A DNA stretch of 64,000 nt, taken from Corynebacterium sp. TAE3-ERU16. GTDB taxonomy: Bacteria > Actinomycetota > Actinomycetes > Mycobacteriales > Mycobacteriaceae. Below the pieces are notes generated by a model. The model did not search any database. It had not been told where the DNA came from and was given only the letters and a program-made list of their open reading frames with translations. Positions 1-64,000 of this stretch are shown in pieces (position 1 is the stretch's first letter; every line of letters begins with the position of its first letter). The position numbers and the translations under genes are program-made. The DNA lies in assembly GCF_019209935.1 (NCBI RefSeq), contig NZ_JAHUTN010000001.1, positions 310,001-374,000 of the forward strand, given 5' to 3'.

Positions 1-318
1 GTCATCAACACCGTCACCGGTGACATCACCGATGACGATCGCCGGTTGTTTTCCCCCTAAAACACCCCAGATATTCGCGGACCCTTTTCGTTGGTCTTCC
101 ACGGGCAAAACGCCATCGACCAGATGTCCAGCTTCGTGGCGGCACACCGAGGGAATCCAGGCGTTCATGAGCAGGTCGGCTGTCACGGGGAGAGCCTGCG
201 GCGTGGAACCGCTTCCCGTGGCCCCCTGCCCCGAATCAGTTTCCCCGCCGGTAGCTGAGCAACCGAAGAGCACCACTGTCGCACAGACCAGTGCCGTTCC
301 CGTTTTCCACGATCCCAT
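1..318 (-). CDS. Secreted lipoprotein, 3' end cut by window edge
   Basis: An open frame of 106 codons runs from an ATG at 318 off the left edge. It begins with a short basic and hydrophobic signal peptide ending in a lipobox-like LFGC, so the mature protein should be lipid-anchored at Cys on the outer face of the membrane. A Gly/Ser/Thr-rich linker follows. The last visible residues, GDVTGDGVDD, resemble the Asp/Gly calcium-binding loop of FG-GAP or VCBS-type repeats. An AGAGGG ribosome-binding site precedes the ATG. The function is unknown. The lipoprotein call is well supported; the repeat-domain call rests on one loop only. Confidence 0.7.
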   Translation of the reverse strand, partial: MGSWKTGTALVCATVVLFGCSATGGETDSGQGATGSGSTPQALPVTADLLMNAWIPSVCRHEAGHLVDGVLPVEDQRKGSANIWGVLGGKQPAIVIGDVTGDGVDD

Positions 319-543
319 GGACCACACCCTCTTTTCTGGTGTCCACTCCAGTCCTCCACCAATCAGAACCATACGTTCGCTCAGCGTAGAAGCACGAGAG
401 CTGCCTGGTTTGAAACTACTATGCGCTCCATCACACTCACGCTGCGCTGTAGCTCCAAACACGGCCGCGATTCGCCTCGAATGGTGGGTGGGTGAACCTT
501 CGGGCGCTCACCCACGGCCGCGCCCGCCGGACCCTGATCGCCG

Positions 544-1515
544 TCAGGGCGCCGGGACGATGAACCTCGCGGCCGCGGGCACCGCCTCGACCGTGACCGG
601 CAGGCCCGCCATGCGTTCACCGTCCGCGTACGCATCCACGCCGTGCACCCACACTTCGGCGCTCCGCACCCGGAAGCTGTGCACCTCGGGCAGTTCGACG
701 TGGGTCCCCTTGAGGATCCTCGCCATGCAGGACACGAATCGCACCCTGTTCACGGGATCGACGAGGGTCACCTCGAGGAGACCGTCCCGGTGGTTGGCGA
801 AGGGACAGACCGGGAGCCCACCGCCGTAGGTCCGGGTGTTGCCGAACGCCGCGAGCATCGCCGAACCACGCAACTCAAGGGACGATCCGTCCACCGGTCC
901 GGGCTCCCCGGGAACCGCGTGCCTGCCGTGCAGCGTCATCGAGAAGGACAGGGGGCGCAGATTGATCAGTTCGGCGGCGATCGAGAGGTTGTAGCGGGCG
1001 GAGCCGTGCGGCCAGGTCATCCGGTTCGCCCGGTCACTGACCAGGGAATCGAATCCGGCCGTCATGACGGTGCCGAACCACCTCACCGCCCCCGTCCGGT
1101 CGGTGATCCGGCCCAGGTCCGTGGTCACCGTGAAGCCCGCGGCGATGACCTCCGCCGCGGCCTCCGGGCTCGTCCTGGGCAGGTCGTGCTCGCGGGCGTG
1201 ATCGTTGCCGGTACCTGAGGGTATCACCCCGACCGGTATCTGCTTCCCGGCCGTTTCCTGGAGCACGACGTTGATCATGCCGTCGCCGCCGCAGACGACG
1301 ATCGCGTCGAAGCGCCCTGATTCGACCGCCTCCCGGGTCAGCCGTCGGGAATCCTCCGTCGTCCGCCCCTGGAAGGCCAGGACCTCGACACCCGCGTTCC
1401 GGAACGTCGCCATCGCACGTTCCGTCGAGTGCCGGGCACGACCGTGTCCGCTGTCGGGATTCGTGAGCATCGCGACGGCGCCGATGTCGACGAAGCCCAT
1501 CGGGTAGTCGGTCAT
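544..1515 (-). CDS. Diacylglycerol/lipid kinase family protein
   Basis: About 323 residues with a DAGK catalytic domain. Near the N terminus are a TNPDSGHG glycine-rich motif, the nucleotide-binding CGGDGM motif (usually GGDGT in the family) and PSGTGND further on. Members phosphorylate diacylglycerol, sphingoid bases or related lipids with ATP; the substrate cannot be told here. The frame is open to 1626, but that extension is low-complexity and Pro/Asp-rich, so the ATG at 1515 (start MTDYPMGF) is preferred. Its ribosome-binding site is weak. The Met in place of Thr in the GGDGT motif is slightly atypical. Confidence 0.8.
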   Translation of the reverse strand: MTDYPMGFVDIGAVAMLTNPDSGHGRARHSTERAMATFRNAGVEVLAFQGRTTEDSRRLTREAVESGRFDAIVVCGGDGMINVVLQETAGKQIPVGVIPSGTGNDHAREHDLPRTSPEAAAEVIAAGFTVTTDLGRITDRTGAVRWFGTVMTAGFDSLVSDRANRMTWPHGSARYNLSIAAELINLRPLSFSMTLHGRHAVPGEPGPVDGSSLELRGSAMLAAFGNTRTYGGGLPVCPFANHRDGLLEVTLVDPVNRVRFVSCMARILKGTHVELPEVHSFRVRSAEVWVHGVDAYADGERMAGLPVTVEAVPAAARFIVPAP

Positions 1516-1698
1516 GTGGTCGCTTTCGGTGGACGGATCTGGGTGAGGGGCGCCGGGCTGATTCGCGGTGCCCGGGTCATCAACGTGGATGAGCTGATCT
1601 TCCCACAGCCCGGCACGGACAATCACCTCGAGCCCGCCCCGCGCCCGCGGAGTTCCGTCGTTGCCTCCACCGGTCCGGTACGGACGCGCGGACGCCGC

Positions 1699-2358
1699 TC
1701 ACACCCGCACAGACAGCTGCGAGTAGATGCTCGCGGCCAGTCGGGTCATCTCGAAGGAGTACACGGCGACGATGAGGGTGAACAGAGCCTTGACGCTGTC
1801 GCCGAAGGTGAACAGGTCGCCACCGCGGGACCACTGGTAGCAGAGCAGGGAGACCACCAGCGTGAGGGCGTAGACCCCGATGGCGAAGACCCTGTTCCAC
1901 TCGTGGATCAGTGTGTCCTTGTCGCTCTCCGGGATCTCCCGCCAGACGCGCTCGGTGACCAGCCAGAAGTAGAAGATGAACGCCGACGGAACCGCCATGA
2001 GGTTGATGACGAGGAACATCAGCGGCAGTACCCCGGTTCCTCCACCGATGAACAGTCCCGCCGGTATAAGCCCCACGGCGAGAACGAGGATCAGGAACGG
2101 GAACAGCGTCGTCACCACCAGCGGGAACAGTGAGCGGCTGAAGTCCGAGTAGGTGATCGTCCTGATGAGCAGGTGGCGGTGCTCCTCCCGCGGGGAGACC
2201 GACGGGACCGGGTCCGGGCTCTTCGCCCGGAATCTCCGGAACATGATCACGGCGGCGATCAGCACCGCCAGTTCGATCACCGCCATGATCTCCACGGGAA
2301 AACCCTGGAGGAAATCCAGGGTCCGCTCGATGATCACCGGAACACTGTTGACTTCCAT
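1699..2358 (-). CDS. Integral membrane protein of unknown function
   Basis: 219 residues with about five hydrophobic segments: one near residues 22-40, two in the centre around FPLVVTTLFPFLILVLAVG and VLPLMFLVINLM, one around AIGVYALTLVVSLL and one near the C terminus. Charged loops lie between them. No enzymatic motif was recognised. It lies between lepA and the lipid kinase gene on the same strand, 72 bases upstream of the kinase's maximal frame, so the two may be cotranscribed. Membrane location is confident; the role is not. Confidence 0.65.
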   Translation of the reverse strand: MEVNSVPVIIERTLDFLQGFPVEIMAVIELAVLIAAVIMFRRFRAKSPDPVPSVSPREEHRHLLIRTITYSDFSRSLFPLVVTTLFPFLILVLAVGLIPAGLFIGGGTGVLPLMFLVINLMAVPSAFIFYFWLVTERVWREIPESDKDTLIHEWNRVFAIGVYALTLVVSLLCYQWSRGGDLFTFGDSVKALFTLIVAVYSFEMTRLAASIYSQLSVRV

Positions 2359-2480
2359 CTCCGTGCCAGACGCCCCCTCTTGCGTGTCTTCAGACAGGTC
2401 GGGGGAACCTTAGCACCGCCACCTGGCAACGGGCTGTGTGCCGTCTGTCGACGTTGAGAGTCGGCAGCCGCCGCGGCCGT

Positions 2481-4328
2481 CTACCCCTCGTCGGTGGAGA
2501 GTGCCGCGACGAAGGCCTCCTGCGGCACGGAGACGGAACCGATGTTCTTCATCCGCTTCTTGCCCTCCTTCTGCTTCTCCAGGAGCTTGCGCTTACGCGA
2601 GATGTCGCCGCCGTAGCACTTCGCGAGGACGTCCTTGCGCAGGGCGCGGATGTTCTCGCGGGCGATGATCTTCGACCCGATGGCCGCCTGGATCGGCACC
2701 TCGAACTGCTGGCGCGGGATGAGGTCCTTGAGCTTCACGGTCATCTTGTTGCCGTACCACTGGGCGTTGTCGCGGTGCACGATGGCGCTGAACGCGTCGA
2801 CGGGCTCGCCCTGGAGGAGGATGTCGACCTTGACCAGATCGGACTCCTGCTCACCGGCCTCCTCGTAGTTGAGGGAGGCGTAGCCGCGGGTGCGGGACTT
2901 GAGCATGTCGAAGAAGTCGAAGATGATCTCGCCGAGCGGCATGATGTAGCGGAGCTCGACGCGGTCCTCAGAGAGGTAGTCCATGCCGCCCATCTGCCCG
3001 CGCTTGGCCTGGCACAGCTCCATCGTGGTGCCGACGAACTCGGCGGGCACGATCACCGTCATCTTTACGATGGGCTCCCAGACCTCCCTCGGCTTGCCGC
3101 CGGGCCAGTCGGAGGGGTTGTGCACGGTCAACTCCTCGCCGGATTCGGTGACCACCCGGTAGCTCACCGACGGTGCGGTGGAGATGAGGTCGAGGTCGAA
3201 CTCGCGCTGCAGCCGGTCTCGGGTGATCTCCATGTGGAGCAGGCCGAGGAAGCCGCAGCGGAACCCGAAGCCCAGGGCGACGGAGGTCTCGGGCTCGTAG
3301 ATGAGGGCCGCGTCGTTGAGCTGGAGCTTGTCCAGTGCGTCCCGGAGATCCGGGTACTGCGCCTGGGAGATCGGGAAGAGGCCGGAGTACACCATCGGGC
3401 TCGGCTCGGCGTAACCCTTGAGCGGTTCCTCCGCGCCCTTGTTTGCCCAGGTGATCGTGTCACCGACCTTGGACTGGCGGACGTCCTTCACGCCGGTGAT
3501 GAGGTAGCCGACCTCGCCGGGCCCGAGCCCGACGCACTTCTTCGGGGTGGGGCTGACGATGCCGATCTCGAGGAGCTCGTGGGTGGCCCCGGTGGACATC
3601 ATCCTGATCTTCTGGCGCGGCTCGAGTGTGCCGTCGACCATGCGGATGTAGGTGACCACGCCACGGTAGGTGTCGTAGACGGAGTCGAAGATCATGGCGC
3701 GCGCGGGAGCGTCGGGGCCCTTGCTGGAACTCGGCGGAGGGACGAGCTCACAGATACGGTCGAGCAGCTCCGGCACGCCCTCTCCGGTCTTCCCGGAGAC
3801 CCGGAGCACCTCGTCCGGTTCGCAGCCGATGATGTGCCCGATCTCCTCGGCGAACTTGTCGGGGTCCGCGGCGGGAAGGTCGATCTTGTTCAGGACGGGG
3901 ATGATCTCGAGGTCGTTCTCCATGGCCAGGTACAGGTTCGCCAGGGTCTGCGCCTCGATGCCCTGGGCGGCGTCAACCAGGAGGACCGCCCCCTCGCAGG
4001 CGTCGAGGGCGCGGGAGACCTCGTAGGTGAAGTCGACGTGACCGGGGGTGTCGATGAGGTGCATGACGATCTCCTCCCCCTCGTGCGCCCCGGAGCGGGG
4101 AACCCACGGCAGTCGGACGTTCTGCGCCTTGATGGTGATGCCACGCTCACGCTCGATGTCCATGTTGTCCAGGTACTGGTCACGCATGTCCCGCGCCTCG
4201 ACCACGCCGGTCAGCCCCAGGATCCGGTCCGCGAGCGTGGACTTCCCGTGGTCGATGTGGGCGATGATGCAGAAGTTACGGATCTGCTTGGGGTCGGTGT
4301 ACGTAGCTTCGGCAAAATTTGCGGCCAT
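2481..4328 (-). CDS. lepA: Elongation factor 4 (back-translocase LepA)
   Basis: 615 residues, the usual size. The GTPase motifs are all present: P loop AHIDHGKST, switch region [17 protein letters not shown] and NKIDLP. EF-G-like domains and the LepA-specific C terminus follow, ending in a basic [17 protein letters not shown] helix. EF4 acts on stalled or mistranslocated ribosomes under stress. The ATG at 4328 is preceded by GGAAGGG. A TAGTGT hexamer near 4371 could be its -10 box. A long plus-strand frame over this gene is an antisense shadow. Confidence 0.98.
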
Positions 4329-4470
4329 GTGTGTGACGGTCCCTTCCTGGTTGGAGCTCTCCTGACACTACCCGACCGGGCAACCGCAGCCCACGCGCAT
4401 CGGATACACCGCCGTCGGGCACGGGAGGACACCCGGCCCCGATCCCCGCCCCCGACGTTCCGGCAACGAC

Positions 4471-4485
4471 TAGGATCGTGAACTG
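4471..4485 (+). promoter_or_regulatory. -10 box giving a likely leaderless start for the PemK-like gene
   Basis: TAGGAT at 4471-4476 lies eight bases before the GTG at 4485. Transcription would begin at or next to the start codon, which fits the absence of a ribosome-binding site. Leaderless mRNAs are common in Corynebacterium. No clear -35 box is visible. Confidence 0.5.
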
Positions 4486-5048
4486 TGAACGATGGCGGGC
4501 GAAGCGATGAGAGCTGGTTCCACCGTGCCGTGAGCTCCGTCCTCGGCCGGGGCGACAGTGCGCTCGATCAGGGGCTCGAGGTCATCAACGACCGCCTCGG
4601 GCTGAACCCGTCGAATCTTGCGCCGGCACACCGTAGCATCAAGTCGGCGACCACCTACGCCACGCAGCCGACCGAGTCCATGGCACGCAGCATCTACTAC
4701 GCCCCGGACATGGACGGGCAGGCCGACCCCGGTGAGGTCGTGTGGATCTGGGTGAACACCGACGGCCCCGGCTCCCCCGCGCGTGAGCGGGCGATCATCG
4801 TGATCGGCCGCTCCAGGCAGTACATGCTCGGGCTCGTGATCTCGCCGAACCCGGAACACGCCGAGGAGGACAACTGGCTCGGCATCGGTTCCGGCCCCTG
4901 GGACGAGTCGGGCAGGCAGTGCTGGGTACGCATGGACAAGGTCCTGGAGATCCCCGAGCTGGAGATCAGGCGTCAGGGTGCCGTCATCCCGCGGCACCGG
5001 TTCGAACGCATCGCCAACCGACTGCGCAGCACCTACGGTTGGGGCTGA
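4485..5048 (+). CDS. PemK/MazF-family toxin-like protein, no adjacent antitoxin
   Basis: 187 residues from a GTG. The first 65 residues are a variable extension. From about residue 66 a PemK/MazF-like barrel is recognisable: YYAPDMDGQADPGEVVWIWV, then the basic strand ARERAIIVIGR. The family cleaves single-stranded RNA. No small antitoxin gene lies on either side; the neighbours are lepA, divergent, and rpsT downstream. The long N-terminal extension and orphan state suggest a housekeeping or domesticated role rather than a classical toxin, which is inference. Confidence 0.75.
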   Translation: MNDGGRSDESWFHRAVSSVLGRGDSALDQGLEVINDRLGLNPSNLAPAHRSIKSATTYATQPTESMARSIYYAPDMDGQADPGEVVWIWVNTDGPGSPARERAIIVIGRSRQYMLGLVISPNPEHAEEDNWLGIGSGPWDESGRQCWVRMDKVLEIPELEIRRQGAVIPRHRFERIANRLRSTYGWG

Positions 5049-5061
5049 GCCCCGCCCTCGT

Positions 5062-5090
5062 TTGTCCGGGTCACCGGGTGCTGGTACTCT
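5062..5090 (+). promoter_or_regulatory. Promoter of rpsT
   Basis: TTGTCC (5062-5067) and TACTCT (5085-5090) are separated by exactly 17 bases. The predicted transcription start near 5097 gives rpsT a leader of about 160 bases, long enough to hold regulatory structure. Confidence 0.6.
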
Positions 5091-5257
5091 GTCAAGCTGT
5101 TATTCACTTTCCGGGCGTGGGTGCCGGAGCGGTCAGGACCTTGGGTCCGCTCAGGAGAACGCACCCACCGCGACCGTGATCCATCGCGATCACAGGTCTG
5201 GACGGTTCCGGCCGGTGGTTTCATCACACCCGACCACGAGTTCAAGAGGTATTTTCA

Positions 5258-5521
5258 ATGGCTAACATCAAGTCCCAGATCAAGCGCGTCCGCACCAACG
5301 AGGAGCGCCGCCAGCGCAACCAGCACGTGCGTTCCGCCGTCCGCACCGAGATCCGCAAGTTCCGCGCGCTGGTCGAGGAAGGCAACAAGGACGAGGCCAC
5401 CACGCAGCTGCGGGTCGCCTCCCGCGCCCTGGACAAGGCCGTCACCAAGGGCGTGTTCCACCGGAACAACGCCGCCAACAAGAAGTCCGCGATGGCCAAG
5501 GCACTGAACAAGATGGACTAG
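5258..5521 (+). CDS. rpsT: 30S ribosomal protein S20
   Basis: 87 residues, Lys/Arg-rich and helical, beginning [16 protein letters not shown] as in actinobacterial S20, which binds 16S rRNA early in small-subunit assembly. The ATG follows AAGAGG with good spacing. It has its own promoter and a long leader and is followed by a hairpin terminator, so it appears monocistronic. Confidence 0.98.
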
Positions 5522-5551
5522 TTCCACCCCTCCCACGCGGTGGGAGATCCA

Positions 5552-5590
5552 GAAGGCCCCTGTCCCGGTGATTCCGGTGCAGGGGTCTTC
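5552..5590 (+). terminator. Hairpin terminator of rpsT
   Basis: An 11-base arm (5552-5562) pairs with 5580-5590 with one G-U wobble and a 17-base loop. A second perfect hairpin (CTCCCAC, loop GCG, GTGGGAG) sits just before it at 5530-5546. No clear T-run follows. Confidence 0.55.
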
Positions 5591-5946
5591 CGGTATTCCG
5601 CCCCCCTAGCTGACGGGCCCCCGTTCTCCGGCGCAGGCGTCCACCGGCACCAGATTCCCCCACCTCGGGCTGTCGGTCCCGCGGCGCGGATGCCGGACGG
5701 GGATACCGTCATCGGGGGCCAGTCCCCGGAATTCGCCCTCATCCGGACGGCCCGACCAGTATTGTTGAATCGGTCCGACTCCCCGAACCGGTGGTCGAGG
5801 CACCCGGACGGTGATCTTCTTCCCGGGGATTCCCCACTCCGGTGCGCCGTCCGGGACGGGCACCGGCGCACCGCTCCGACACCCCGGATCCCGGGGTGGT
5901 CATCCCGGAGCGCAACGGCACGATCCAGCAGAAAGGCTGCACGCAC
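5591..5946. other. Intergenic stretch between rpsT and a membrane protein gene
   Basis: No convincing gene was found. Short frames here run both ways without protein-like composition. A TATTGT hexamer near 5759 is the only promoter-like sequence and has no good -35 partner. The stretch probably carries the upstream region of the gene at 5947. Confidence 0.4.
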
Positions 5947-6531
5947 ATGCCCCCGGAATACTCGTGGGACGATTCCGACACCGGTTCCGGATGGTTGCCC
6001 GATCCATCCATCGGGGACGCCCATGACCGGCCCACCCCCGTGAAACGGACGTCTCCCCGGGTGCTGTGGGTGATTGGGGTGGCCGTGGTGCTCCTGCTCA
6101 CGGTCGTGCTCGTCGGGACCGTGTCACGGATGGGTTTCAGCAGTGACGCGGGCGCTCCGGGCCAGGGAGCCTCGGGCCCCGCCCGGGCGGGGGACGGTGC
6201 CGGGGGTAGCGGGCCCGTCACCTCGACGGAGACGACGACCCTGACACCGACGAAACCGATCACCCCACCGACCGGCAGCACGGGGTGCGGGACCGCCGGC
6301 GGCTGGGCAGTCTACGCCGCGACGGAACGGACCAGCTGCCCCTTCTCCATCGCCGTGGGAGAACAACTGCGCGCCGGCCTCGATGACGCCGGGCGGGAGG
6401 ACCAGACTTCGCTGCTGGTCCACAGCCCCGTCACACGGAAGGACTACGTCGTCGTCTGCCATCCCTCCGGGGGAGAGAGCTACGACTGTGCCACGACCAC
6501 CGATGCACGGGTTATCCTCATCAGGCGATGA
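5947..6531 (+). CDS. Membrane-anchored protein with secreted Cys-containing domain
   Basis: 194 residues. The acidic cytoplasmic start MPPEYSWDDSDTGSGW is followed by one transmembrane segment at about residues 38-60 (VLWVIGVAVVLLLTVVLVG), a Gly/Ser/Thr-rich linker and an extracellular domain of about 85 residues with TSCPFSIAVGEQL, VHSPVTRKDYVVVC and YDCATTTDARVILI. This TSCPF / SPVTG / C pattern recurs in actinobacterial surface proteins of unknown role. The frame is open back to 5842, but the ATG at 5947 has an AGAAAGG site and a better N terminus. It is related to its downstream neighbour. Confidence 0.7.
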   Translation: MPPEYSWDDSDTGSGWLPDPSIGDAHDRPTPVKRTSPRVLWVIGVAVVLLLTVVLVGTVSRMGFSSDAGAPGQGASGPARAGDGAGGSGPVTSTETTTLTPTKPITPPTGSTGCGTAGGWAVYAATERTSCPFSIAVGEQLRAGLDDAGREDQTSLLVHSPVTRKDYVVVCHPSGGESYDCATTTDARVILIRR

Positions 6532-6581
6532 TTCCCGGACGACCCGATGAACCCGCACCGACATTCAGTTAAGGACCCGCC

Positions 6582-7337
6582 ATGACCGACAACCAGGACT
6601 ACCAGTGGGACTCCTCCGACGATCCCGACGACTGGGGGCCTCTCCCGCCCCCGCAATCGGCGCCGGAACCGGAGACCACGGCGTGGACCGGCCGGCCCGG
6701 TGTGCCCCCGCAGAGTGCGGGCACGCCGACCGGTCGCAGGTCCCCGACCGTTCCTGTACTCCTCGGTGTGGCTGTCCTGGCGGCGGTGACCACCGCCCTG
6801 GCCATACATCTGCTGTCCGGTCCCGGTGGTGGCACTCCCGACGGTGAGGTCGTCGCACAGGCTCAACCGGTGTCCGCCTCGCCGGCCGCCGAGGCTGCCG
6901 CGGAGAACGCGCGGCAGGAATCAGCCGCCACCTCATCCGCCCGCACCACAACATCCGCGACACCGGTGGTGCGCACCGCGGTCCCGCACCGGGACTATCC
7001 GAGCCAGTTCACCGGGAGAGGTTGGGACCTCAGGGCAGCCAGCCTGATAGCCGCGTGCGACCCCGGCGAGGACGCAGTCCTTGCCGCCCGCAACGACTCG
7101 GTGTTCGTGACGATCTGCAGGGACGGGTACGGATACACCTACCACGGTTTCGTCACCGGAACCGGTGCCCTCGACCGGCACGTGGAGGAATCCGGTTCCG
7201 ATCCGGACCTCCACCGCTATGTCGTGGACACCGGCGACGCGGAGATCACCGTCACGCCGACCAGGCTCACGGTCTACATCGGCGACAGCCTGGAGATGGA
7301 CGAGACGTTCGATGAATGGTGGGTCGACGTCAACTAG
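6582..7337 (+). CDS. Membrane-anchored protein, likely paralogue of the preceding gene
   Basis: 251 residues with the same layout as its neighbour. The acidic aromatic N terminus NQDYQWDSSDDPDDWG is followed by a Pro-rich cytoplasmic part, one transmembrane segment near residues 60-80, an Ala/Ser/Thr-rich linker and an extracellular domain with two cysteines (LIAACDPGED and VFVTICRDGYG). It ends in an acidic tail. Spacing of 50 bases suggests an operon. Function is unknown. It converges with holA. Confidence 0.7.
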   Translation: MTDNQDYQWDSSDDPDDWGPLPPPQSAPEPETTAWTGRPGVPPQSAGTPTGRRSPTVPVLLGVAVLAAVTTALAIHLLSGPGGGTPDGEVVAQAQPVSASPAAEAAAENARQESAATSSARTTTSATPVVRTAVPHRDYPSQFTGRGWDLRAASLIAACDPGEDAVLAARNDSVFVTICRDGYGYTYHGFVTGTGALDRHVEESGSDPDLHRYVVDTGDAEITVTPTRLTVYIGDSLEMDETFDEWWVDVN

Positions 7338-7355
7338 TGGCGGGACCCGGTCGGC

Positions 7356-8330
7356 TCACCCGGCCAGTTCCGCTATCCTCCGCACCGCGTGCTCGATGGC
7401 GTAGCCGTCGTCGGCGGCCTGCCCCTTCACCGCCGCGTCGAGCTCCGCGACGATGATCACGGCCTCCGACACCGCCTCACCGTTCCACGTCCGCGCCAGC
7501 CGCGCGGTCTTCTCGACCTTCCACGGCGGCATCCCCACGACCCGCGCCAGGCTGTTGGCGTCGATGCGCCCGCGGGTGGAGTAGAGCCGGGCGATGGATC
7601 CGACGGTTGTGGACAGTGCCGCGGCGAGCATCACGGGCGACAGCCCGAGCTGGAGCGCCCTGCGGGTGGAGGCGACGGCGCGCTGCACCTGCCCGGAGCA
7701 GGCGAGATCCGCGATGTCGAAACCGGAGACCTCCGCGACGCCGACGTAGTACTCGCGGACCTTCGCCTCGGTGACATCTCCCCCGGTGTCGGCGACCAGC
7801 TGGCTCACGGCGCTGGCCAGTTCCCGCAGATCCGAGCCCACGCCCTCGAGGAGCGCGCGCGTGACGTCGGAGGTCACCCGCACCCCGTGGTTCCGGAATT
7901 CCTGGTTGACGAAGGCCGGGCGTTCAGCGGGCTTGACCTTGTCCGCGCGGTGGACCTCCGCCAGTCTGGACAGTTTCGGCACCATCGCCTTCGTCCGGCC
8001 CGCCCCGGTGTGCAGGATGATGAGGTAGATTCCGGGAGCGGGGCTGCCCGCAGCGGACAGGATGAGATCCACGGCGTCCTTTCCCGCGTCCTGGGCGCCG
8101 GTGAGGATGAGGACGCGGTCCTCGCCGAACAGGGAGGGGCTCAGCAGTTCCGCCAGCTCGTTGGCATTGACGTCCCCGGCCCGCATGGTGGTGACGGGCA
8201 GTTCGGTGCCGTCGGGGAGGGATTCCCGGACCGCGGTGGTGACCGCGATGCGGGCTCGCTCGGCGAGGAACTCCTCCTCACCGAGGATCAGGTGTACGGG
8301 GCCGGGCGCAGACGGTTTCACGCGCTCCAT
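7356..8330 (-). CDS. holA: DNA polymerase III subunit delta
   Basis: 324 residues. The start MERVKPSAPGPVHLILGEEEF is the typical clamp-loader delta N terminus, so the ATG at 8330 is chosen although the frame is open to 8429. The AAA+-like fold lacks a Walker A site, as expected for delta. The subunit opens the beta clamp in the clamp-loader complex. The gene follows comEC by 22 bases on the same strand, the order also seen in mycobacteria. Confidence 0.93.
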   Translation of the reverse strand: MERVKPSAPGPVHLILGEEEFLAERARIAVTTAVRESLPDGTELPVTTMRAGDVNANELAELLSPSLFGEDRVLILTGAQDAGKDAVDLILSAAGSPAPGIYLIILHTGAGRTKAMVPKLSRLAEVHRADKVKPAERPAFVNQEFRNHGVRVTSDVTRALLEGVGSDLRELASAVSQLVADTGGDVTEAKVREYYVGVAEVSGFDIADLACSGQVQRAVASTRRALQLGLSPVMLAAALSTTVGSIARLYSTRGRIDANSLARVVGMPPWKVEKTARLARTWNGEAVSEAVIIVAELDAAVKGQAADDGYAIEHAVRRIAELAG

Positions 8331-8352
8331 CGTGCCACAGTCCGGGTGACCG

Positions 8353-9834
8353 TCATCCCGGTACCGGAGGGGTTGTGGACGGAGGCATCCCGGACAGCGC
8401 GCCCAGTACCGCGGCGACCACCGCGCCACCGATCAGCCATCGGACGTGCCCGGCGCAGACCGCCCAGACGATCCAGCAGCAGCCGAGGATCACCCACGCG
8501 ACCCCGAGCCACCCGTCCGCCACCGGAACTCCTGCCAGGGGCAGTGAGGCGAGCAGGCGCGCGACCCCGTTGATCCACCGGGCGCACGGGACGATCAGGA
8601 GCAGCGGCAGCCCCGCGAGCCCCTCCCCGACGCCAGGTATCACGGCGAGAAGGGCGGCGACCAGACCGAGGACCGTCACCGGGGCGACCGCGGGCGCGGC
8701 GAGGACGTTCGCGGCCACGGACACCAGTGAGACCCGCCCGGCCATGACCGCGATGATCGGCATGGTCACCACATCCGCGGCGATCGCCACGGACACCGCA
8801 CGGATGACGACCGCCGGCCAGCAGGTCGCCGCGAGCGGGCGGTGGAACAACGGGTGCAGCGCCACGATTCCCGCGGTCGCGGCGACCGAGAGGGCGAAGC
8901 CGTACTCCACGGCCAGGTCACTGCGCCAGCACAGCAGCACGATCACCGCGAGGCACAGCGCGTGGACCGGTTCGGCGCGGGTGGACGCCACGACGGCCAC
9001 CAGCCCGACCATCCCGGTCGCCGCGGCGCGCAGCACGCTCGGTTCCGTCCCGACGAGGCTGACGAACCCGAGGAGGGCGACGACCGCGCCCGCAACCTGG
9101 ACGCGGGGACCGAGTCCGAGGGCGCGGACGAACAGAAAGACAGCGGTGGTGACGATCGCGACGTTCGATCCGCTGACCGCCGAGAGGTGCGACAGCCCGG
9201 TGTCGAGGTAGAGCCGGCGCTGTTCCTCCGACTGACCGCCGGTGTCCCCCAGCACCATTCCGCGGACCAGGCCGGCGGAGTCGGGGTCCAGCCACCGGGA
9301 GGTGGCGTCCACCAGTTCGGAACGGACGTGGCCGGCCAGTCGCTCCGCCCCCTCGGGCTCCCGCAGTCGGGTGATCGAGTGCGCGTCGAGGACCAGGGTG
9401 CCGACACCCGGGCGGTTGCCGGGCCCCACGTCCGCGGTCACCCGCACCACGGACCCGGCGGTCCCGACCGCGGCGTCGGGATCACGGACGAACACCGGGA
9501 GATCCGCCGGATACCCGTCGACCCGGAGGCGGAGCAGCCGGACACCGTCCCCCACGGATGCGGGTGCTGCGACGACCCGCCCCTCGACCGTGGCGCGGGC
9601 GACCGCATTCAACGGATACCGGTCGGCCGCGGCGACCCGTATCCGGGAGGTGACCACCGCGGCCGCCCCGCACCCCGTGATCAGCAGACCCTGCCCCGGA
9701 GCACGCACCGCCACGGCGATCAGCGCGCCGGCGGCGACGGGTACGATCCCCGCCGGCGTCGTCCGGGTCACCAGCACCACGGCGACCGCCATCCACACGA
9801 CGACGGCGGACGGCAGGAGCCGGAGCTCCGTCAC
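8353..9834 (-). CDS. comEC: ComEC/Rec2 competence-type membrane protein
   Basis: 493 residues with about ten hydrophobic segments. The N-terminal part matches the soluble OB-like domain of ComEC (DVGPGNRPGVG region) and the centre is the competence domain (SHLSAVSGSNVAIVTTAVF). In competent bacteria the family forms the DNA channel across the membrane. The C-terminal metallo-beta-lactamase-like domain of longer homologues is absent; the frame ends right after the last membrane segment. The GTG start overlaps the comEA stop as GTGA, so translation is coupled. Whether this organism is competent cannot be told. Confidence 0.9.
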   Translation of the reverse strand: MTELRLLPSAVVVWMAVAVVLVTRTTPAGIVPVAAGALIAVAVRAPGQGLLITGCGAAAVVTSRIRVAAADRYPLNAVARATVEGRVVAAPASVGDGVRLLRLRVDGYPADLPVFVRDPDAAVGTAGSVVRVTADVGPGNRPGVGTLVLDAHSITRLREPEGAERLAGHVRSELVDATSRWLDPDSAGLVRGMVLGDTGGQSEEQRRLYLDTGLSHLSAVSGSNVAIVTTAVFLFVRALGLGPRVQVAGAVVALLGFVSLVGTEPSVLRAAATGMVGLVAVVASTRAEPVHALCLAVIVLLCWRSDLAVEYGFALSVAATAGIVALHPLFHRPLAATCWPAVVIRAVSVAIAADVVTMPIIAVMAGRVSLVSVAANVLAAPAVAPVTVLGLVAALLAVIPGVGEGLAGLPLLLIVPCARWINGVARLLASLPLAGVPVADGWLGVAWVILGCCWIVWAVCAGHVRWLIGGAVVAAVLGALSGMPPSTTPPVPG

Positions 9835-10514
9835 AGGGAGACCAGTCCCTCGAGTCTGGCGAGCTTCGCCGGCCCGATGCCGGGTACCTCGACGAGATCC
9901 CCGACGGCGGTGAATCCGCCGTGTTCCGTGCGGTACGCGATGATCGCCGCACTGGTGGCCGCCCCCACCCCGGGAAGAGACTCGAGCTGCTCCGCGGTCG
10001 CCGAGTTCAGCGGGACCGGCATTCCCGGGCCCACCTCACCGGCCGCCGGAACGGGGGCGCCCGGTTCGGGGACCGTCAGCTGCATCCCGTCGACGAGGCG
10101 GGCGGCGAGGTTGATGTGCCGGGTGTCCGCGTCCGGCAGTGGCAGGGCTGCTGCCAGGGCGTCCGCCGCCCGACTTCCCGCGGGCAGTTCGTGGAGACCG
10201 GGGTTCTCCACCGCACCCACGACCGAGACCACGATCGACTCCTCCGCGGCCCCTTCCACGACCCGGACACCGTCCGGTACCTGCGCGGCGGTGACCACGG
10301 GCGGGGAGGAGGATGACCTGGAGACCGGTTGCGGGGGTTCCGGGGCCCGGAACACCAGCCATCCGAGGAGCAGGACGCCTACCGCGGCGAGCGCGATCAC
10401 CCCCTGCCGGAGTGTGACGTGGAGACGGGGACGGGGAAACGCGACGTCGAGGAGCTCCTCCTCACCGGTCGGATGGGTGAGTTCCGCGAGTCTTCGGGTT
10501 ATCCGCTGGCGCAT
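9831..10514 (-). CDS. comEA: ComEA-family DNA-binding protein
   Basis: 227 residues. A basic N terminus is followed by one transmembrane segment (GVIALAAVGVLLLGWLV), a linker, a SLBB-type domain (VVGAVENPGLHELPAGSR) and C-terminal twin helix-hairpin-helix motifs (LNSATAEQLESLPGVG and VPGIGPAKLARL) that bind DNA backbone. It should present external DNA to ComEC. The ATG at 10514 is chosen because upstream codons (frame open to 10829) are Arg-rich antisense-like sequence. Confidence 0.9.
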   Translation of the reverse strand: MRQRITRRLAELTHPTGEEELLDVAFPRPRLHVTLRQGVIALAAVGVLLLGWLVFRAPEPPQPVSRSSSSPPVVTAAQVPDGVRVVEGAAEESIVVSVVGAVENPGLHELPAGSRAADALAAALPLPDADTRHINLAARLVDGMQLTVPEPGAPVPAAGEVGPGMPVPLNSATAEQLESLPGVGAATSAAIIAYRTEHGGFTAVGDLVEVPGIGPAKLARLEGLVSL

Positions 10515-10591
10515 GCGACGAACCCTAGGCCGCCCCCGCCACCCGCGGAGACTCGGGCGCGGAGAGCTGTGCACAACCCCGTTCCCGGCGG

Positions 10592-11425
10592 CTAGTCGCC
10601 TGTGGAGAGCCCCCCGGTGAGCTCCGCGGCGTCCGCGGAGTAGACCATGGACACGGCGACCGCACCGGGGCCCGAGTGCACGGCGAGCACCGGATCCATG
10701 TCGACGATCATCAGCGTCGAACCCTCCGGCAGCCTCTCGGTGAGCATCTGCGCCAGGGCCCGGGCGGCCTCCCGGGCCTCGTGCTGCTGCACGGCGGCGA
10801 ACACGGGGGTGTCGCCGGTGTCGTGGCACGCCAGCTCAACGAGCTTCGCCAACCCCTTGGACTGGGTGCGGGTCTTGGCGAGGATCTCCAGCCGGCCGTC
10901 CTTCAGATGCAGGATGGGCCGGTTGGCCAGTCCGGTGGGTACGGTGGAGATCAGCTGCGTGGTGGTGGACAATCGACCGGATCTGCGGAGCTCGTCCATA
11001 CGGTGCACGTACAGCCACATGTCGCTGCGGTCCAGGACGTCGACGGCGGCGTCGTAGCAGGTCTCGAGGTCCGCACCGTCCTGCGCCAGCTTGGCCGCGG
11101 CCATGACCGCGGCCCCCACCCCCATCCCCATGGAGGAGGTGTCGACGACGCGGACCAGATCATCGTCGAACACGGCCGCCGCGGTCACGGCGTTGGACCA
11201 CGTGGAGGACAGTTCCTTGGACAGGTGAAGGGCGAGGACCCCCTCGTCCCCGCCGCGTTCCAGCTGCCTGGCGTAGATGGCCACCAGTTCCAGTGCCGAG
11301 AGCCCGGAGGTCGAGCTGTCCTTTCCGCTACGCATCATGTGCAGGTCGATGACGGTGATGTCCAGGTCATCGACGACGGCGTCAGGCAGGCAGGCCGCCG
11401 AATCTGTGACGACGCGTACGGGCAT
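10592..11425 (-). CDS. DegV family fatty-acid-binding protein
   Basis: 277 residues with the DegV fold: N-terminal VVTDSAACLPDAVV, the SKELSSTWSNA segment, VVDTSSMGMGVG and C-terminal MIVDMDPVLAVHSGPGAV. Family members bind a fatty acid and, in some bacteria (FakB), present it to a fatty-acid kinase; no FakA kinase is nearby. The ATG at 11425 has GTGAGGAG upstream. Its place between the phosphatase gene and comEA matches mycobacterial synteny. Confidence 0.9.
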   Translation of the reverse strand: MPVRVVTDSAACLPDAVVDDLDITVIDLHMMRSGKDSSTSGLSALELVAIYARQLERGGDEGVLALHLSKELSSTWSNAVTAAAVFDDDLVRVVDTSSMGMGVGAAVMAAAKLAQDGADLETCYDAAVDVLDRSDMWLYVHRMDELRRSGRLSTTTQLISTVPTGLANRPILHLKDGRLEILAKTRTQSKGLAKLVELACHDTGDTPVFAAVQQHEAREAARALAQMLTERLPEGSTLMIVDMDPVLAVHSGPGAVAVSMVYSADAAELTGGLSTGD

Positions 11426-11512
11426 GGGGATGAAGGCTCCTCACAGTGGCATTTCAGGTTTTTGTTCACCTAAACGTATCACCGGGGTTGGACCGGCTCC
11501 GAACCGGGGAGA

Positions 11513-12223
11513 TCAGGTCGCGGGGTAGTTGACTCCGGCGTTCCAGACGTCGAGGTACCAGCGGGCACGGGAGACGTTGTCCTGGGTGAAGACCGCCTCG
11601 GGCATGATCTGGTCCGCATCGCCGGGGGCGTCCCGGCTCCCCGGATGGAACGGGGGCCGGGCGGTGAGCTTCGCCCAGTGACAGTTGTCCGGCCCGTTGA
11701 GGATAGGCAGCTGCCCGGGGGCGATGTTGAGCAGCGAGGCCGTGAGCGCCTTCAGGGTTCCGCCGTGGGCGACGATGAGCACGGCGCCGGAGTCCCAGTC
11801 GTCGTATCTCGTCATGAGCTCGTCGACGACGGCTCGCGCGCGGACACCCACCTCAAGATGTGTCTCCCCGCCGGGCGGGGCCCAGTTGACGTCGCGGCGC
11901 CAGATGGCGCGCGCACCGGGGTGCGCGGCATCGACCTCGACGCTGGTCTTCTCCTGCCACTCCCCCAGGTCCGTCTCCCGGAGGCGACGGTCGGTCTCGA
12001 CGGGGAGGCCGAGAGCCTCGGCGAAAGGTGTCGCCGTGTCGTGCGCCCGGGTCAGGTCCGAGGACAGGATCCGGGTGATCCCGAAGGAACGGAGTGGCTC
12101 GACCACGGCACGGGCCTGGGCGCGCCCGATGTCGGACAGCGAGGAGTCGTAGTGCCCCTGCATCCGGCCCGTGGCGTTGTAGTCGGTCTGGCCGTGGCGG
12201 AGCAGGATCAGTCGGCGGGTCAC
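11513..12223 (-). CDS. gpgP: Histidine phosphatase, probable glucosyl-3-phosphoglycerate phosphatase
   Basis: 236 residues of the histidine phosphatase superfamily: LLRHGQTDYN holds the phospho-accepting His, and IVAHGGTLK the second catalytic His. The neighbouring rsfS and nadD place it where mycobacteria carry GpgP (Rv2419c), which makes glucosylglycerate for methylglucose lipopolysaccharide synthesis. The exact substrate is inferred from synteny. The GTG start overlaps the rsfS stop as GTGA. Confidence 0.82.
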   Translation of the reverse strand: MTRRLILLRHGQTDYNATGRMQGHYDSSLSDIGRAQARAVVEPLRSFGITRILSSDLTRAHDTATPFAEALGLPVETDRRLRETDLGEWQEKTSVEVDAAHPGARAIWRRDVNWAPPGGETHLEVGVRARAVVDELMTRYDDWDSGAVLIVAHGGTLKALTASLLNIAPGQLPILNGPDNCHWAKLTARPPFHPGSRDAPGDADQIMPEAVFTQDNVSRARWYLDVWNAGVNYPAT

Positions 12224-12687
12224 AGTTCGTTCGCGTCGGGTTCCTCCGACGCGAGCGGGATCTGGTCGATCGAGTCGACGGCACGGACGTCGACGTCGTT
12301 CGACCAGGTTTCCGGGCGTTCCGGGGTCTCGATGCCCTCCACCTCGATGAAGGGGCAGTCCCGCCAGAGGCGGTCCAGGCCGTAGAACTCGCGTTCCTCG
12401 GTGCGCTGGACGTGGACGACGATCTCGCCGTAGTCGAGGAGGGCCCAGCGGCCCTCGCGGACGCCTTCGCGGCGGATCGGCTTCGCGCCGACCTCCCGGA
12501 GTTTCTCCTCGACCTCGTCGACGATGGCGCCGACCTGGCGGTCCGTCGCCGCGGAGGCGATGACGAAACAGTCGGTGATGATGAGCTGACCGGACACGTC
12601 GATGACGGCGATCTCTTCAGCGAGCTTCTCCGACGCGGCCCGGGCGGCGACGGTGGCGAGCTTGATGGAGGCGGTGGTTGCAGGCAC
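12220..12687 (-). CDS. rsfS: Ribosome silencing factor
   Basis: 155 residues from a GTG at 12687 preceded by GGAAGAG. The frame is open to 12822, but the upstream part is not protein-like. The Iojap/RsfS core is clear: EEIAVIDVSGQLIITDCFVI, then WALLDYGEIVVHVQ and REFYGLDRLW. RsfS binds ribosomal protein L14 and blocks subunit joining when nutrients are short. An acidic tail follows the core. It is the middle gene of a nadD-rsfS-gpgP unit. Confidence 0.95.
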   Translation of the reverse strand: MPATTASIKLATVAARAASEKLAEEIAVIDVSGQLIITDCFVIASAATDRQVGAIVDEVEEKLREVGAKPIRREGVREGRWALLDYGEIVVHVQRTEEREFYGLDRLWRDCPFIEVEGIETPERPETWSNDVDVRAVDSIDQIPLASEEPDANEL

Positions 12688-12890
12688 AGGTTCTCTTCCG
12701 TGGGGATCTTCTATTTCTCGTGTGCGTACCCGGTTGAAAACAGGTCTCAACGTCGCGGGGATTGTCGCACGGATGCACACTCTCGAGTTCAAGTGTCCCA
12801 CGGTTTGCCCGTTACGGCACATTTCCTCGTGGTCACCCGAGTGGGAGGCGCAACTCTACCGCACCACCGGGTCCTCCCCGAATCGGGGTC

Positions 12891-13574
12891 TCAGGGGGTG
12901 GGGTCGAGGGCGTCGTCGGCTCCGCCCGGGCGGTAGAGCTGTCGTTTCGCGATGTACTGGACGATCCCGTCCGGAACGAGATACCAGAGGGGTCGGCCTT
13001 CGGCGGCGCGGGAGCGACAGTCCGTCGACGAGATGGACATCGCGGGGATCTCGATCAGGGACAGTCGTTTCCGGTGTATCTCGGGGAGGATGGCGTCATC
13101 GAGTTCGTAGCCGGGGCGGGTCACCCCGACGAATTCCGCGAGGGAGAACATCTCCTCCCAGTCCCGCCAGGTGACTATCTTCGCCAGTGCGTCGGCGCCG
13201 GTGATGAAGAACAGTTCGGCGGTGGGGAACTGTTTCCGCAGATCGCGCAGTGTGTCGACGGTGTAGGTCGCTCCCTCGCGGTCGATGTCGACCCGGGAGA
13301 CGGTGAACCGTGGGTTGGAGGCGGTCGCGATGACCGTCATCAGGTAGCGGTCCTCCGCCTCGCTGACCTCACGCCCGGCCTTCTGCCAGGGCTGCCCGGT
13401 GGGCACGTACACCACGAGATCGAGGTCGTGGAGGTCGGCGACCTCACTGCCCGCGACGAGGTGCCCGTTGTGGATCGGGTCGAAGGTGCCGCCCATGATC
13501 CCGATTCTCCGGGGCCCGGGCAGTGACCGGGCGTCACCCGCAGGGCTCCCGTGGTGTGGTGCGGAGGTGGTCAT
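12891..13574 (-). CDS. nadD: Nicotinate-nucleotide adenylyltransferase
   Basis: 227 residues. The nucleotidyltransferase signature [12 protein letters not shown] lies near residue 28, and ISSTDCRSR near the C terminus is the second ATP-binding motif (usually ISST.IR). The enzyme makes deamido-NAD from nicotinate mononucleotide and ATP. The start MTTSAPHHG at 13574 is chosen; the frame is open to 13709, but the added residues are low complexity. Gene order with rsfS and gpgP is conserved in actinobacteria. Confidence 0.95.
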
Positions 13575-13635
13575 GGCGACAGATACTACCCGGCGGGACA
13601 CCCGGGCAGCGCCGGCCGCGCCCACGCAGGTCGGG

Positions 13636-14940
13636 TCAGGGCCGGGTCTGGCCGTCGCCGGTGAGCACCCACTTCGTGGTGGTGAGTTCGGGCAGCGCCA
13701 TCGGCCCACGGGCGTGCAGCTTCTGGGTGGAGATGCCGATCTCGGCGCCGAATCCGTACTGCTCGCCGTCGGTGAATGCGGTCGACGCGTTGACCATCAC
13801 CGCAGCCGAGTCGACACCGGCCACGAAGGCGTCAGCCGCCGTGATGGCGGTGGTGACGATGGCGTCGGTGTGTCCCGAGGACCAGCGGGCGATGTGCCCG
13901 ACCGCCCCGTCGACCCCGTCGACCACACCGACCGCGATGTCCATGGACAGGTACTCGTCCGACCAGTCCGCGTCGGTCGCGGGCTCGACGTCCGTGACAC
14001 CGAACGCGGCGAGTACGTCGACGTCGCCGTGGATCCGGACGCCGGCCCGCTGCAGGGCCTCGACGACGCGCAGCTTGTCGGCGTCGGGCAGAGCGGCGTC
14101 GAGGAGCACCGTCTCCGTGGCGTTGCAGACGCTCGGGCGCCGGGTCTTGCCGTTGATGACGATGGCGATGGCCTGATCCAGGTCCACCGCACCGTCGACG
14201 TAGACGTGGCAGTTGCCGGTCCCGGTCTCGATCGTGGGCACGGTGGCACCGGTGACGACGGCCTCGATCAGGCCGGCGCCGCCGCGCGGGATCACGAGAT
14301 CGACCAGACCACGGGCGGTGATGAGGTCCTGCACACTGTCGTGGGTCTCGCACGGCAGGAGCTGCACCGCCTCCCGCGGCAGCCCCTGCCGCGCGAGGAC
14401 GTCCTGCAGCACGTCGACGAGGGCGGTGTTGGAGTTGCGGGCGGACCGCGACCCGCGCAGGAGCGCGACGTTGCCGGACTTCAGGGCGAGGCCGAAGGCG
14501 TCGACGGTGACGTTGGGGCGGGCCTCGTAGACCATGCCCATCACCCCGAGCGGCACCCGGACCTGGCGCATCCGGATCCCGTTCGGGAGCGTCTTCCCGC
14601 CGGTGACGTCCCCGACCGGGTCCGGAAGGGCGGCGACCTGGCGCAGCCCACCGGCGATCCCGGCGATCCGGTCAGCGTCGAGGGCGAGCCGGTCGATGAG
14701 GGACTCGCTCATTCCGGCGTTCCGACCCGCGGCGATGTCGCGCGCGTTGGCCTCGAGCAGCTCCCCGGTGCGGGCGACGAGCGCGTCGGCCGCGGCCAGC
14801 AGGACCGCGTTCTTGGTGTCCGTCGTGGCCTGGGCGATGGTCCGTGCGGCGGCTTTCGCCGCGCGGGCCTTCGCCAGGACCTCCTCGCGTTCCCGTTGTC
14901 GGGGAGATGAGGTCGTGTCGGCGTTCTCAGCGGGGTTCAT
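13636..14940 (-). CDS. proA: Gamma-glutamyl phosphate reductase
   Basis: 434 residues of the aldehyde dehydrogenase superfamily. [10 protein letters not shown] carries the catalytic cysteine, and IPRGGAGLI and TGNCHVYVD are typical ProA segments. It reduces gamma-glutamyl phosphate with NADPH, the second step of proline synthesis; proB is 7.8 kb upstream on the same strand. In C. glutamicum only the hydroxyacid dehydrogenase gene separates them; here an AddAB-like pair is also present. The frame is open to 16233, but that is antisense to the next gene, and the ATG at 14940 is supported by an adjacent -10 box. Confidence 0.97.
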
Positions 14941-14948
14941 GCCGCCGA

Positions 14949-14957
14949 ATCTTAGCA
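14949..14957 (-). promoter_or_regulatory. Extended -10 box of proA, likely leaderless
   Basis: On the minus strand TGC-TAAGAT spans 14957-14949, an extended -10 element ending eight bases before the proA ATG at 14940. Transcription would start at or beside the start codon. No ribosome-binding site is present, which agrees. Confidence 0.5.
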
Positions 14958-15153
14958 GCGCACAAGTATCCGTGGGAGGTGAATCGCCCCGGCGCGGGAT
15001 ACCCGCACCGGCCCCGGGGATGGAATTCGAACACCCCGTCGATCCGGAGCGGGGGTGTGCCCGGCCCGCCACTAGGCTCGTGGGCGTCGAGTCACCGTCC
15101 CCCGCCGCCCGAGGTGCAGACCCCGGAGGCGCAACGACAAGGATCCACACCGC

Positions 15154-18129
15154 ATGAGTGCAGACACCGTCGCAGCCCACCTCGCCGCCGCCATCGGGAA
15201 CGCCCGACGGGACGATCCCCTCCGCCCGGTGACGGTCATCTGCGGTCCCCGGGCCCGCGGCGACATCCTCGGGGAACTGACCGCGACCGGAACCGTTCTC
15301 GGGGTGACGGTCACCTCCTGCAGCGGGTACATCCTGGACAGGGCTGCGGAGCTGACGGAGGGGAAGGACGCGCGTCAGCTGCTCGACCGGTCCCGGATCA
15401 CCGGATCGGTCATGCGGCTGCTCACCGACACGGACAACGAGTTCGCGCGCCACGGTACCGCCGATCAACCCGCGACGCGGCGCGCACTGGTGACCATCGT
15501 GACGGAGCTCCTCGGCCTCCCGGAGCACCTGCAGGGGAACACCGACGGCCGGCTCCTGCCCGGCGCGTGCCTGGACATCGCACGCCGGGTGCGGGACCTG
15601 AATCCCGACTGTTTCACCTGGCAGGAAGCGTGTCGCCACGCCCTCACCCCAGCGCCGGACGGTGCCGCCGTCATCGTCGTCGATGTTCTGCCCGCGGATC
15701 CGGCGCAGCGGTGGTTCCTCGATCAGCTGAAGGCCACCCGTATCGACACCGTGACCGTCTCCACCGGTGCGCAGGACGGTCCCCGGCCTGTCGTGTGGTC
15801 CTGCAGCGACGAGAACGACGAGGTGATGCGGGCGGTCCGGCACATCCGGCGGCTCATCGCGGATGGTACCCCGCCGCACCGGATCGCCTGTGGGTGGTGC
15901 AGCCCGGACTACGGCCGCAGGCTCGCCGATGCCCTGCGTTCGGCATCGGTGCCGTTCACCGGGTTCTCGGATCTGCGGTGGTCGGACGCCCCGGAGATCC
16001 GCGCCCTGCTGCGCATTCTGGAGCTCGATCCGGACGATATGCCCCGCCGGGGGCTGGCCGCGGTCCTCGGAACAGGGGTCATCCGGAACCCGGCTGACGG
16101 CGCACCGGTCCGTCGGGATGCATTCGACCGGGCCACCCGACGAGCCCGACGCCTCGACACCGTCACGGACTGGGAGGCACTGGAGGAACCGGAAACGGAT
16201 CCGGGTGCTGTCCCGGGGGCGGACGAGGTACACCGGATCCGGCGGTGGGTCCTCTCCCTCCGCGACGACCTGGGCGGGTTGTGGGGTGCGACGTCCTGGG
16301 GCGGGTTCACGGAGGCCCTACGGGGTCTCGCGGGCGCCCATCTGCGCCCCGCGAGCGATCCGGAGAGCGCTGCGGCGCTGGCCACGATCAGCAGGGCCGT
16401 GGACGCGCTGGCGACGATGGGCACCCAGCTGCCGCAGTTCCGGACCGACCTGGCGACCGAACTGTTCGCCACCTTCTTCGACGAGCTCCAGCCGGTCGAG
16501 ACACCGGTGAACGGTATCTCGATCGGCGGGATCGACGATCTTCCCGGCAGGATCCTCGATGCCGTGATCATCCTCGGAGCCACGGAAGGTGCGCTGCCCG
16601 GTCCGGTGAACGAGTCCGGCGCCATCACCTTCGCACAGCGGGGCCAGACTCCGGAGGAGATCCAGAACGCACGCACCGAGGTCTTCCGGCGGGCGTGCGC
16701 CACCGCACCCGGACACGCGGTGATCAGCTACCCCCGCAGCCACTGCGACGGTTCCGGCGGCGTCGGCCGGTCCCGGCTCCTGGTCACCGAACCGACGCTG
16801 GTCTCCGGGGGCCTGGTCAGTTCCCTGTCCGGGGAGGGAGCGGACACCATTCCGGCGGACCCGCAGGAACTCCTGCTGTCGCAGATCCTCGCGGGTGGGA
16901 ATCCCGATCCGAGGATCCGCAGATCGGCGGACATCATCCGGGCCCGCGCCACCGGCGCCGCGGCAGGGGAACCCTTCAGCACCCACAACGGGTGGATCCC
17001 CGGGTTGACCACCGACCTGTTCGACCGGGAGCTCTCGGCGACAGCGTTGGAGAGCTATCCGGTCTCTCCCCTGACGTTCTTCATCGAGCGGGTCCTCGGC
17101 TGCCGGATTCTCGAGGACGCTCCCCCGGGAACCGGTATCGATCCCCGCGACCGGGGAACCGTCTACCACCGGATCTTCGAACTCTGGACCAGGGAGATCT
17201 GGCTGGACGCCGAGCCCCGGCCGGCCTGCGCCGCGGACGTCGACTGGGACGCGGCCCGGCGTCGCCTGGACGCCATCACCGATGAGCAGCTCACCGACAT
17301 GGCACCCACGTCCGGGGCCGGCGCCCGCTGGAACCTGTTCCGCTCCGAGGTTCACACCACGGTGGGTGCCTGGTTCGGGGAGGAACGCGCCGATGCCGTC
17401 GACGGGTGGGTGCCGGTCGGTGCCGAGCTCACCTTCGGCGGTGTGCACCACCGGGATGAGGGGGAGGCGGCGGCGCCGCTGGAGATCGCGCTACCGGGTG
17501 GGTCGGTGCTGAAGTTCCGCGGATCCATCGACCGGTTGGACTACCACCCCGCCCGCCGGATCCTCCGGATCACCGACTACAAGTCGGGCAGACAGCTCCA
17601 CTCGGGGAAGATCAACCAGGAGCACCCCACCGGCGAGAGGATCCTCCGGCTGCAGCTCGCCCTGTACGGCGCTGCGGTCCACGCCGCGCTCGACGCAGCG
17701 ACACCGCTCTTCGCCGACCTACGGGTGCCGGCACGGGCCGCGACCGGAGCTCCGCTGGTGGCGCTACCGGACCTCGACCCGCCCGGCATCGAGTCCCGGT
17801 ACCGGTTCTTCACCGACCGCACCCCGCAGGGGGAGACGCGAACGTCATCCATCACCGTCGACGACGGTGTGCTCGCACATCTCGTCGAGAAGCTCGGCGC
17901 CCTGCACTCGCTGATCGGCTCCGGGGTGTTCCCGCCCCAGAGCCGGACGGGAAACACCGGGGACATCCCCCGGCCGAACTATCTGCGGCTGGGTGCCGCG
18001 AACTACGACAGGGCCGCCGGGGCTCTGGCCGAGCGGGGATTCGATCCACTCCCCCTCGTCCCCGGCTACAACCCGTGGGACCACGCGAATGCCGGCACCA
18101 CCCCCACCGCAGACCTGGGGAAGCGGTGA
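15154..18129 (+). CDS. AddB-like PD-(D/E)XK nuclease/inactive helicase subunit
   Basis: 991 residues. The C-terminal third is a RecB-type nuclease: an RGSIDRLDY segment, then [10 protein letters not shown] with the Asp-x-Lys catalytic signature, then [10 protein letters not shown]. The N-terminal two thirds resemble the UvrD-like fold of AddB, but where AddB has a Walker A loop this protein reads [11 protein letters not shown], without GKT. The four cysteines that hold the iron-sulfur cluster in AddB are also missing: the YxxCPF position reads YPVSPL and no C-terminal CxxC exists. It is probably the structural and nuclease partner of the next gene in double-strand break end processing. ATG 15154 has AAGGA upstream. 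Confidence 0.85.
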
Positions 18130-21100
18130 CCCCGATGACGACCACCACGCTCCGGGACGACGCAGCACGTCGGACCATCATCACCGCCACCGACACCAAC
18201 CTCTTCGTCGAGGCCGGCGCGGGATCGGGGAAGACCCATCTCCTCGTCCAACGCCTCATCACCCTCATCGCGGAGGAAGGAGTCCCCGTCGACCGCATCG
18301 CGGCGATCACCTTCACGGAGAAGGCCGCCGGCGAGCTCGCCGAACGGCTCCGCCGCGCACTCGAATCCATCGCCGCGACCGGCGTGCACGACTCGGGAAT
18401 CGCGGTCCGGCGGTTCGCCGACACCGACACCGCACGCCGGAACGCCCGGGCCGCCCTCGAGCAGCTGCCCGCGGCGGCCATCGAGACCCTGCACGCCTTC
18501 TGCCTGCGCATCATCACCCTGCATCCCCTCGAAGCGGGTGTCCCGCCGACCATCCGGGTCGCCTCCGACTTCACGAGTCTCCTCGCGGCCGATGAACTCG
18601 CCGCCGGATTCCTCGCGCTGTGCGACGACACGATCAGCGGCAGCATCCCGGATCTGACGGAACTGCCGAACTGCCGGGTCACCGGTGAACGGTTCGCGGA
18701 GAGCCTGACCGCCCTGTCAACGTACGGGGACTGGTTGACCGCAGTGCGGGACCGTATCCGGTGGATGGACGAGCACTGGGGCGACCTCGGCCCCACGATC
18801 GCAGCTCCCCTCGTCCGGCCGGAACCGATGAGCGTCCGGGACGTCGACGACTGCATCCGGCGCCTCCGGGAGTTGCTCCGGAACTGCACGAACAGCGAGG
18901 ACAAGTTCGCCGTCACCGTGGCCACCTGCCTCAACAACGCGGAGGAACTGCTCGCCCACCCCGACCCCGCACCGGAGGACCTGGCACCGCCGTCATTCTC
19001 CTGCGGACGCGGCGGCAGGACCGCCGACTGGTCGATCCCGATCCAGGACGCCAAGGACCGGTTCCGCGACATCGGCCGGGACTGGGCGGCCCGGTACTCC
19101 GAGGGACCGGCGTACCACGTGAGTGTGGTACGCCACGTCATGGCCTGTCACGTCGTCACCACCGCGCAGCGCCGGATCAACGGCGGGACCCTCGACTACC
19201 ACGACCTGATCTACGTCGCCGACCGACTGCTCACCGCGCAGCCGGGGATGGGCGGGGACATCGCCGCGGACACCCGGGAGACGGTCCGCGGCGAGCTGCA
19301 CCGGCGGTTCACCCACCTGCTGATCGACGAGTTCCAGGACACCGACCCCGCGCAGCTCCGCATCATCCGGGCGATCGCGGGCGACGGCGGGGATCCGCTC
19401 CCCGGTCACCTGTTCACCGTCGGCGACCCGAAGCAGTCGATCTACCGGTTCCGGCGGGCCGACATCGACTCCTACCTCGATGCACGAAACACCGGACGGT
19501 CCGAGCTCGTCGAGCTCACCACGAACTTCCGTTCCTCCGCCCCGGTCATCGACTGGGTCAACGGTGTCTTCTCCCCCCTGTTCGCCGACGCCGGGACCTC
19601 CGACACCGACGAGGGGCGGGGGAACACCGTCCCCTTCGCGGCACTGACCGCGCGCCCGGATGCCCCGGTCGAGGACTGCGGGGTCGTCGTGATGAACAAC
19701 CACCGGGACAACGAAGAGGATCTCACCCCTGAGGAAGCGGAGAACAGGGACATCGTCACGGCCGTGCGGGCCGCCCTGGCCGGCCGGTGGCGCCACCACC
19801 CGAGAGGATCCGAACCGGGTGAGTCGGTTCCGCTCCGGCTCCGCGACATCGCCGTCCTGTCCGTGACGCACAAGGCGGCGCGGGCGACGATGGCCGCGCT
19901 GCGGGACGCCGGTATCCCCTGCATCAGTGAGAACTCCTCGCTGGTCTACCAGGGCACCGAGATCGTCGACCTGCACACCGTCCTGCGGGCGATCGCCGAC
20001 CCGGCGGACGAATTCACCGTGGCGGCCGCACTCCGAACCAGCCTGATCGGATGCTCCGACGGGGACCTCGCAGCCTGGCGTGCCGACGGTGGGAAGTTCT
20101 TCCTCTCCCACCGTAAGGCGGACGGGGACGGAGGCTCCGCCTCCCCGTCACCCGTGGCGGCGGGACTCGCCCTGCTCGGGGGCCTCGCCGAGGCGGCGAC
20201 CGGGAGACCCGTCGGCCGGATCGTCGCCGCGACCGTCGACGCGCTGAACATGGACGCCGTCGCAGCCGAACTCGAGGATGATCCGACCCCGGTGCTCCAC
20301 CGGATCCGGACGGTGCGGGACAACGCCCACGAGTACAGCCGGGAGGTCGGCGGGGATCTCCGGGGATACCTCGAATGGTCCGACACCCAGGCGATCACCA
20401 GTTCCAGGCTCGCGGAACCGGTCATCGACACCGAGGACGTCGACGCCGTCCGGGTGCTCACCGTGCACGGCGCGAAGGGACGCGAGTTCCCGATGGTGAT
20501 CCTCGCCGGGCTCAGCGGCCGGAAACGTGCGCACACGGCGGACATCGGGTTGAACAGGGCCACCGGCACGGTGGCGATGCGCCTCAGTGCCAGCTGCGCG
20601 GAGCTCCGCACACCGGACTGGGAGACCTGGTCCGGGACAGAGAAACTCGCGTCGGACGCGGAGTGGATCCGCCTGCTCTACGTGGCGGCGACCCGCGCGG
20701 AATCGGTTCTCCTCATCCCGCTCGAGCCCACCCTGACCTCGAGCGGGAAACCCCGCAGGGACTGCGCCGGATATGTCCTGCACGAACTGCTCGATCCCGG
20801 AAAGGTCGAGTTCACCGACCTCGCGGACATCGGGCCCGCCGCGACCGCGGGAGCTCCGGCCCTCCGTCGTCCCGACGAGCTCGAGCGCGGCACCCTCGAG
20901 GTGGACGCCGCCGTCCGGTCGGCCGTGAGCCGTCCGGGCCGGGCGGCGGTCACGCGCCTCGCCCACGGCGATCCCGCTCTCACCGACCTCCCGGACGACT
21001 ACCCGGCGCCCGCCGGCGACGGGGCCGGGTTCCGGCTCGCCGGGGCACCGGTGTCGAGGGACCACGGCACCGCGTTCGGAACCGCGGTGCACCGGGTCAT

Positions 21101-21533
21101 GGAGCGTGTCACCGATCCCGGGGAAATCGGGGAACTGGCCGCCGGTGCGGCACGGCTCGGCGCGCTCAGCGACCGGGAGACGGCATCCGTCCGTGCCGCG
21201 GCGGACAGCTTCCTCTCCTCACCGCTGATCCGACGCGCTCTCGCCGGCGAGCACCACCGGGAGCTGCCCGTCGCCGGGCGCGTCGGGGGCATCACCGTCG
21301 ACGGGATCATCGACCTGATCTACCGCGACGACGACGGCTGGGTGATCCTCGACTACAAGACGGACACGGGGCTCGGCGCGGACACCGCCGAGGAGTACTT
21401 CCGGCAGCTGGGACTCTACGCCCACCTCATCGGCGATGGGCTGGGCGCCCCGGTCGTCCGGCTGGAACTGGCCGTGGCCCGGAAGGGGCAGCCCGAGATC
21501 ATCACCCGGTACAGGGCGCACCTGCCCGGGTGA
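18126..21533 (+). CDS. AddA-like UvrD-family helicase-nuclease
   Basis: About 1135 residues. All superfamily 1A motifs are seen: EAGAGSGKT (Walker A), ITFTEKAAGEL, LLIDEFQDTDP, FTVGDPKQSIYRFRRADI, ELTTNFRSS, VLTVHGAKGREF and LLYVAATRAES. A C-terminal nuclease follows with GTAFGTAVH, VDGIIDLIY, ILDYKTDTG and YFRQLGLYAHL. It should unwind and resect DNA ends together with the AddB-like protein. A GTG at 18126 overlaps the upstream stop as GTGA with GGGGAAG before it; ATG 18135 is the alternative. The two genes form one unit. Confidence 0.92.
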   Translation: MTPMTTTTLRDDAARRTIITATDTNLFVEAGAGSGKTHLLVQRLITLIAEEGVPVDRIAAITFTEKAAGELAERLRRALESIAATGVHDSGIAVRRFADTDTARRNARAALEQLPAAAIETLHAFCLRIITLHPLEAGVPPTIRVASDFTSLLAADELAAGFLALCDDTISGSIPDLTELPNCRVTGERFAESLTALSTYGDWLTAVRDRIRWMDEHWGDLGPTIAAPLVRPEPMSVRDVDDCIRRLRELLRNCTNSEDKFAVTVATCLNNAEELLAHPDPAPEDLAPPSFSCGRGGRTADWSIPIQDAKDRFRDIGRDWAARYSEGPAYHVSVVRHVMACHVVTTAQRRINGGTLDYHDLIYVADRLLTAQPGMGGDIAADTRETVRGELHRRFTHLLIDEFQDTDPAQLRIIRAIAGDGGDPLPGHLFTVGDPKQSIYRFRRADIDSYLDARNTGRSELVELTTNFRSSAPVIDWVNGVFSPLFADAGTSDTDEGRGNTVPFAALTARPDAPVEDCGVVVMNNHRDNEEDLTPEEAENRDIVTAVRAALAGRWRHHPRGSEPGESVPLRLRDIAVLSVTHKAARATMAALRDAGIPCISENSSLVYQGTEIVDLHTVLRAIADPADEFTVAAALRTSLIGCSDGDLAAWRADGGKFFLSHRKADGDGGSASPSPVAAGLALLGGLAEAATGRPVGRIVAATVDALNMDAVAAELEDDPTPVLHRIRTVRDNAHEYSREVGGDLRGYLEWSDTQAITSSRLAEPVIDTEDVDAVRVLTVHGAKGREFPMVILAGLSGRKRAHTADIGLNRATGTVAMRLSASCAELRTPDWETWSGTEKLASDAEWIRLLYVAATRAESVLLIPLEPTLTSSGKPRRDCAGYVLHELLDPGKVEFTDLADIGPAATAGAPALRRPDELERGTLEVDAAVRSAVSRPGRAAVTRLAHGDPALTDLPDDYPAPAGDGAGFRLAGAPVSRDHGTAFGTAVHRVMERVTDPGEIGELAAGAARLGALSDRETASVRAAADSFLSSPLIRRALAGEHHRELPVAGRVGGITVDGIIDLIYRDDDGWVILDYKTDTGLGADTAEEYFRQLGLYAHLIGDGLGAPVVRLELAVARKGQPEIITRYRAHLPG

Positions 21534-21550
21534 CCGGCTCCCCGGGTGGG

Positions 21551-22465
21551 TCAGTAGCCGCGGTCCGGATCCACCTCGGTGGGCATCCGCTCCCCCGCTT
21601 CGAGAGCGTCCAGGTTCGCCAGGACCGCATCCGGCATGAGGCGCTGCATGCTCTCGAAGGTGTTGGCCGTGTGCGGGGTGATGACCACGTTGTCCATCCC
21701 CCACAGCGGATGGTCATCGGGCAGTGGTTCGGGATCGGTGACGTCCAGGCCCGCCGCCCGGATCTGTCCCTCCCGCAGGGCCGTCACGAGGTCGTCGGTG
21801 ACCACCAGCGGGCCACGCCCGACGTTGACCAGCACGGCGGTGTCCTTCATCAGCCCGAGGGTCCGGGAGTTGATCATCCCGCGGGTCCCCTCCGTGAGCG
21901 GGGCCGCGAGGATCACGTGGTCCGCACGCCGCAGGACATCATCGGTGTGCTCCGCGGTGACGGTCTCCGCCGCACCCTCGACCGGCCGCCCGGAGTTGTT
22001 CACGGCGATGACCTCGCACCCGAATCCGGTGAGCATGGGGATCAGGTCGCGACCGATCCCGCCGGCACCGATCACGGCGACGGTCGTGCCGAACAGCCAG
22101 CCCGTCCCCTCGTGGACCTCGGGCGCGGAGTCGAACGTCCGCTCGCGGGCGACGTGCACGTGCATGTGCAGCGCCGAGAGCAGCAGCGCGACCGCGGACT
22201 CGGCGACGGGCCTGCCGTACACACCGGAGGCGTTCGCCCAGCGACGGGTGTCGTCGATGTGACCGGCGTCGAAGAACGCGTCGATGCCGGCGAGGCACAA
22301 CTGGACGAAGCGGATGTTGTCCGGCAGTGACTCCGGGAAATCGCCGGGCACACCGTTGAATACGAGGAAGTCGGCGTCGGAGAGGCTCTCCACACGCTCG
22401 TGTCCGCGGCCGGACAGCGCCTCGACGATGCTGTCCCACTCCCGTGTCTGCATGACGTACTTCAT
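21551..22465 (-). CDS. D-isomer-specific 2-hydroxyacid dehydrogenase
   Basis: 304 residues. NAD-binding is shown by VAVIGAGGIGRDL in the centre. Catalytic residues are visible: Arg in VNVGRGPLV, Glu in DVTDPEPLPDDHP and His in ITPHTANT. The substrate is unknown. The gene corresponds in position to unkdh, which separates proB and proA in C. glutamicum. ATG 22465 is preceded by GAAAGGAACG. It converges with the AddA-like gene, leaving 17 bases between stops. Confidence 0.9.
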   Translation of the reverse strand: MKYVMQTREWDSIVEALSGRGHERVESLSDADFLVFNGVPGDFPESLPDNIRFVQLCLAGIDAFFDAGHIDDTRRWANASGVYGRPVAESAVALLLSALHMHVHVARERTFDSAPEVHEGTGWLFGTTVAVIGAGGIGRDLIPMLTGFGCEVIAVNNSGRPVEGAAETVTAEHTDDVLRRADHVILAAPLTEGTRGMINSRTLGLMKDTAVLVNVGRGPLVVTDDLVTALREGQIRAAGLDVTDPEPLPDDHPLWGMDNVVITPHTANTFESMQRLMPDAVLANLDALEAGERMPTEVDPDRGY

Positions 22466-22744
22466 GTTCGGCCGTTCCTTTCCCCCGCCCGGATGCGCCC
22501 GACGCGGTGTTGAATCATCTGTCGTCGCTCCAACCTAGCCGCTTGACGGGGCAGCAGGTGCGCGTTTCCACCGGGCTTTCGGGAAGGGGTTCGGCCGGCC
22601 CTGGGATTCCCGCGGCGGTGGCCGATCCGGCACCCTGGCCCAGTCCGCCACCCCGTCGACGGTGGACGGGCGGAACACCGGGCCGCGTCGGGGGCGCCCG
22701 TCGCCCGGATGCGGGGCACCCGATCGGCGGGATCCCGTTCCCGG

Positions 22745-23896
22745 TCAGGCGCGCGAGGCGTAGTCGGAGAGGTAGTCGGCGTGCACCACGGGGCGCTGCA
22801 TGCCCTCCGGGAGTTCGGAGGTCTGCTTCCCCAGCATCGGGGCCAGCGTGTGGGCGTCATAGGCGACCTCACCGCGACCGATGACCTCCCCGTCGGGGCC
22901 CACGATGTCGACGATGTCTCCCGAGTGGAACTCACCGTCGATGCTCGTGATCCCGACAGCGAGCAGCGAGTTGCCGCCCCCGGTCACCGCGCGCACCGCT
23001 CCTGCGTCGATGCGCAGGGTACCGGCGGTGTCCGCGGCGTAGAGCGCCCAGAACTTCCACGCCGAGATCCGCGTCGTCTTCGGGTGGAACACCGTGCCCA
23101 CGTCACCGGTGTCGAGTGCGGCACCGATCTGCTCCGCGGAGGTCAGCAGAACCGGCACCCCGCACCGGGAGGCGAGGCGCGCGGCCGAGACCTTCGACGC
23201 CATTCCCCCGGTGCCGACCCTCCCGCCGTCGCCGGCGACGACATCACGCAGGTCATTGCCGTCCCGGATCTCGCCGATGAACCGCGCCGCCGGGTCGACG
23301 GGGTTTCGGTCGTACAGGCCGTCCACGTCGGACAGCAGGTAGAGTGCCTCGGCGCCGGCGAGGTGCGCGACGATCGCCGCCAGTCGGTCGTTGTCGCCGA
23401 AGCGCATCTCGGAGTGGGCGACGGTGTCGTTCTCATTCACGATGGGTGTCACCCCGAGCAGGCGCAGCCGGTCCAGCGTGCGTTGTGCGTTCCGCGTCCG
23501 GTCACGTCGGCCCGCGTCGGAGGCGGTGAGCAGGACCTGCGCGGTGGTGCGTCCGTAGCGGGCGAAGGACCTGCCCCACTCGTGGGCGAGGTACACCTGC
23601 CCGACCGCCGCGACGGCCTGCTTGCCTGCGAGATCGGTGGGCCGCTCCGAGAGATTCAGCGGGCCCATCCCGGAGGCGACCGCGCCGGAGGACACGATGA
23701 TCACGTGTGTGCCGTTCCCCTGCCGCGCCTGAACCGCATCGACGATGCGGTCGATCGCGGCCGGGTCCACCCGGTGGTCCGGCCCGGTGAGGGATGACGA
23801 ACCGATCTTCACCACCACGCGGCGCGCGGCGGTGATCCGGGTCCGCAGTGCGGTCTCGGCGGCGGAGCGGGAGGGGGAATCGGGGGTCCTCGTCAT
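22745..23896 (-). CDS. proB: Glutamate 5-kinase
   Basis: 383 residues. The amino-acid kinase domain starts with [14 protein letters not shown] and includes [12 protein letters not shown] and [20 protein letters not shown]; the C-terminal hundred residues form a PUA domain ([19 protein letters not shown]). It phosphorylates glutamate to start proline synthesis and is usually inhibited by proline. It lies 106 bases downstream of obgE with a hairpin terminator between, so it is probably transcribed on its own. Confidence 0.97.
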
Positions 23897-23932
23897 GCTG
23901 GACAGTTTAGATCCAGTCCCCGGGTACGACGG

Positions 23933-23979
23933 ACGCCCGCCCCCTTATCCCGGCGGTGCGGGGCCGGTGGGGCGGGCGT
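23933..23979 (-). terminator. Hairpin terminator of obgE
   Basis: An 11-base arm (23933-23943) pairs perfectly with 23969-23979; the 25-base loop can fold further. It lies between the obgE stop and the proB start. No T-run is seen on the minus strand. Confidence 0.55.
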
Positions 23980-24002
23980 GTGCCGTCAGGCGGACAGTGG
24001 GG

Positions 24003-25517
24003 TCAGCCCTGCCACCGTTCCCGGTCGGCTTCCTCGCCGTCGCCGAAGTCGAACTCGTCGATGAGACCACGGCGCACCTGGGAGGCGCGCTTGCGCTCCG
24101 CGGCGGACACGCGGCCGGTCTGCTCCAGTCGTCCGTCCGTCCCGCGACCGGTCGGGGTGAGATCCACCCCGGCGGCGGTCATCGGTTCCCATTCGAAGGA
24201 CAATTCGCCGATGGTCACGGTGCAGCCCGCCTTGGCGCCCGCCTTGAACAGGGCATCCTCGACCCCGAGTTTCGCCAACCGGTCGCCGAGGAAGCCCACG
24301 GCCTCGTCGTTCTCGAAGTCGGTCTGGCGGATCCAGCGCTCGGGCTTCTCGCCGCGGACGAGGAACGCTCCCTCCTCCGCCGGGTCAGCCTCGATGACGA
24401 AGTCCCGGGTCTTACCCTTCGCGTCGACGGGCTGGGGACGGACGATGGTGCGCGCGTCCGATTCCGCGATCGGGTTCTCCCGGCGGTGGGTCTCCACCAT
24501 CTCCATCAACTTGTACTTCAGGGGATCGAGCCCCTTCTGCGCCACGGCGGAGATGATGAACACCGGCCAGCCGAACTGCTCCTCCAGATCGGCACGGACG
24601 AACTCGGCGAGTTCCTCCGCCTCGGGGATGTCGGCCTTGTTGAGGATGATGACCCGCGGACGGTCCCTCAGGTCGCCGAGTCCCGTGTCGTTGTCCAGCG
24701 CGGACTCGTAGGCTGCGAGCTCACCCTCGAGGGCCTCGATGTCGCTGGCCGGGTCACGCCCCGGTTCGAGGGTCGCGGTGTCGACGACGTGCGCGAGCAC
24801 CGCGGTCCGCTCGATGTGGCGGAGGAAGTCCAGTCCCAGCCCCTTGCCCGTCGACGCTCCGGGGATCAGTCCCGGCACGTCGGCGATGGTGAAGGTGCCG
24901 TTTCCGACGTCCACCACACCCAGGTTCGGGCGCAGCGTGGTGAAGGGGTAGTCCGCGATCTTCGGCTTGGCGGCGGAAAGCACGCTGACCAGAGAGGATT
25001 TTCCCGCGGACGGGAATCCGACGAGACCGACGTCGGCCATCGACTTCAGCTCCAGGACGACGTCGTGCTCCTCGCCGGGCTCACCCTTCAGGGCGAAACC
25101 GGGGGCCTTGCGGGCACGGGACGCCAGTGCCGCGTTGCCGAGTCCACCGTGGCCACCCTGTGCGGCGATGTAGCGCATTCCGTTCGAGGTGAGGTCCGCC
25201 ATGACCTCACCGGCCTCGTTGAGGACGACGGTGCCCGCGGGAACCTCGAGGACCAGATCCTCTCCGCGTGCGCCGTTGCGGTGGTCGCCGGCGCCGTTGC
25301 CTCCCCGGGATGCCTTGATGTGCGGGCGGAAGTGGAAATCGAGGAGGGTGTGCACCTGGGGCGACACCTCCAGGATGATGTCACCGCCGTGCCCACCGTT
25401 GCCGCCATCGGGGCCGCCGAGGGGCTTGAACTTCTCACGGTGGACGGAGGCGCAGCCGTTCCCGCCGTCGCCGGCGGACAGATGCAGGACCACGCGGTCC
25501 ACGAAACGGTTGCTCAT
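24003..25517 (-). CDS. obgE: GTPase Obg
   Basis: 504 residues with the three-part layout: Gly-rich Obg fold (first 160 residues), GTPase domain with [18 protein letters not shown] and LNKADIP, and a C-terminal OCT domain followed by a charged tail. Obg is needed for large ribosomal subunit assembly and links to the stringent response. The ATG at 25517 is preceded on the minus strand by a small TTTCTT-CAAC-AAGAAA hairpin that covers the only ribosome-binding-like purines. Confidence 0.98.
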
Positions 25518-25830
25518 TGCGTTGAAAGGCTTTCTTGTTGAAGAAAAATGCTCCCTCCAACCTACCGAACACCCGCCTCAGGGCCTACTCCCCGCGCGGT
25601 CGCGGTGCTCCCGGGTTCCCCGTATCCCGCGGTGCGCCGTCCGCCGTGATCGGCGCAGCGGCCCGTCCGGAGGGTTCCGGGGCGACCCGACCCGGCGATG
25701 ACCCCGCGGACCGTCGGGAGTTGAGCTTGGCCGCCGGATCGCGGCGGTTCCACACCGGATTAGGTCCCGCGCCGGGGTCCCGGGCGTAGGCTCGGGGTCG
25801 GTACAGCAGATTCGATCGCGGGAGTGTGTC
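25518..25830. other. Divergent intergenic region obgE / SDR gene
   Basis: No gene was found. Toward obgE there is a TAGGTT hexamer (minus strand, 25564-25559) that may be a -10 box. Toward the SDR gene there is TAGGCT at 25787-25792, about 38 bases before its ATG. Neither has a strong -35 box. Confidence 0.4.
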
Positions 25831-26706
25831 ATGTCCGATCAGCCGGTCACCGTCGTGGGTGCGACAGGGTATCTGGGCCGTCACATCGTCGCGGAGCTCG
25901 ACGGGCGTGGGCACCCGGTCCGCGCCATCGTCCGCGATCCAGTGCGGGCGCGCCGACCGGGCCCGCACGGGTCCCCCGCCCTGGACGGGCCGCGCACGGA
26001 ACTGGTCGCCGCGGATGTCACCGTGCCTGGCCGGGTGGCGGGCCTTCTCGACGGTTCGACGCGGGTATTCTCCGCGCTCGGTGTGACCCACCAGAAGGCG
26101 AGCCCGTGGGACGTCGACTTCCTGGCGAACCTCGCGGTCCTGCGTGAGGCGGAGCGCAGCGGGGTCGAGTCGATGCTCTACGTCGGCGCGATCGGCATGG
26201 AGCACGGCACGTCGCTGGTGGCACGCTCCAAGACCGCGTTCGCTGCGGCGTTGGAGTCCTCACCGGTGGTCGGTCGGATCGTCAACCCTTCCGGATACTT
26301 CTCGGACATGGCGTCCTACGTGACGCTCGCCCGGAAGGGCCTTGTGTTTCTTCCCCCTGACCCGGGGATCCGGCTGAATCCGATCCACGGGGCGGATCTC
26401 GCGGCGTTCTGCGTGGAACTCTCCGCGGACCGGGCGCAGCGGGACCGGGTCCGCGTCGAGGTGGGCGGACCGGACGTGCTGACGGCCGAGGAGATCGCCC
26501 GACTCGCCGCCGTCGCGGTCGGGGCCACACCACGGAACGTGCGGATACCCCGGCGGGTGCTCGACGGCGCGGTCTGGACTGCGTCCCGGATCAGCGAACG
26601 CCACGGAAATCTCGCCCGGTTCTTCGCCGAGGCGATGACCGGTGACGCGGTCGGACGGTGCACCGGCACCCACCATCTGTCCGACTGGTTCCGGGAGATC
26701 GCCTGA
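25831..26706 (+). CDS. NAD(P)-binding SDR/NmrA-like oxidoreductase
   Basis: 291 residues. The Rossmann motif GATGYLGRHIV is at residues 10-20 and NPSGYFSDM is typical of the atypical SDR / NmrA-like group, which often lack the YxxxK catalytic pair and may act as NAD(P)-dependent isomerases, reductases or redox sensors. Substrate is unknown. The ATG has GGGAG six bases upstream. The gene stands alone on the plus strand between obgE and rpmA. Confidence 0.8.
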   Translation: MSDQPVTVVGATGYLGRHIVAELDGRGHPVRAIVRDPVRARRPGPHGSPALDGPRTELVAADVTVPGRVAGLLDGSTRVFSALGVTHQKASPWDVDFLANLAVLREAERSGVESMLYVGAIGMEHGTSLVARSKTAFAAALESSPVVGRIVNPSGYFSDMASYVTLARKGLVFLPPDPGIRLNPIHGADLAAFCVELSADRAQRDRVRVEVGGPDVLTAEEIARLAAVAVGATPRNVRIPRRVLDGAVWTASRISERHGNLARFFAEAMTGDAVGRCTGTHHLSDWFREIA

Positions 26707-26822
26707 CCCGACCGGGGGTGTCCCCACGCGACGGCGCCCCCGGCTCCCTGTCTCCACCCGTGGCTCCGACGGGCCGGTGTCTCAGATGCCCGAGGGGCCG
26801 ACATGTCCCGGAACACGCGAAA

Positions 26823-26860
26823 ACGGCGCCCACCTCCCGGATCGGGGAGGTCGGCGCCGT
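26823..26860 (-). terminator. Strong terminator of rpmA, probably bidirectional
   Basis: A 16-position stem (26823-26838 with 26845-26860) has a single C-C mismatch. On the minus strand it is followed at once by TTTT, the form of an intrinsic terminator. It also faces the end of the SDR gene. Confidence 0.8.
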
Positions 26861-26892
26861 AGCGGCGCTTCGTCGGGAAGCGGGCCGGGGTC

Positions 26893-27159
26893 CTAGACCG
26901 CCGCCGGAACTTCCTCGACGATGTTGATCATGCGGCGGTTGCGCTTGGTGGAGAACTGCACGGAGCCCGCCTTCAGAGCGAACAGCGTGTCGTCGCCGCC
27001 ACGGCCGACATTCTCACCGGGGTGGAACGAGGTACCGCGCTGACGGATCAGGATCTCGCCGGCCTTGACCCGCTGGCCACCGAAACGCTTGACGCCGAGA
27101 CGCTTTGACTCGGAATCGCGACCGTTGCTGGAGCTGGAAGCACCCTTCTTGTGTGCCAT
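26893..27159 (-). CDS. rpmA: 50S ribosomal protein L27
   Basis: 88 residues beginning [20 protein letters not shown], the flexible basic N terminus that reaches the peptidyl transferase centre. ATG 27159 is preceded by GAAGGAGGGAG. It follows rplU by 48 bases, the universal rplU-rpmA pair, with obgE one gene further on. Confidence 0.98.
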
Positions 27160-27207
27160 TGTCTGTCTCCCTCCTTCAAAGGAAAAGATCGATGAAAGCC
27201 GGCGGGC

Positions 27208-27513
27208 TTACTTGATGCCGGTGACCTTGATGACGGTCAGCGGCTGACGATGGCCCTGACGCTTCTTGTATCCGGTCTTGTTCTTGTACTTGAGAATGCG
27301 GATCTTCGGGCCCTTGACGTGCTCGACGATCTCTGCGTTGACGCTCACCTTGGCGAGCTGGTCAGCGGCGGTGGTTACTTCGGCGCCGTCGACGAGCAGA
27401 ACCGGGGTGAGAGCCACGGACGAACCCGGCTCACCCTCGATCTTCTCGACCTTGACGAGGTCACCTTCGGCAACCTTGTACTGCTTGCCGCCGGTCTTGA
27501 CGATCGCATACAT
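27208..27513 (-). CDS. rplU: 50S ribosomal protein L21
   Basis: 101 residues from [18 protein letters not shown], the invariant L21 start, so ATG 27513 is chosen; upstream in-frame codons to 27663 are leader. L21 binds 23S rRNA beside L20. The start has only a weak GGGGTAG site, and the leader contains a hairpin plus T-run. A perfect TTGACA (minus strand, 27685-27680) may be its -35 box. Confidence 0.98.
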
Positions 27514-27547
27514 AGGAGGGCTACCCCTTTTTCTAAAAACTCGGATG

Positions 27548-27574
27548 GGTGCGCCGCCGGTGGGCGGCGGCACC
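27548..27574 (-). promoter_or_regulatory. Hairpin in the rplU leader, possible attenuator
   Basis: The arms 27548-27558 and 27563-27574 pair with one bulged base. On the minus strand a T-run (GTTTTT) follows about seven bases later and the rplU ATG about 35 bases later. The layout fits a leader terminator or autoregulatory site; no known L21 leader family was matched. Confidence 0.4.
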
Positions 27575-27720
27575 TTCAATGGACTGTGTTGAACACTTGC
27601 GTTCCAGACCTCACGGCCCGCGGTGAAGCGACCGTGCGAACGGCGGACGATGCACACCGACACGGTCTGGAACAGCGACTGTCAAAGACTACCGCCCCGG
27701 ACAGTCAAAAGACAAACCCA

Positions 27721-30700
27721 CTACCGCTTTCCCGGGACTTTCCGGACGACACGCCGACGCCCGCGCTGTCCCCGCTTCGGATGTTCAGCGGTGGATCCGT
27801 CCCCGGCGGGCGTCTCCGCCGCGGCACTCCCGGCACCGTCATCGGCGGGGGTACCCGCCTCGGATGCCTGAGACCCGGCGGCGGGAGCGGCGATCCGGCG
27901 GACGATGCGACGTCGACCCCGGCGCAGCTTCTTCACCTGGACGCCACCGGCGGAAGATTCCGCGGGGGCCTCCGTCGCCGTGTCCTCCGCTGCGGGGGTT
28001 GCCGCGGCGGACGCCTCCGCACCACGTGCCTCGGCCTCGGCCTCGGCGATCTGCTTCTTCGTCAGACGCTTCGTGACGCGGCGCCGGCCACGACGGCCCA
28101 TCGTGCCGTCGTCCGTGGACTCGGCGTCCGGCTCCTGGGTCCGCGGGGCACCGGAGTTGTCCCCCGCGGGCACCTGATCATCCGATCCGTCGTCGTCACC
28201 GTCCGAGGCACCGTCGTCCGGGAGCGGACGCACGTTCTTCGCGATACGACGGCGTTGGCGGCGTGCCGCCGACGCGGAACGTTCCTCCCGTTCCTCACCG
28301 GAATCGTGTTCCTGATCCGGGCGACCGGCGGCCAGCTTCTCCGCGGAACCGCCGTCCCGGTGCACCTCCTCGATGTCCTCGTCCGCGAGTGGTCCCGAGA
28401 TGTAGTCGGACCGCTTCGGCGGGAAGTCCGACACGGAGTTTCCGCGGGTCCGGCGCTTCCGGCGCGGGGACGCCTCGAACGCGTCGAGCGCTTCGCGGTA
28501 GCTGTCCGCGGGCAGGTAGTCGGCACCCGACGGCTCGTCGGGGTCCTCCACGCCGGCACGCGCGACCGCCGCCGCGGCGATGGACTCGACACTGTTCGTC
28601 TCCTCCGCGCGGTCCTCCCGTTCGGAATGCTGTGCGGGTTCCCGGTCGGATTCCTCCCCGGAACCGGAACGCGCGTCGTCGGCGTGCGGTGCCCGGCTCG
28701 TACGCCGGCGGGTACGGCGCCCACGGCGCGGGCGGTTCTCCCGGTCCTCGTCGTGGGCGTCGTGCCCGTCCTGATCGTCCCGGGAGTCGTCTTCGACGGA
28801 GCTCTGCGACTCATCGGCGCCGTCATCCGTGCCGGAGCGCCGGGTGCCACGACGGCCGCGACGGGAGGAACCGGAGCGGTTGTTCCGCTTCCCGTCGTCC
28901 TCCTGCCCGTCGTCGGTGGCGACCACGGCGGCGGCGAGTTCCTCGATCGACGGGGACGCGGCGGACCGGTCGTCGTGATCGTCGTCGTGCTCGTCGGCGG
29001 GCTTCTCCTCGCTGTGATCCTTGTGCAGGGCCACGGCGGCGGGGTGCTCGGCCGGACGGTGCACCGGCTGCTCGTCGGAACCGCCGCTCCTGCGGCCCCG
29101 GCGGGATCGCGGCGGCTCATCCTCATGCTCGACGGGATCGGCGTGGATCACGAGACCACGGCCGTCACAGGTCTCACACTCGGTGGAGAAGGTCTCCAGG
29201 AGCCCGGTGCCGAGCTTCTTGCGGGTCATCTGGACCAGGCCCAGCGAGGTCACCTCGCTGACCTGGTGGCGGGTGCGGTCGCGGCCGAGCGCCTCGGTGA
29301 GGCGGCGCAGCACGAGATCCTGGTTCTCAGGGAGAACCATGTCGATGAAGTCGACGACGATCATCCCGCCGATGTCGCGCAGGCGCATCTGGCGGACGAT
29401 CTCCTCGGCCGCCTCCAGGTTGTTCTTGGTGACGGTCTCCTCGAGATTGCCGCCCGACCCGGTGAATTTCCCGGTGTTGACGTCGATGACGGTCATGGCC
29501 TCGGTGCGGTCGATGACCAGGGAGCCGCCGGACGGCAGCCACACCTTGCGGCTCAGCGCCTTCTGCAGCTGCTCGTCGATGCGGTAGTGCTCGAACACGT
29601 CGACGCCGCCGTTCGCGTTCGCGTCGTAGCGCTCCATGCGCTCCTCGAGATCGGGCGCGACGGAGCGGATGTAGGCGTTGACGGTGTTCCAGGACCGGTC
29701 GCCCTCGACGACGAGGGCGTCGAAGTCCTCGTTGAACAGGTCGCGGACGACCTTGACCAGCATGTCCGGCTCCTCGTAGAGGGTGACCGGCTTGGATCCC
29801 TTGGACTTCTTCTCCTTCTTGACCTTCTCCTGGATGTCCTCCCACAGGGAGTGCAGACGGTTGACGTCCGCCGCGATCTCCTTCTCGTGGACACCCTCGG
29901 CGGCGGTGCGGATGATCGCCCCACCGGTGGAGGGGACGACCTCCTTCAGGATCGCCTTGAGCCGCTTGCGTTCGGTTTCCGGGAGTTTCCGGGAGATACC
30001 GGCGCTCCGACCGCCGGGCACGTAGACGAGGAAACGGCCGGCGAGGGAGATCTGGGTGGTCAGCCGGGCACCCTTGTGCCCGACCGGGTCCTTGGTGATC
30101 TGGACGAGCACCTGGTCACCGGAGTGCAGCGCGTGCTCGATGCGGCGGGAACGGCCGCCGAGACCGGCGGACTTCCAGTCGACCTCGCCCGCGTAGAGCA
30201 CGCCGTTGCGGCCCTTGCCGATGTCGATGAAGGCGGCCTCCATGGAGGGCAGGACGTTCTGGACCCGCCCGAGGTAGATGTTGCCGACCATGGACGACTG
30301 GGTCTCTGAGGTGACGAAGTGCTCGACGAGCAGGTCGTCCTCGAGGACGCCGACCTGGGTGACGGAACCGGGGTGGTCCGTGCGGGCCTTCTCCCGCACG
30401 ACCATCGTGCGTTCGACGGACTCGCGGCGGGCGAGGAACTCGGCCTCGGAGACGACGTGCCGCTTCTTGCGGCCCTCCTCGCGCAGTTCGGTCCTCCGGC
30501 GACGCTGCGCCTCGAGACGCGTGGACCCCTTCAGGGCGACGGGCTCATCGGGGAGGTCCGCCGTGTCGTCGGTGTCATCGCTGTCGGCGGTGTTCTTCGA
30601 CGCCTTGTTGCGGTCGTTGCCGTTCTCGTTGTCGGCGTCGTCGCCGCCCCGGCCCCGGCCCTTGCCGCGCCGACCGCGGCGCTTACGCTTGCCGCCGCCC

Positions 30701-31800
30701 TCCGGGTCGTCGTCGGAGTCGTCTTCCCTGTCCACCGGCCCGTCGGTGTCCGCGGGTGTGGGCGGCAGGAACACCGGTGCGATGAACGCCGGGGTCTCCG
30801 GGGCCGGGGTGACCGCGGAGATGACGTCCTGAAGCAGCTCGGCCTCCTTCTCCTCCCGGACGGCCTCCTCGATGTCGATGGGCGTCGCGGAGGCGGTCTC
30901 CCCGTCGTCATCGGTGTCGTGCTCGCTGTCGGCGAGTTCGCGTTCGACCTTCTCCTCGATCTGGTGGATCTCGTTGGCGACGTTCTTCTCCACCCGCGCC
31001 CGGATCTTCTCGACAGGTTCGCCGTTGGGGGGCTCGGGGGCGTCCTCGGCGGGTACCGCCAGAACATCGAGCAGCCGGTTCGCTTCCTCGCCGCTCAGTG
31101 AGGACTGCGCGACCTTGACCAGGCCCATCTTGTCCAGGGTGAGGATGAGGTCCTTCGACGTCGTGGCGAGGAGCTTCGCCAGGACATGGACCCGGGTCTT
31201 CGGTCCCAGTCTGGACCGGTCGAACTCGGCGGCGAGCCGCGCGGTCGCGTCTGCGGGAACCTCGGCTGCGGCAGCGATCTCCGCCGGGGCGGCCACTGCT
31301 TCGGGTTTGCGGGTGACGCGACGCCGTGGCGCCTTCTTCGACGTCCCTGTGGGCTCTTGCCGGGTGTCCCCCGCGGCGTCGGCGGCCTTGCCCCGCTTCT
31401 TCGCGGGCGCCCGGGACCCGGTTTTCCTCCGGTCTCCGTCTGCGTCGCCGTCGTCGCCGGTTGTGGTCTTCTTCGTGGAGGTCGTCCTGGCCGCGGCGAT
31501 CTTGCCCGTCGTCTTCCGGGCGGCGCGCTTCTTCGCCGGTGCTTTCCCGCTACCGACTTCGGTTTCTCCGGCGGCGGGCGGGGTGTCGGCGGTGGAGTCC
31601 GCGGCCGACGCGGTGGCCCCACGGGTGCTCTTGCGTGCACGCTTGACCGGGGTCCCGGTTTCCTTCACTGGGGCCTCGCCGGTGTCGGCTTTCCCTGCCT
31701 CCGCCGGCTGTGCCCCGGCCTTCGTGGGGGCTGTCTTCTTCGTCGTCCGCTTCGCGGTCCGGCGGGTCTTCTTCGGTTCTGTACCGGTGGTCTCAGCCAC
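27721..31800 (-). CDS. rne: Ribonuclease E/G with long disordered arms
   Basis: 1359 residues. The catalytic core lies at about residues 470-900: S1-type RNA-binding segment (SMVGNIYLGRVQNVLPSM), DNase I-like GGMIVVDFIDMVLPENQ with metal-binding Asp, and the zinc-link CETCDGRG. About 470 residues before it and 460 after it are low-complexity, rich in Lys/Arg, Ala, Asp and Glu, the usual actinobacterial layout for RNA and degradosome contacts. It processes rRNA and starts mRNA decay. The GTG at 31800 has GAGGAG upstream. The 1019-residue plus-strand frame over it is a shadow. Confidence 0.95.
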   Translation of the reverse strand: MAETTGTEPKKTRRTAKRTTKKTAPTKAGAQPAEAGKADTGEAPVKETGTPVKRARKSTRGATASAADSTADTPPAAGETEVGSGKAPAKKRAARKTTGKIAAARTTSTKKTTTGDDGDADGDRRKTGSRAPAKKRGKAADAAGDTRQEPTGTSKKAPRRRVTRKPEAVAAPAEIAAAAEVPADATARLAAEFDRSRLGPKTRVHVLAKLLATTSKDLILTLDKMGLVKVAQSSLSGEEANRLLDVLAVPAEDAPEPPNGEPVEKIRARVEKNVANEIHQIEEKVERELADSEHDTDDDGETASATPIDIEEAVREEKEAELLQDVISAVTPAPETPAFIAPVFLPPTPADTDGPVDREDDSDDDPEGGGKRKRRGRRGKGRGRGGDDADNENGNDRNKASKNTADSDDTDDTADLPDEPVALKGSTRLEAQRRRRTELREEGRKKRHVVSEAEFLARRESVERTMVVREKARTDHPGSVTQVGVLEDDLLVEHFVTSETQSSMVGNIYLGRVQNVLPSMEAAFIDIGKGRNGVLYAGEVDWKSAGLGGRSRRIEHALHSGDQVLVQITKDPVGHKGARLTTQISLAGRFLVYVPGGRSAGISRKLPETERKRLKAILKEVVPSTGGAIIRTAAEGVHEKEIAADVNRLHSLWEDIQEKVKKEKKSKGSKPVTLYEEPDMLVKVVRDLFNEDFDALVVEGDRSWNTVNAYIRSVAPDLEERMERYDANANGGVDVFEHYRIDEQLQKALSRKVWLPSGGSLVIDRTEAMTVIDVNTGKFTGSGGNLEETVTKNNLEAAEEIVRQMRLRDIGGMIVVDFIDMVLPENQDLVLRRLTEALGRDRTRHQVSEVTSLGLVQMTRKKLGTGLLETFSTECETCDGRGLVIHADPVEHEDEPPRSRRGRRSGGSDEQPVHRPAEHPAAVALHKDHSEEKPADEHDDDHDDRSAASPSIEELAAAVVATDDGQEDDGKRNNRSGSSRRGRRGTRRSGTDDGADESQSSVEDDSRDDQDGHDAHDEDRENRPRRGRRTRRRTSRAPHADDARSGSGEESDREPAQHSEREDRAEETNSVESIAAAAVARAGVEDPDEPSGADYLPADSYREALDAFEASPRRKRRTRGNSVSDFPPKRSDYISGPLADEDIEEVHRDGGSAEKLAAGRPDQEHDSGEEREERSASAARRQRRRIAKNVRPLPDDGASDGDDDGSDDQVPAGDNSGAPRTQEPDAESTDDGTMGRRGRRRVTKRLTKKQIAEAEAEARGAEASAAATPAAEDTATEAPAESSAGGVQVKKLRRGRRRIVRRIAAPAAGSQASEAGTPADDGAGSAAAETPAGDGSTAEHPKRGQRGRRRVVRKVPGKR

Positions 31801-32144
31801 GGGGTCTCCTCTGGTATCGACTTCCCCGGGCGCTGGCAGGACACATGTTCGTGCGTTCGTCTCGTCTGGTGTCCCTGCCGCCGCCGCGCGGGGTGGAAAA
31901 GTCTTTAATTGTCGTGTGCGTGTCTAAAAGTGTGTCTCTCGCGGCATCCGCTGCGTTCCAGCGATACCCGTCAGGGCGCGAACGAAGCAACGCGGAGCCG
32001 GTCCCATTGTCGCACACATCCGGATCCCCTCCCCTCATTGACGGCACTCCGGGCAGGGAGCGCGGCACCACCTGCGGATCGGTTTCTTAAGCTGCCCTTC
32101 ATCCACCCCCGAATTCCGGTGGCCGGGTCGGGTGACGAAACGAA
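31801..32144. other. Upstream region of rne
   Basis: No gene was found. The part near 31905-31935 is AT-richer than its surroundings (minus strand ACAATTAAAGACTTTT) and lies about 110-130 bases before the rne start, so the rne promoter and a long leader are likely here. RNase E leaders are often self-regulating, but no specific structure was identified. Confidence 0.4.
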
Positions 32145-32181
32145 CGCCCCGCACCCACCGTGGTGACGGGGGAACGGGGCG
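32145..32181 (-). terminator. Hairpin terminator of ndk
   Basis: CGCCCCG (32145-32151) pairs with CGGGGCG (32175-32181), and a CACC/GGTG pair can form inside the loop. On the minus strand the stem is followed by the T-rich TTCGTTTCG. It lies 24 bases beyond the ndk stop. Confidence 0.5.
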
Positions 32182-32204
32182 GAGGTGCCGCGGGAGCGTC
32201 CGGA

Positions 32205-32615
32205 TCAGAGGTTCGGGAACCAGATGCCGATCTCGCGCTCGGCGGACTCGGGGGAATCGGAGCCGTGGACGACGTTGGTGGCGACGTCCAGGGCGAGATC
32301 ACCTCGGATGGTGCCGGGGGTGGCCTTGGCCACCGGGTCGGTGCCGCCGGCGAGCTGGCGCCAGGCCTCGATCGCGCGGGGCCCCTCGACGACGCCGGCG
32401 ACCAGCGGTGCGGAGGTGATGAAGTCGACGAGCTCGCCGAAGAAGGGCTTGTCGGTGTGCTCGGCGTAGTGCTTCTCGGCGGTCTCGCGGTCGGTGACGC
32501 GGAGATCCATCGCGACGAGCTTGAGGCCCTTGCGCTCGATGCGGTTGATGATGTCGCCGACGAGGCCACGCTCGACGCCGTCCGGCTTGATCAGGATGAG
32601 GGTGCGTTCAGTCAT
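32205..32615 (-). CDS. ndk: Nucleoside diphosphate kinase
   Basis: 136 residues starting [20 protein letters not shown]. The active-site His is in [15 protein letters not shown]. It transfers phosphate from ATP to other nucleoside diphosphates. ATG 32615 is chosen because the sequence from there is collinear with the family; the frame to 32684 adds an unrelated extension. In this neighbourhood ndk is flanked by folC and rne as in other corynebacteria. Confidence 0.98.
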
Positions 32616-32664
32616 GCCGGGAATTCTACAGAAACCGAACCGCGGATGAGGGATGCAGGGGGTG

Positions 32665-33186
32665 TCAGAGATCCTTGACCACACGGGCGGCGTCCGCGAT
32701 GGTCAGCTGCGGGACCTTCTCCCTCAGTGCCTTCGCGGCCAGGGGGATGTCGCCCTCGTCGCGGATCCGGGTGATCTCCCGGTAGTCGGTGGAGATCATG
32801 CCGACCCGGTCGGTCTCCTCCCCCGCGGCACCTTTGCCGGGGGCCGCCGGGAGGGAGTCCACGATGATCTCCGCGGTCTTCAGGTTCGGCCACGGCGGAG
32901 AGTTCCGGAAGACGGCGAGTGCCGGATTCCGCCGCCCCTCGCCCTTCAGCCGGATGGCCTCCTCGCGGAGCGCGGGATCCAGGGGAAGGCCGATGGCGGC
33001 GGCGGCGGAAACCGACTCCTGCTTCCTGCGCCACCCCTCGAGGGCTCCCATGGCGACGCCGCAGGAGAGGAACATGGCGACGCCGATTCCCCGGCGACCG
33101 TCCAGCATGAGATAGCCGCCCCACAGGCAGCAGACACCGAACACGAAATAGAGGACGGCGATCAGGCGCCGGATGGACAGACTCAT
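32665..33186 (-). CDS. Small membrane protein of unknown function
   Basis: 173 residues with two adjacent hydrophobic segments at about residues 8-25 and 33-48. A cytoplasmic domain follows. The last 30 residues ([20 protein letters not shown]) look like the helix pair of the L7/L12 C-terminal fold, a weak resemblance. It lies between ndk and the DUF4233 gene on the same strand, 20 bases from the latter's stop, so it is probably in the folC unit. Confidence 0.6.
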
Positions 33187-33206
33187 GGATCCAGTCTATG
33201 CCCCGC

Positions 33207-33644
33207 TCACGTGTGCTGGGTGACCAGGAGCCCCCGACGCATCCTCTCGAGGAGAACTTTGCGCAGATGCATGATGTAGAACCAGACGGCGACGAAGATG
33301 AGCGCCATGACGCCCATGGAGTAGTGCACGAGGAAACCCGCGACCGCGGCGATCTGGAGAACCCAGTTCACCGTCATCGCCCAGGGGCGCTTCTGCATGA
33401 AGGCCACGAGGAACATCGCGACACCGACGACCGTGACGTACACCCAGTTGAACGTGGTCCAGTGGGCACCGTTGTCCACCCGCGCGATGACGGTGAGGAC
33501 GAGGAGCAGGGAGATCGACTCCATGACCAGCGTGCCCGCCATGACCCCCCGCAGGCCCTTCATCGGGTCCTTCGCGGGAGCGTGACCCGGGCCCAGGGGC
33601 CCGTACTCGATCTCCTCCCCGTTCTTCCTCCTCTTGTCCGTCAT
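33207..33644 (-). CDS. DUF4233 membrane protein
   Basis: 145 residues with four predicted membrane segments after a 27-residue polar N terminus (LRGVMAGTLVMESISLLLVL is the first). The family sits next to folC in most actinobacteria and has no known function. The ATG overlaps the folC stop as ATGA, showing translational coupling. Confidence 0.85.
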   Translation of the reverse strand: MTDKRRKNGEEIEYGPLGPGHAPAKDPMKGLRGVMAGTLVMESISLLLVLTVIARVDNGAHWTTFNWVYVTVVGVAMFLVAFMQKRPWAMTVNWVLQIAAVAGFLVHYSMGVMALIFVAVWFYIMHLRKVLLERMRRGLLVTQHT

Positions 33645-35218
33645 GACGGTTCCTTTCCGAACAGTGTTCGTGCCTCACCGGCCGTGACGACGGATCCGGT
33701 GATCAGGACGCCGGATCCGGAGACCGCCTCGCCGGGGGCGTCGGTCTCCTCGGCGAGCGCCACCGCGGTCTCCACCGCGGCGGGCAGGTTCTCGTCGACG
33801 TGGACCCGTTCGTCGCCGAAGATCTCCCGGGCGTATTCGGCCAGTTCGTGGCAGTCGAGGGCCCGCGGCGACGTCGACTGCGTGCAGACGACCTCGCTGA
33901 CGTGGGGTTCGAGTTCGGTGAGGATGCCGCGGGCGTCCTTGTCCCCGAAGCACCCGATGACGGCGATGAGCCGGCGGAAGTCGAAGTCGCGCTCGAGTGC
34001 CTGCCCGAGCGCCTTCGCGCCGTGCGGATTGTGTGTCGCGTCGACGAACACCGTCGGCGTGGAGCGGACCCGCTCGAGCCGACCCGGTGAGGAGACGGTG
34101 CCGAATCCCTCCCGGACCGTGTCCTTGTCGAGTTGACGCCCGGCGCCGGCGCCGAAGAAGGCCTCCACCGCGGCGAGTGCACAGGCGGCGTTGCGAGCCT
34201 GATGCGCACCCGACAGCGGCAGGAAGATGTCGTCGTAGTCCCCGCCGAGGCCGCGCAGGACCAGCTGCTGTCCACCTACGGCGACGGTGGATTCGACGAC
34301 CCCGAACTCGATGCCCTCGCGGGCGACGGCGGCATCGGTCGCCACGGCCCGTTCGAGGACGACCTTCAGCGCCTCGGGGTGCTGTTCCGCGAGGATGGCG
34401 ATGTTCTCCCGCGGGGAGAGCACGTCATCCTCCTCGACGGTGCGGGGTTTGATGATGCCGGCCTTCTCCCCGGCGATCTCCGTCAGCGTCTCACCCAGGT
34501 AGTCCGTGTGGTCGAGGCCGATGGGGGTGATCACCGCGACATCGGATTCGATGACGTTCGTGGCGTCCCAGGTGCCGCCCATGCCGGTCTCCACGACGGC
34601 GACGTCGACGGGGGCGTCCGCGAACGCGGCGTAGGCCATGGCGGTGAGCACCTCGAACTTGCTCATCTGCGGCCCACCCTCGTTCTTAGAGGCGGCGTCG
34701 ACGATCTCGACGTAGGGCCTGATCTCCCGCCACAGCGCGCAGTAGGTCCGCGGGTGGATGGGGGCGCCGTCGACGGCGATGCGTTCGGTGACGAGCTGCA
34801 GGTGCGGGCTGGTGGTGCGCCCGGTCCTCCGGTGGAAGGCCCGCAGCAGCGACTCGATCATCCGGACGACGGAGGTCTTCCCGTTCGTTCCGGCGACCTG
34901 GATCGCGGTGAAGCTGCGCTCGGGATTGCCGAGCAGATCCATCAGCCGGGTCATCCGGTCGAGCGTGGGGTCGATCTTCGTCTCGGGCCAGCGCAGGTCC
35001 AGTTCCGCCTCCACAGCCGCGAGGTCGGCGAGGTCCTCCGGGGTGACCGCGTCGTCCGCCGGCGGGTTCGTCGGGGCGTGGACGTCGATGGGCAGGACGA
35101 GCCCCGCCTCGTCGACGCCGAGCTCACCGGCCTGTGCGGCGGCAGCGGCGTCGGCCGGGGTGTCCCGGGGACGGGTGCCCTCGAAGCCGGAGCCGGTGGG
35201 GTCGATGGTGTCCGACAT
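33641..35218 (-). CDS. folC: Folylpolyglutamate synthase / dihydrofolate synthase
   Basis: 525 residues. The Mur-ligase ATP site is VAGTNGKTSVVRMI; ITPIGLDHTDYLGETLTEIAGEK and VDATHNPHGA are further FolC signatures. It adds glutamate to folates and may also make dihydrofolate. The first 60 residues (Ala/Asp-rich) are variable between species, so a later start is possible. It lies two bases after the valS stop, an operon valS-folC-DUF4233. Confidence 0.93.
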   Translation of the reverse strand: MSDTIDPTGSGFEGTRPRDTPADAAAAAQAGELGVDEAGLVLPIDVHAPTNPPADDAVTPEDLADLAAVEAELDLRWPETKIDPTLDRMTRLMDLLGNPERSFTAIQVAGTNGKTSVVRMIESLLRAFHRRTGRTTSPHLQLVTERIAVDGAPIHPRTYCALWREIRPYVEIVDAASKNEGGPQMSKFEVLTAMAYAAFADAPVDVAVVETGMGGTWDATNVIESDVAVITPIGLDHTDYLGETLTEIAGEKAGIIKPRTVEEDDVLSPRENIAILAEQHPEALKVVLERAVATDAAVAREGIEFGVVESTVAVGGQQLVLRGLGGDYDDIFLPLSGAHQARNAACALAAVEAFFGAGAGRQLDKDTVREGFGTVSSPGRLERVRSTPTVFVDATHNPHGAKALGQALERDFDFRRLIAVIGCFGDKDARGILTELEPHVSEVVCTQSTSPRALDCHELAEYAREIFGDERVHVDENLPAAVETAVALAEETDAPGEAVSGSGVLITGSVVTAGEARTLFGKEPS

Positions 35219-35220
35219 GT

Positions 35221-37935
35221 CTAGCCGAGCTCCTTCAGTCGGAGGGTGATGCGCTCGACTTCCTCGGCGGCGACGCGCTGCCGCTCGCGGATCTTGTCCA
35301 CGACGGCCGCGGGTGCCTTCGCCAGGAAGTTGTCGTTGCCGAGCTTCTTTCCGGTGGTCTCGAGTTCCTTCTGCGCGATGGCCAGATCCTTGCCGAGGCG
35401 CTTGCGTTCGGCGGCGACGTCCACGGTCCCGGAGGTGTCGAGTTCCACGGTTATGGTGGCCTGCGACAGCCGGACCTCGAGGGAGGCGGAGGGGGTGAAC
35501 CCGGCGTCGGGTTCCTCGACACGCACGAGGGAGCGCACGGCGGGCGCCAGGGCGTCGAGGTCGGCGGCGGTGAAGTCGATGCGGGCGGGAACCTTCTGCG
35601 AGGGCTTGAGCCCCTGGTCGGAGCGGAAGCGGCGGATCTCGGTGATGAGCTTCTCGACGTCGGCGATCCGGCGTGCGGCGGTCCCGTCGACGGGGGCTCC
35701 GTCGGTGGTGTCCGCCGCGGTCGGCCAGTCGGCGACGACGAGGGATTCGCCGTCGGTGAGGGCCTTCCAGAGGGTCTCCGTGACGAACGGGATCGCCGGG
35801 TGCAGCAGGCGCAGTACGACGTCGAGGACGGTGCCGAGGACGAGCTGGGTGTTCCGGCCCCGGGTGACCTCCTCCGGCGTGGCCTCGCCGAAGTCACGCG
35901 GGATCTGGACCTTGGCGATCTCGAGGTACCAGTCGCACAGTTCACCCCAGGCGAACTGGTACAGGGCCTCGTTGGCCTTGGCGAACTGGTAGTCGTCCAG
36001 CTGGCGGTCCACGTCGGCGCGGACCTGCTCGAGCCGGTCGAGGATCCAGCGGTCGGCGTCGGTGAGTTCGGCGCGGGCGGGCAGTTCGCCGACCCGGGCT
36101 CCGTTCATCAGCGCGAAGCGCGTGGCGTTGAACAGCTTGGTGGCGAAGTTCCTGGACGACTGCGCGGAGTCCTCGCCGATGGGCAGGTCCGTGCCCGGGT
36201 TCGCGCCCCGGGCGAGGGTGAACCGCAGGGCGTCGGCGCCGAAGCGGTCGACCCAGTCCATCGGGTCGATACCGTTGCCGAGGGACTTGCTCATCTTCCG
36301 GCCCCTCTCGTCGCGGACGAGGCCGTGGAGGAAGAGGTCGGTGAACGGGATCTGGGGCCGGCCGCCGTCGGCGGTGCCCAGCTCACTGTCGTCGAGGGTG
36401 GCGGCGAAGGTCGCGAACATCATCATCCGGGCGACCCAGAAGAACAGGATGTCGTAGCCGGTGACCAGCACGGAGGTCGGGTAGAACTTCTTCAGCTCCG
36501 GGGTGTCGTCCGGCCAGCCCATCGTGGAGAACGGCCACAGGGCGGAGGAGAACCAGGTGTCGAGGACATCGGGGTCCTGGACGTAGCCCTCGGGTGCGGT
36601 CTCGTCGGGGCCGACGCAGATGACGTCGCCGTCGGGTCCGTACCAGATCGGGATGCGGTGGCCCCACCACAGCTGGCGGGAGATGCACCAGTCGTGCATG
36701 TCGTCGACCCAGGCGAAGTAGCGCGGCTCCTGGCTCTCCGGGTGGATGGTGGTGTCGTGCTCACGCACCGCGTCGCCGGCCATCTCCGCGAGCTTGTCGA
36801 CCTTGACGAACCACTGCTCGGACAGGCGCGGTTCCACGGGCTCGCCGGAGCGCTCCGAGTGACCGACGGAGTGGACGTAGGGGCGTTTCTCGGCGACGAC
36901 GCGACCCTGTTCGGCGAGCGCCTCACGGATCTTCACCCGCGCCTCGGCGCGGTCGAGACCGTCGAACTCGGTGCCGGTTCCGGCGATGTGCCCGGTGTCG
37001 TCCATGACGTCCGGCATCGGCAGATCGTGGCGGAGACCGAGCGCGTAGTCGTTCGGGTCGTGGGCCGGGGTGATCTTCACGGCGCCGGTGCCGAACTCGG
37101 GGTCGACGTAGTCGTCGGCGACGATGACCAGTTCGCGGTCCGGCAGCAGCGGGTGCGGCAGCGTCGTGCCCACGAGATCGGCGTAGCGCTCGTCGTCGGG
37201 GTGCACGGCGACGGCGACGTCGCCGAGGATCGTCTCGACGCGGGTGGTGGCGACGACGACATGCGGCTCGGAGTCGTCGAGGGATCCGTAGCGGATCGAC
37301 ACCAGCTCACCCTCGACGTCCTTGTAGACGACCTCGATGTCACTGACCGCGGTCTGCAGGACCGGGGACCAGTTGACCAGGCGGTGGGCGCGGTAGATCA
37401 TGCCCCGGTCGTAGAGGTTCTTGAAGATGGTCTGGACCGCGCGGGACAGCCCCTCGTCGAGGGTGAACCGCTCCTTGGACCAGTCGACGGAGTCGCCGAT
37501 GGCGCGCATCTGGGAACCGATGACCCCACCGTAGCGGGACTTCCACTCCCAGACCTTGTCGACGAACTCGTCCCGGCCGTAGTCGTGCCGGTCCTTCCCC
37601 TCGGTTTCCTTGAGGTGGGCCTCCACCTTCGTCTGGGTCGCGATGCCGGCGTGGTCCATGCCGGGGAGCCAGAGGACCTCGTAACCCTGCATCCGCTTGC
37701 GGCGGGCGAGGGCGTCCATGAGCGTGTGGTCGAGGGCGTGGCCCATGTGCAGCTGACCCGTGACGTTCGGCGGGGGCAGAACGATGGAGAATCCCGGTTT
37801 CGGCGAATCGGCGTCGGCGGTGAAGTAGCCGGCGTTCACCCAACCCCTGTACAGCTCAGCTTCGACCGCTTTCGGGTCCCAGCTCTTCGGGAGCTTGTCG
37901 GCGCGGTTGTCCTGGTTCTCATTCTGTGAAGTCAC
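35221..37935 (-). CDS. valS: Valyl-tRNA synthetase
   Basis: About 904 residues. The class I signatures are [19 protein letters not shown] (HIGH) and [12 protein letters not shown] (KMSKS). The editing domain and the C-terminal coiled coil ([20 protein letters not shown]) are present. A GTG at 37935 is preferred because a TAAGAT -10 box lies directly before it; the ATG at 37944 (three residues longer) would fall within that box. A 931-residue plus-strand frame over the gene is a shadow. Confidence 0.95.
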
Positions 37936-37942
37936 ACCGCCC

Positions 37943-37948
37943 ATCTTA
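37943..37948 (-). promoter_or_regulatory. -10 box of valS, likely leaderless
   Basis: TAAGAT on the minus strand (37948-37943) ends seven bases before the GTG at 37935, so the transcript would begin at the start codon. No -35 consensus is present. Confidence 0.45.
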
Positions 37949-37982
37949 GATGGTGGCCCGGGTGCTCACCGAAGCAGGGCGA

Positions 37983-38021
37983 ACGCCCCGCCGACCCGGT
38001 TCTCCCGGGTCGGCGGGGCGT
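37983..38021 (-). terminator. Strong hairpin terminator of mdh
   Basis: A perfect 16-base stem (37983-37998 with 38006-38021) with a seven-base loop, just after the mdh stop and before the valS promoter. A short T-containing tail (TTCG) follows on the minus strand. Confidence 0.8.
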
Positions 38022-38045
38022 CGGTGGAACAGGCGGAGACGCGGA

Positions 38046-39098
<1,053 letters not shown>

Positions 39099-39100
39099 TC

Positions 39101-39133
39101 AGCCCACTGAAAGCCCACTGAAGGTCCACTCGG
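39101..39133. repeat. Three 11-base direct repeats upstream of mdh
   Basis: AGCCCACTGAA occurs at 39101-39111 and again at 39112-39122, followed by a degenerate copy AGGTCCACTCG. The 11-base period would place equal faces on one side of the helix, as in a cooperative regulator site. Confidence 0.5.
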
Positions 39134-39530
39134 GCGCACTGTCGGTCGGGACGGTGGCACGGGAACACACGGCGGAGGGCCGGCGCACACCATCCAGGGT
39201 AACCCTGAAGCTGTGGTTGTGCCGTCGATAAGTCGACGTCAGCCGTGTGAAGGTGCACACCCGGCTCGAGTCCGGATCGACCGGAACGGAATCCCCCACC
39301 CCCGCCCACCCACGATCCCAACATCCGACCTGCGCTTTTCGGGCGCCAGGCAGATCAGCGCTCCGGGGAACCGCGTTTTAAGGCACGATGAAATGTAGTA
39401 GCCCCGATCTCCCCGGTACGCCCGCACGGGCATGCCGGATCGTCCCCTGAGCGTGGCCACGTTCTTGGCTGGGGTTGATTCACGTTAACGGCGCGCTGAC
39501 TACCGGGAATGAGACCGGAAGGTCAGGCGC

Positions 39531-39555
39531 GCGTACGCCGGTGCACGGTGTACGC
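39531..39555. promoter_or_regulatory. 25-base palindrome, candidate TetR operator
   Basis: GCGTAC (39531-39536) and GTACGC (39550-39555) are inverted; inside them CCG and CGG are also paired around GTGCA. It ends 26 bases before the TetR-family ATG, the usual place for an autoregulatory operator. Confidence 0.55.
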
Positions 39556-39581
39556 CACTTCATCTGGAAAGGACCACGGGA

Positions 39582-40322
39582 ATGAATCGTCCCCCCGCCG
39601 ACACCGAAACCTCCGGCACGACCGCGGACCAGGTCGTCGCCGTCGCGATGGAGAGCTTCGCCCGACACGGTTTCGAGGACACCCGGTTGGAGGCGATAGC
39701 ACAGGAATCGGGCATGTCCAAGCGGATGATTCACTATCATTTCGGGGACAAGCGGAACCTCTACGTGCAGGCTCTCCTCCGGGCCGTCACCCTCATCCGG
39801 CCCGACTCCAGCGACATGGAGGTGCCCTCCACCGTCCCCGTCGACGGCATCCGCAAGGTGGTCGAGGTGATCTGCCGGCGGATGTTCGCCGAGCCGGCCG
39901 CCGCCCGGCTGATCCTCATGGAGAACCTGTTCGGCCACGCCGACGTCACCGCGGCGTCGCCGCTCGCCGACCAGTCGGCCGTGCTGCTCGCCCTGGACCG
40001 GCTGCTGATGCGTGGTCAGGATGCCGGGGCCTTCCGCCCGGGGATCTCGGCGCTGGACATCTACACCATCATCTCGTCCCTGTGTGCCTTCCGCACCTCC
40101 AACCGGGACACCTACCTCAACCTGTACGACGTCGATCTGGCGGACGGGACGAACACCGCGGGCCTCGAACGCCTCGCCGTCGACACCGTGCTGTCCTTCC
40201 TCACCTCGAACATGTCCGGGGCGGGGACGATGAGCTACCTGTCGGTCGGCACCCGGGAATTCTCCGACGAGCACGACCCCGGATCATCGAGCATCTACGG
40301 CGAGACCGACGACACCCTCTGA
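39582..40322 (+). CDS. TetR-family transcriptional regulator
   Basis: 246 residues. The HTH domain is at residues 14-60 (VAMESFARHGFEDTRLEAIA, then GMSKRMIHYHFGDKRNLY). The C-terminal ligand domain is helical with no obvious ligand; the last 40 residues are polar and Ser/Asp-rich. The ATG has GGAAAGGA upstream. A palindrome just before the gene suggests self-repression. Targets are unknown; mdh, divergently transcribed, is a candidate. Confidence 0.88.
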   Translation: MNRPPADTETSGTTADQVVAVAMESFARHGFEDTRLEAIAQESGMSKRMIHYHFGDKRNLYVQALLRAVTLIRPDSSDMEVPSTVPVDGIRKVVEVICRRMFAEPAAARLILMENLFGHADVTAASPLADQSAVLLALDRLLMRGQDAGAFRPGISALDIYTIISSLCAFRTSNRDTYLNLYDVDLADGTNTAGLERLAVDTVLSFLTSNMSGAGTMSYLSVGTREFSDEHDPGSSSIYGETDDTL

Positions 40323-40343
40323 ATCGACCTCAACGCGCGGGAA

Positions 40344-40376
40344 AGGGCCGCCACGGTGATTGATCGTGGCGGCCCT
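40344..40376. terminator. Bidirectional terminator between TetR gene and clpX
   Basis: A perfect 12-base stem (40344-40355 with 40365-40376) with a nine-base loop. On the minus strand TTT follows, ending clpX; on the plus strand it ends the TetR gene. Confidence 0.7.
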
Positions 40377-40396
40377 GTCCCACTTCTGTCAGCGGT

Positions 40397-41671
<1,275 letters not shown>

Positions 41672-41812
41672 GGCCTTCGGGTAGTCACTCGCCTTCTTGA
41701 GCCGGGGCGCACGGGGTGACCGTGCACATTGGATCCGTCCGCCCCACTCTAGTACCCGGTCCCCGCCCCCATGTCCGAGGCGCGGCCGGGTATCCGTACG
41801 AAATATTCGTTG

Positions 41813-42445
41813 CTAGAGCTGCTTCGACAGCTTCCGGTAGTCGAAGACCTGGTCGATCAGCCCGTACTCGACGGCCTCGGGAGCGGTCAGGATCTTGTCC
41901 CGGTCGGTGTCGATGCGGATCTGTTCCGCGGAGCGGCCCGTGTGCTCGGCGAGGGTGGTCTCCATCAGGGTGCGCATCCGCTCGATCTCCCGGGCCTGGA
42001 TCTCCAGGTCGGAGACCTGGCCCTGCACGCCACCCGTCGCGGGCTGGTGGATCAGGATCCGGGCGTTCGGCAGGGCGGCGCGCTTACCGGGCGAACCGGC
42101 CGCGAGCAGCACCGCCGCGGCGGAGGCCGCCTGGCCCAGACACACGGTCTGCACGTCGGGGCGGACGTACTGCATCGTGTCGTAGATGGCCATCAGCGAG
42201 GTGAAGGAACCGCCCGGCGAGTTGATGTACATGGTGATGTCCCGGTCGGGGTCCTGCCCCTCGAGGACCAGGAGCTGCGCCATGATGTCATTCGCCGAGG
42301 CGTCGTCCACCTGCGTCCCGAGGAAGATGATGCGCTCCTCGAACAGTTTGTTGTAGGGGTTGGATTCCTTCGCGCCGTAGGCCGAGTGCTCCACGAAGCT
42401 GGGCAGCACATAGCGGGCGGAGGGCATCTGCATTCCGTTGCTCAT
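41813..42445 (-). CDS. clpP2: ATP-dependent Clp protease proteolytic subunit 2
   Basis: 210 residues. Serine protease triad in ClpP contexts: Ser in [15 protein letters not shown], His in [10 protein letters not shown] and Asp in the [10 protein letters not shown] segment. Actinobacteria carry two ClpPs that form a mixed tetradecamer; this paralogue is second in the pair, 39 bases after clpP1, and matches ClpP2. Confidence 0.95.
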
Positions 42446-42484
42446 AACTCTTGTTGTCTCCTGGGTATCCCGGTGTGTGCCGGA

Positions 42485-43084
42485 CTAGTTGGCGATGGAA
42501 CCGTTTGCGGCGGTGATGACGTGATCGACGAAACCGTAGTCCTTCGCCTGTTCCGCGGTGAACCACCGGTCGCGGTCCGAGTCCTCGGTGATCTGCTCGA
42601 CCGTCTGCCCGGTGTGCTCGGCGATGAGCTCGGCCATCTCGCGCTTCGTGTACGCGAACTGTTCGGCCTGGATCGCGATGTCGGCGGCGGTGCCCCCGAC
42701 GCCCGCGGAGGGCTGGTGCATCATGATGCGGGCGTGCGGGAGGGCGAAGCGCTTCCCCTTCGTTCCCGCGGAGAGCAGGAACTGGCCCATCGATGCGGCG
42801 AGACCCATGCCGTAGGTCGCGATGTCGCACGGCGCGTACTTCATCGTGTCGTAGATGGCCATGCCCGCGGTGACGGAACCACCCGGGGAGTTGATGTAGA
42901 GCGAGATGTCGCGGCTCGGGTCCTCGGCGCTCAGGAGGAGAATCTGGGCGCAGAGCTTGTTGGCGATCTCGTCGTCCACCTGGCTCCCCAGGAAGATGAT
43001 GCGCTCGCGGAGCAGACGCTCGTAGACCGAATCGCTCAGGTTGAGCCCGCTGGTGGGGGCCGCCATCCGGGTGGTGTCAGTCAT
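42485..43084 (-). CDS. clpP1: ATP-dependent Clp protease proteolytic subunit 1
   Basis: 199 residues. Ser in [16 protein letters not shown], His in IMMHQPSAG and Asp in [10 protein letters not shown] form the triad. It is the first gene of the clpP1-clpP2 operon. The start [10 protein letters not shown] at 43084 is chosen over the frame limit 43168. The region upstream holds a perfect palindrome that may be a regulator site. Confidence 0.95.
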
Positions 43085-43198
43085 GGGTTCCAAAACCTGC
43101 CTTCTCGTCGCCGCCCCGGTGCGGGCGCCGCGGTGGAGTCCCGCGTCGCGGCTGTCCGGGGTGGACATACTGTGTGGTGACGTTGTCGATTGTTTTAC

Positions 43199-43214
43199 GT
43201 ACCCGCCAGGGTAC
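43199..43214. promoter_or_regulatory. Palindrome upstream of clpP1P2
   Basis: GTACCC, spacer GCCA, GGGTAC: a perfect six-base inverted repeat 115 bases before clpP1. clpP operons in corynebacteria are controlled by ClgR, but this site does not match the ClgR core (CGC-N5-GCG type), so the regulator is open. Confidence 0.4.
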
Positions 43215-43292
43215 CGCCGCGCGGGACGCTCACGCCGCTCTGTTCGCTGTCAGCTTTCCCGCGGGCCCCGCGGAGGCGTGGCCCGGTCGGAA

Positions 43293-43323
43293 AGAGCCCG
43301 GCCACCGGACGTGGTCGGGCTCT
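43293..43323 (-). terminator. Terminator of tig
   Basis: A 13-base stem (43293-43305 with 43311-43323) with one G-U pair and a five-base loop; on the minus strand it is followed by TTTCC. It lies 30 bases after the tig stop. Confidence 0.7.
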
Positions 43324-43352
43324 ATCACCGGCAGCCTGGCGCCGGAACGGTG

Positions 43353-44717
43353 CTACTCGGCGGACGTGTCGTCGGAATCCGCGGACTCCTCGACATCTTC
43401 CTCACCGAAGTACACGGAGGGGTCGATCTTGTTGCCCTCGGAATCGGCGACCGAGACCTCGCAGATCGCGGCGGCGAGCGCCTTGCCGCGGCGGACGTCG
43501 CTGAAGAGGTTGCCGATCTGACCGGCCTGCTGCAGCTGCTGGATGAACTGGTTCGGGTCCATGCCGTAGCGCTGCGCGGTGAAGATGATGTGCTCGGTCA
43601 TCTCCTCCTGGCTGACCTCGGGCTGGATCTTGTCGGCCAGAACATCGAGGAAGAGCTGGGTGCGGACGGCGTTCTCGGCCTGCTCGCGGGCGTCCCTGTC
43701 GAACTCCTCACGGGAGCTGCCCTCGAGCTTCAGCCGCTCGTTGAGCTTCTTCTCGTCCCCACCGAACTGGCTGACCAGCTGCTGGACCTGGTTGTTGACC
43801 TGCTCGTCGACGATGGACCCGGGCAGCGGGAACTCAGCCTTCTCGAGGGCCGCCTTGAGGACCTCGTCGCGGATCTCCGCCGCCTGCTGGGCCTTACCGC
43901 CCTCCTCCACGCGCTGGGCGAGGGACTCACGGAGTTCCTCCACGGTGTCGAACTCGGAGGCGAGCTGGGCGAACTCGTCGTCGACCTCGGGGAGCTCACG
44001 CTCCTTGACGCTGCCGACGGTGACCGTGACGAGGGCTTCCTTGCCCTCGTGCTCACCGGCGAGGAGCTTGGTGGTGAACTCGCGGGATTCGCCGATCTCC
44101 ATGCCGACGAGCGTCTCGTCGAGGCCCTCGATGAGCTCACCGGAGCCGACCTGGTGACTGAGGCCCTCGGTGGTCGCCTCGTCGATGGTCTCTCCGTCGA
44201 CGGTGGCCGAGAGGTCGACGGTGACGAAGTCGTTCTCGGTGACGGCGCGCTCGACGTTCTTCAGGGAACCGAAGCGCTCACGCAGCTTCTGCAGCTCGGC
44301 GTCGACCGCCTCCTCGTCGGTGGACAGCGGGGCGACCTCGACCGAGATGTCGGAGAAGTCCGGGAGGGTGATCTCGGGTCGGACATCGACCTCGGCGGTG
44401 AACTCGACGAGCTCCCCGTCCTCGATACGGGTCACGTCGACGACGGGCTGACCGATGACCTTGAGGTCGTTCTCCTCGACGGCGGCACCGTAACGGCTCG
44501 GGAGCATGTCGTTGACGACCTGCTCGAGCACCGGGCCACGGCCGACGCGGGCCTCGATCAGCTGACGCGGGGCCTTGCCCTTCCGGAAGCCCGGAATGGA
44601 CACCTGCTGCGCCAGTGCCTTGTATGCCTGGTCAAACTCCGGCTTGAGGTCCTCGAAGGGAACCTCGACGGTGATCTTGACGCGGGTGTCATTCAGCTGC
44701 TCGACGGAACTCTTCAC
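43353..44717 (-). CDS. tig: Trigger factor
   Basis: 454 residues in the usual three domains: ribosome-binding N domain with [17 protein letters not shown]-type prolyl isomerase domain in the middle (VNGE-type [20 protein letters not shown]) and helical C domain with an acidic end. It is the first chaperone to meet nascent chains. The GTG at 44717 has AGGAGAG upstream. Confidence 0.96.
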
Positions 44718-44850
44718 GAGTCACTCTCCTGGAATAATGTTTGTATTGATTCGTCTGACGGGTTTCGCCACCACAGACCTCCGGCTGAAGACACCGGACA
44801 CAACCGTGTGGGCGATGTCCGTGCCGGATGCCTCGAGGTGAGGATCCCTG

Positions 44851-44924
44851 TCGGGGCAACAGGATTTGAACCTGCGACCCCCTGCTCCCAAAGCAGGTGC
44901 GCTACCAAGCTGCGCCATACCCCG
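44851..44924 (-). tRNA. tRNA-Pro (anticodon UGG)
   Basis: A complete 74-base cloverleaf on the minus strand: acceptor CGGGGTA paired with TGCCCCG, D stem GCGC/GCGC, anticodon stem CCTGC/GCAGG around TTTGGGA (anticodon TGG), T arm GCAGG-TTCAAAT-CCTGT and discriminator A. CCA is not encoded. It lies upstream of tig. Confidence 0.95.
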
Positions 44925-45620
44925 TAGTCACTGAAGCGACACGACCCTCGTCGGGCCGTTGCCAGTGCAGTCTACCGACTGGCGAGTGCACGGGTTCAAC
45001 AGACCCCCGTAGTTCATGTTCCCGCCGGTCTCAGCGCCGCCCGACGGCACATCCTCAGGCACCGACGGTCCACCCGTGCGGGCCGGAACCACCGGTCCCG
45101 TGGCAGCCCGAACACCGTGACACCGTCCGCCCGCCGCCGGCGTAGGCGGCACCAGACACGGTGTACGCCCCGTTTCCGGGGATGTTCCCGGGCCCTGCTC
45201 TCCCCCGGGAATTCCCGATCACGGACCCACAGATTTCACGGAGTCTGATTCACGGGAACGTCCGTGGGAACCGGGCCGATCACGACCCCATCTCAGAACA
45301 CCCGTTCCCCTCGGCACCGGTCCGACCGGAACCACCGGCCGGACCCCACACGACAGCGGCGGTGCCCCGCCCGCCCCGCCGACCGACACACCCCTGATCC
45401 GCGGCACCGGCCCCGCACCGGAACGAAGGCCCCTCGCCCGACCCGGGGCCCGACGGCGGGCGCCCGCAGCAGGTGTCCCGGGGACGTGGGGCGACCTCCC
45501 GGCGCACCGGCCACCTGGATCCGGGGGCAGTGGTCCCCGATCCAGCCCGACCTACCGGCCCATCCGTGCGCCCGTCCCAGTGTCGGTTGAACCGCCACAC
45601 ACTCCGGGCGGCCACATCGG
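44925..45620. other. Long intergenic region between two tRNA loci
   Basis: About 700 bases with no supportable gene. Frames on both strands (for example 45219-45643 minus) are Pro/Arg/Gly-rich, overlap each other and have no ribosome-binding site. The tRNA-Pro promoter should be near its right end of the tRNA at 44925-44980, but no clear boxes were found. Confidence 0.4.
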
Positions 45621-45665
45621 AAAAAGAAGGGCCCCGCCAGCATTCACGCTGGCGGGGGCCCTTCT
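45621..45665 (-). terminator. Terminator after the tRNA-Gly 3' end
   Basis: A 17-base arm starting at 45625 pairs with the arm ending at 45665, with one bulged base and a short loop. On the minus strand it ends in TTTTT (45625-45621), a classical intrinsic terminator. It begins four bases beyond the tRNA-Gly CCA end. Confidence 0.85.
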
Positions 45666-45668
45666 GTG

Positions 45669-45718
45669 TGGAGGGAACGACGGGAATCGAACCCGCGTCT
45701 TCAGCTTGGAAGTCTGAA
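45669..45718 (-). other. tRNA-Gly(UCC) 3' half, phage attachment site
   Basis: On the minus strand the sequence reads as a tRNA from the anticodon arm to the end: loop CTTCCAA (anticodon TCC), T arm GCGGG-TTCGATT-CCCGT, acceptor strand CGTTCCC, discriminator T and an encoded CCA. U73 and UCC indicate glycine. The matching acceptor 5' strand GGGAACG and a D arm are absent to the right, where the integrase begins; base 31 mismatches base 39. This is what integration within a tRNA gene leaves at the end that keeps only the 3' part; the rebuilt tRNA should lie beyond the right edge. Confidence 0.65.
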
Positions 45719-45775
45719 TACCGCGCGCCGGTACGCAGGCGTTTCACTGTTCACCTGCACCCTCCCCCCGTTCAT

Positions 45776-45791
45776 TGCGTATCACTACGCA
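45776..45791. promoter_or_regulatory. Candidate repressor operator upstream of int
   Basis: Dyad TGCG-TATCACTA-CGCA, 52 bases before the integrase ATG. Two further copies lie at 47496 and 51432. Direct repeats AGCTAGACCA (45810-45819) and AGCTAGATCA (45822-45831) follow and may be integrase or excisionase sites. Confidence 0.5.
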
Positions 45792-45842
45792 CATACGGCA
45801 CACTGTGATAGCTAGACCATCAGCTAGATCAGGAGGGCACTG

Positions 45843-47066
45843 ATGCGCACCCGGGACGTCGGACTCGGATCCCTGTACAAGACGAAACGCGGATACTGGA
45901 CCGCCGCGTTCACAGTCGGCTACGACGGTAAGGGTCGTCAGGTCCGCCGCACCGTCTCCGCCAAGACGCAGTCGCGTGTTCTCGAGAAGCGTCGCCAGCT
46001 TCTCCGGGAGCTCGAGGAGAGTTCGACGGCGCCGGAGAAGATCACCGTCGAGACGTGGATGCAGCGGTGGCTGGACACGACGGCGTTCGAGAAGCTGAAC
46101 CCCCGCGTCCTGGCGGACTACCGGTCGAAGAACCGGCTCTACATCACCCCCACCCTCGGGTCCTACCGGCTCCGGGATCTCGGGGCCGACGAGGTCCGGG
46201 AGCTCCACGCCGCGGCACGTCAGGCCGGCCTGTCGGATCGCACCGTGCAGATCGTCCACACCGTGCTGTCGACGGCGCTGTCTGATGCCGTCCGTGAGGG
46301 GAAGATCGACCAGAACCCGTGCGAGCGTGTCGGCCGCCCGCGGGCCCGGTCCCGGCAGCGTCAGGCCCTGTCGGTGATGCACGCCAGGAAGGTGATCATC
46401 GCGGCGTTCGAGGAGGAGGATCCGCTCGCGTCGATGTGGGCGTCGTTCCTGTTCCTCGGGGCACGGAAGGCGGAGCTGATCGGGTTGGAGTGGTCCCGGC
46501 TGGATCTTGAGTTCGCTGCGGTGGATCTGTCGTGGCAGGTGCAGTCGATCCCGTGGGCGCATGGCGAGGAGTGCGGGTGTGAGGCTGAGGTGAGGGCCGC
46601 GCGGTGCCCCAAGCGGAGGCACGCGGTGCCGCCGGGGTTCGAGTACCGGGAGCTGTATCGGTCGCGGTTGTGGACCCGGCCGAAGACGGTGACGTCGATG
46701 CGTGTGACGCCGATTCCGGCGCCGCTGGTCGCCGCGTTGACGGTCTACCGGGAGAAGCATGTGCCGAACCCGCACGGGCTGGTGTGGGCCGGGGCAGACG
46801 GCAGGCCGTTGATGGAGCGGGCGGTGTCCGCCGGGTGGCGTGAGGCGTGCCGCCGGGCCGGGGCCCCGCCGGTGGATCTGCACTCGGCGCGTCACACGAC
46901 GGCGACGCTCCTCCTCGAGTCTCAGGTGCCGCCGGAGGTCATCTCGCAGATCCTCGGGCACTCGTCGGTGATCTCGACGCGCCCGTATCTGCATGTGGGG
47001 CAGGCTCAGGCGACCGCGGCGATGGACGCCCTGGGGTCGTACCTCAGACTCCCCGGCCTTGAGTGA
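45843..47066 (+). CDS. int: Tyrosine recombinase, phage integrase
   Basis: 407 residues. An N-terminal AP2-like arm-binding part (SLYKTKRGYWTAAFTVGYDG) is followed by a SAM-like core-binding domain (residues about 70-160) and a catalytic domain with Arg in LGARKAEL, HSARHTTAT (H-x-x-R), LGHSS and the nucleophile Tyr in RPYLHVG. A Cys/His-rich insert (AHGEECGCEAEV, then RCPKRRH) inside the catalytic domain may bind zinc and is seen in some actinophage integrases. It sits 120 bases from the tRNA-Gly fragment. The ATG has AGGAGGG upstream. Confidence 0.95.
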   Translation: MRTRDVGLGSLYKTKRGYWTAAFTVGYDGKGRQVRRTVSAKTQSRVLEKRRQLLRELEESSTAPEKITVETWMQRWLDTTAFEKLNPRVLADYRSKNRLYITPTLGSYRLRDLGADEVRELHAAARQAGLSDRTVQIVHTVLSTALSDAVREGKIDQNPCERVGRPRARSRQRQALSVMHARKVIIAAFEEEDPLASMWASFLFLGARKAELIGLEWSRLDLEFAAVDLSWQVQSIPWAHGEECGCEAEVRAARCPKRRHAVPPGFEYRELYRSRLWTRPKTVTSMRVTPIPAPLVAALTVYREKHVPNPHGLVWAGADGRPLMERAVSAGWREACRRAGAPPVDLHSARHTTATLLLESQVPPEVISQILGHSSVISTRPYLHVGQAQATAAMDALGSYLRLPGLE

Positions 47067-47418
47067 TCCCCTCGATGTAGGCGTGAACGAGGCCAAGCTG
47101 GCGTTCAGATAGTGCGGAGAGCTGGATCTCCACCTGCTCCCGGAGGGTGATGCGGGGGGCGTTGTCCTCGTCGTATCCGGCGGCCGCTAGTACGGCCTGG
47201 GTGTCTGCCCCGACGGCGACCGCAGCTGAGACGAGGGCCTTCTCCGGGACGTTCGCCCTGACCGGTTCACCATCGACGCGCTTGTACCCGGATTCGATCT
47301 GACGCCACCAGGATTCGGAGATGCCGGCGCGTTGGGCGGCCTGTCGTTTGGACAGGCCGGTGTCCTCGCGGGCGGTTTGGATGATTCGCCCCGGCTCCCA
47401 CTGCTCAGTGATGGTCAT
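47044..47418 (-). CDS. XRE-type HTH protein, probable prophage repressor
   Basis: 124 residues. The HTH is at residues 8-45 (GRIIQTAREDTGLSKRQAAQ, then RAGISESWWRQIESG). The rest is helical. It is the only minus-strand gene of the element, is divergent from the excisionase-like gene, and its end overlaps int by 23 bases tail to tail. That layout is typical of an immunity repressor. No protease or cleavage domain is visible. A TAGTCT -10 box lies so close to the ATG that the mRNA should be leaderless. Confidence 0.8.
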   Translation of the reverse strand: MTITEQWEPGRIIQTAREDTGLSKRQAAQRAGISESWWRQIESGYKRVDGEPVRANVPEKALVSAAVAVGADTQAVLAAAGYDEDNAPRITLREQVEIQLSALSERQLGLVHAYIEGITQGRGV

Positions 47419-47424
47419 GCCCCC

Positions 47425-47430
47425 AGACTA
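47425..47430 (-). promoter_or_regulatory. -10 box of the repressor gene, leaderless
   Basis: TAGTCT on the minus strand (47430-47425) ends six bases before the ATG at 47418, with no ribosome-binding site. Leaderless repressor mRNA is known from lambda cI. Confidence 0.45.
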
Positions 47431-47472
47431 TCAACGGTCGTGGGGGTGCTCGGAGTGCGCGCGCGGCGTGTC

Positions 47473-47511
47473 ACACCCCCGAAAGGGGTGTACTCTGCGT
47501 TCCAGTACGCA
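47473..47511. promoter_or_regulatory. Divergent control region with candidate operator
   Basis: Within the 161-base gap between repressor and excisionase-like genes, a hairpin ACACCCC-CGAAA-GGGGTGT (47473-47491) abuts TACTCT (47491-47496), a possible -10 box, and overlaps the dyad TGCG-TTCCAGTA-CGCA (47496-47511). A larger inverted repeat CCAGTA...TACTGG spans 47502-47527, and TAGTAT at 47530-47535 may be a second -10 box. Confidence 0.5.
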
Positions 47512-47541
47512 CACTGCGCACTACTGGGCTAGTATCTGGGT

Positions 47542-47576
47542 GTGCCGCAGAACGCGGCACGATCCAGAAAGGAACC
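47542..47576 (+). promoter_or_regulatory. Leader hairpin plus AGAAAGGAACC site of the excisionase-like gene
   Basis: Stem GTGCCGC / GCGGCAC (loop AGAAC) at 47542-47560, then AGAAAGGAACC at 47566-47576, three bases before the ATG. It is one of five similar leader modules in the prophage. Confidence 0.5.
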
Positions 47577-47579
47577 GTC

Positions 47580-47801
47580 ATGGCACGAGCTGCAACTCTC
47601 GCCCCGCCGCCTATCGCGTACAGCGCTGCAGAAGCCGCGAAGGCCCTCGGAATCAGCCGAAACTACGTCTACCAGCTGCTTCGGGCCGGTGAGATCCAGT
47701 CGAAGCGCTCCGGCAAGCGGATCATCATCACCGTCGATGCCCTCCGCGAGTATGTCGAACGCCTCCCCGATTACGTGGACACCGTCGAACTCGCCAGCTA
47801 G
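47580..47801 (+). CDS. Excisionase-family / MerR-like HTH protein
   Basis: 73 residues. After a short Ala/Pro tail, YSAAEAAKALGISRNYVYQL and SGKRIIITVDALREYVERL form the winged HTH typical of small excisionase-type proteins, which bend DNA with integrase or regulate early genes. It is the first gene rightward from the repressor, so it could act as Xis or as a Cro-like switch; the sequence does not decide. Confidence 0.8.
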   Translation: MARAATLAPPPIAYSAAEAAKALGISRNYVYQLLRAGEIQSKRSGKRIIITVDALREYVERLPDYVDTVELAS

Positions 47802-47819
47802 ACCCCGCACACAGAAAGG

Positions 47820-47877
47820 GCCCGCCCCGGCGCTGCAACGCCATAGGTGGGGCGGGCTGCACGTTCAGAAAGGAACC
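47820..47877 (+). promoter_or_regulatory. Leader hairpin with CTGCAA loop plus AGAAAGGAACC
   Basis: An outer stem of nine pairs (47820-47828 with 47849-47857) encloses an inner hairpin GGCG-CTGCAA-CGCC (47829-47842). AGAAAGGAACC (47867-47877) follows, then ATG 47883. It may also terminate transcription from the preceding gene. Confidence 0.55.
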
Positions 47878-47882
47878 GAAAC

Positions 47883-48440
47883 ATGCATTCACCAGCGTAC
47901 ACCACAGATATGAAGTCCCGCGAGGTGCTCGAGAAGCTCATCCTGCAGCAGGCCGTCATCAAAGAACTGGTCAGGATCAACAAGGAGTGGAAGGCCGATC
48001 TCGCGGAGGTCATGCGGGACGGCGAATCGCTGCCCGTCACGAACGAGCGCGGCCTGAAACTCGGTACGTTCTCGAAGTCGCTGCCGAAGCCGAAGGCCCG
48101 CGTCGTGAAGGAGTCGGTGCTCCTCGAGGTGGCCGGTGAGGAGGACACCGAGTGGTACCTCCCCGAGATCAACCTGCAGGCCGCGGTGGACGTCGTGATG
48201 GAGCACGCCCCCGAGCTCATGAGCCTGCGACTGACTGAGGCCGCGCGGACCCGCATGGAGACTGACGCGATCAACCGGTGGAAGAAAACCGGCGAGCAGA
48301 CACCCGGTTTCGAGGTATCCGTCGGCGAGGGTTCACTGTCGGGCCGCCCGAACACAGATGCCGCCGAGGCCGCGGAGAACATCCTCGCCGGCATCACGTC
48401 CCTGCCCGCTCTCGAAGCAGGAGAGGGTGAGGACCAGTGA
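47883..48440 (+). CDS. Phage protein of unknown function, upstream of recombination ATPase
   Basis: 185 residues. The first 50 (MKSREVLEKLILQQAVIKEL and onward) are strongly helical and may form a coiled coil; the centre is basic and the C terminus Ala/Glu-rich. ATG 47883 sits six bases after AGAAAGGAACC; the in-frame start at 47847 is rejected because it lies in the leader hairpin. Its stop overlaps the next gene as GTGA, so it may work with the Sak4-like protein. No family was recognised. Confidence 0.7.
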   Translation: MHSPAYTTDMKSREVLEKLILQQAVIKELVRINKEWKADLAEVMRDGESLPVTNERGLKLGTFSKSLPKPKARVVKESVLLEVAGEEDTEWYLPEINLQAAVDVVMEHAPELMSLRLTEAARTRMETDAINRWKKTGEQTPGFEVSVGEGSLSGRPNTDAAEAAENILAGITSLPALEAGEGEDQ

Positions 48441-49666
48441 ACACGCCGCAGTTTCAGACCAGGCGTCCGACGTGCCAGCCATCGTGGCCGCTGATCATCC
48501 TCGCCGGTGTCGAGGGCTCCGGTAAGACGTGGGCCGCGGTTGAGGCCACGGGGCTCCCCCACATCGACCGCGCTTTCTTCCTCGAGGTCGGCGAGAACAT
48601 GGCCGACGAGTACGGCGCCGTACCGGGTGCTGATTTCGAGATCATCGAGCACGACGGCACGTTCGCGCAGATCAACGGTGCCGCGCACTGGGCGGGCGCA
48701 CAGCCCGCCGCTGACGGCAAGGTGAACCTGCTGATCGTCGACTCGATGACCGAGATCTGGGATCTCCTCACGAATGAGGCGCAGGTGATCGCCAACAACC
48801 GACGACGCGGCCGCCGCGGGGATCAGGAGGCGCAGATCACGATGGACCTCTGGAACCGCGCGAAGGACCGGCTCGCTGATTTCGTCGGTGCGTGCCGCCG
48901 GTTCCCCGGGCCCGTGATCCTCACCTCACGTTTGGAGCAGGTGTCCATCGTGGAGGGGTCGAAGCCGACCGGAGAGAAGATCTGGAAGGTCCGCTGTGAG
49001 AAGAACCTGCCGTACGCGGCGACCGCGATTGTGCAGGCCCGTGAGCCGCGGAAGTGGACGCTGACGAAGATCGCGTCGACCCGTATGCAGCTCCCGCCGG
49101 GTGGCGAGATGGCGCTGCCGGAGTTCTCGGTGGCGAAGCTGTTGGAGGAGATGGGTATCGAGACGCAGGCCGCGGCGTCGACGTTCGTCAGGCCGGAGGC
49201 CGGTGGGATCACCACGGCGGATCGGTCCCGTGTCGAGGACCTGGCTGCCGCCGGTGACATGACGGCGTTGGAGCGTGCGTGGAAGGCCGCGCGGGCCGAG
49301 GGCAAGGAGGAGCTGGCGGATCTGATCGCCGAGTCCGCGCACGCTGCCCGTGAGCGGGTGAAGCGTGAGGGCCGTGGCGCGGCGTCCCCTACCGGGCCGC
49401 GGCAGTCCGCGGCTCCCGTGGAGGGTGGTGTGTCCGCCGAGGACCGGGCGATGGTGAAGCGTCTCGCCGACGCGGGTGACTCCGCCGGGCTGAAACAGGC
49501 GTGGCGTGAGGCGAAGGCCGCCGGCAAGTCGGAGCTGATGGGCCTGATTGTCCGCGCTGGCAAGGAAGTGGAGCAGCGCCGAGCGTCAGCGCAGGTGACT
49601 GATTCCCACCCCGACGAGCCTGTGGACGCCGAGATCGTGGAGCAGGAGCCCCTGCCCGTCGGATGA
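48437..49666 (+). CDS. Sak4-like RecA-fold ATPase (phage recombination)
   Basis: 409 residues. Walker A LAGVEGSGKTWA and Walker B LLIVDSMTEIWD occur in a compact RecA-like core of about 230 residues, as in phage Sak4-type single-strand annealing and recombination proteins. The remaining part contains two similar helical repeats of about 45 residues (RVEDLAAAGDMTALERAWKA and MVKRLADAGDSAGLKQAWRE), then an acidic end. The core call is good; the biochemical role is inferred. SSB is encoded later in the element. Confidence 0.8.
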   Translation: MNTPQFQTRRPTCQPSWPLIILAGVEGSGKTWAAVEATGLPHIDRAFFLEVGENMADEYGAVPGADFEIIEHDGTFAQINGAAHWAGAQPAADGKVNLLIVDSMTEIWDLLTNEAQVIANNRRRGRRGDQEAQITMDLWNRAKDRLADFVGACRRFPGPVILTSRLEQVSIVEGSKPTGEKIWKVRCEKNLPYAATAIVQAREPRKWTLTKIASTRMQLPPGGEMALPEFSVAKLLEEMGIETQAAASTFVRPEAGGITTADRSRVEDLAAAGDMTALERAWKAARAEGKEELADLIAESAHAARERVKREGRGAASPTGPRQSAAPVEGGVSAEDRAMVKRLADAGDSAGLKQAWREAKAAGKSELMGLIVRAGKEVEQRRASAQVTDSHPDEPVDAEIVEQEPLPVG

Positions 49667-49672
49667 CCCGCC

Positions 49673-49712
49673 AGACGCCCCCGAGACGGCCAGCATCGTC
49701 TTGGGGGCGTCT
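49673..49712 (+). terminator. Large hairpin between ATPase and zinc-protein genes
   Basis: AGACGCCCCC (49673-49682) pairs with GGGGGCGTCT (49703-49712) and an inner six-pair stem continues it, about 16 pairs in all. No T-run follows. It could be a partial terminator or an mRNA-stability element. Confidence 0.55.
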
Positions 49713-49736
49713 CCCGTACGTAGAGGAGAAAGACAC

Positions 49737-50006
49737 ATGGGAAAGAAGAAGGAACGCCGGCGGCGACACAAGCGGGTCGACAGTCCACGGCACTGGGTTA
49801 CGTGTCCCCACTGCCCGCATCACGCCGGTGGGTTCAAGCGCTCGTACCAGTCGCGGAAGGCCGCGCTGCGGGCGAAGAAGGTCCAGCATCTCGACAGTTC
49901 GATTTCCGCGTACCGGTGCCCGCACGACTCGGAGTTTTGGCATCTCGGGCATCTGCCCCGTGCTGTGCAGCAGGGCATCACGACGAGGGGGGAGATGTAC
50001 CAGTGA
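49737..50006 (+). CDS. Small basic zinc-binding phage protein
   Basis: 89 residues. A very basic start (MGKKKERRRRHKR) is followed by CPHCPHH and later CPHDSEFWHLGH, a Cys/His set fit for one zinc ion. ATG 49737 has GAGGAGAAAG upstream. It may bind nucleic acid; no family name is offered. The stop overlaps the next gene as GTGA. Confidence 0.7.
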   Translation: MGKKKERRRRHKRVDSPRHWVTCPHCPHHAGGFKRSYQSRKAALRAKKVQHLDSSISAYRCPHDSEFWHLGHLPRAVQQGITTRGEMYQ

Positions 50007-50827
50007 CGACGATTCTGCAGGGCCCGAGGCCCGAGGACGATTTCACGATGATCCCGAACGCGCTGATCCGCTCGTCGGAGCTGACGCCGAGGGACAAGGC
50101 CGTCTACATGCTGATGCGCTCGCACCGTGAGGGATGGGCGCTGACGACGGCTTCTATCGGTGAGGCGCTGGGGATCACCCGCAAGACGGTTGGCGTGGCT
50201 ATACGCGCGTTGATGGCCGCCGGGTATGTGATCCGTGAGGAGGGCCGGATGCCGGATGGACGGTTCGGGGTGATCTCGTACACGGTGCTGTCGACACCGG
50301 TGGAACCCGAGCAGGCCGCAGTGGAGGCTTCACAGGCACCGGTAGCACCCGACCGGAGGGCAAAAAGCACCCCACGGGAAAACCCCAGTTCACCGGGGGA
50401 AGATTTTACCCACGGCCAGGACCCCACCGAGGGTAAAAATTACCCACCACCGAGGGCAAAAATTACCCACCATAAGAAGACTATTTCTAAGAAAATTAAA
50501 ACCCCCCAGCCCCCTACGGGGGCTTGCCCCCCAGGGGAGGGCGCGGCCGCTTCGCGGCGGAGGGGTTCGTTCCTCCCCGACTCGTGGATGCCATCGCCGG
50601 ACTCCGTCCGTGCTCTGGCTGACGCCCACCCCGAGGTGGACCTCGACCGTGAGACTGAACGGTTCGTGGACCACTACCGGTCCCTGACGGGCCGTGCGGC
50701 CCGTAGACGCGATTGGGATGCCGCGTGGAGGGGATTGGGTGCGGGATGTGGTTTCACCGCGCCAGCGGGCGAGCCAGCCGTGGAATCGGGCCGTCGACAA
50801 GGCCGCCGCGGCTTGGTCTATCGCTGA
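50003..50827 (+). CDS. Winged-helix phage replication initiator, C-terminal frame disturbed
   Basis: 274 residues from a GTG. The N-terminal winged helix (residues 12-75: IPNALIRSSELTPRDKAVYM, then SIGEALGITRKTVGVAIRAL) is that of phage replication organisers of the DnaD/lambda O type. The middle is low complexity and encoded by iterons and an AT-rich stretch. The C-terminal domain has DSWMPSPDSV and HYRSLTGRAARRRDWDAAWRG, where homologues continue W-x-x-W-[IV]-R. That continuation (DWVRDVV...) is found in the +1 frame; see the fragment at 50694. It should open the origin and recruit the DnaB helicase encoded at 57707. Confidence 0.75.
   Translation: MTTILQGPRPEDDFTMIPNALIRSSELTPRDKAVYMLMRSHREGWALTTASIGEALGITRKTVGVAIRALMAAGYVIREEGRMPDGRFGVISYTVLSTPVEPEQAAVEASQAPVAPDRRAKSTPRENPSSPGEDFTHGQDPTEGKNYPPPRAKITHHKKTISKKIKTPQPPTGACPPGEGAAASRRRGSFLPDSWMPSPDSVRALADAHPEVDLDRETERFVDHYRSLTGRAARRRDWDAAWRGLGAGCGFTAPAGEPAVESGRRQGRRGLVYR
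50404..50501. other. Candidate phage origin: iterons and AT-rich segment inside the initiator gene
   Basis: Two tandem 23-base repeats (50426-50448 and 50449-50471, one mismatch) carry GAGGGYAAAAATTACCCACC; each contains an inverted GGGTAA...TTACCC-like element. A part-copy TTTTACCCAC is at 50404-50413 and a weaker one at 50356. They are followed by a 31-base AT-rich stretch (50471-50501) that stands out in GC-rich DNA. Iterons plus an unwinding element within the initiator gene is the lambda O arrangement. Confidence 0.65.
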
Positions 50828-50891
50828 GCAGATGATCGCCGACATGAACGAGCAGGAGCAGGGGGTGGTGCGTGATGCTGTCCCGGCATGA
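50694..50891 (+). pseudogene. Displaced C-terminal end of the replication initiator (+1 frame)
   Basis: In the frame one base ahead of the initiator, codons from about 50734 read DWVRDVVSPRQRASQPW, then NRAVDKAAAAWSIAEQMI, a natural continuation of the initiator's DWDAAWR. The switch point would be the GGGG run at 50730-50733. Either a single-base insertion, a sequencing error or ribosomal frameshifting explains it. As a separate 65-residue gene it has no ribosome-binding site. Confidence 0.5.
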
Positions 50892-51360
50892 GGCCGTCGC
50901 GGCCGCGGCCCGCGCTCTCGGGATCGCTGCCGCACTGGACCAGACAGTCCCGCAGCCATCGCAGGGACTCCTCGAGGAGTGGGCGATCCAGATCGAGCGC
51001 TCACGTCTGACTGAGGAGGAGCTCGTGGAGGGCGTGAGGGCGACGTACCAGCGGGGCGAGGTGCCGCGATCGAAGATCACCGCATACATCGCGGCCGCCC
51101 GGTCGCTGCGCCCCCAGAACGCTGTTCGTACAGATGTTCGTTCCACCCCTCCCGCGCGAGTGGTGGAGGGTGGAGTGATCCCCGCGGCGTACGCGGCCCA
51201 CGGCGCTCTGGGGGTTCCATGTCCGTCGTGTCGGGCCGAGTCTGGTGAGCACTGCCGGTCGCGCTCTGGTACGCGCCGTATCGCGCCATGTGTCGGTAGG
51301 TTAGTCCGCGCACACAGGACATCACTACCCCCATCTGTTGATCTGAAAAATGTGGTTTGA
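50875..51360 (+). CDS. Phage protein with C-terminal zinc-binding motif
   Basis: 161 residues. The N-terminal 85 residues are helical and acidic (QIERSRLTEEELVEGVRATY). The C-terminal part has VPCPSCRAESGEHCRSRSG followed by a late Cys and His, the pattern of a short zinc-binding domain common in actinophage proteins. The ATG at 50875 is preferred to the GTG at 50872; it overlaps the displaced initiator tail by 17 bases. The role is unknown. Confidence 0.7.
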   Translation: MLSRHEAVAAAARALGIAAALDQTVPQPSQGLLEEWAIQIERSRLTEEELVEGVRATYQRGEVPRSKITAYIAAARSLRPQNAVRTDVRSTPPARVVEGGVIPAAYAAHGALGVPCPSCRAESGEHCRSRSGTRRIAPCVGRLVRAHRTSLPPSVDLKNVV

Positions 51361-51425
51361 CGATGTGTTTAGCTACCTCACCCACAGCCGGAACCACCCC
51401 CGCCAAAATTAGTTACGCCACTGGC

Positions 51426-51454
51426 TAGACATGCGTACTAGCGCGCATTAATGT
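51426..51454 (+). promoter_or_regulatory. Phage promoter with operator in the spacer
   Basis: TAGACA (51426-51431) and TAATGT (51449-51454) are exactly 17 bases apart, the best promoter of the element. The spacer carries the dyad TGCG-TACTAGCG-CGCA (51432-51447), so a bound repressor would block RNA polymerase directly. Confidence 0.65.
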
Positions 51455-51483
51455 TAGTGGCAGAGCGGGACACATACCGCCGA

Positions 51484-51516
51484 GGGGCTGCAACCCCGAA
51501 CACGTTGAAAGGAACC
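51484..51516 (+). promoter_or_regulatory. Leader hairpin with CTGCAA loop plus GAAAGGAACC
   Basis: GGGG-CTGCAA-CCCC (51484-51497) is followed after eight bases by TGAAAGGAACC (51506-51516) and ATG 51520. The stem bases differ from the copy at 47829 but the loop is the same. Confidence 0.55.
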
Positions 51517-51519
51517 AAC

Positions 51520-51882
51520 ATGACCACCATCACGAAGTTCACCATCGAACAGGTGAACGAGCGCCTGGACAAGATCGTCGCCCAGTTCGCCGACGTCACC
51601 ACCAAGCCCGCATACGACGACAGCGCTGAACTCCGCACCTTCGACGATGGGGATACAAGGATCTGCGGATACCGCAATCGCGTCGCAGGAGACATGTACA
51701 TCTCCGTTTCAATCCACCAGAAGCCCGCCGACGCCACCCACGACAGCGCTCAGGTGACCATCTACCGGGTGGACGATGAGGGGCATTTTCATCGCGGCCT
51801 CGAGGGCTGGACCGAGGACGAGATCTTCCCTGATCGGCATCTCGCTGCCCTCAAAGCGTTCATCACTGGGGGTGCGAAGTGA
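51520..51882 (+). CDS. Small phage protein of unknown function
   Basis: 120 residues starting MTTITKFTIEQVNERLDKIV. It is acidic overall, with alternating strands (MYISVSIHQKPADATHDSAQ, VTIYRVDDEGHFH). ATG 51520 follows the leader hairpin and strong promoter, so it is the first gene of its transcript and may be expressed early. No family was recognised. Confidence 0.6.
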   Translation: MTTITKFTIEQVNERLDKIVAQFADVTTKPAYDDSAELRTFDDGDTRICGYRNRVAGDMYISVSIHQKPADATHDSAQVTIYRVDDEGHFHRGLEGWTEDEIFPDRHLAALKAFITGGAK

Positions 51883-52097
51883 GCCGCCACCGCCGCCCCG
51901 CAGCACAGGACACCCCGTTCGAGATGTGGACCCTCGTGGTCATCCTCGCGGCCCTCGCGGTCCTGATCCCCACCGCCGTCATATTCGGCCTCGCGAACAC
52001 CCTCGGGTGGGTCCCGGCGATCCTGATCCCCGCCGCATCCGCGGCAGTTGTCCTGGCGCCGCGCTACATACACCGCCCCCGCCACGCCGCCGAATAG
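51879..52097 (+). CDS. Small two-segment membrane protein
   Basis: 72 residues with two hydrophobic segments (MWTLVVILAALAVLIPTAV and VPAILIPAASAAVVLAP) and basic ends. GTG start overlaps the preceding stop as GTGA. Small membrane proteins in early phage regions sometimes act in superinfection exclusion; nothing in the sequence proves it. Confidence 0.6.
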   Translation: MSRHRRPAAQDTPFEMWTLVVILAALAVLIPTAVIFGLANTLGWVPAILIPAASAAVVLAPRYIHRPRHAAE

Positions 52098-52101
52098 GCA
52101 G

Positions 52102-52146
52102 CCCGCACCGGTAGCCCCGGGGTTCAACTCCCCGGGCGGGCACCAG
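52102..52146 (+). ncRNA. tRNA-like minihelix 1 (acceptor stem + T arm + CCA)
   Basis: GCCCGC (52102-52107) pairs with GCGGGC (52137-52142). Between them lie an 11-base linker and a T arm, CGGGG-TTCAACT-CCCCG (52119-52135), with the canonical T-loop bases. A discriminator A and an encoded CCA (52144-52146) follow. D and anticodon arms are absent. A small hairpin GCCC-TCAC-GGGC starts at the next base. The 73-base position where a full tRNA would begin has no matching acceptor strand. Confidence 0.6.
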
Positions 52147-52324
52147 CCCTCACGGGCCCAGATGTTTGAGAACTCGATAGCGATGAAGCCTCCACCGGAG
52201 GATATTTACCCACCCTGACCTGCACGGTCGGGGCAAAACCGGGGCCGCGTTGACTTGTCCGCGGACCGACGTATGGGGCGCTGGAACCGCCGAACAGGCG
52301 AGGGAACGAAACGGTGGAGCACGA

Positions 52325-52373
52325 GGGCACGTCTGGCGACATTGCCGGGGTTCGATTCCCCGGGTGCCCACCA
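52325..52373 (+). ncRNA. tRNA-like minihelix 2 (acceptor stem + T arm + CCA)
   Basis: GGGCAC (52325-52330) pairs with GTGCCC (52364-52369); a 15-base linker and the T arm CGGGG-TTCGATT-CCCCG (52346-52362) lie between. Discriminator A and CCA (52371-52373) follow, then a hairpin GGCCC-ACA-GGGCC. Compared with minihelix 1 the T stem is identical and the acceptor stem is changed on both sides so that it still pairs. Both lie in a 333-base stretch without a protein gene. Confidence 0.6.
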
Positions 52374-52397
52374 GGCCCACAGGGCCACCGACCACTA

Positions 52398-52427
52398 GCG
52401 CCTGCAAGCGCACGACAGAAAGGGACC
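52398..52427 (+). promoter_or_regulatory. Leader hairpin with CTGCAA loop plus AGAAAGGGACC
   Basis: GCGC-CTGCAA-GCGC (52398-52411), then AGAAAGGGACC (52417-52427) and ATG 52431. It is the third copy with the same hexaloop on a different stem. Confidence 0.55.
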
Positions 52428-52430
52428 GAT

Positions 52431-52886
52431 ATGAAGCACACAACGGAATCGCTGTTAGACGCGATACGCGAGCAGTTCCCCGGGGGCCGAATCAGGTACT
52501 CGGTTGACCCGTTCACCGACGACAAGGTTCTCACGGGCACGACGTTCATAAACGCGGTCAGGCACGACGAGCGGGCGCTGCACTACAGCACCCACACACG
52601 CGAGTTTGATCTGGGTGACGGCCGACGGCTTGCCGTCCATGTTGGGCTCGCATCTTCTGACGACGACTGGGATGAAATCGTCGCACGTCAGATCAGGGTT
52701 TACCTGATGACCATGGAGGACGGCAGGCAGCGCACTGACCGCTGGATCTACGGGAACCCGGCCCGTCCGTTGACCATCGCGGATGTGAGAAAAGCGGTCG
52801 AACGAATCATCGAGATTCTCGAGAACCCCACCCCCGACTCCGAGGACACCGAGAATGGGCACGCCCCTGTGGGAGGAACCCGCTGA
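52431..52886 (+). CDS. Phage protein of unknown function
   Basis: 151 residues, acidic at the C terminus (ENPTPDSEDTENGH). It shows mixed strands and helices with no recognised motif. ATG 52431 is set by the leader module; the in-frame extension to 52314 would run through tRNA-like element 2 and is rejected. The stop overlaps the next ATG by one base (TGATG). Confidence 0.6.
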   Translation: MKHTTESLLDAIREQFPGGRIRYSVDPFTDDKVLTGTTFINAVRHDERALHYSTHTREFDLGDGRRLAVHVGLASSDDDWDEIVARQIRVYLMTMEDGRQRTDRWIYGNPARPLTIADVRKAVERIIEILENPTPDSEDTENGHAPVGGTR

Positions 52887-53806
52887 TGACCGCCCCGACT
52901 ATGACGCCGAAGAAAACGCCGACCAGGCCCACTGGGAGTGGATCTACGAGGTACGGAAAGACCACGGGCATTACGTCACCTGACGTATGCGCCCACATCA
53001 GGTGCGACGAACCAGCCGTGTTCACCACCGGACTATGCGAGCAGCACCACACCGAGATCATGTCGATGCTCCGCGTAGACCCCGGGCCCACGATTAACCG
53101 GATCCGCCGGATGCACGACCTCGGGATCTGTTACGACGAGATCGCCGACTCGGCTCACCTCACTACTCCGTTCGTCGAACACTTCGGGGAGGTGAGGCCC
53201 CGGGCCCGGATCGCGTGGGCTGTCGCCGCCGCCATTGAGCAGGTGCGGTTGGTGGAGCCGTGGCCCGCTGTCCGCCGGGTCCGTGCTCTACTCGCCGCCG
53301 GGCACCCGCTAGATGATCTAGCCACCGAGATAGACGTCGAGACTGAGCGGGTCCTGATCCTCGCGGAGAATGGCCGCCCGGCGATCACCGAGGACCTGGA
53401 CCAGCGGATCCGTGGTGTGTACCGCGCCCGTGAGGCGGATCCGGTGTCGCCGCCGGAACCGTGGATCGAGGCCCGCCGGTGGCCGGTGCCGTTCATGTGG
53501 GACAACATCGACGATCAGGCTGAGCACCCGATGGCTTCGGCGTACGCGGTGCCCTGCACGCCCGTGTTCCGGGTGATCGTCGCGGCGGTGCTGGATTCGT
53601 ATTCGTCGCGTGAGGCCGCGGGACGGGAGCTGCGCATCAAGCCGTACACGTTGCAGACGATCACGGCGGGGACTCGGCGTCAGCTCGCTACGGGTTCTGC
53701 GTCCCGGTTGTTGCGGTGGTGGTGGGTGCGGAATCACTCGCTGCCGCGGGTGGAGGGCCCGGCGATGGTCGGGGCGTCCCCACTCGCAAAGGAGGGCGAC
53801 CAGTGA
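52886..53806 (+). CDS. Phage HTH protein with N-terminal zinc-binding motif
   Basis: 306 residues. A basic N terminus leads to CAHIRCDEPAVFTTGLCEQHH, a Cys/His cluster. Two helical HTH-like units follow (RIRRMHDLGICYDEIADSA and RVRALLAAGHPLDDLATEID), a pattern seen in actinophage DNA-binding proteins. A further C-terminal helix pair (AAGRELRIKPYTLQTITAG) looks like a third HTH. It is probably a DNA-binding regulator or replication accessory protein. Confidence 0.65.
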   Translation: MTAPTMTPKKTPTRPTGSGSTRYGKTTGITSPDVCAHIRCDEPAVFTTGLCEQHHTEIMSMLRVDPGPTINRIRRMHDLGICYDEIADSAHLTTPFVEHFGEVRPRARIAWAVAAAIEQVRLVEPWPAVRRVRALLAAGHPLDDLATEIDVETERVLILAENGRPAITEDLDQRIRGVYRAREADPVSPPEPWIEARRWPVPFMWDNIDDQAEHPMASAYAVPCTPVFRVIVAAVLDSYSSREAAGRELRIKPYTLQTITAGTRRQLATGSASRLLRWWWVRNHSLPRVEGPAMVGASPLAKEGDQ

Positions 53807-54027
53807 GAACGCCTCACAAAAGGCACAGAGACGGGGTGATGTGGGAATTACCGACAGTGCGAATCTGGGCACCAGACCCCGGCGAACCACGACGTATGCA
53901 GCTGATCGTCGATGACGACGAACCGACCGACCGCGAAGTCACCTTCCTCACCATCGACGCCGCCCGCGAACTCCGAGACTGCCTCGACGCAGCAATCACC
54001 TACGCAGAAGGGGCTGCGGATGTTTAA
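53803..54027 (+). CDS. Small phage protein of unknown function
   Basis: 74 residues from a GTG overlapping the preceding stop (GTGA). It begins basic (VRTPHKRHRDG) and continues as a strand-rich, acidic domain (MQLIVDDDEPTDREVTFLTI). Its end overlaps the next gene by eight bases. Confidence 0.55.
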   Translation: MRTPHKRHRDGVMWELPTVRIWAPDPGEPRRMQLIVDDDEPTDREVTFLTIDAARELRDCLDAAITYAEGAADV

Positions 54028-54226
54028 CGGCCCCATCTACTACCCCGACCCCGCTGACCTCACGATCAAGTGCCGCGGGCTAGAGGCGGCCACCAAGCGG
54101 GGCGAGGGGATTATCACCCTCCGAATCGGTGACCGGGCCACCCGCATATCGGCGTTCGACGCCGGGGTGCTGGGGATCCAGCTCGCCCGACTCGCCGCAC
54201 ACACAGAAGGAAAACACAGTGACTGA
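54020..54226 (+). CDS. Small phage protein of unknown function
   Basis: 68 residues starting MFNGPIYYPDPADLTIKC. AGAAGGGG precedes the ATG at 54020. The ending TEGKHSD overlaps the next gene by eight bases. No motif was recognised. Confidence 0.5.
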   Translation: MFNGPIYYPDPADLTIKCRGLEAATKRGEGIITLRIGDRATRISAFDAGVLGIQLARLAAHTEGKHSD

Positions 54227-54452
54227 CAACGAACGCAGGAAAGCCCTGTACCCAAGTTTTGAAAAGCGGTGCAATGACGCCTTGAACCAGGTCATAGGTC
54301 TCTGCGAGGACGTCGACGCGGCCGCCGAACGAGGCGAGATCAAAGTGCGGACAGTACGCCGCCTACAGAAAGCCTCCACACTCCTCATGGATGCGCTACT
54401 TAACTTCGATGAGCAGCCCGCGGCCTCCAAGAACGGGGAAACCGATGCCTAG
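54219..54452 (+). CDS. Small helical phage protein
   Basis: 77 residues from a GTG preceded by AGAAGGAAAA. The composition is helical and charged (KRCNDALNQVIGLCEDVDAA, TVRRLQKASTLLMDALLNFD). The stop overlaps the next ATG by eight bases. Function is unknown. Confidence 0.5.
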   Translation: MTDNERRKALYPSFEKRCNDALNQVIGLCEDVDAAAERGEIKVRTVRRLQKASTLLMDALLNFDEQPAASKNGETDA

Positions 54453-54735
54453 CGATCTGACCGGGATCCGCGCCCTGATCCGCGCGAAGTACCGAGCCCA
54501 ACGCCTCACCATGTGGGGACACACCGCAGTCGCCGCCGGCGCCGGGTTCTCAGCAGGGACCATCCTCACCGGACACCCCAACAACACCGCACTCACCGCC
54601 GCCGCCATGTTCACCCTCGCCGCACTGTGCGCCGCATCAGCGTTCTACACGAGGGCAGACAGGATCCGCAGAGCCATCAAACGGCACGAGATGGCCGAAG
54701 CGAAACGCCGCCACCCCGCGGGAGGCCGCCGGTGA
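54445..54735 (+). CDS. Small phage membrane protein
   Basis: 96 residues with two hydrophobic segments (WGHTAVAAGAGFSAGTIL and ALTAAAMFTLAALCAASAFY) between a basic N terminus and a basic C terminus. It is the second small membrane protein of the early region. Function is unknown. Confidence 0.55.
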   Translation: MPSDLTGIRALIRAKYRAQRLTMWGHTAVAAGAGFSAGTILTGHPNNTALTAAAMFTLAALCAASAFYTRADRIRRAIKRHEMAEAKRRHPAGGRR

Positions 54736-55064
54736 CCAGACGCCGAAGCACACGCACCCCCATGAAGACGAAGATCACCGACCTCCTCAGGGACAAGGGC
54801 GGCCGCTGGACCACCGCCAGTGAGCTCGTCGATGCACTCGATGTTCTCGCTCGCGACCACTACACGACTCGTGACACGTTCCGGCCGGCCTACTGGTCCG
54901 GGCCGAAAGCAACAGCAGTCCTGCAGACCGCCGCCGGGAACGCACCCCGCATCAGGAAAGACACCCGCGAGTCCCTCACTGAGGACGGCCTCCTCGACAA
55001 GGACGGCCTGCTCACCCACAAGGGGTGGGCCGCCGTCGAATACATCAAAAGGACCCAGAGGTGA
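54732..55064 (+). CDS. Phage protein of unknown function, winged-helix-like
   Basis: 110 residues from a GTG overlapping the preceding stop (GTGA); ATG 54762 is an alternative. KITDLLRDKGGRWTTASELV and a later SLTEDGLLDKDGLLTHKGWA suggest a small winged-helix fold, but the match is weak. The stop overlaps the methyltransferase GTG. Confidence 0.5.
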   Translation: MTRRRSTRTPMKTKITDLLRDKGGRWTTASELVDALDVLARDHYTTRDTFRPAYWSGPKATAVLQTAAGNAPRIRKDTRESLTEDGLLDKDGLLTHKGWAAVEYIKRTQR

Positions 55065-55690
55065 CACTCCGCATCGGGTCCATGTTTTCGGGCTACGGCG
55101 GCCTGGACCTCGCCGTGGAGCAGGTGATGGACGCGGAGCCCGCATGGTTCGTGGAGTACGACGCCGCCCCCGCGAAAGTCCTCGCCCGCCACTGGCCCGG
55201 TATCCCCAACTTCGGCGACGTGACACAGATTGATTGGGAAGAAATGGGAAGAAAACCAGACCTAGTTGGAACCCAACGTATGTACGACCTCTACTGCCAG
55301 GGCATGTCTTTGGAACAGGTCGCAGCCCGTGAGGGCGTCACCAGGCAGACCGTCTACACCAGATTCAAACGGCGAGGGCTCGACCTCCGCCCCAGAAAGC
55401 CCGCCCTCCCATCCGTGATGTTTCAGGGGCGTCGCTACACCATCGGGGTCAACGGCTACTACCGCGCCACGGAAGGGGACCGAGAGCTTCTCCACCGCGC
55501 TGTTTGGAAACACCATCGCGGGGACATTCCCGACGGTTGGGATGTCCACCACATCGACCACGACAAGACCAACAACGCGGTGGAGAACCTGCACTGCCTC
55601 AGTAAAGCCGACCACGCTGCTTTGCATGCGTCGGAAAGGGGTGATGCCAGTGATAGCCGGATCGACGTATTGACCGCCGGCTATCCGTAG
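55061..55690 (+). CDS. Cytosine-5 methyltransferase N terminus fused in frame to an HNH endonuclease domain
   Basis: 209 residues. Residues 1-62 are the start of a C5 methyltransferase: RIGSMFSGYGGLDLAVEQ (motif I), VEYDAAPAKVLARHWPGIPN and GDVTQIDWEE. Residues 63-199 are foreign: an HTH-like segment (GMSLEQVAAREGVTRQTVYT), the GYYRATEGDRELLHRAVW strand and the HNH core GWDVHHIDHDKTNNAVENLH. Residues 200-209, RIDVLTAGYP, are methyltransferase again, leading to motif IV, but a TAG stops there. The gene is thus split by an HNH insertion. Confidence 0.8.
   Translation: MTLRIGSMFSGYGGLDLAVEQVMDAEPAWFVEYDAAPAKVLARHWPGIPNFGDVTQIDWEEMGRKPDLVGTQRMYDLYCQGMSLEQVAAREGVTRQTVYTRFKRRGLDLRPRKPALPSVMFQGRRYTIGVNGYYRATEGDRELLHRAVWKHHRGDIPDGWDVHHIDHDKTNNAVENLHCLSKADHAALHASERGDASDSRIDVLTAGYP
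55247..55657 (+). mobile_element. HNH endonuclease insertion in the methyltransferase gene
   Basis: About 411 bases (137 codons) interrupt the methyltransferase between its IDWEE and RIDVLTAGYP segments without breaking the frame. The insert encodes HTH plus HNH homing-type endonuclease domains. No intein splicing residues (start Cys/Ser, end His-Asn) are seen, and no intron core was recognised. Limits are from protein alignment by eye and may be off by a few codons. Confidence 0.6.
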
Positions 55691-55708
55691 CACCGTGCCA
55701 GCCGTTCA

Positions 55709-55734
55709 GCGCCGCAGGGCGCAGGAAAGGAACC
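55709..55734 (+). promoter_or_regulatory. Leader hairpin plus AGGAAAGGAACC inside methyltransferase reading frame
   Basis: GCGC-CGCAGG-GCGC (55709-55722), then AGGAAAGGAACC (55723-55734) directly before ATG 55736. In the methyltransferase frame the same bases encode FSAAGRRKGTDDE, a conserved segment after motif IV, so the signal is embedded in coding sequence. Confidence 0.45.
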
Positions 55735-55735
55735 G

Positions 55736-56122
55736 ATGACGAAAGACACCTATGGCCCTACGTGTGCGACGCAATTCGCGTGCTACGACCCCGGTACGTC
55801 GTCCTGGAAAACGTGGCCGGCCACAGGTCTCTGGGGCTCGATACCGTTCTCGGAGACCTGGCCGAAATCAGGTATGACACGCAATGGTGCAGCCTACGAG
55901 CTTCCGACGTCGGCGCCCCACACCATCGGGAAAGGTTGTTCATCCTCGCCACTCCTGCCGACGCCGACCGCGTCGGACTGGAAACGCAGCGACTCGCCAG
56001 CCGACCGGCGCCGCCGCTCACCTGGGATCACGACGGTCACGACCCACTGGGAGGGGCTGACGCAGCCACCGACGTCGAGCACGAACTTCGCTTGCGATGG
56101 GGAACAACTGCCGACGCCATAG
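55736..56122 (+). CDS. Phage protein overlapping the methyltransferase 3' part in another frame
   Basis: 128 residues with a strong start (ATG after AGGAAAGGAACC). TYGPTCATQF, YDPGTSSWKTWP, ETWPKSGMTRNGAAYELPTS and LLPTPTASDWKRS are motifs that recur in phage proteins annotated beside or within cytosine methyltransferases. It overlaps the methyltransferase C-terminal frame from 55762 to 56122. Both frames look like real protein; this one has the better translation signal. Function is unknown. Confidence 0.55.
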   Translation: MTKDTYGPTCATQFACYDPGTSSWKTWPATGLWGSIPFSETWPKSGMTRNGAAYELPTSAPHTIGKGCSSSPLLPTPTASDWKRSDSPADRRRRSPGITTVTTHWEGLTQPPTSSTNFACDGEQLPTP

Positions 56123-56412
56123 CCCACTGGGCACGCATCCACGGCGAACCACCCCCCATCATCGTCGACCACATCGCCGGCTACGCCCACGAAGCCATCC
56201 TCGGGCACCGATTCCCCGACATACGGCCCGGCATAAACCCCGCGTTCGTGGAGTGGATGATGGGCCTCCCCGAAGGGTGGGTCACCGAAACCCCCGGGCT
56301 CGGGCGCTCCGACCAGCTCAAATGCCTCGGGAACGGAGTGTGCCCACCCCAAGGAGCAGCCGCCATCCGCCACCTACTCGAAAGGACCACACATGGCCCG
56401 CACTCTCGCTGA
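55762..56412 (+). CDS. Cytosine-5 methyltransferase, C-terminal part
   Basis: 216 residues from a GTG; the methyltransferase reading actually extends back to 55696 (CQPFSAAGRRKGTDDERHLW, motif IV with the catalytic Cys) without a start codon. VVLENVAGH is motif VI, VGAPHHRERLFILA motif VIII and QLKCLGNGVCPPQGAAAIR motifs IX-X. It is separated from the N-terminal part by an HNH insertion, a TAG and an extra eight bases (55688-55695) that shift the frame. Unless the parts are rejoined, the enzyme is probably inactive. Confidence 0.75.
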   Translation: MCDAIRVLRPRYVVLENVAGHRSLGLDTVLGDLAEIRYDTQWCSLRASDVGAPHHRERLFILATPADADRVGLETQRLASRPAPPLTWDHDGHDPLGGADAATDVEHELRLRWGTTADAIAHWARIHGEPPPIIVDHIAGYAHEAILGHRFPDIRPGINPAFVEWMMGLPEGWVTETPGLGRSDQLKCLGNGVCPPQGAAAIRHLLERTTHGPHSR

Positions 56413-56851
56413 TCTCCCGATCGACCAGTGGCGCGGCCTATACATCCGCGACCCCCAGGGCCGCCAGGGGCAGATCTGCCTTAAACCTCGCTTGGAGCGC
56501 TACGGGCTGCTGCTCGTCTGGTACACCCTCCGCGCCAGCTTCTACACGCGACCCCGCGGCCTCTATGCCCTAACCCTCCGCCCCGGCGAATCCCGCACCA
56601 TCCCCATCATCGACGACCCCGACGGAGACACCATGACCAGCACCGACCCCGCCGAACACCGACGCGCCGCAGACGCTGCTTTCGCCACCGCCGCGGCCAT
56701 CAACACATACGTGGACGCCCTGATGACGCTCAGAAACCCCGACAGTAGACACCTCATGGAAGAACTCGGCTCCTCCGCCGACCGCTACCAGCACTACGGT
56801 CGCGGCCACCTCCGCACCGCCCGCCAACTCGAACAGGAGGCCACGGAATGA
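56393..56851 (+). CDS. Phage protein with one LADLP-QW-type module
   Basis: 152 residues. Residues 4-60 begin TLADLPIDQWRGLYIRDPQG and end LYALTLRPGES, a small barrel-like module also present in the proteins at 56848 and 60272. The C-terminal half is helical (AADAAFATAAAINTYVDALM). ATG 56393 has GAAAGGACC upstream and overlaps the methyltransferase end by 20 bases. The role is unknown. Confidence 0.6.
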   Translation: MARTLADLPIDQWRGLYIRDPQGRQGQICLKPRLERYGLLLVWYTLRASFYTRPRGLYALTLRPGESRTIPIIDDPDGDTMTSTDPAEHRRAADAAFATAAAINTYVDALMTLRNPDSRHLMEELGSSADRYQHYGRGHLRTARQLEQEATE

Positions 56852-57228
56852 CCACTCGGCTTGAGATGCCCGGTGGCCAGCGCCTCGGGGCATGGGTGAA
56901 AGACCCCCACGGGGAGATCGGGTACATCACCGGTTTCTACGGCAGCGACGTGCACGTCGTGTTCCCGGAACTCGGGCACATCGTGGAGATCTGCGACCTC
57001 GCGGAACTCACCCTCGTAGACCGCCCCCGCGTGGACCTCCCCGGGGTCGGGGAACCCGCCGGGCACTGGGAATACGAGGCGTTGACGCTATCGACCCGCG
57101 ACGGATCAGTGATCGGTGGTGGGTCGTTCGGTGATGCCAGTGAAGCATGCGCGGCGTTCGTGCGCGACACGCCACACACCGCCATGCGCCGCCGGTGGGT
57201 AACCGACTGGGAGCAGGTGGAACCGTGA
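56848..57228 (+). CDS. Phage protein with one related barrel-like module
   Basis: 126 residues, ATGA overlap with the preceding gene. GQRLGAWVKDPHGEIGYITG, then HVVFPELGHIVEICDLAELT matches the LADLP module in spacing and its LTLVD ending. The second half (WEYEALTLSTRDGSVIGGGS) is a separate domain ending in acidic and aromatic residues. The role is unknown. Confidence 0.6.
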   Translation: MTTRLEMPGGQRLGAWVKDPHGEIGYITGFYGSDVHVVFPELGHIVEICDLAELTLVDRPRVDLPGVGEPAGHWEYEALTLSTRDGSVIGGGSFGDASEACAAFVRDTPHTAMRRRWVTDWEQVEP

Positions 57229-57710
57229 GTGCCCCCGTTCTCGACGTCACAAGCGGAGCCCGGATGATGTGGTTCGACCCCGCCGATGGGCGAGCAATCT
57301 TCGCCGACAACCGGCAAGAAACACACACCCTGTGCGACGGACGCACACTCACCATCGACCCGGATGTGTGCTGCGACTTCCGCGCCCTGCCCTTCCCCGA
57401 CGACACCTACCGACTGGTGGTTTTCGACCCGCCTCACCTCGAAAAACTCGGCAAAACATCCTGGACACACGCCAAATACGGAGCACTGTTCCCGACATGG
57501 CGTGACGATCTCGCCGCAGGTTTCCGCGAGTGTTTCCGGGTATTGAAACCGGGAGGAACGTTGATCTTCAAGTGGAACGAGGTTCAGATACCGACGAGCA
57601 CAGTTCTGTCTCTAGCACCGTGCCCGCCACTGTTCGGTCACCGGAGCGGTAAGGCATCACGCACTCACTGGGCTGCGTTCCTGAAACCAGAAACAGAGGT
57701 GGAGTCGTGA
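57225..57710 (+). CDS. Class I SAM-dependent methyltransferase
   Basis: 161 residues from a GTG overlapping the preceding stop. VLDVTSGARMMWFD is the SAM-binding motif I region; VVFDPPHLEK is the DPP-type catalytic motif IV; GFRECFRVLKPGGTLIFKWN is the typical motif after it, and LFGHRSGKASRTHWAAF ends the fold. DPPH in place of DPPY or NPPY points to an N-type nucleic-acid methyltransferase. It may protect phage DNA. It overlaps the dnaB-like gene as GTGA. Confidence 0.8.
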   Translation: MSAPVLDVTSGARMMWFDPADGRAIFADNRQETHTLCDGRTLTIDPDVCCDFRALPFPDDTYRLVVFDPPHLEKLGKTSWTHAKYGALFPTWRDDLAAGFRECFRVLKPGGTLIFKWNEVQIPTSTVLSLAPCPPLFGHRSGKASRTHWAAFLKPETEVES

Positions 57711-59029
57711 CGGGCCGTCCGCCGCCTCATGACCCGGACGCCGAACAAGGAGTCCTCGGAGCGCTACTCCTCGCACCCGACACCGTGACACAGGTCGTTG
57801 ACCGGCTCGAACCCGGGGACTTCTACCGGCCCGCGCACCAGATCATCTACCAGGTAGTGCTGGATCTGTTCGGCTCGGGTGAGCAGATCGACCCGATCAT
57901 CGTGTCGGGCCGCCTGGACCGCGCCGGCGACCTACAGCGTGCTGGTGGCGCCCCATACCTGCACACGCTCATGGAGTCCTGCCCATCCCCGGGGCACGCC
58001 GCCCACTACGCGCAGATAGTCGCCGAGAAGTCGTTGCTACGCCGTGTGATCACCGCAGGGCAGGAAGTCATCCGGCTCGGCTACGACTCAGGCGACACCG
58101 AACCCGACAAGATCCTGGACCTCGCACAACAAGAGCTGTTCTCCATCTCGCAGCGGCGGGCCACAGCCGAATACGTACCCCTCGCCGACCTCGTACAACC
58201 CACCATGTTGGAGCTCGAGGACCTGCACCGCAACGGAGGACTCGCCACCGGCGTCCCCACCGGGTTCACCGACCTCGACCAGCTCACCAACGGCCTCCAC
58301 GGCGGGCAGATGATCATCGTCGCAGCCCGCCCTGGCGTGGGTAAATCGACCCTGGCGCTGGACTTCATGCGCTCGTGTTCTATCGCCCACGGGAAACCCT
58401 CGGTGCTGTTCTCGTTGGAGATGTCGAAGTCGGAGATCGTGATGCGGCTGCTCTCGGCCGAGGCCGGCGTGGATCTTGCCCGCATGAGGTCCGGGCGCAT
58501 GACAGACCGCGACTGGGAACAACTCACCCGCCGTGTTCCCCGCGTCGCGGACGCTCCCCTGTACATCGACGACTCCGCGACCCTGACGATGATGGAGATC
58601 CGGTCCAAAGCCAGGAAACTCGCACAACAACAGGACCTCGCCCTGGTGGTCGTGGACTACCTGCAGCTCATGAGCTCAGGTAAGCGCGTCGAGTCCCGGC
58701 AGCAGGAAGTGAGCGAGTTCTCCCGACAGCTCAAACTCCTCGCCAAGGAGATCGACGTCCCCGTGGTGGCGATCTCGCAGCTGAACCGCGGCCCCGAGTC
58801 ACGCACCGACAAGCGCCCCCAACTAGCGGACCTCCGCGAATCCGGGTCCCTCGAGCAGGACGCCGACATGGTCATGCTCCTATACCGGCCCGACTCGCAG
58901 AACCGCGAGGATCCGCGCGCCGGCGAGGCCGACATCATCCTCGCCAAGCATCGCGGCGGCCCCATCGGGACTATCCCCGTCGCCCATCAGTTGCACTACT
59001 CGCGGTTCGCCGACATGGCACGCGGGTGA
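57707..59029 (+). CDS. dnaB: Replicative DNA helicase, DnaB type
   Basis: 440 residues. N-terminal domain: HDPDAEQGVLGALLL. RecA-like helicase domain: ARPGVGKSTLALDFMRSC (Walker A), SLEMSKSEIVMRLLSAEAGV, ALVVVDYLQLMSSG (Walker B), ISQLNRGPE and EQDADMVMLLYR. It is a phage-encoded copy, to be loaded by the initiator at 50003. No loader (DnaC or P-like) gene was recognised. GTG start overlaps the upstream TGA. Confidence 0.97.
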   Translation: MTGRPPPHDPDAEQGVLGALLLAPDTVTQVVDRLEPGDFYRPAHQIIYQVVLDLFGSGEQIDPIIVSGRLDRAGDLQRAGGAPYLHTLMESCPSPGHAAHYAQIVAEKSLLRRVITAGQEVIRLGYDSGDTEPDKILDLAQQELFSISQRRATAEYVPLADLVQPTMLELEDLHRNGGLATGVPTGFTDLDQLTNGLHGGQMIIVAARPGVGKSTLALDFMRSCSIAHGKPSVLFSLEMSKSEIVMRLLSAEAGVDLARMRSGRMTDRDWEQLTRRVPRVADAPLYIDDSATLTMMEIRSKARKLAQQQDLALVVVDYLQLMSSGKRVESRQQEVSEFSRQLKLLAKEIDVPVVAISQLNRGPESRTDKRPQLADLRESGSLEQDADMVMLLYRPDSQNREDPRAGEADIILAKHRGGPIGTIPVAHQLHYSRFADMARG

Positions 59030-59041
59030 GAAAGGAACACC

Positions 59042-59611
59042 ATGAAAGCCACACCAATCCAGCACGATCTTGTCACCGGCGACGGCCCGGAGCCATTCCA
59101 GGTCAGCCGCGTCATCTGGAAACGCGACGACGGTACCCGATTCCTGACCTGCTCACTCGTGTGCGAGGCCATGAGCTTCACCGTGGCGATGACGGTGCGC
59201 CGCCCGGAGCAGGTCCTCGCACTGGTGCCCGGCCCTGTACGCCACGCGGACGCCGTCAGGGCCGCAGGGTACGAACCGGCCCGAAGCCCTGGGGCTCCCC
59301 GCCGCCACCGTATGTGCCCCGACGGTGGGTTCACGGAGGTGGATCGGCCCCGCCCGATGCTGACCGCCGCTGACCTGGACCCGGCTGATCTGCTCGGCGC
59401 CGTCGTGATGGATGACGCCGACCGCGGCCCCGGGTACATCGCAGTCCACGACCCGGACGAAGGGATGTGCGTCATCATCCACCCGGACACCCGCGGGGTG
59501 TCGATTTACCGGCAGGACGCCTTGCGGTACCTGATCGTGCTTGATGCCCCAAGAGTGTACGTGCCTCGCACACTCGCAGCCCCCTACAAAGCCAAGAAAG
59601 ACAACCGATGA
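59042..59611 (+). CDS. Phage protein of unknown function
   Basis: 189 residues starting MKATPIQHDLVTGDGPEPFQ. Strand-rich with an RTVDRPRP-like Pro/Arg centre; no motif recognised. ATG 59042 follows GAGAAAGGAACACC. It is 12 bases after the helicase stop and overlaps the next gene as ATGA, so it belongs to the replication operon. Confidence 0.6.
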   Translation: MKATPIQHDLVTGDGPEPFQVSRVIWKRDDGTRFLTCSLVCEAMSFTVAMTVRRPEQVLALVPGPVRHADAVRAAGYEPARSPGAPRRHRMCPDGGFTEVDRPRPMLTAADLDPADLLGAVVMDDADRGPGYIAVHDPDEGMCVIIHPDTRGVSIYRQDALRYLIVLDAPRVYVPRTLAAPYKAKKDNR

Positions 59612-59958
59612 GTAACGACCCCGCCGAATCGGTGACCGTGATTAAGAACCCGCTCTGGTGCTGGCCCATCAAGTGTGACACCTGCGGAACCCCACCCACC
59701 GGTGACTTCTACCTGCAGGATTGGACAAACGAGTGCACCGGTGGACGGCTGCTCACCTTGTTCTGCACCGACTGCTACCACGCCACCGAATACGTCCCCG
59801 GCCCCCCCGCCGAACCTGCCGACACCCGCCGCGCCCTCACCCAGTGGGCCGAGGGTGTCATCTCTCACGCTGAGGCTGGCGACCCCACCGACCCCGATGA
59901 AGAAGCCGCCGCGGACGCCTACCTGGCCCGCGCACTCACGAAAGGAGCCACACCATGA
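59608..59958 (+). CDS. Small phage protein with two CxxC pairs
   Basis: 116 residues. CDTCGTPPTGDFYLQDW and FCTDCYHATEY give a four-cysteine zinc site. The C-terminal half is acidic and helical. ATGA overlaps on both sides. It may bind nucleic acid or protein; function is unknown. Confidence 0.6.
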   Translation: MSNDPAESVTVIKNPLWCWPIKCDTCGTPPTGDFYLQDWTNECTGGRLLTLFCTDCYHATEYVPGPPAEPADTRRALTQWAEGVISHAEAGDPTDPDEEAAADAYLARALTKGATP

Positions 59959-60251
59959 CCAGCACCTACCCTGCGGAGCACGCCCCGTTCCCGGACTTGC
60001 ACGGGGACTTCACCACACGCATGACGACTGCATACGCCTGGCGCTGCCGGGAGGTAGAGCACCTGAAACCGTACCTGCCGGACGAACCGATCCAGAACGT
60101 CGAGCGCGGTGACCGGCACGAAATCGTGCATCTGCACCCCGACCTCGCCGGGTTGACCAAGGACCAAAAGATCGCCATCGCCGCACCCGGCGAATGCTAC
60201 TTCGGCGCACACCTCGACTCGCCCACCGCAGTACACCTCTACACCGACTAG
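59955..60251 (+). CDS. Small phage protein of unknown function
   Basis: 98 residues starting MTSTYPAEHAPFPDLHGDF. The centre YAWRCREVEHLKPYLPDEP is followed by HEIVHLHPDLAGLTKDQKIA. ATG overlaps the preceding stop as ATGA. No family was recognised. Confidence 0.55.
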   Translation: MTSTYPAEHAPFPDLHGDFTTRMTTAYAWRCREVEHLKPYLPDEPIQNVERGDRHEIVHLHPDLAGLTKDQKIAIAAPGECYFGAHLDSPTAVHLYTD

Positions 60252-60271
60252 ACCGACTAGAAGGACCACCC

Positions 60272-61147
60272 ATGACGCTCACACCACAGGAGGCCCGCGA
60301 ACTCCTCGCAGACCTCGAAAAACCCGCACTCGAACGCGAAGCACGCGAATACCGCGTAAAGACCCCAGCCGGTACCAGCTGGGGAAACAGCATCCACGCC
60401 AGCTTCTACGAGGCCGCCGCCCACCTCCCCGAACTCCTCCGCTTCTACGCCGACAACGCCCCCGACGAGAAGCCCCGCACACTCGCTGATCTCCCAGAAG
60501 AGCAGCGGATCGGCGCTCGCATCGAGGACCCGCAGGGGGATAAGGGTGAGATCGTCGGAATTGAACCTAGGCCCAGCGGGAGGTACTGCATCAGATTCGA
60601 CCATGCTCCGCAGTACATCTATCACCCGTGGGGCCCTGAGGAACTGACGGTGCTCCCCTCCACGAATGCGGAGGAGGACCCCGACGAGAAGCCCCGCATC
60701 CTCGCAGACCTGCCGGTGGAGCAGTGGCCGGGTACGCGGGTTGCTGACCTGGACGCCGACGAAGGCGAAGCACTCGGAAGACTCGACTGCAGCGATACCG
60801 AGTGCTGTGTCCGCTTCGACCGCAGGCCGACGGAGGTCTACTCCTGGTCAGCGCGGGATCTCACCCTCGTGGACACCACCAGCGCTGAGGACACCACCGT
60901 GGAGTGCGGCACCGAGGAGATCACCGGCCCCAGCACCCTCGCGGACCTGGACGTCGACGACTGGCCCGGCTGCTACATCGAGTACGACGACGGCAAGAGC
61001 GTCAAGATCACCAGAGCCACCAACCTCCCCAACGGGACCCACTGGATCCGTGCACGCCGCGGCCAGATCACCTACGGCATCCCCCTCACCACGACAGAAG
61101 CCGCACGGACCCTCATCCTCGGGCGGGGCAGTGATCGCGGTGAGTAG
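60272..61147 (+). CDS. Phage protein with three LADLP-type modules
   Basis: 291 residues. After a helical N terminus (about 65 residues) three similar modules occur at residues 69-130, 142-201 and 221-285, starting RTLADLPEEQRIGARIEDPQ, RILADLPVEQWPGTRVADLD and STLADLDVDDWPGCYIEYDD. The first two end with EELTVL and RDLTLV. Related single modules are found in the proteins at 56393 and 56848. The fold looks like a small beta barrel; the role is unknown. ATG 60272 has AAGGACC upstream. Confidence 0.65.
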   Translation: MTLTPQEARELLADLEKPALEREAREYRVKTPAGTSWGNSIHASFYEAAAHLPELLRFYADNAPDEKPRTLADLPEEQRIGARIEDPQGDKGEIVGIEPRPSGRYCIRFDHAPQYIYHPWGPEELTVLPSTNAEEDPDEKPRILADLPVEQWPGTRVADLDADEGEALGRLDCSDTECCVRFDRRPTEVYSWSARDLTLVDTTSAEDTTVECGTEEITGPSTLADLDVDDWPGCYIEYDDGKSVKITRATNLPNGTHWIRARRGQITYGIPLTTTEAARTLILGRGSDRGE

Positions 61148-61409
61148 CCGGAAACCGACGCGCCCCCACCGGCGGCACACTCAACGCCGCACCAACTCGG
61201 AAACCCTCGCCGTGTTCGCGGACCTCCTCCGCGCCACACCCGGCCAATGGCTCCCCATCCCCACGAAAACCACCCACCCCTCCAACCTCGTCAACGTCCA
61301 ACGCCGAGGCATGAACCCCCACCTCCCCACCAGCGAGTTCGACACCCGCGTCGAGAACCACGTCGCCGTCGCCCGCTACAACCCCCGAAAGGACACCCCT
61401 CATGGCTGA
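61140..61409 (+). CDS. Small phage protein of unknown function
   Basis: 89 residues from a GTG (an in-frame GTG at 61131 is possible). Basic N terminus, then [20 protein letters not shown] and [20 protein letters not shown], suggesting a small DNA-binding fold. It overlaps both neighbours by eight bases and precedes the SSB gene. Confidence 0.55.
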
Positions 61410-61929
61410 GGAAACCACCATCACCGTCGTCGGCAACCTCGTCGCAGACCCCGAACTCCGATACACACCCGCCGGCGCCGCCGTCGCAAACATGCGCGTC
61501 GCCTCCACCCCACGCCGCTACGACGCAGACTCGAAACAGTGGGTCGACGGAGAAGCCCTGTTCCTCACCTGCAACGTGTGGCGACAAGCCGCCGAGAACG
61601 CCGCCGAGTCCCTCCACAAGGGCATGCGCGTCATCGTCAACGGGCGGTTGAAGCAACGCACATTCGAGACACGAGAGGGTGAGAAGCGCAGCGTGTTCGA
61701 GATCGACGTCGACGACATCGGCCCGTCCCTCAAGTACGCGACCGCCCAGGTGGAACGCTCCACCCGCCCCTCCTCCACCGGCTCCGGATACGGGGGCGCC
61801 TCCGGTGGAGGGAACACCAGCTGGGGTCAGGGGAACAGCCAGAACACCGGTGGATTCGGGTCCGAAGCAACAAACAGCGGCGGATGGTCACAGACCAACA
61901 AAACCACAGACGAGGAACCCCCGTTCTAA
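61402..61929 (+). CDS. ssb: Single-stranded DNA-binding protein
   Basis: 175 residues. The OB-fold domain (residues 1-112) includes [37 protein letters not shown] and [18 protein letters not shown] Gly/Ser/Asn-rich linker follows and the end is the acidic tip DEEPPF that binds partner proteins. It serves phage replication and the Sak4-like recombination protein. Confidence 0.97.
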
Positions 61930-61936
61930 CCCCGGA

Positions 61937-61942
61937 TATATT
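61937..61942 (+). promoter_or_regulatory. Possible -10 box after ssb
   Basis: TATATT just after the ssb stop matches the -10 consensus at five of six positions. No -35 box is evident. It could drive the small gene at 62038. Confidence 0.35.
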
Positions 61943-62037
61943 CGAACACCCGTACGAGTCGCCCGAGCGTGTTGTACGATCGGGCCACACGGGCCGAGAC
62001 GCAAGACCCTCGGGAGATTCGGACGGGAGACCACCAC

Positions 62038-62214
62038 TTGAACGCAGACACCACACCACAAAGAACCGCTGTTGAGCACTATAGGGACGACAACCCGAAC
62101 GACCCGTACGAGTGCATCACAATCACACACGGCGACCACAGCTTCGACCTGAACAGAGAAGAAGCCACCACGATGATCCGTGATCTTCGACGATCCATCG
62201 AACACTTCACCTAA
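62038..62214 (+). CDS. Small acidic phage protein
   Basis: 58 residues from a TTG preceded by GGGAG; a GTG at 61969 in the same frame gives 81 residues but lacks a ribosome-binding site. YECITITHGDHSFDLNREEA and TMIRDLRRSIEHF look like a strand-strand-helix unit. Function is unknown. A hairpin terminator follows. Confidence 0.5.
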   Translation: MNADTTPQRTAVEHYRDDNPNDPYECITITHGDHSFDLNREEATTMIRDLRRSIEHFT

Positions 62215-62230
62215 CCGTCGGCATGCACCC

Positions 62231-62280
62231 AAACCACCCCCGATAGTGTCCACTAGACACATACAGCGCGGGTGGTTTTC
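62231..62280 (+). terminator. Terminator ending the replication transcript
   Basis: AAACCACCC (62231-62239) pairs with GGGTGGTTT (62270-62278), followed by TTC. The loop contains a second hairpin GTGTC-CACTA-GACAC (62246-62260). Confidence 0.65.
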
Positions 62281-62357
62281 TCATACCACCCCCACCCCCG
62301 ACGAGTGCGAGAATGAGATAAACACCCCACCCCGCACCACCGGAGACGCCACCCCTT

Positions 62358-62816
62358 GTGCCCGACCACAGACGGCCCCCCTGCACGCGAAAACGCGCCT
62401 ACACAGACCCCGAACACGACCCACAAGCCACCCGCGAAGCGATCCGCACCTGCCACACCTGCCCACTCCTCAAAGACTGCGCACGACAAGCCCTCCACGG
62501 AGGCGACAGCCTCGACGGCCACTACACCCGTCCAGCGACCGGAGTCATCCAAGCCGGCATCCACTGCTCAGGCGACGACGCCACCGCAGAAGCCCTCGCC
62601 CGCATCGCCGGAGTCGAACGCCCCACATACCGCGACCGGATCCCCCGGCCCGTTCCCCCTCCGAGCTGCCGACGCTGCCACACACCGATGGTCCCCTGGT
62701 CCCGCAAGACACTGCCCCCACCGGGGCACGTCATGCACCACGGACGCGGCTACTGCCAACGCTGTCGCGGTGCACATCCCGCTACCATGGCCTGCTCCCC
62801 CACTGTCGATGAATGA
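62358..62816 (+). CDS. WhiB-like protein with C-terminal zinc-binding extension
   Basis: 152 residues from a GTG. Cysteines at 9, 32, 35 and 41 give the C-x22-C-x2-C-x5-C pattern (CHTCPLLKDC) of WhiB iron-sulfur regulators. The following GVIQAG stands where WhiB proteins have G[VI]WGG, but the Trp is missing. A C-terminal half adds SCRRCH and YCQRCRG, two CxxC pairs. Phage WhiB proteins such as that of TM4 alter host division and superinfection. The double metal-site layout is unusual. Confidence 0.75.
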   Translation: MPDHRRPPCTRKRAYTDPEHDPQATREAIRTCHTCPLLKDCARQALHGGDSLDGHYTRPATGVIQAGIHCSGDDATAEALARIAGVERPTYRDRIPRPVPPPSCRRCHTPMVPWSRKTLPPPGHVMHHGRGYCQRCRGAHPATMACSPTVDE

Positions 62817-63183
62817 CCGGGGCCTCGGCCGCGGCGCGATGCACGCCAAGTCCGCGAAGAACCGCGAGATCATCGACACCATCCGCTGGCTGGCCCGCTC
62901 CCACCGGCTCCCCCAGGGCGCCGCCTACTGCATCGTGCAGCTCCACTACCTCCCCAAGGACAACCGGCGCCGCGACACCGACAACCTCGTCGCCACCCTC
63001 AAGCCGATCTGCGACGGGCTCGCCGGCGGCACATCGAAGCTCCCCGGGCACGGCCTCGTCCCCGACGACATCCCCGCATACATGGCGAAACCCGAGCCGA
63101 TCATCCACCGGCACCAGCGGGGCGAGAAGCCCGCCATGTGGATCGAACTCACCTACTGGATGGAGCACCCGAGTGAGCAGTGA
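62770..63183 (+). CDS. rusA: RusA-family Holliday junction resolvase
   Basis: 137 residues from a GTG (VHIPLPWPAPPLSMND). LPKDNRRRDTDNLVATLKPI and CDGLAGG carry the acidic catalytic residues of RusA (Asp pair and a later Asp). The C terminus KPAMWIELTYWM matches the family. It resolves branched DNA before packaging. No clear ribosome-binding site is seen; it overlaps the WhiB-like gene by 47 bases, and ATG 62809 is a shorter alternative that would drop the conserved first strand. Confidence 0.88.
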   Translation: MHIPLPWPAPPLSMNDRGLGRGAMHAKSAKNREIIDTIRWLARSHRLPQGAAYCIVQLHYLPKDNRRRDTDNLVATLKPICDGLAGGTSKLPGHGLVPDDIPAYMAKPEPIIHRHQRGEKPAMWIELTYWMEHPSEQ

Positions 63184-63427
63184 ACCCATCGACCTCGACG
63201 ACCTGGACGGCATCCTCACCCGCGTGTGCGACGCCATCTACCAGGAACCCGGATCAGACGCCCCCGGCACGGTGGATTACGTGCTGGTTACCCGCCGGCA
63301 CGCGTGCGACGAAACCGAGGAGATCAACCTCGTCATGTCGGACAGTCTGCCGACGTCGACACTGCTGGGGATGCTGCAGCTCGCCGCCCACTGCCACATC
63401 AACTCACCGGAGGACCCCGATGCCTGA
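63173..63427 (+). CDS. Small acidic phage protein
   Basis: 84 residues from a GTG overlapping the rusA end by 11 bases. Starts VSSEPIDLDDLDGILTRVCD; ends LLGMLQLAAHCHINSPEDPD. Acidic, with a helical C terminus; no family recognised. Its end overlaps the dUTPase start by eight bases. Confidence 0.6.
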   Translation: MSSEPIDLDDLDGILTRVCDAIYQEPGSDAPGTVDYVLVTRRHACDETEEINLVMSDSLPTSTLLGMLQLAAHCHINSPEDPDA

Positions 63428-63866
63428 CCTCGCTTTCTACGCTGACCCCGACCTCTACGGCCCCAAAGACCTCCGCCCCGCGCGCGAGGGCGACGCCGGG
63501 ATCGACCTGAGATCTGCCGCCACCATCCGCATGTCCCTCACACCCCGCACCCGGTTCGTCGACCTCGGCGTCCAGGTCGCCATCCCCGAAGAACACACCG
63601 GACTCCTCGCCATCCGATCATCCGCCGCCTCAAAGATGGGCCTCCGCCTCGCAAACGGCATCGGCATCATCGACGCCGGCTACCGCGGCCCCGTGCGTGC
63701 ACTCATCGACATCCCTGCCCAGGTGGAGATCCAGCGCGGCGACCGCATCTGCCAGCTCCTCGTCTCCCCGATCCCGAAACTGTCGATCACCCGCGTCACG
63801 GACCCCGCCGCTCTGGGTGAAACCGAGCGCGGGACCGGCGGCTTCGGCTCCACCGGAAAGAACTAG
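63420..63866 (+). CDS. dut: dUTP diphosphatase
   Basis: 148 residues with the five conserved motifs: GDAGIDL (I), IRSSAASKMG (II), GIGIIDAGYRG (III), RGDRICQLLV (IV) and RGTGGFGSTG (V). The trimeric enzyme removes dUTP and makes dUMP, keeping uracil out of phage DNA. Note the N-terminal extension of about 25 residues before motif I. Confidence 0.95.
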   Translation: MPDLAFYADPDLYGPKDLRPAREGDAGIDLRSAATIRMSLTPRTRFVDLGVQVAIPEEHTGLLAIRSSAASKMGLRLANGIGIIDAGYRGPVRALIDIPAQVEIQRGDRICQLLVSPIPKLSITRVTDPAALGETERGTGGFGSTGKN

Positions 63867-63868
63867 CC

Positions 63869-64000
63869 GTGCACATTCTCGTTTCTGGCCCCGTCGGACC
63901 CTGGCACAGGTGGTTCGCTTGGCGCCCAGTGTGGAGCAACCAGTACGGCTGGCGCTGGCTCCAAACCCTAGAGCGCGCCCGCTTCTACCCCGAAGGGCTC
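63869..64000 (+). CDS. Phage protein of unknown function, cut by window edge
   Basis: The first 44 codons from a GTG two bases after the dUTPase stop. The sequence is Trp/Arg-rich (GPWHRWFAWRPVWSNQYGW, then RWLQTLERARF), a composition common in short actinophage proteins. The frame stays open to the edge. Function is unknown. Confidence 0.5.
   Translation, partial: MHILVSGPVGPWHRWFAWRPVWSNQYGWRWLQTLERARFYPEGL

Follow-up and report, generated by a model that had tools for sequence, protein, structure and literature searches.

E1 and E2 are two short tRNA-like elements, referred to below as mini-tRNAs, within a prophage that takes up about 50 kb of contig C1 and is integrated at a tRNA-Gly gene. 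Positions refer to the analysed stretch of 64,000 nucleotides (the window) unless a contig, phage or locus is named. A 56-base repeat of 94.6% identity is shared by positions 45662-45717 and the overlap with the intact tRNA-Gly (TCC) gene at C1:405894-405968, and the partial copy in the window, 6.4 kb from E1, is the left attachment site of the prophage. A tyrosine integrase gene (45843-47066) adjoins this copy and is followed by genes for replication proteins and a DnaB helicase and, past the end of the window, by terminase, portal and head genes. tRNA-Pro was rejected as the integration site in favour of tRNA-Gly, as no repeat of tRNA-Pro was found.

The region between the flanking ORFs (Table 1), 333 bases described as free of protein genes by the first-pass annotation, indeed holds no identifiable gene from 52098 to 52430 apart from an ORF of 18 codons (52162-52218). 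E2 precedes the 151-aa ORF, for which no family was found in PHROGs, Pfam or NCBIfam. No GC stem with a T run behind it, as expected of an intrinsic terminator, was detected in 51800-52600, nor was a third element in C1:374001-412000.

Table 1. Features of the region containing E1 and E2 (window positions)
Feature	Position	Strand	Sequence or basis
TAG stop of the ORF of a 72-aa putative membrane protein (51879-52097)	52095..52097	+	three bases before E1
E1, class I mini-tRNA	52101..52141	+	acceptor GCCCGC/GCGGGC; D-loop-like linker ACCGGTAGCC; T arm CCGGGG-TTCAACT-CCCCGG
E1 discriminator A and encoded CCA	52142..52145	+	read from sequence
Hairpin directly 3' of E1	52146..52157	+	GCCC-TCAC-GGGC; sequence, family trend
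GATGTTTGAGAACTCGATAG, as in rRNA-operon leaders of the genus	52161..52180	+	20-base identity
E2, class II mini-tRNA	52325..52369	+	acceptor GGGCAC/GTGCCC; T arm CCGGGG-TTCGATT-CCCCGG; descriptor scan and folding
E2 discriminator A and encoded CCA	52370..52373	+	read from sequence
Hairpin directly 3' of E2	52374..52386	+	GGCCC-ACA-GGGCC; read from sequence
Next protein ORF, 151 aa	52431..52886	+	AAAGGGA upstream of its ATG

In both elements, a 6-bp acceptor-like stem stacks on a T arm of 6 bp whose loop conforms to TTCRANY; including the terminal A-CCA, they span 52101-52145 and 52325-52373. The first-pass annotation had reported six-pair acceptor stems, a discriminator A and an encoded CCA in both, identical T stems beside acceptor stems that differ and still pair, and a C/G hairpin right after each element; all of this agrees with the sequence, save that E1 had been started at 52102, one base late. 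It had also denied the elements both a D arm and an anticodon arm. The anticodon arm is absent from both, but there are traces of a D arm: the linker of E1 is a D-loop strand, and that of E2, GTCTGGCGACATTG, contains a mini D hairpin (GTC-TGGC-GAC) followed by the linker ATTG. Neither element qualifies as a tRNA gene in the sense of a cloverleaf with an anticodon arm recognized by RF00005 or ARAGORN. ARAGORN calls no tRNA at E1 or E2 and no tmRNA anywhere in the window, and the sole match of Rfam in the window at gathering threshold is tRNA-Pro, with nothing at E1 or E2. A 95-base tRNA-Asp called by ARAGORN at 40450-40544 is unsupported by Rfam and is probably a false call.

When the 64-kb window was scanned with a structural descriptor (a T arm with a TTCRANY loop and a stacked acceptor whose 5' strand lies close upstream), E1 and E2 were the sole passes. 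Twenty first-order Markov shuffles of the window yielded no pass at a score of at least 6.5 and a mean of 0.05-0.1 at lower thresholds. Folding z-scores are -2.11 for E1 and -2.55 for E2. The predicted fold of E2 is the one described here, while minimum-energy prediction for E1 prefers a rival pairing, so that the fold of E1 rests on comparison with its family. E1 scores 30.1 bits against a model built without it (R1) and 48.7 bits against a second model (R2) with E1 among its 25 sequences; on E2, these class I models match the T arm alone.

Between the two elements, and overlapping the 18-codon ORF, lies GATGTTTGAGAACTCGATAG, which we take to be boxA-like. Identical 20-mers occur on contigs C5, C12 and C17 of the same genome and in another genome of the genus (G041:C8), where the copy precedes a 16S rRNA gene by about 400 bases. 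Words of 11 bases similar to GATGTTTGAGAACTCGATAG were seen in three loci: about 60-75 nt after an element in L259, and at a distance of 2.3 kb upstream of elements in L229 and L252. The occurrence of such sequences near elements hints that antitermination of a long operon may be involved.

Relatives in phages and bacterial genomes

A distant DNA search revealed the first relatives, elements of the same architecture in the Gordonia phages Aleemily and ObLaDi. Aleemily carries eight, all intergenic and all in the right arm, with none in its first 45 kb. One of them matches, over 45-46 bases and with 95.6-95.7% identity, sequences in the Streptomyces phages Yosif, Joe and phiScoe55, for which no other match to the Aleemily query is listed outside the element. 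BLAST with the Aleemily element region (E up to 1) returned 592 places, at least one of which is a true tRNA, in 154 records (113 Streptomyces, 29 Mycobacterium, 6 Gordonia, 2 Microbacterium, 2 Halorubrum, 1 Arthrobacter and 1 unnamed). Seven places fall in Streptomyces phage Kamino, reported to be without tRNA genes (PMC11536984).

Further copies in other phages were looked for and found. The structural scan of 3.12 Mb of loci, from which 25 raw matches overlapping ARAGORN tRNAs were removed, gave 523 matches, 312 of them distinct, in 144 loci, and one 3.1-Mb Markov shuffle gave none. The 312 elements reduce to 145 non-redundant ones (85% identity, flanks present) and to 298 with distinct downstream sequence. 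The patterns used in the contig scans prescribed some linker, loop or acceptor bases; the loci are therefore not a random sample, and the presence of GG in 310 of the 312 linkers is an inflated figure. In the stretches scanned, the descriptor counts are 7 for Joe, 8 for Yosif, 7 for Sujidade, 8 for Predator and 13 each for Nilo and Papyrus. The family is well supported by this material.

Several gaps negative for the descriptor hold variants that can be recognized by eye: Predator (L182) at 41748-41850, with the T loop TGCGAGT; Yosif (L180) at 45888-45975, with the loop TTCGAGG and a compensating CC in the linker; and Sujidade (L183) at 43225-43309, with the loop TGCAAGG. On the minus strand of Joe (L186), the descriptor also missed an eighth mini-tRNA at about 47635-47680, in which one base bulges out where T stem and acceptor meet. 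The stretch from Mycobacterium phage Papyrus (L185) contains a GOLLD RNA at 28837-29296 (Rfam, 190 bits). In phiC31, a phage with unusual intergenic terminators, the descriptor scan found no member, its sole match overlapping an annotated tRNA-Thr. Near 31490 (L181), in the gap between genes 13 and 14, a T-arm-like hairpin without a matching acceptor 5' strand stands beside a GCGAAAGC hairpin and is possibly a remote or decayed relative.

Among bacterial genomes, 21 of 151 from the same genus (its own included) match model R1 at E 0.1, a set that was inspected in part. Of 396 genomes of the phylum, two matched in a model search restricted to 16 candidates per genome and to E 0.001, a cut-off that E1 itself (E 0.006) would miss. 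With the 361-base region as query, 101 genomes yielded mostly noise. A single pattern run on a genome collection retrieved ten stretches, assigned by title to actinomycetes (6), Bacteroidota (3) and Gemmatimonadota (1), some of these titles denoting metagenome bins that are possibly misassigned; nine of the ten pass the descriptor at a loose setting. Locus L350, binned as Gemmatimonadota, contains four loose-setting passes within 2.1 kb (269-2324). The mini-tRNA family may thus reach beyond actinobacteria.

Conserved pairing, linker and acceptor end

Pairing was required by the scan, and percentages of paired stem cells are for this reason no evidence by themselves. To remove this circularity, elements were also selected by motif without any pairing rule. 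In the 42 distinct elements obtained in this way from seven phages, the 5-bp acceptor is perfect in 37 and the outer T stem in 41, compared with about 6 and about 7 after exchange of the 3' halves; of the five acceptor exceptions, three differ in stem length and one carries a one-base bulge. Chance pairing is rejected by these figures and by the near absence of matches in shuffled sequence. The same selection over all loci (85% clusters), with one fixed geometry imposed, gave 58 perfect acceptors and 92 perfect T stems among 110. The combination of an acceptor stem and a stacked T arm with its TTCRANY loop, demanded by the scan, is therefore confirmed independently of it. An ungapped alignment of 39 elements, for which pairing had been required, shows changes on both sides at 10 of 11 stem pairs and 135 cells with two-sided change against 34.1 in shuffled controls (none of 500 as high). 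A second set of 25 elements gave 87 such cells against 23.3. Of 145 elements, 126 have an acceptor/T-arm stack of 11 or 12 bp.

The linker provides further evidence, as its pairs covary and were required by no scan. In class I it reads A-N-Y-G-G-Y-A and resembles the D loop of tRNA, whose GG docks on the T loop. Both pairings were counted in 39 non-redundant elements from outside the phages of the first alignment and outside the linker patterns. Linker positions k1 and k7 pair in 34 of these (against a mean of 18.9 and a maximum of 27 after shuffling), and k8-k9 pair with T-loop bases 59-60 in 25 (mean 14.4, maximum 21). Among linkers of 10 bases, pairing to bases 59-60 (20/33) is not clearly above shuffled sequence (18.1, maximum 21). 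In the Yosif gap missed by the descriptor, loop position 60 is G and k8 is C, as predicted. In class II, a D hairpin is found in 24 of 41 linkers of at least 12 bases, some of the 24 being near copies, compared with 29% after shuffling, and seven class II elements folded singly, E2 included, adopt similar Y shapes. Selection on RNA structure, which the first-pass annotation had proposed from the two elements, is strongly supported by the pairing-free selection and by these linker pairs.

The acceptor end is far more variable. A CCA is encoded in 5 of the 145 non-redundant elements and is not a family trait although E1 and E2 have it, which makes a general CCA-end or aminoacylation role unlikely. 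Similarly, the 145 elements display 71 distinct acceptor 5-mers and a G3-U70 pair in three cases, so that no single synthetase identity is kept. The conserved parts are those read by enzymes that recognize the general shape of tRNA, namely the elbow, the stacked helix and, in most cases, G1 and A73. Two further candidate signals were discarded: a strong avoidance of C75 is only mild (20/145 against a 25% background), and the apparent avoidance of pairing between base -1 and base 73 is an artefact of the scan.

Placement between genes and possible roles

In the seven annotated phages, every one of the 64 elements has the same orientation as the two genes that flank it. Only two elements are contained in a CDS; of the other 62, four overlap one by 1-22 nt. 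These 64 are not independent, for the placement set consists of genome parts in which Nilo and Papyrus are close relatives and the three Streptomyces phages are more distantly related. The median element starts 10 nt past the upstream stop codon (7-9 nt in 25 of 64) and lies 44 nt before the next start. Conversely, there are 70 gaps of 75-160 nt between co-directional genes, of which 51 hold an element, and about three of the other 19 hold variants by eye. Inspection by eye shows that the element is mostly followed by A-C-N, often by a hairpin, and then by a purine-rich ribosome-binding site and a start codon, an arrangement that leaves little room for a promoter. A stem of at least five pairs occurs within 10 nt downstream in 175 of 298 elements, compared with 60.9 in shuffled sequence and 134 in the upstream control; in 147 of these 175 elements the stem begins at positions 75-78. 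For six-pair stems the counts are 141 downstream and 75 upstream. Four-pair stems show no excess over the upstream control (218 against 224 of 298, with 80 of 298 lacking a four-pair hairpin nearby), so that the argument for the hairpin is carried by its position and by the longer stems.

Placement between genes together with a second hairpin suggests one cut just past the element. A mini-tRNA within a polycistronic transcript would be taken for a tRNA precursor, and a host RNase Z-type nuclease would cut on its 3' side, immediately past the discriminator or a few bases later. Both mRNAs would be protected through this single cut, the upstream one ending in a stable tRNA-like structure soon past its stop codon and the downstream one often starting a few bases before a hairpin, ahead of its ribosome-binding site and start codon. 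We estimate at roughly 0.45, slightly below even odds, the probability that the elements punctuate the transcript between genes and are cut immediately downstream by an RNase Z-type tRNA 3'-processing enzyme. What the sequences show is the family with its fold and covariation, its strand and placement, and the trend towards a hairpin; transcription of the mini-tRNAs, the cut, the identity of the cutting enzyme and the stabilization of the messages are points that we infer. Several observations speak against this model: tRNAs have a 12-bp acceptor/T stack and 65 of the 145 elements one of 11 bp, E2 is not close behind the stop codon of any gene, 19 of the 70 suitable gaps gave no element, and 80 of 298 elements have no four-pair hairpin nearby. 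Moreover, an encoded CCA blocks many bacterial RNase Z enzymes; at E1 and E2, the cut would therefore have to fall after the CCA or be made by another enzyme.

A broader proposal, tentative and with the odds somewhat against it, is that phages, actinobacterial above all but probably also those of other phyla, possess a dedicated anticodon-less mini-tRNA at each copy of which the maturation enzymes of the host would cut the early operon, yielding mRNAs of one gene each whose 3' end is tRNA-like and whose 5' end is shielded by a hairpin. The rRNA-leader sequence next to E1 and E2 would add antitermination in this prophage, and the operon would be built like a stable-RNA operon.

The first-pass annotation had listed CCA-adding enzyme, RNase P, RNase Z, EF-Tu or a synthetase as possible partners. 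RNase Z and RNase P are still the best candidates, and roles for the CCA end or aminoacylation have lost ground given the rarity of CCA. An acceptor and a T arm form a minimal substrate of RNase P, which could cut on the 5' side, in the manner of mitochondrial tRNA punctuation, and possibly, with a 3' cut, free an RNA of 40-50 nt. In favour of this, the first base is G in 277 of 312 elements, the first pair G-C in 111 of 145, and the 5' edge of the element lies a few bases past the stop codon. Bacterial RNase P, however, pairs with C74-C75, which is mostly incomplete here, and a 5' cut would give the separate hairpin no role and leave the upstream mRNA with a bare 3' end; punctuation by RNase P is in our opinion unlikely.

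We consider it equally doubtful that the elements act uncut in intact mRNA, as exonuclease blocks or as translation couplers operating through stalling, reinitiation or tRNA mimicry. In 81 of 145 cases, 6-10 nt separate the element from the end of the nearest stop triplet in any frame, a tight spacing that could bring the acceptor strand into contact with a ribosome at termination. Nevertheless, a plain hairpin would be enough against exonucleases, the D-loop GG and the pairing of linker and T loop would be left unexplained, and the downstream genes have, by eye, their own ribosome-binding sites.

Decoys or sponges for host enzymes acting on tRNA, or for defence toxins that attack the acceptor end, would profit from several copies per phage, from a retained elbow and acceptor and from the lack of an anticodon to cut. 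Yet a free decoy would need neither a co-directional intergenic position nor the coding strand, which all 64 elements occupy, and CCA is rarely encoded. The free decoys or replication primers suggested by the first-pass annotation fit this placement in cis less well than processing does, and we hold a decoy function to be improbable.

DNA-level functions are very improbable. Intergenic stoperators are described in R4-like Streptomyces phages (PMC10276819), but the sequence of the elements varies while their pairing is kept, as would not be expected of a protein-binding site. Joe has a separate 13-base stoperator-like repeat, TGTGACAGTGTGA, at 19 places with up to two mismatches (e.g., L186 positions 27209, 43116, 45631 and 47693); some copies adjoin mini-tRNAs, and the repeat is probably an R4-type stoperator. 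Transcription terminators are opposed by the lack of a terminator-like site in 51800-52600 and by the little promoter room that follows the elements.

Least probable of all is an origin as tRNA fragments left by mobile-element integration, documented as a source of false tRNA calls (PMC9897764), or as decayed phage tRNA genes: the prophage did integrate at a tRNA and is bounded by a 56-base duplication of tRNA-Gly, but the real attachment copy lies elsewhere, the 3' 25-mers of E1 and E2 are unlike all 16 other genomic places with a T-arm-plus-CCA pattern, ARAGORN found in the window no complete tRNA at the place of E1 and E2 such as decay would need, and decay gives neither compensatory changes nor an intergenic register shared by phages that infect different hosts.

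Novelty and comparison with known systems

Rfam 15 at gathering threshold matched no family to the elements in the window or in 109,957 bases of related phage loci, where GOLLD was the sole match. No earlier description was encountered in the open literature searched, which included papers on Streptomyces phages and mycobacteriophages and extended to little of the subscription literature. Mini-tRNAs are thus apparently a new RNA family of the kind of tRNA-like structures, with priority not certain, and within the literature searched their setting between phage genes is new for such structures. A structured RNA without an Rfam match at gathering threshold is present in up to 13 copies per phage stretch in Streptomyces, Mycobacterium and Gordonia phages and in Corynebacterium genomes. 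If it serves as processing punctuation, it would explain how single-gene messages arise from long early phage operons through host tRNA enzymes, and would offer a small part for splitting operons. The mini-tRNA is also a natural minimal tRNA elbow with which the needs of tRNA enzymes can be studied.

Actinophage stoperators are likewise repeated intergenic elements of the same Streptomyces phage group but are DNA sites bound by a repressor (PMC10276819), whereas mini-tRNAs conserve RNA pairing. With tRNA (RF00005), mini-tRNAs share the acceptor stacked on a T arm, the TTCRANY loop, the D-loop GG, mostly A73 and the G1-C72 pair; unlike tRNA, they have no anticodon arm, measure 40-50 nt, rarely encode CCA, remain unmatched by Rfam and ARAGORN at E1 and E2, and in many cases have an extra pairing of the linker to T-loop bases 59-60. 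The tRNA-like domain of tmRNA also combines an acceptor, a T arm and a D loop without an anticodon arm. It was rejected as an identity for these elements, which have a G-U third pair in 3 of 145 cases, lack a visible mRNA-like domain and occur in many intergenic copies per phage, no tmRNA being called by ARAGORN in the window. Bacterial Y RNA (YrlA) brings mimicry of the tRNA elbow to noncoding RNAs of bacteria and phages through a tRNA-like module with a Ro-binding stem and no acceptor stem; mini-tRNAs differ in having one, the computational comparison being that of the Rfam scans. The 3' tRNA-like structures of plant viruses are viral mimics of acceptor and T arm, here with a proposed role in 3'-end protection, but mini-tRNAs reside in dsDNA phages, are internal and repeated, and conserve no aminoacylation identity. 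Finally, in mitochondrial tRNA punctuation and in t-elements, tRNA or tRNA-like units stand between the genes of one transcript, as do the cutting marks proposed here; mini-tRNAs differ from these in belonging to phages, in being unable to decode and in being often followed by a second hairpin.
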